Position numbers and translations under genes: made by a program
The notes under the pieces: model-generated
The model's input: the letters and a program-made list of their open reading frames with translations, nothing else
What the model was told of the DNA's origin: nothing
The model's database searches: none
Assembly: GCA_013331575.1 (NCBI GenBank)
Contig: DUGD01000060.1
Location: forward strand, 5,328 to 17,841
Length of the DNA stretch: 12,514 bases
From: Candidatus Woesearchaeota archaeon
GTDB taxonomy: Archaea; Nanobdellota; Nanobdellia; Woesearchaeales; UBA525
Direction of reading: 5' to 3'
Shown here: in pieces, positions 1 through 12,514 of the stretch
Position numbering within the stretch: the stretch's first letter is position 1
Layout of the letters: each line of letters opens with the position of its first letter

Positions 1-40
1 CTCAGACATGACACAAGGCACCTATATCCGAGCCACACAC

Positions 41-45
41 GGAGG
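41..45 (+). promoter_or_regulatory. Shine-Dalgarno site of TFE
   Basis: GGAGG lies 7 nt before the ATG at 53 and decides against the in-frame upstream ATG at 8. A CTATAT stretch at 22-27 resembles a TATA box, but it would place the transcript start downstream of this site, so it is probably not the promoter used. Confidence 0.7.
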
Positions 46-52
46 AAATCAC

Positions 53-691
53 ATGCAAATCACGAAAATGAACACACAGTACGACCTTGATGAGCACACC
101 GTCTTCGTAGTGAACGAACTCGTGGGAGCCCATGCACTGCCCATCATCGATTTCCTCAAGGACAAGGAGAAGATCTCCGAGTTCATCATCGCAGAAGAGC
201 TGGGTCTTGAAATCAACGAGACCCGCAACGTACTCTACAAGCTCCTTGAACACAACATCGTGATGTTCCTGCGTAAGAAGGATCGCATCAAGGGTTGGTA
301 TATCTGCTATTGGGACTTCAACCCCACCATGGTACCGCACCTCAAGCACAAGATTCTCGTTGAGAAGCGCGCCAAACTCCAAGACCGCCTGTCGGCCGAG
401 GAAGAAGGACAATACTTCATCTGCCGCAACGCGTGCAGCCGCATGACCTTTGAGACAGCAGTAGAGCAGAATTTCAAGTGCTCAGAATGCGGTCAGATCA
501 TGCAGGAGCAGGACAACGCTCGCACCAAGGAGTTCTTACGCGAGCGCATCAACGAGCTCGACAAGCAAGTCAAGGCAGCGGAGCCGAAACGCAAAGTGGC
601 GCTCGAAGCACCAGTTGTTGTGAAGGCCGCACCGAAAGTCGTGAAAGCGACGGCTGCGAAGAAAAAACCCGCGGCGAAGAAGCGCAAGTGA
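53..691 (+). CDS. tfe: Transcription initiation factor E subunit alpha (TFE)
   Basis: TFE joins the archaeal RNA polymerase-TBP-TFB complex and helps open promoter DNA. Residues ~10-95 form the winged-helix domain (LGLEINETRNVLYKLLEHNI is the classic stretch). A zinc ribbon follows, with C124, C128, C143 and C146. The first pair is spaced CxxxC rather than CxxC, as I recall from Woesearchaeota-like TFEs. A helical segment follows (~155-175). The last ~33 residues are a Lys/Ala/Pro-rich basic tail, unusual for TFE. An in-frame ATG lies at 8, but the ATG at 53 is preferred: GGAGG at 41-45 sits 7 nt before it and the TFE fold begins just after. This gives 212 aa. The next gene starts 4 nt after the stop, so the two are probably co-transcribed. 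Family assignment is firm; the role of the tail is unknown. Confidence 0.95.
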   Translation: MQITKMNTQYDLDEHTVFVVNELVGAHALPIIDFLKDKEKISEFIIAEELGLEINETRNVLYKLLEHNIVMFLRKKDRIKGWYICYWDFNPTMVPHLKHKILVEKRAKLQDRLSAEEEGQYFICRNACSRMTFETAVEQNFKCSECGQIMQEQDNARTKEFLRERINELDKQVKAAEPKRKVALEAPVVVKAAPKVVKATAAKKKPAAKKRK

Positions 692-695
692 TACT

Positions 696-1262
696 ATGAC
701 TGCGACACTCACATCCGTAGCTGAAGGCATACTCCATTATGGAAGACCCTCCTCAGGAGTAGTTACTGAAAGAGCGATGGTGATCGTCCACCCGTTCTTC
801 GCGAAAAAGGATTTGAAGATGCGTAAAGAATGGCAGCAGCGAACGCATAGATGGGATCCGCGCCTCGAACTGGATCTCAAGCAACACGAGAACTACCTCG
901 CCCACGTCAAAGCAGTCATCGCGACAGTAAACGCCCCTGTGATCACCTTCGAAGAGGAGAGCAGACTTGAGAAGACACTCTTACGCTATCGCAAATATGC
1001 AGGCGAAGAGCGCGGCGATACCAATTGGTACTTCATCCCCACAAAACCGGCAGACGCCACACCAGCACACCCTGCATCGTGGGACTCGGCAATCAAGCTC
1101 ATCCGCGATCTCAATCCGAGAACGGTCTTTATGGGCGGCGGTATACTCGGGAATTATCCGGGACCGGTTGACAGATACACCGGATGCTTAGGCGACACGA
1201 TACAACGATTCGCCAGCGCAAAAATACCCTACAGAATCGTGCCGAAGATGACGTTCGGCTAA
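696..1262 (+). CDS. Conserved-looking protein of unknown function (188 aa)
   Basis: I do not recognise this protein. It has no signal peptide or membrane segment and looks like a soluble alpha/beta protein. An early strand (AMVIVHPFFA, residues ~27-36) is followed by a charged helical stretch (~38-75). A late glycine-rich strand-loop (TVFMGGGILGN) and a conserved-looking GCLGD segment suggest a ligand-binding or catalytic fold. The ATG at 696 is 4 nt after the TFE stop, and AAGTGAT at 686-692 overlaps that stop and can act as the ribosome binding site. Tight spacing implies co-transcription with TFE and possible translational coupling, but gives no function. A T6 tract follows 10 nt after the stop. 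Codon use resembles the neighbouring genes. Existence as a gene is well supported; function is open. Confidence 0.8.
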   Translation: MTATLTSVAEGILHYGRPSSGVVTERAMVIVHPFFAKKDLKMRKEWQQRTHRWDPRLELDLKQHENYLAHVKAVIATVNAPVITFEEESRLEKTLLRYRKYAGEERGDTNWYFIPTKPADATPAHPASWDSAIKLIRDLNPRTVFMGGGILGNYPGPVDRYTGCLGDTIQRFASAKIPYRIVPKMTFG

Positions 1263-1270
1263 CACGCCTT

Positions 1271-1281
1271 CATTTTTTCTT
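1271..1281 (+). terminator. T-rich terminator after the TFE operon
   Basis: A T6 run at 1273-1278 within CATTTTTTCTT lies just past the stop at 1262. Archaeal RNA polymerase terminates at such T tracts without needing a hairpin. The promoter of the next gene follows directly. Confidence 0.5.
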
Positions 1282-1286
1282 CATAG

Positions 1287-1293
1287 TTTATAT
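1287..1293 (+). promoter_or_regulatory. TATA box for the metallophosphoesterase gene
   Basis: TTTATAT is centred 27 nt before the ATG at 1317. This is the archaeal TATA-to-start distance, so the transcript probably begins at or next to the ATG and is leaderless. No Shine-Dalgarno sequence precedes the ATG, which fits. Confidence 0.7.
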
Positions 1294-1316
1294 CCGACGG
1301 ATACCATCCAGCGCCT

Positions 1317-2057
1317 ATGGAACCGCTCAAGCTCGATAATCTCTGGCTCTGCGAGAACGCAGTCTTTCTCCCGGTAAGTAAGACGCTCGTCGTCTCTGAC
1401 TTGCAGCTCGGCTACGAGCAACAGCTGCGCGCGATGGGGCACAACATCAAATATGAGCAACTGGAGTCGATGCTCGCGCTCCTCGAATCGCTCATAGCGC
1501 AGACCGGAGCGACGCATCTCATCATCAACGGCGATCTCAAGCACGAATTCGGCCGTATCAACGGACAGGAACGCCGGGAGGTCAGTCTGCTCCTCTCTCG
1601 TTTGAAAAGAAGAGTACACATCACAGTTGTCAAGGGCAACCACGATACTATCACCAAGCCACTAACCGACGAACTCGAAATAGAATTAGTAGAGAACTAC
1701 GAAACGGACGGATTCTACTGCATCCACGGCCATAAGGAGCCGGACGCCAAAGATCCCGCACTCAAGGCGGCGCATACACTCATCATCGGCCACGAGCACC
1801 CGGCGGTGACGCTCAACGACGGTATCAGGAAAGAGCGCTACAAATGCTTCCTCATCGGAACATACAAGGGCAAACGGCTCGTGGTGTTGCCGAGTTTCTC
1901 GACCATTGTAGAAGGGACGGATATCCTGAAGGGGGAGGGCTTTTCGCCGCTCCTTCAGGTGAAGTCCTGCAGCGTCTATGTCATCGCGGATGCGATACGC
2001 CCTTTCGGGCGCGTCCCCGCTTTGCGTCGGCTGCTGGACAGCATGGCGCACGGTTGA
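1317..2057 (+). CDS. Calcineurin-like metallophosphoesterase, COG1407 type
   Basis: This is a predicted metal-dependent phosphoesterase of the ICC/COG1407 group, likely cytosolic; the substrate of archaeal members is not settled. The family motifs are in order: SDLQLGYE (D28), NGDLKHEF (G72, D73, H76), KGNHD (107-110), an HGH at 137-139 and GHEHP (158-162). The first motif is normally D-x-H, but this protein has D-L-Q with a clear CAG codon at residue 30, so one metal-ligand position is changed. Length (246 aa) is normal for the family. It appears to be a single gene behind its own promoter, convergent with the small gene at 2203-2415. Related bacterial proteins are linked to DNA ligase/helicase loci, but nothing of that kind is adjacent here. 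The family is sure; retention of full activity is less so because of Q30. Confidence 0.93.
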   Translation: MEPLKLDNLWLCENAVFLPVSKTLVVSDLQLGYEQQLRAMGHNIKYEQLESMLALLESLIAQTGATHLIINGDLKHEFGRINGQERREVSLLLSRLKRRVHITVVKGNHDTITKPLTDELEIELVENYETDGFYCIHGHKEPDAKDPALKAAHTLIIGHEHPAVTLNDGIRKERYKCFLIGTYKGKRLVVLPSFSTIVEGTDILKGEGFSPLLQVKSCSVYVIADAIRPFGRVPALRRLLDSMAHG

Positions 2058-2169
2058 TAACCGCACGCTTATGGCAGACACCCTTCAAAAGGATGCCTGC
2101 GTGGATATCGGCCTTATCTGGCCGCGTCAGTTATGACGTCTTGGCGTCTGTTGTCACGGGCGTTGTGAT

Positions 2170-2194
2170 GTGCCGTCGCTGGTGTGCGCGGCAC
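2170..2194. repeat. Short hairpin between convergent genes
   Basis: A 6-bp perfect inverted repeat (GTGCCG at 2170-2175, CGGCAC at 2189-2194) lies 8 nt past the stop of the small minus-strand gene. No T tract follows on either strand, so a terminator role is only possible. The rest of 2058-2202 shows nothing I can support. Confidence 0.3.
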
Positions 2195-2202
2195 GTGAAA
2201 TA

Positions 2203-2415
2203 TCACTCCTTGAATTGCGCGAGGAGCATCATTGTTATGATGGGCGCATTGTCTTCGATGTCGCTCGGCTCTTCGAGCAGTTCTGGGACGCGGTGCTCTC
2301 CTTCGAAGGTGCAACCGTCGCACGGCACCCCTAGACCCGCCCCATCACTGCGCACCGGATGGAAGCAAATGCCATGATAGCAATGAGCGCATGAGCAATC
2401 TTCCACGGTGGTCAC
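2203..2415 (-). CDS. Probable small Cys-rich protein (70 aa, GTG start)
   Basis: This is an unrecognised small protein with six cysteines in its first half (CSCAHC, GICFHP, PCDGC), plus two histidines, an arrangement able to bind a metal. The second half is acidic (ELLEEPSDIED) and ends in a short hydrophobic helix. Evidence that it is real: codon choice resembles neighbouring genes (many GAA, CTC, ATC and GAG codons), and a GATATA stretch sits 28 nt upstream of the GTG, the distance seen at other leaderless genes here. The frame upstream is closed by a TAG that overlaps this TATA-like site, so GTG at 2415 is the only plausible start. It is convergent with the metallophosphoesterase. A chance reading frame cannot be excluded. 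Confidence 0.5.
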   Translation of the reverse strand: MTTVEDCSCAHCYHGICFHPVRSDGAGLGVPCDGCTFEGEHRVPELLEEPSDIEDNAPIITMMLLAQFKE

Positions 2416-2439
2416 CTTCTCGGTATGGGATGGGTAGTT

Positions 2440-2446
2440 CTATATC
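2440..2446 (-). promoter_or_regulatory. Possible TATA box of the small Cys-rich gene
   Basis: On the minus strand this reads GATATAG, centred about 28 nt before the GTG start at 2415. It fits a leaderless transcript but is weaker than the other promoters in the window. Confidence 0.35.
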
Positions 2447-2498
2447 GAAGGGCATAAGCATGCTCCGAGTATTCCTGTTTGGTAAAGAGTATACTGGG

Positions 2499-2523
2499 AT
2501 AGCAAATATATAAAGCTTGCTAT
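2499..2523. repeat. 7-bp inverted repeat flanking an AT-rich core
   Basis: ATAGCAA (2499-2505) and TTGCTAT (2517-2523) are perfect inverted arms around ATATATAAAGC. The core resembles a TATA box, and four Ts end the right arm. It lies in the 224-nt gap between two divergent genes, about 65 nt upstream of the accessory-operon TATA box. It could be an operator or an unrelated promoter for a small RNA. The rest of this gap shows nothing else I can support. Confidence 0.4.
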
Positions 2524-2587
2524 TTTGCAGAGATGGGTTCGACGAGAAGTTCGCATAATGTTGACGACACCGTTGCGAAAGGGAAGG

Positions 2588-2597
2588 TTTAAATATA
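2588..2597 (+). promoter_or_regulatory. TATA box of the accessory operon
   Basis: TTTAAATATA lies 43-52 nt before the ATG at 2640, placing the transcript start near 2618 and leaving a leader of ~20 nt. That leader carries the ribosome binding site GGGGTGA (2630-2636). No other convincing promoter appears before 5251, so this probably serves all six genes. Confidence 0.65.
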
Positions 2598-2639
2598 ATC
2601 ACCACTTATTAATAGTGAATATTTGTATCGGGGTGAATC

Positions 2640-2939
2640 ATGACATACAAATTCAGCGATTTCCGCAAGAACCTCAACGAGAAGGGACTGCAATACGCAC
2701 TGCGCGAAGACGCGAAGGCAACACGCGAACGCCACCCGCATCTCAGCGCCATCCATGACTATGGCACCGCGCCTGCGCGCATATTCAATACCATGGCACG
2801 TGAAGCACCGCAAGAGGCAAAGGGAATGTTCTACCTCTGTGGGCTTGCATCGACTGCATTCTACCCTGCACTACTCACAGTAGGCGCTACCGGATATGCA
2901 TTCGACAAGACGTGCCTCGACAAGTTCAAGCGCGACTAA
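2640..2939 (+). CDS. Small putative membrane protein, first of a tandem paralogue pair (99 aa)
   Basis: This is an unknown protein. Residues 5-33 form a charged, probably helical module starting SDFRKNLNEKGLQYALRED and ending in RERHP. A hydrophobic stretch follows at ~65-92 (containing LCGLASTAFYPALLTVGATG) that could be one or two membrane segments, then a short basic tail. The next gene is a full-length paralogue: the N-terminal module is identical even at DNA level, while the remainder has diverged but keeps HPxLxxIH, a Pro/Ile pair and a YP within the hydrophobic part. The start is supported by GGGGTGA at 2630-2636. It is the first gene of the accessory operon and is followed by a 41-nt gap. 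A peripheral module tethered to the membrane is an inference. Confidence 0.8.
   Translation: MTYKFSDFRKNLNEKGLQYALREDAKATRERHPHLSAIHDYGTAPARIFNTMAREAPQEAKGMFYLCGLASTAFYPALLTVGATGYAFDKTCLDKFKRD
2653..2737 (+). repeat. 85-bp perfect direct repeat, copy 1
   Basis: Identical to 2997-3081, 344 bp downstream. It covers the coding sequence for the shared N-terminal module of the two paralogues, in the same reading frame, with no synonymous difference. Sequence on both sides differs. Confidence 0.95.
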
Positions 2940-2969
2940 GAGATAGCAACCACACACTGAACATCACGC

Positions 2970-2977
2970 GGAGGAGA
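2970..2977 (+). promoter_or_regulatory. Shine-Dalgarno site deciding the second paralogue start
   Basis: GGAGGAGA ends 3 nt before the ATG at 2981. It selects this ATG over the in-frame ATG at 2912, which lies inside the preceding gene. Confidence 0.7.
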
Positions 2978-2980
2978 ACC

Positions 2981-3334
2981 ATGACCAACTACAAGCTCAG
3001 CGATTTCCGCAAGAACCTCAACGAGAAGGGACTGCAATACGCACTGCGCGAAGACGCGAAGGCAACACGCGAACGCCACCCCACACTCTACGGCATACAC
3101 GAGGCATGCAAAGGCCCAGGACAGATCTTAGGACAGACAGCAGCAAGAACCAAAGATCCGACTGAAAAGGCAGTGTACACATTTGTCAAAGCAGCAGGAT
3201 ATGTCCTCGGCTACCCCCTGACAATGCCCATAGCTATTTACAGCGCGACGCTCCACGATCGCATCTTCCCGAGCGACAACACGTTCCTTGACAGAGTGGA
3301 ATCATGCAAGGAGATAGTCAAGTCACGGAAGTGA
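2981..3334 (+). CDS. Small putative membrane protein, second of a tandem paralogue pair (117 aa)
   Basis: This is an unknown protein, paralogous to the gene at 2640. Residues ~6-34 repeat the SDFRKNLNEKG...RERHP module exactly. The middle (~35-65) is diverged and more basic. A hydrophobic region at ~66-92 (VKAAGYVLGYPLTMPIAIYS) probably enters or crosses the membrane. A C-terminal extension (~93-117) with a final KSRK is absent from or shorter in the partner. The start is set by GGAGGAGA just upstream and by its alignment with the start of the first paralogue. It lies in the same operon, 41 nt after gene one and 22 nt before gene three. DNA identity in the 5' part against strong divergence in the 3' part points to recent gene conversion or strong constraint. 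Function is not known. Confidence 0.8.
   Translation: MTNYKLSDFRKNLNEKGLQYALREDAKATRERHPTLYGIHEACKGPGQILGQTAARTKDPTEKAVYTFVKAAGYVLGYPLTMPIAIYSATLHDRIFPSDNTFLDRVESCKEIVKSRK
2997..3081 (+). repeat. 85-bp perfect direct repeat, copy 2
   Basis: Second copy of 2653-2737, in the same frame of the next gene. The boundaries are sharp: the next base differs (C here, G in copy 1), and the preceding codons differ at DNA level. Confidence 0.95.
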
Positions 3335-3356
3335 ATCGCAATACATGAGGCAACCC

Positions 3357-4070
3357 ATGATCGCACAAACGACATCCTACACTCCACGCGCGCAGACAAG
3401 CGATCTTGAGGCCAAGACATTGGAAACGCCGGTTGCGCAGTCGAAGCGCATAACTCCTGAAGAGTTTTCTCAACTCTTCTCGCAAGTCGATGCGCTCGCG
3501 GCGATACAGAACAAAGACTACACCGATATGCCGAAGACGCAGGACTTGAGTGTCGACGGCTTCCGCACGTTCGCGATCGAGATGGGCTATGAACCATCGC
3601 TCGTCGAACGCGTGCTCGCGATCAACCATCCGACGTCGAAGGAGAAACGCGACGCGCTTGCACTGCTCGATTCCCAGCCAAGTATTCAAGCAGTGAAAGA
3701 AGCGTATATTAGCACCATCATGGAAGCGCTCGCCGCAGCATATCCTAGTGAGACGTTCATGCACTCCAGCACAGCCTCGTCCACCATAGCGATACAGCAC
3801 GTAACAAAAAAGCCAGTGGCACACGAGGAACGCTACGGATTCCTCGGAAGAAAAAAGAGAACAATCACCCGACATGAGGAGAACAAACAGTGCATCATGA
3901 TGATCGAAGTAGATACTAAATCAACCCCGAGAACCATCGAGGTTGAACTCTACAATGAACGCGCACTCGCAATCAAAGAGACCATCGCACAACTCGACAA
4001 TGCGTTTGGTAGAGACTACACGGTGAAGAAGACACACTACTTCTCCCACCCAGTACACACAACTGCATGA
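3357..4070 (+). CDS. Unknown soluble protein of the accessory operon (237 aa)
   Basis: I do not recognise this protein. Residues ~1-30 are Thr/Ser/Ala-rich and probably disordered. Residues ~30-85 (ITPEEFSQLF, then LSVDGFRTFAIEMGYEPSLVERVLA) resemble a helical segment common in bacterial and archaeal proteins of the type 'EEL..IA.E.GI....V..AL'; this is a weak resemblance only. Residues ~88-125 are helical. Residues ~140-205 look beta-rich (CIMMIEVD, RTIEVELY), followed by a helix and a polar tail. No membrane segment is seen. An in-frame ATG at 3345 exists, but the ATG at 3357 is preferred because GAGG (3347-3350) precedes it by 6 nt, matching the arrangement at the next gene. Its stop TGA is part of the next gene's TGAGG ribosome binding site, suggesting coupled translation. 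Confidence 0.75.
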   Translation: MIAQTTSYTPRAQTSDLEAKTLETPVAQSKRITPEEFSQLFSQVDALAAIQNKDYTDMPKTQDLSVDGFRTFAIEMGYEPSLVERVLAINHPTSKEKRDALALLDSQPSIQAVKEAYISTIMEALAAAYPSETFMHSSTASSTIAIQHVTKKPVAHEERYGFLGRKKRTITRHEENKQCIMMIEVDTKSTPRTIEVELYNERALAIKETIAQLDNAFGRDYTVKKTHYFSHPVHTTA

Positions 4071-4072
4071 GG
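4069..4072 (+). promoter_or_regulatory. Shine-Dalgarno overlapping a stop codon
   Basis: GAGG overlaps the TGA stop of the preceding gene (4068-4070) and sits 8 nt before the ATG at 4081. It links translation of the two genes. Confidence 0.6.
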
Positions 4073-4080
4073 CACACACC

Positions 4081-4461
4081 ATGAATCTCATTGATAAACT
4101 CAAGACGTACACGGGCAGGCAGCTCTCGCAGGAAGAGATCGCGAAGGCAGAAAGAGTCCTGCGAGAGGTGCAAGCACTCAGTTCACGACAACCAATCATA
4201 CACTCGTACGACGTCACCGACGAACGCATCGTCATCGAAGAGCGCGTCCTCATCGCGAACCTACCACCACAACCTGCGAATCCTCGAGAAAAGAGATGGG
4301 ATACTCGCACCTACACGCCGGACGGCAAGCTCATTATGCGCGAGATGACCAGATTCTATCCAGACCTCGGCGGCGTGGAGGCACTAAGCATCACCACGCG
4401 TTACGACCCGCCAGGATCGTTTTTCGGCACAACGACAAGAGCGTTAGTGAAGAAAGCATAA
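4081..4461 (+). CDS. YDPPG[SA]FFG-family protein, paralogue 1 of 3 (126 aa)
   Basis: This is an unknown small soluble protein, first of three tandem paralogues. Layout: an N-terminal helix ending in GRQLSQEEIAKAERVLREVQ (~12-31); a predicted strand DERIVIEE (~47-54); a hairpin-like segment TYTPDGKLIMRE; then the C-terminal signature RYDPPGSFFGT followed by a short basic tail. The same order is found in the genes at 4475 and 4880. It lacks cysteines, a signal peptide and membrane segments. Its last third is nearly identical at DNA level to paralogue 3 (33 of 34 bases around the signature). It begins 10 nt after gene three and ends 13 nt before paralogue 2. A small alpha plus beta domain is inferred; no function can be assigned. 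Confidence 0.82.
   Translation: MNLIDKLKTYTGRQLSQEEIAKAERVLREVQALSSRQPIIHSYDVTDERIVIEERVLIANLPPQPANPREKRWDTRTYTPDGKLIMREMTRFYPDLGGVEALSITTRYDPPGSFFGTTTRALVKKA
4398..4431 (+). repeat. 34-bp near-perfect direct repeat, copy 1
   Basis: Matches 5206-5239 (808 bp downstream) at 33 of 34 bases; the single change, T at 4422 against C, is synonymous. It encodes the RYDPPGSFFGT signature in paralogues 1 and 3. Paralogue 2 encodes a similar peptide with different codons. Confidence 0.9.
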
Positions 4462-4463
4462 TC

Positions 4464-4471
4464 GGAGTGAT
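4464..4471 (+). promoter_or_regulatory. Extended Shine-Dalgarno GGAGTGAT
   Basis: GGAGTGAT ends 3 nt before the ATG at 4475. It matches the complement of the archaeal 16S tail (GGAGGTGAT) minus one G and confirms the start of paralogue 2. Confidence 0.65.
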
Positions 4472-4474
4472 ACC

Positions 4475-4858
4475 ATGACGTTCACAGATGCACTCAAAAG
4501 ACTCATCGGCAGGCACCTTTACAGCCAGGAGATAGAACTGGCGATGAATGCCAACAAAAACGGTGAAGGATACTTCCAAGGTCTGAACAACCTACCGTTC
4601 CGCCCCGGCATGAGCACACATAGGGTGCTCGGCAAGTACATCGTCATCGATGACGTGACATACACCATCGCGGCGGGCGCGCTGCAGGAGAAGGAACGTG
4701 GCACAAGAGTGTGCACACTCGATGGCAGGCTCATCGTTGAGGACAAGATAGTATACCATCCCAAAAAATCCGATGCCGCGGAACGCGTCATGACAAAATA
4801 TGATCCGCCTGGAGCGTTCTTCGGCAAGACTTCGAAAACACCAGTGGCAGACGAATAA
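4475..4858 (+). CDS. YDPPG[SA]FFG-family protein, paralogue 2 of 3 (127 aa)
   Basis: This is the second and most diverged member of the triplet. It keeps the N-terminal helix (LKRLIGRHLYSQEIELAMNA), the strand KYIVIDD, the hairpin-like TLDGRLIVED (one cysteine just before it) and the signature KYDPPGAFFGK. The signature differs from its partners at S to A and T to K. A Gly/Asn-rich insertion (~28-45) replaces the partners' charged segment. No signal peptide or membrane segment is seen. The start is fixed by GGAGTGAT (4464-4471). It lies 13 nt after paralogue 1 and 21 nt before paralogue 3, clearly in one operon. Conservation of the three blocks despite drift between them marks them as the functional core of the family. 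The function is unknown. Confidence 0.82.
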   Translation: MTFTDALKRLIGRHLYSQEIELAMNANKNGEGYFQGLNNLPFRPGMSTHRVLGKYIVIDDVTYTIAAGALQEKERGTRVCTLDGRLIVEDKIVYHPKKSDAAERVMTKYDPPGAFFGKTSKTPVADE

Positions 4859-4867
4859 ACCAATCAC

Positions 4868-4876
4868 GGACGTGAT
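4868..4876 (+). promoter_or_regulatory. Extended Shine-Dalgarno GGACGTGAT
   Basis: GGACGTGAT differs from the full archaeal consensus GGAGGTGAT at one base and ends 3 nt before the ATG at 4880, confirming the start of paralogue 3. Confidence 0.65.
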
Positions 4877-4879
4877 ACT

Positions 4880-5251
4880 ATGGGATTAACCAACCATCTC
4901 AGAATACTCGCAGGGCGTCAGCTCTCGCAAAGCGAGATAGCGAAGGCAAAGATAGGGACGAACGATGAGACGGAAGAGGTCTCATGCTCGTACATGAGAC
5001 TCGATGATAAGCTCGTGGTCAAGGAGACGCAGCGCATCCACACGACCACTCCGGATGTCTCAGAAGGATGGCAACGCATATACACCGGGTGGTATGACAA
5101 GAGATACACTGCAAGCACGTACACGCTCGATGGCAAGCTCATCGAACGCACAGACATAACGCTTTTTCCTGAAGAGGGATGGTCTCCCGCGCAGCGCAAG
5201 ACTGTGCGTTACGACCCGCCAGGATCGTTCTTCGGCACAGAGAAGCGATAA
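4880..5251 (+). CDS. YDPPG[SA]FFG-family protein, paralogue 3 of 3 (123 aa)
   Basis: This is the third member of the triplet and the last gene of the accessory operon. The N-terminal helix (LRILAGRQLSQSEIAKAK) matches paralogue 1 almost residue for residue, with stretches of shared DNA as well. The strand DDKLVVKE, the hairpin-like TYTLDGKLIERT and the signature RYDPPGSFFGT follow in family order. The tail ends right after the signature (EKR), so the C-terminal extension of paralogues 1 and 2 is dispensable. The middle (~50-75) is rich in Trp, Tyr and Thr and differs from its partners. Downstream, within 40 nt, the noncoding repeat tract begins. Close identity to paralogue 1 on both sides of a diverged middle suggests gene conversion at the ends. 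No known function. Confidence 0.82.
   Translation: MGLTNHLRILAGRQLSQSEIAKAKIGTNDETEEVSCSYMRLDDKLVVKETQRIHTTTPDVSEGWQRIYTGWYDKRYTASTYTLDGKLIERTDITLFPEEGWSPAQRKTVRYDPPGSFFGTEKR
5206..5239 (+). repeat. 34-bp near-perfect direct repeat, copy 2
   Basis: Partner of 4398-4431, with one mismatch (5230). It lies at the same position of the signature in paralogue 3. Confidence 0.9.
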
Positions 5252-5288
5252 CAGCGACCTATCGCCGTCTTCTCAGCCAGCGATTTCC

Positions 5289-5523
5289 CGTCGTGACTAC
5301 ACCTAACTAGCACTACGTCTAAGCATCAGTAGCAGACTGACTGAAGAAGTACCAGACAGTGATGTATCGTCGTTAACTACTTCTAACTATCACTACGTCT
5401 AATTGCCAGTAGTAGACTGACTAATTGAAGATGTACCAACCACAGGGTTTACCATCGTAACTACGTCCAATCATTACTACATCTAACTATTAGTTATTAG
5501 TAGTAGACTACTAAGTCGAAGAC
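5289..5523. repeat. Three imperfect tandem noncoding units of ~80 nt with a conserved hairpin
   Basis: Units begin at 5289, 5368 and 5453 (steps of 79 and 85 nt, not multiples of three). Each starts C[GA]TCGT..ACTAC, then has ACTAC[GA]TCTAA in the middle and a hairpin near its end. Hairpin arms: AGTAG with CTgACT (loop CAGA) in unit 1, AGTAG with CTgACT (loop TAGA) in unit 2, and TTAGTAG with CTACTAA (loop TAGA, 5497-5514) in unit 3. The flanking pair is C-G in unit 1 and T-A in unit 3, a compensatory change. The tract is rich in CTA/TAG, full of stops in all frames, and clearly noncoding. It could be a structured RNA, a 3' end of the operon transcript, or a protein-binding or recombination site. 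Nothing else was found between 5252 and 5632 except the terminator near its right end. Confidence 0.8.
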
Positions 5524-5606
5524 AACGCAGACAACGACCAACATAACTGCAGGGAACGACGAGCATAATCACGAAGAGCAAAGAAACATAACGCGAAGAG
5601 AAACTG

Positions 5607-5631
5607 AAAGAAATAGTAAAGAGAAAAGATA
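5607..5631 (-). terminator. T-rich terminator of the ribosomal protein operon
   Basis: On the minus strand, the sequence directly after the S27e stop is a run of T-rich clusters (ATCTTTTCTCTTTACTATTT), typical of archaeal T-tract termination. Confidence 0.55.
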
Positions 5632-5632
5632 C

Positions 5633-5812
5633 TTACTCGAGGACTTCGAGCACGCGGTTGACCGGCTTGGTCTTGCCGCCCGTCGATTCTGCGAGGAGCT
5701 CCTGGCACACGTGGCACAGGATCTTCGTGGCGGTCTTGCCGAAGGCAATCTGCTCGTTCTTGCATTTCGGGCAGCGGATCTTGATGAACTTGCTTGATGG
5801 TTCGGTTTTCAT
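5633..5812 (-). CDS. rps27e: 30S ribosomal protein S27e
   Basis: S27e is a zinc-ribbon protein of the archaeal/eukaryotic small ribosomal subunit. It shows RCPKC early and LCHVC later (two CxxC pairs), the family stretch FGKTATKILC, ESTGGK and the VLEVLE end. A GTG in frame at 5821 would add three residues, but the ATG at 5812 is preferred: AGGTG sits 6 nt before it (and contains that GTG), and the 59-aa product starting MKTEPSSKF is of normal length. It lies 133 nt downstream of L44e on the same strand, the usual archaeal order. The intergenic region carries a strong hairpin. In many archaea aIF2-alpha and Nop10 follow; here the operon ends at a T-rich terminator. Confidence 0.96.
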   Translation of the reverse strand: MKTEPSSKFIKIRCPKCKNEQIAFGKTATKILCHVCQELLAESTGGKTKPVNRVLEVLE

Positions 5813-5876
5813 GATTGGCACCTTTTTGATTCTTGCCGCGGGGGCCTTGACTCACTCCGTTCCGTGGTTTTACGTC

Positions 5877-5902
5877 GGCGACCCTGCATAAATCGGGTCG
5901 CC
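5877..5902 (-). promoter_or_regulatory. 8-bp perfect hairpin in the L44e-S27e intergenic region
   Basis: GGCGACCC and GGGTCGCC form a perfect 8-bp, GC-rich stem around a 10-nt AT-rich loop (GATTTATGCA on the minus strand). It lies 65 nt upstream of the S27e ATG and could be an mRNA processing or regulatory structure between the two cistrons. It has no T tract, so it is not a simple terminator. Confidence 0.5.
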
Positions 5903-5945
5903 TCCTGAGTTGTCCCAAGGCGGCGTATGAAAATATTCTTGTTAT

Positions 5946-6257
5946 CTATACCAGCTCGACTTTCTTGGCACGAATGCCTTTCTTCTGGGTCGTGGTGTAG
6001 CCGCACACGCTGCATGCGTAGCGGAAATCGGTCTTCTTCGTCATCTTCTTGCCTGTCATCTTCGGTTTCGGCGGCTTACTGTACTTACCGAGGTTGCCGT
6101 GGCCGCGCCTTTCGCCGCGCAGGCGAAGGCGTGCTGTGGCGCCGCGCGACATGGTGTGTGCGGTCGAACGGCCTCTTGCCTTGTTCAGGCTGACCTTCAT
6201 AGGAGTGTGCTTGTTGCAGCGCGGGCAGTGGCGCTTCGTCTGTTTAGGTATGTTCAT
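5946..6257 (-). CDS. rpl44e: 50S ribosomal protein L44e
   Basis: L44e is a zinc-binding protein of the archaeal/eukaryotic large subunit near the E site. Visible features: the opening MNIPKQTKRHCPRCNKHTPMKV with its first CxxC, a long basic Arg/Gly/Lys-rich middle (RLRLRGERRGHGNLGKYSKP), and a C-terminal ACSVCGYTTTQKKGIRAKKVELV region with the second CxxC. The length of 103 aa is normal. A GTG at 6266 is in frame, but the ATG at 6257 is chosen because AGGTGA immediately upstream provides the ribosome binding site. It is the first gene of a two-gene operon with S27e. The promoter TTTATAAA at 6306-6313 is divergent from the gene at 6406. Confidence 0.96.
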   Translation of the reverse strand: MNIPKQTKRHCPRCNKHTPMKVSLNKARGRSTAHTMSRGATARLRLRGERRGHGNLGKYSKPPKPKMTGKKMTKKTDFRYACSVCGYTTTQKKGIRAKKVELV

Positions 6258-6305
6258 GAGAGTCACCTATTGACCAGGGTGTATGACGGACGGAACAACA
6301 GGGCG

Positions 6306-6313
6306 TTTATAAA
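6306..6313 (-). promoter_or_regulatory. TATA box of the ribosomal protein operon
   Basis: TTTATAAA is centred 52 nt upstream of the L44e ATG, putting the transcript start near 6283 with a leader of ~26 nt that carries AGGTGA. The box is palindromic and could in principle fire in both directions. Confidence 0.65.
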
Positions 6314-6374
6314 CGTTGCGGCGGTGGAACAATCGGCCATCCGGGCACTTCCGTCGAGCAGCGAGGGGCAGAAC

Positions 6375-6383
6375 ATTTAAAAA
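6375..6383 (+). promoter_or_regulatory. TATA box of the membrane-anchored protein gene
   Basis: ATTTAAAAA is centred 27 nt before the ATG at 6406, so the transcript is probably leaderless. There is no good Shine-Dalgarno sequence. Confidence 0.6.
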
Positions 6384-6405
6384 CACCGGTGTCGGGCGAA
6401 AAGGC

Positions 6406-6924
6406 ATGGATACGGTCAAGGGCGTGCTTATCATCCTCACCATATTGCTTGCAGGGGCGTCGTTTCTGCTCTACATCCAGCTTGCGGCATCCGAGAGCCA
6501 GCTCGAGAAGGCAGATGCCGCGAGCGTCTTCGTGCTACAGTACCTCCAGGCGCAGAATGTGCCCAAATGCGGCGCCGACCCGAAGGATTACCTGACGATA
6601 GCGGCATGCGTCAAGCCGCAGCTCGCGCAGAAGGACTTCAAGGAGGACGGGTTCTCGCCCGGCGATAAGAAGAGCGGCGCAGGCGGATATATCATCATCA
6701 AGAACGTGAACCGGCGCTCGTACGAATCGGCACGATTCTCATTCTACAAGAACCGCGTCCTCGAACAGAGCGGTTGCACCATACCCGGTACCATCGATTA
6801 CAACGTCGCATGCAGGTTCAACTTCGGCACATACTGCCAAGACGGCGATGTGCTCGAGATACTGTACACGACGAATAGCACCAGCGCGCCGGCAGAGACA
6901 AAAGTCTTCACGAAGAACTGCTAG
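6406..6924 (+). CDS. Membrane-anchored protein with Cys-containing outer domain (172 aa)
   Basis: This is an unrecognised protein. Residues ~5-26 (KGVLIILTILLAGASFLLYI) form one N-terminal transmembrane helix or uncleaved signal anchor. The remaining ~145 residues are polar and probably extracellular, with six cysteines (in PKCGA, AACVK, SGCTI, VACRF, TYCQD and the terminal KNC) that could form three disulfides. One NST sequon lies near the C-terminus. The frame is open upstream to 6316, but the ATG at 6406 is chosen because a TATA box sits 27 nt before it and the membrane segment begins there. It is a single gene, divergent from the ribosomal operon and convergent with GINS. It has no pilin-type signal cleavage motif that I can see. 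Function is unknown. Confidence 0.85.
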   Translation: MDTVKGVLIILTILLAGASFLLYIQLAASESQLEKADAASVFVLQYLQAQNVPKCGADPKDYLTIAACVKPQLAQKDFKEDGFSPGDKKSGAGGYIIIKNVNRRSYESARFSFYKNRVLEQSGCTIPGTIDYNVACRFNFGTYCQDGDVLEILYTTNSTSAPAETKVFTKNC

Positions 6925-6947
6925 CGAGGATCGCGCTGCAAAAGTCT

Positions 6948-6975
6948 ATTGCGCGTAACAATACGCTCACGCAAT
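6948..6975. terminator. Possible shared hairpin between convergent genes
   Basis: ATTGCG (6948-6953) and CGCAAT (6970-6975) are inverted arms in the 56-nt gap between the membrane-protein gene and GINS. There is no T tract, so the role is tentative. Confidence 0.25.
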
Positions 6976-6980
6976 CGCAC

Positions 6981-7745
6981 TCATGCTGCCTGGGCGCGTC
7001 CCTTCTTGATGAGCACACGGGCGATATCCTCGGGAACCTCCGCATCGACGCCGACAGCGTACGGACCGTAGACCTTGCCGTCCGCGGACATGACTTTCGG
7101 CACCGTGCCGAGCACGCGGACGCGCACGAGCGAAATCGTCGTGACGGCCTGCTCGTCGCGCTCTGGCGGGATGTCACCAGCATCATTGAAAGAGCCCATA
7201 TGCTGCCCCGTAGGCGAGGATAATGGTTCTTCATATGTCGAGGGAAGCGATGCGTTGGATTGTCCATCCGCCGAGCCGGAGTCATCGAACTTCCGGTCGT
7301 CATCGACGGCCGCCATCGAGGGACGGAATGCCGCTGTCGCGGTGCCGGTCACGCCTATCGCGGCGAATACCTGCTCACGCGTCTGTGAGAGGAGATCGAC
7401 GAGAGCGTCAAAGAGGATGCGCTCCTCGGGCAGGAGCGCGGAGATATCGACGACAGTCGCATCGGTGCGCGATCGATGCATGGCAAGCGTCACTATCTTG
7501 CGTTCACGGCGATCGTAGAGTTCGCGGAGGATGCGCTTCGCGTTCTGGTACTCTATCCCTGCGCGTTGCGCCCCCAATCCGCCGAGACCGCTAGCGCTTT
7601 GCGCAATCATCGCATCGTGCTTGCCGGCGAGAAAGAGCCTGGAGAGACGATAGAATCCTTCATCTATTTTCTGCAGCTCATCACGGCTTTTCTCGCGGCG
7701 CAGCGCATCGAAGAGCTGCTCATATGTTATCTGCGCGTCCGTCAT
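6981..7745 (-). CDS. gins51: Archaeal GINS subunit, Gins51 type
   Basis: GINS binds the MCM helicase and Cdc45/RecJ-like protein to form the replicative CMG complex. The alpha-helical A domain occupies residues ~5-130, with the family stretches ITYEQLFDALRREKSRDELQ, AKRILRELYDRRERKIVTLA and LLPEERILFD. A long Asp/Ser/Gly-rich linker spans ~135-203. The small B domain (~204-254) shows VRVRVLGTVPKV, VYGPYA and IARVLIKKGRAQ. A-then-B order is that of the Gins51 (Sld5/Psf1-like) class. The 254-aa length exceeds compact archaeal members mainly because of the linker and a Gly-rich insertion at ~50-62. It is divergent from the radical SAM gene. A T7-AAAG element at 7787-7797 is its likely promoter. 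The ribosome binding site (GGGG) is weak. Confidence 0.9.
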   Translation of the reverse strand: MTDAQITYEQLFDALRREKSRDELQKIDEGFYRLSRLFLAGKHDAMIAQSASGLGGLGAQRAGIEYQNAKRILRELYDRRERKIVTLAMHRSRTDATVVDISALLPEERILFDALVDLLSQTREQVFAAIGVTGTATAAFRPSMAAVDDDRKFDDSGSADGQSNASLPSTYEEPLSSPTGQHMGSFNDAGDIPPERDEQAVTTISLVRVRVLGTVPKVMSADGKVYGPYAVGVDAEVPEDIARVLIKKGRAQAA

Positions 7746-7786
7746 GCTTGCCCCACAACTACTACCCTCATCGGAAGGGGATGTTC

Positions 7787-7797
7787 TTTAAAAAAAC
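7787..7797 (-). promoter_or_regulatory. Probable TATA box of the GINS gene
   Basis: On the minus strand this reads TTTTTTTAAAG, about 46 nt from the GINS ATG. It suggests a transcript start near 7765 and a short leader. Confidence 0.45.
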
Positions 7798-7843
7798 ATC
7801 GGCGGTCAAGGAGGATCGCAAGGAGCCGGAAAGCCCCTGCACA

Positions 7844-7850
7844 TTTATAA
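7844..7850 (+). promoter_or_regulatory. TATA box of the radical SAM gene
   Basis: TTTATAA is centred 27 nt before the ATG at 7874, indicating a leaderless transcript and deciding the start against the open frame that extends back to 7724. Confidence 0.7.
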
Positions 7851-7873
7851 GGGATTGCGGATTCTCCCGTCGG

Positions 7874-9145
7874 ATGGACGCTGACGGACATAACGACGGC
7901 AAGGAGAACAGCGGGAACGCCGCTCGCATCTCATTCCAGGACATCCGTTTCGGGCGATTACCGTCGGGGGATGTGAGAGCCACATTCCTCACAAGGTATA
8001 TCTTCGATATCCCCGCCGACGATCTGCGCGAGCGTATCGGCGAATTCTCCATCGAGGATGGCGCGCTTGTCTTCCCGGGCGTCGATGAGAACCGCGCTTG
8101 GAAACGCTTCGATCCGTTGCTCGACGAGGGATTTCGCGGGCTACGGCACCTCCTCTACGATAAACCGGCGGTCTACATCCACCAGAACAGCAGCATACCG
8201 CTCATCGGAACGAACGAGTTCGGCATCATGGACCGCGGCAGCAATATCCTCGAAGTGAAGCCGCTCACAGGATGCAACTTCCAATGCCCCTATTGCAGCG
8301 TAGACGAGGGAAAGAACGACAAGACGCACGACTACATCGTCGAGTGCGATTATCTCGTGCAGGAGGCCGCGAAGCTCGCCGCGAAGAAAGCCCACCCGGT
8401 GGAATTCAACATCGGTCCGCAGGGCGAACCGCTCCTCTACCCCCGCACCATCGAATTGGTCCGCGGCCTCAAAAGCATCCCGAATTGCGCAGTCATCAGC
8501 ATCAACACGAACGGGTCGCTCCTCACGACGCAGCTCATCGACGATCTCGCGGCCGCGGGGCTCACGCGCATCAATCTTTCGCTTAACGCACTCACGCAGG
8601 ACGCGGCCGACCGGCTTGCCGGGAAAAAGTATCCGCTCGAGAAGACGCTGCGCATGGTCGAGTACTGCCGCGGGAAGATAGCGGTGCTCATCGCGCCGAC
8701 CGTGGTACCTGGCTTCAACGATGATGAGATAGACGGACTGGTCCAGCTCTCGACGACGATAGAGAAACGAGGTTTCCCGACCATAGGACTCCAGAACTAC
8801 CTCGAGTACCCGAAAGGGAGAGCGCCGGCCAAAGCGCGTGAATTCCCCGATTTCTTCGCGATGCTAAAGCCTATCGAGGAGAAATACGGCGTGAATCTCA
8901 CGGAGATGCGCAAGGGGGATTTCGCCATCTTCGACGAACCGGAACCGCCGAAACCGTTCTTCAAGAATGATATCGTGCGCATGCGAGTGATGCTTCCGGC
9001 GCGCTACAAGAACGAGATCGTCGCTGTCGCCCAAGGAAGATGCATCACTGTCGTCGGGAAAGACGCGCATCTCCTGCCGATCGGCAAGGACATCAAGGCG
9101 AGGATTATCCGCGACAAGCACAATATCTTCAAAGCGGCGATCTGA
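7874..9145 (+). CDS. Radical SAM protein, COG2100 type
   Basis: This is a predicted radical S-adenosylmethionine enzyme of an archaeal group whose reaction I do not know. A variable N-terminal region (~1-105) comes first. The conserved GTNEFGIMDRGSNILEVKP lead-in follows, then the iron-sulfur motif CNFQCPYC (C134, C138, C141) with CSVDEG directly after it. NIGPQGEPLLYP is the GGE-like SAM-binding strand, and ISINTNGSLL and LSLNAL are further barrel strands. The last ~50 residues (MLPARYKNEIVAVAQGR...HLLPIGKDIKARII) look like a small TRAM/OB-like nucleic-acid-binding domain. That domain hints at an RNA substrate, but this is inference. It has 423 aa from the ATG at 7874, chosen from the TATA box 27 nt upstream. 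It stands alone, divergent from GINS. Confidence 0.9.
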   Translation: MDADGHNDGKENSGNAARISFQDIRFGRLPSGDVRATFLTRYIFDIPADDLRERIGEFSIEDGALVFPGVDENRAWKRFDPLLDEGFRGLRHLLYDKPAVYIHQNSSIPLIGTNEFGIMDRGSNILEVKPLTGCNFQCPYCSVDEGKNDKTHDYIVECDYLVQEAAKLAAKKAHPVEFNIGPQGEPLLYPRTIELVRGLKSIPNCAVISINTNGSLLTTQLIDDLAAAGLTRINLSLNALTQDAADRLAGKKYPLEKTLRMVEYCRGKIAVLIAPTVVPGFNDDEIDGLVQLSTTIEKRGFPTIGLQNYLEYPKGRAPAKAREFPDFFAMLKPIEEKYGVNLTEMRKGDFAIFDEPEPPKPFFKNDIVRMRVMLPARYKNEIVAVAQGRCITVVGKDAHLLPIGKDIKARIIRDKHNIFKAAI

Positions 9146-9338
9146 AAGGGCAGTTTGATGCATCGCACATTATTGCGCTTAACACATCACATATACGATA
9201 CGCATGAGAATTCCGCACAACTCCCGTCGATCGAACGAGAGCGATGCCAGAACGCGGAACGCTCCGACGAATAGAGTGAAAAGCAAATAGACAAGGATCG
9301 AATCGCATACATCAGTTTATTGCGAGCGGGCTAAAAAA
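9146..9338. other. Intergenic region with no supported feature
   Basis: This 193-nt gap separates convergent genes. It holds one 28-codon basic reading frame (ATG at 9204) without a ribosome binding site or a good promoter. I see no tRNA, no convincing C/D-box RNA and no terminator hairpin. Confidence 0.5.
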
Positions 9339-9746
9339 TCAAGCTCCATCGCCAGACGAACTCCAATCTTCTTTAAAGTCTTTTTCAAACGTGCTATAAT
9401 CATCCGTAATCTCATCTCCGCATTGTATATCCTTTATCGCTCTTGTTACGACTTCGTCTTCATCTTCATAGTACGCACTTAAAGAATTAGGATGCTCAGA
9501 ATGATTGAAGTACTTACCATTGTCGGAAGAAAAGCAGTACGCGCCACTTTTTTTGCTGAGCCAACTGTAAACGTGCAGATACTCGCGGACCTGTTCAGGA
9601 AATCCTGCTATCTGTTCTTTTGTGAATTTCAAGTCGAAACCGGGAGTGAATTTCCAGATCACCGTCCCTTTCGGAATAAATTCATCGGCAAACAGACCCA
9701 TTCCGTGAATGTTGCTTGGAAGCACTTTTGTGTTCACGAGTAGCAT
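9339..9746 (-). CDS. SET-domain protein, putative protein lysine methyltransferase (135 aa)
   Basis: SET-domain enzymes transfer methyl groups from SAM to lysine side chains. Here are the N-terminal SET motif IHGMGLFADEFIPKGTVIW (13-31), an aromatic/charged middle, YFNHSEHPNS (79-88, the NHS..PN motif) and CGDEITDDYSTF (109-120), which matches the GE-L-DY end that completes the active site. The length of 135 aa is a minimal SET domain with no post-SET cysteine cluster. The DNA is clearly AT-richer, with more AAA, TTT and GAA codons than its neighbours, suggesting acquisition by transfer. It starts 47 nt after the surface-protein stop on the same strand, so it may be read through from there. 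A short hairpin and a T5 run lie in that gap. Substrate unknown; archaeal chromatin or ribosomal proteins are possibilities. Confidence 0.88.
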   Translation of the reverse strand: MLLVNTKVLPSNIHGMGLFADEFIPKGTVIWKFTPGFDLKFTKEQIAGFPEQVREYLHVYSWLSKKSGAYCFSSDNGKYFNHSEHPNSLSAYYEDEDEVVTRAIKDIQCGDEITDDYSTFEKDFKEDWSSSGDGA

Positions 9747-9762
9747 ACATCAGGCATACACG

Positions 9763-9786
9763 AACGGATACAAAAAGTTTTCCGTT
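9763..9786 (-). terminator. Possible hairpin with T tract after the surface-protein gene
   Basis: AACGGA (9763-9768) and TCCGTT (9781-9786) are inverted arms. On the minus strand the loop contains T5. It lies between the surface-protein stop and the SET start and may reduce read-through. Confidence 0.35.
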
Positions 9787-9793
9787 TACAGTC

Positions 9794-11638
9794 TTAGCTG
9801 AATATCCCTTTGAGGAAATCCCATATCGATGCGAAGAACCCGAGATTTTTTTTATCGGCCGTGGCAGGCGTATCAGCACCATCCTCAGTCGTTCTGTTCG
9901 ATGATTGGTTGCTGTTGCCATCTTGTGTCGTGTTCGCAACAGCAGCCTCTGTCGGGACCGGCGGCGCTCCTGAGACCGGAATGACGCTCGAGTAACGCGC
10001 CGGGACCACCTCATCTTTCACGAGAATGACGGTGGTGAGATTGATATTCGCAGTGTAATTCTCAGGAACGGTGAGCTGGTAGATGTAGAGGTCTTCACTC
10101 TTGTCGCGCTCAAGCGATACTTCCGCGAACGTGATACCGCTCGACCTGACAAGCGACGGATCATAAGTCTCGTGAGCGCTGAAGGTGAGGTACTCGTTGT
10201 ACACGTTTTTCGCGTTGACCGTCACAGTGATATTCCCGCCCGGTGTCGCGTTCTTCGGAGTCACGGTACGCGTCAAGACGACATACTCCTTGATCGGCTC
10301 GACGCGTAAGGATTTATTCGTCTCGAACGCTATGATGTCTCCCGTGGGAGTAGAGTATTTCCCGCGGAGCGTGATGATAAACGATGTCGCGTTCATGACG
10401 GGTGGAGTGATGAACTGCACCTCGGCCTCAGTGAGGTTCCGGCCCGGTCCGAACGAATCATGCGAGAAGGTCTTCGGGTCGAAGAGCCCTTTCCCCTCGA
10501 GCGACCCGCTTATCTCCTGGAACGTGGTCTTGGCGTTCGCGTTCTGGAGTATACCGCTCGCGGTTATCTGCTCACCGGGTTTGAACGTCGTCCGTCCGGT
10601 GCTCACGCGGATGACGGGGTTGATCTTGTCCGATTTGACAGTAGCAGTATCCTCGTAGTATTTGTTGAACGTCGTGTCGCCGCTCGTGATGGTCGCGTTG
10701 ATGGGGATGCGGAGCGCGCCGCCCAAGCTCGTCGTGAAGTTGAGAGTGTACGTCGAATTCTTGCCGGGTTGCAGCGTGACGTTGATTATGCCGACACTCG
10801 CATTGTGAATAATGAATCCGGATGATGAGTCAGTGGGGCGTATGCCATCGGAGAATCGTATCACGAGTCTCGCGATGAGAGGGAGATCCGGATCCTTGTT
10901 CGTGAGATTGAGCGAATAGGTGCCGCGCTCCCCCATACTGAGCGACGACGTTATGTGCCGGTCGATGCGATAAGGAGTGTCGACCACGAACGATATCGCA
11001 GGCACCGTCATGTTGTATTTGGCCGTGCCATATTGGTACGTGATGCGTGGTTGCAGGTTCGCGCTCACGTAGTCGGTCGCTTGCAAACGATACGTGAATC
11101 GGTCGGTGTCACCGACGGCAAGCGTTTTTTGCGTATGGAGGAATGTGCGTGCAGAGCTTCCATCGACGAGAATCCCTTCCGGCACGCTCTCATTGTACAG
11201 GAAATAATTCACGCTATACTCGCCGGTGTTCTCGACCGTGACTTCGACATCGACGCTCTCGCCCAAACGAGGACTGTTCTTACTCATGATGCGTTTGATG
11301 GTGAGCTTGGGAGCGAGCTCTTCGACGCTTATCTGGTACCCGTAGTATTGCTCGCCTGCCGCGTATTTGATATGATCCTTATCACCAGGATATGCGCTCT
11401 GCACATAACAATATTTGCTCAAACCCTGCTCTTTGCACTCGCCCAAGTTGATGACGTAGAGCGTGCTCCCGACACCGAGGAGGACTCTTTCGTGATCGGT
11501 TCCTTCGACGCTGAAAACTGTGCTACCGACGTTGAAGGTGTCGCCTGAGTAGTACCATGCCGTCGTCGCCGCGGCATAGGCCGTCGATGCGCACATAAGC
11601 GCAAGGACTATCATGACGAGAGATCGCGCGTACACCAC
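9794..11638 (-). CDS. Secreted, glycosylation-site-rich surface protein (614 aa)
   Basis: This is a large exported protein. Residues 1-~22 are a Sec signal peptide (basic VYAR start, SLVMIVLALMCASTA core, AYA-A cleavage region). The body consists of repeated beta-rich segments resembling Ig-like/CARDB-type modules (for example LGESVDVEVTVENTGEYSV, PGGNITVTVNAKN). About 18 N-x-S/T sequons are spread over it, indicating N-glycosylation outside the cell. A Ser/Thr/Asn/Pro-rich linker (~555-597) leads to an amphipathic, aromatic C-terminus (LGFFASIWDFLKGIFS), which could attach it to the membrane or to a sorting partner. Two cysteines lie near the N-terminus. The start is the first of two GTG codons at 11638, because a TATA box lies ~27 nt upstream; the next ATG would cut into the signal peptide. 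Function unknown; adhesion or envelope structure is likely. Confidence 0.88.
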   Translation of the reverse strand: MVYARSLVMIVLALMCASTAYAAATTAWYYSGDTFNVGSTVFSVEGTDHERVLLGVGSTLYVINLGECKEQGLSKYCYVQSAYPGDKDHIKYAAGEQYYGYQISVEELAPKLTIKRIMSKNSPRLGESVDVEVTVENTGEYSVNYFLYNESVPEGILVDGSSARTFLHTQKTLAVGDTDRFTYRLQATDYVSANLQPRITYQYGTAKYNMTVPAISFVVDTPYRIDRHITSSLSMGERGTYSLNLTNKDPDLPLIARLVIRFSDGIRPTDSSSGFIIHNASVGIINVTLQPGKNSTYTLNFTTSLGGALRIPINATITSGDTTFNKYYEDTATVKSDKINPVIRVSTGRTTFKPGEQITASGILQNANAKTTFQEISGSLEGKGLFDPKTFSHDSFGPGRNLTEAEVQFITPPVMNATSFIITLRGKYSTPTGDIIAFETNKSLRVEPIKEYVVLTRTVTPKNATPGGNITVTVNAKNVYNEYLTFSAHETYDPSLVRSSGITFAEVSLERDKSEDLYIYQLTVPENYTANINLTTVILVKDEVVPARYSSVIPVSGAPPVPTEAAVANTTQDGNSNQSSNRTTEDGADTPATADKKNLGFFASIWDFLKGIFS

Positions 11639-11660
11639 GATTCAGGCCAGGAGAATCTGG

Positions 11661-11669
11661 TTTATAAAA
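11661..11669 (-). promoter_or_regulatory. TATA box of the surface-protein gene
   Basis: On the minus strand this reads TTTTATAAA, centred 27 nt before the GTG at 11638, indicating a leaderless GTG-initiated mRNA. The core TTTATAAA is palindromic and may also drive rightward transcription, starting near 11691. Confidence 0.7.
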
Positions 11670-11704
11670 GTAATGCTGATGATTCTTAGGCAATAGGGGG
11701 CTAG

Positions 11705-11796
11705 GTTGTGGCCTTGGAGTAATGCCAGACTGCCGTCATTGGCCGCAGCCGACGGCAGTCGTCTATGGACTGCTGTCGTACGAACGCCGCCACAAC
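11705..11796. repeat. Nested inverted repeats with alternative hairpins
   Basis: The outer arms GTTGTGGC (11705-11712) and GCCACAAC (11789-11796) enclose a perfect 10-bp stem, GACTGCCGTC (11728-11737) with GACGGCAGTC (11751-11760). A third segment, GACTGCTGTC (11768-11777), can pair with the same middle arm with one G-U pair and a 7-nt loop, so two mutually exclusive stems are possible. The block lies in the 268-nt gap between VapC and the surface protein. It may be a noncoding RNA or decayed sequence; no Rfam family was recognised by eye. The rest of the gap holds only a 94-codon minus frame that I reject. Confidence 0.55.
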
Positions 11797-11906
11797 AGGC
11801 AAGTATAGTTATCAAAAAGAATGCTACTATTGCATTGGCCGCCGACAGAGGATGGACTGAACAGCCAGACACAGTCTTGCTAGATGAGGGGAGAAAAGAT
11901 GGCTTA

Positions 11907-12257
11907 TTACGTGAGAACCTTGACATCTAGTCCGGGTATCTTCGTGAAGTCATGGTCGAATGTTGCGAGCGTCGCATCGTTTGCGATGCACACACCAGCG
12001 ATGAGGATGTCGGCTTTGTTTACCATCCGTCCTTTGTCTCGGAGCGTTCGTTCTATCGCAGCGCTGTGCTTCGCCGCTCGTGCATCGTAGTCGAGGATGG
12101 CGAGATCGATCTTCGTGTCTGCCTTACCGACTAGTAGTTCGTGGACGGTTATCGCGGTCATCGATAGCGGTTCGTCTCCAAGCGCCTCTGCGGCACGGAT
12201 GCCCTGTTGTGTGCGTTTGAGGATCTCTATTAGCACGGATGTGTCAATGACTATCAT
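11907..12257 (-). CDS. vapC: VapC toxin, PIN-domain ribonuclease
   Basis: VapC toxins are metal-dependent RNases that cut tRNA or rRNA and are held inactive by VapB. The PIN motifs are visible: IVIDTSVLIEILK with D5, TVHELLVGK with E40, NKADILIAGVCIAND with D83, and LATFDHDF with D101/D103. The acidic set for metal binding is therefore complete. The length of 116 aa is typical. The frame is open upstream to 12368, but the ATG at 12257 is chosen because the PIN domain starts there and its ATGA overlaps the VapB stop. Two tandem stops (TAATAA) end it. Transcription and translation are coupled to the antitoxin, which as in the family probably represses its own promoter. Confidence 0.93.
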   Translation of the reverse strand: MIVIDTSVLIEILKRTQQGIRAAEALGDEPLSMTAITVHELLVGKADTKIDLAILDYDARAAKHSAAIERTLRDKGRMVNKADILIAGVCIANDATLATFDHDFTKIPGLDVKVLT

Positions 12258-12505
12258 GAAGAACCCCAAACTTGTTTGTGACGTTTTTCGAGGTCGCGAT
12301 TGAGCGACTCCCGGTTTTTCTTGATATCGAGCTTTATCGTTTCGAACTCTTTGTCGGAGATAGTCCATGATCCGAGCATGGATTTCGCAGTCACGCGTTT
12401 TGGCGATATGCGGAGGAAGAGCTCGCTGAAGCTCTCATCGCTTGCCTTGAGTCGCTTGATGGCGGTGTAGGCATCCTCAGTGATGGTGATTGTCTTGAAA
12501 GGCAT
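12254..12505 (-). CDS. vapB: VapB antitoxin (archaeal VapB family, PF02697/COG1753 type)
   Basis: This is an 83-aa antitoxin. The N-terminal part (FKTITITEDAYTAIKRLKASDESFSELFLRI) has the beta strand and helices of a ribbon-helix-helix-like DNA-binding domain and matches the archaeal VapB family. The C-terminal half (ISDKEFETIKLDIKKNRESLNRDLEKRHKQV) is a charged helix that would wrap around VapC. The stop overlaps the VapC start (ATGA, 12254-12257). The ATG at 12505 lies 9 nt from the window edge, so the promoter is not visible. The gene is intact and its toxin is adjacent and intact. Confidence 0.92.
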   Translation of the reverse strand: MPFKTITITEDAYTAIKRLKASDESFSELFLRISPKRVTAKSMLGSWTISDKEFETIKLDIKKNRESLNRDLEKRHKQVWGSS

Positions 12506-12514
12506 ATTATGTTT

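Follow-up and report, generated by a model that had tools for sequence, protein, structure and literature searches.

What kind of protein is it that an archaeon encodes three times in succession, and what can be said about its role? The question is raised by a window of 12,514 nucleotides (the whole stretch of DNA analyzed here) from the draft genome of an archaeon, which totals 1.63 Mb in 99 contigs and is 74.6% complete. Genes 1, 2 and 3 of the triplet reside on the plus strand at positions 4081-4461, 4475-4858 and 4880-5251 (stop codons included) and encode proteins of 126, 127 and 123 residues, respectively. The original prediction, made from the sequence alone, held that these three consecutive genes share one layout of blocks. 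The reading frames are indeed placed as claimed, and a three-way alignment contains 25 invariant columns, among them G12-R13, L15, E19-I20 and V51 in the N-terminal part and T79-x-D81-G82-x-L84-I85 and Y108-D-P-P-G112-x-F-F-G116 in the C-terminal part. Gene 2, the copy that has diverged furthest, deviates by carrying C for Y at position 78 and DGRLI for DGKLI. Pairwise identities amount to 29-42%. A search of the own genome with gene 1 as the query retrieved gene 3 at E 5.2e-15 (43% identity) and gene 2 at E 1.9e-8 (32% identity), so that a chance likeness is excluded. Profile scores with the respective protein left out were 89.7 bits for gene 1, 56.5 bits for gene 2 and 112.5 bits for gene 3, while the best of 20 shuffles each reached 2.4, 1.7 and 5.9 bits. 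A fourth, divergent copy is located elsewhere in the same genome on the minus strand (G000:C52:3564-3968).

That no characterized family features this combination of blocks had been stated as well and was borne out, as no convincing match was present in Pfam, NCBIfam, PHROG, PADLOC or, by sequence, among solved structures. For the three triplet proteins, neither Pfam (E ≤ 0.5) nor PADLOC (E ≤ 0.1) yielded a family, and their NCBIfam matches stayed far under the cut-offs (E 0.19 and 0.081). When 14 of the 17 family members described below were scanned against Pfam-A, nothing exceeded a curated cut-off and the sole match was Sulfakinin for one member (E 0.13). An alignment of 14 members matched two PHROG families with one member each (E 0.048 and 0.098), none of them convincingly, and the best solved structure was found at E 0.3 with gene 1 as the query and at E 0.34, as a single match, with the profile. 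In the literature, YDPPG occurs in five papers whose titles indicate other subjects; the family could still be described in print under another name.

Relatives were instead collected by the iterated profile searches proposed earlier, combined with genome searches, and this resulted in a family of 17 members of 102-180 residues with homologues in other archaea. All 17 scored between 28.2 and 112.5 bits when left out of their own profile, with the nearest relative removed too in two pairs (P0003/P0004 and gene 3/P0005); the best shuffle reached 5.9 bits (20 shuffles each) and the best reversed sequence 2.4 bits. P0005, a protein of 102 residues, lacks the N-terminal helices as predicted, and P0006, which is a truncated form of gene 2, was left out of the family. 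Eleven members could be placed, in eight genomes of the window's archaeal class (G000, G002, G003, G101, G339, G520, G531 and G568), and the remaining six are database proteins without genome placement (P0003-P0005, P0007, P0008 and P0011). The survey of copy numbers that had been recommended revealed four copies in the own genome and a single one in each of the other seven. Only G82, G112 and G116 are invariant throughout the 17 sequences, and A23, L84 and Y108 come close to invariance. First-round matches in G011 and G063 covered just 35 and 39 profile positions inside open reading frames of 235 and 240 residues and were not matched by later profiles; these proteins resemble AlaX or tRNA-editing domains and were discarded as false matches. 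A scan of genome contigs using alignment A2 and one peptide pattern confirmed no relative, and a second one with P0010, the family protein of a genome from the window's own genus (G002), returned only the query's own record.

The family is sparse among the genomes searched, and its placed members all belong to the window's class of DPANN archaea. It was detected in 5 of 352 genomes in the order sample, in 7 of 378 in the class sample, from which five transposase-like matches were dropped, and in 8 of 371 in the phylum sample, from which two false matches were dropped; the three samples overlap, and the profile used for the order preceded the one used for the phylum sample and was less sensitive. 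The discarded matches (G360, G477, G506, G514 and G549 in the class sample, G360 and G506 in the phylum sample) appeared transposase-like by eye and stop at profile position 94 or earlier, short of the C-terminal block. In G001, from the same genus, and G004, from the same family, no member was found at E ≤ 1, absences that are to be taken as soft because many of the genomes are incomplete.

The neighbors of the family genes, a survey of which had also been called for, differ between loci and none is conserved in a way that would point to a pathway. A nucleotidyltransferase gene was considered in this respect. It adjoins the family gene only in G002 and G520, is itself present in 10 of 10 genomes searched, including G001 and G004, both of which lack the family, and shared context was therefore dropped as a clue to function. 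The same site in the window's own genome is a 300-bp gap in which the profile detected no remnant of the family; the gap harbors one copy of a dispersed repeat. Near the nucleotidyltransferase, a TIM-barrel protein is encoded in two genomes (L018:9145-12479 and L056:2489-6289), and a similar pairing was apparent by eye in several others. In G520 (L056:6706-7199), two small genes for proteins of 61 and 104 residues are situated on the same strand directly upstream of the family gene; by eye, their starts resemble signal sequences, one of them that of a lipoprotein.

A patchy spread, with five genomes in the order sample and eight overall, and neighbors that vary among loci could also be read as the mark of mobile or viral accessory genes that serve defense, counter-defense or host manipulation and are passed on by sporadic transfer. 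A Foldseek comparison with viral structures contributes to this explanation in so far as its best matches, none of them at E ≤ 0.001, are weak and yet not nil: A0A1X7C077 (130 residues) was matched at E 0.030 with probability 1.00, TM scores of 0.52/0.50 and an rmsd of 8.5, and the Yersinia phage protein A0A2C9CWV2 at E 0.033 with probability 1.00 and TM scores of 0.40/0.19. However, a scan of viral contigs with one restrictive peptide pattern confirmed no relative, the anti-phage defense models of PADLOC matched neither the three window genes nor P0008, P0011, L035 and L036 at E ≤ 0.1, the PHROG matches were not convincing, and rapid divergence combined with loss would yield the same pattern. 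We regard an accessory role of this kind as unlikely.

Structure prediction for the monomers, another of the follow-ups suggested at the outset, gave one and the same fold for the two copies modeled. AlphaFold2 returned models with a pLDDT of 88.2 and a pTM of 0.77 for gene 3 and with a pLDDT of 84.0 and a pTM of 0.76 for gene 1, and in both the elements follow each other in the same order, two helices and then a seven-stranded antiparallel sheet, with a short hairpin in gene 1 and a long one in gene 3. Foldseek retrieved nothing from the PDB at E ≤ 0.001 and weak resemblances only. The closest known systems include the single-layer beta-sheet of OspA (8tvd_E, 2ol7_A, 6kt1) and the DUF3836 proteins from the bacteria Parabacteroides and Bacteroides (4r03, 4r8o). 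No sequence match to DUF3836 was seen, and these proteins are missing among the 50 matches listed for the gene 3 model; DUF3836 is also missing from the Pfam matches listed for 14 members, a negative that counts only if the library scanned includes the corresponding model. RHS/YD-repeat proteins such as teneurin (9g42_A) form a shell from several tandem YD units, whereas the triplet proteins of 123 and 126 residues are predicted as a single helix-capped meander without a repeat array, and the Pfam YD-repeat was not matched by 14 members at E ≤ 1, a range in which the HMMER filters drop most matches above 0.1. For p32/C1QBP (1p32, 6szw), E-values were not significant and there was no sequence match.

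The alignment of the family features a further block, TPDxSxGW...HxGYY, on the long hairpin, which is new relative to the original prediction. It can be written as T-x-D-x-[ST] followed by [HYC]-x-G-[YWE]-[YWN] just ahead of the DGxL hairpin, an expression that was composed after the alignment had been seen. Both halves are present in nine of the 17 members (gene 3, P0005, P0007, P0008, P0011, L022, L035, L036 and L037), including all three from outside the order, and the block is missing in the other eight (genes 1 and 2, P0003, P0004, P0009, P0010, P0012 and L023). Within the triplet, gene 3 alone carries it, as TPDVSEGW...YTGWY in codons 57-72 (positions 5048-5095, plus strand). In the model of gene 3 it occupies the loop that connects strands 44-58 and 67-81, together with residues next to this loop, and the same hairpin is formed by strands 49-58 and 69-78 in the model of gene 1. 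The earlier statement that the blocks were kept while the segments between them drifted accordingly stands for the blocks, and the drift turns out to consist in part of a shortening of this hairpin in genes 1 and 2.

Gene 3 is also the copy that most resembles distant relatives, with 27, 32 and 30% identity to the three members from outside the order, as compared with 23, 27 and 19% for gene 1 and 19, 26 and 18% for gene 2. The picture is different for P0012 (19% for gene 3 versus 23 and 24% for the other two copies) and for L023 (24% versus 26 and 25%), the latter originating from another family of the order and providing, as it lacks the block, a counter-example inside the order. The simplest reading of these sequences is that the family originally had the hairpin block and that genes 1 and 2 lost it. 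This argument is built on the distribution of the block because the family trees are without starred branches, both for the 17 members (0 of 14 inner branches) and for the ten rows used for narrow tests (0 of 7).

When did the copies separate? The nearest relatives of gene 1 are P0003 and P0004 with 57 and 55% identity, and that of gene 3 is P0005 with 75%. A clade that comprises genes 1-3 and excludes P0003-P0005 is rejected (p-AU 0.00054), which indicates that genes 1 and 3 had separated before the two lineages split, and gene 1 groups with P0003 and P0004 with a support of 82/93. By this sequence-based test, the duplication is older than the split from the second lineage. In the best small tree genes 1-3 and P0003-P0005 do not fall into one clade, although the test does not reject a tree with all six together (p-AU 0.225). 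The contig recorded for P0004 has the same length as that for P0005, 31,896 bases, which suggests that they reside on a single one. That orthologues of genes 1 and 3 have been kept in a second lineage and that the hairpin block is confined to gene 3 support one suggestion made at the beginning, i.e., that the copies are specialized variants.

The likeness between the copies is in part a matter of DNA. Genes 1 and 3 use the same codon at 30 of 47 identical residues, where 19.0 would be expected from the codon bias of nine other window genes (P 0.0007). Codon sharing is also somewhat increased for genes 2 and 3 (19 of 30, 12.4 expected, P 0.011) and close to expectation for genes 1 and 2 (17 of 38, 15.8 expected, P 0.40). 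At the DNA level, these two genes show 97% identity to each other over 34 nt in the C-terminal block of genes 1 and 3 and 78% identity over 37 nt in the N-terminal block. The block likeness of these two genes can therefore be taken as protein constraint only in part, and local gene conversion would explain both the excess of shared codons and the identity of the C-terminal DNA. NG86 estimates of dN and dS are 0.648 and 1.487 for genes 1 and 2, 0.612 and 1.199 for genes 1 and 3, and 0.872 and 1.059 for genes 2 and 3; the resulting ratios of 0.44, 0.51 and 0.82 are only moderately low and poorly estimated because dS exceeds 1. P0006, an 84-residue variant of gene 2 on another contig that may be an allele or an assembly error, diverges past TIAAG and ends early, and gene 2 may thus be dispensable.

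Taken together, the shared codons and near-identical C-terminal DNA of genes 1 and 3, the divergence of gene 2 and the truncation of its variant would suit a scenario in which the triplet consists of decaying or nearly neutral orphans whose blocks persist through recent duplication or an exchange of ends between copies. On the other hand, the family is recognizable beyond the order at 16-32% identity, the frames are open in all 11 matches across eight genomes, and the duplication that gave rise to genes 1 and 3 predates the lineage split. Of all the explanations considered here, decay appears the least probable.

The triplet forms the end of a run of six plus-strand genes at positions 2640-5251, which are separated by 41, 10, 10, 13 and 21 nt. 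The first three encode proteins of 99 (2640-2939), 117 (2981-3334) and 241 residues (3345-4070, ending 10 nt upstream of gene 1), for which no known family was found in Pfam or NCBIfam. Upstream of the six genes, a promoter-like GAAAGGGAAGG-TTTAAATATA was spotted by eye on the plus strand at 2577-2597; it resembles an archaeal BRE plus TATA box. Ribosome-site scores are 5, 6, 6, 4, 5 and 7 for the six genes in order, compared with a background of 211 ATGs of the strand (true starts included), 35% of which reach 4, 10% reach 5 and 1.4% reach 6, such that the score of gene 1 is unremarkable; the phosphoesterase and GINS genes used for comparison score 2 and 3. Judged by spacing and signals, the six genes are probably co-expressed as an operon with the triplet at its end. 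The 241-residue protein had one other match in the 12 genomes searched (G002, E 0.069) and weak ones only in PADLOC, one at E 0.0055 that covers 69 residues and one at E 0.011 that covers 57. The genes for the 99- and 117-residue proteins share a common head, with 113 nt at 90% identity (2646-2758 and 2990-3102), and then continue into different bodies. Both proteins contain a moderately hydrophobic stretch with best 19-residue means of 1.47 and 1.26, too weak for a confident call of a membrane helix. Genes nearby in the window include those for transcription factor E and a GINS subunit.

Adjacent genes with gaps of 13 and 21 nt, a predicted fold common to genes 1 and 3, and relatives of both kept in another lineage invite the idea that the three proteins are obligate subunits of one hetero-oligomer, assembled for example by pairing of edge strands. 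The other seven genomes with the family are single-copy, however, so the basic function needs only one protein, and the gene 2 variant P0006 is truncated. An obligate complex seems a rather unlikely arrangement, on a par with a mobile or viral origin.

We favor, at a probability of roughly 40%, a family of non-enzymatic binding modules in which gene 3 represents the ancestral form and genes 1 and 2 specialized derivatives. The invariant columns are all glycines, and those close to invariance hold A, L and Y, as one would expect from structural constraint but not from a set of catalytic residues, and it is this pattern along with the small size and a protruding hairpin with a conserved tip that makes a binding module the most likely solution. 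The helix pair and the seven-stranded meander, closed by the YDPPGxFFG turn, would present the long hairpin, and its tip TPDxSxGW...HxGYY would contact a partner or ligand. Gene 3 would have retained the ancestral function, and genes 1 and 2, as derived copies, would have a different binding target or form an assembly with gene 3. A bolder model would have a DPANN binding module whose tip recognizes one conserved partner throughout the class, triplicated here into one canonical and two tip-less subunits of a hetero-oligomer, with genes 1 and 3 swapping ends by gene conversion; a combination of this kind we consider quite improbable.

According to PMC9258230, proteins that lack a functional prediction dominate among the lineage-specific families of archaea. 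The hypothetical families covered in passages of PMC8204110 and PMC9258230 are likewise conserved and of unknown function, with placed members in DPANN lineages, but they are widespread within their lineages, whereas the triplet family is sparse. By this yardstick, it adds to a type of orphan family that these archaea commonly have and settles by itself no long-standing question. It now has a defined membership and two confident fold models and offers a testable contrast inside one operon, with one copy that has the conserved tip and two that do not, and is in this way well suited to the question of what orphan families do.

The non-coding parts of the window hold some further features. From the phosphoesterase gene to the promoter-like sequence, about 500 bp (2060-2570) contain no convincing gene by eye, and Rfam at the gathering threshold and ARAGORN gave no match across the contig, this region included. 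Degenerate repeats fill part of the interval that separates gene 3 from the convergent genes downstream of it (5296-5522), with a 47-nt unit in two copies and a 24-nt unit in three, spaced 80-91 nt apart; at E ≤ 0.001 they do not recur in the own genome. Another repeat, intergenic and dispersed, measures about 120 bp and is found at 11684-11812. It has at least 34 matches in the own genome at E ≤ 1e-5, itself included (40 of 68 candidates scored), and is 79-92% identical to eight other copies over 78-133 nt. This repeat matches no Rfam family at the gathering threshold, contains the strong inverted repeat ACTGCCGTC...GACGGCAGT with a folding energy of -48.6 kcal/mol (a value without shuffle control) and may represent either a small mobile element or an RNA with a defined structure.
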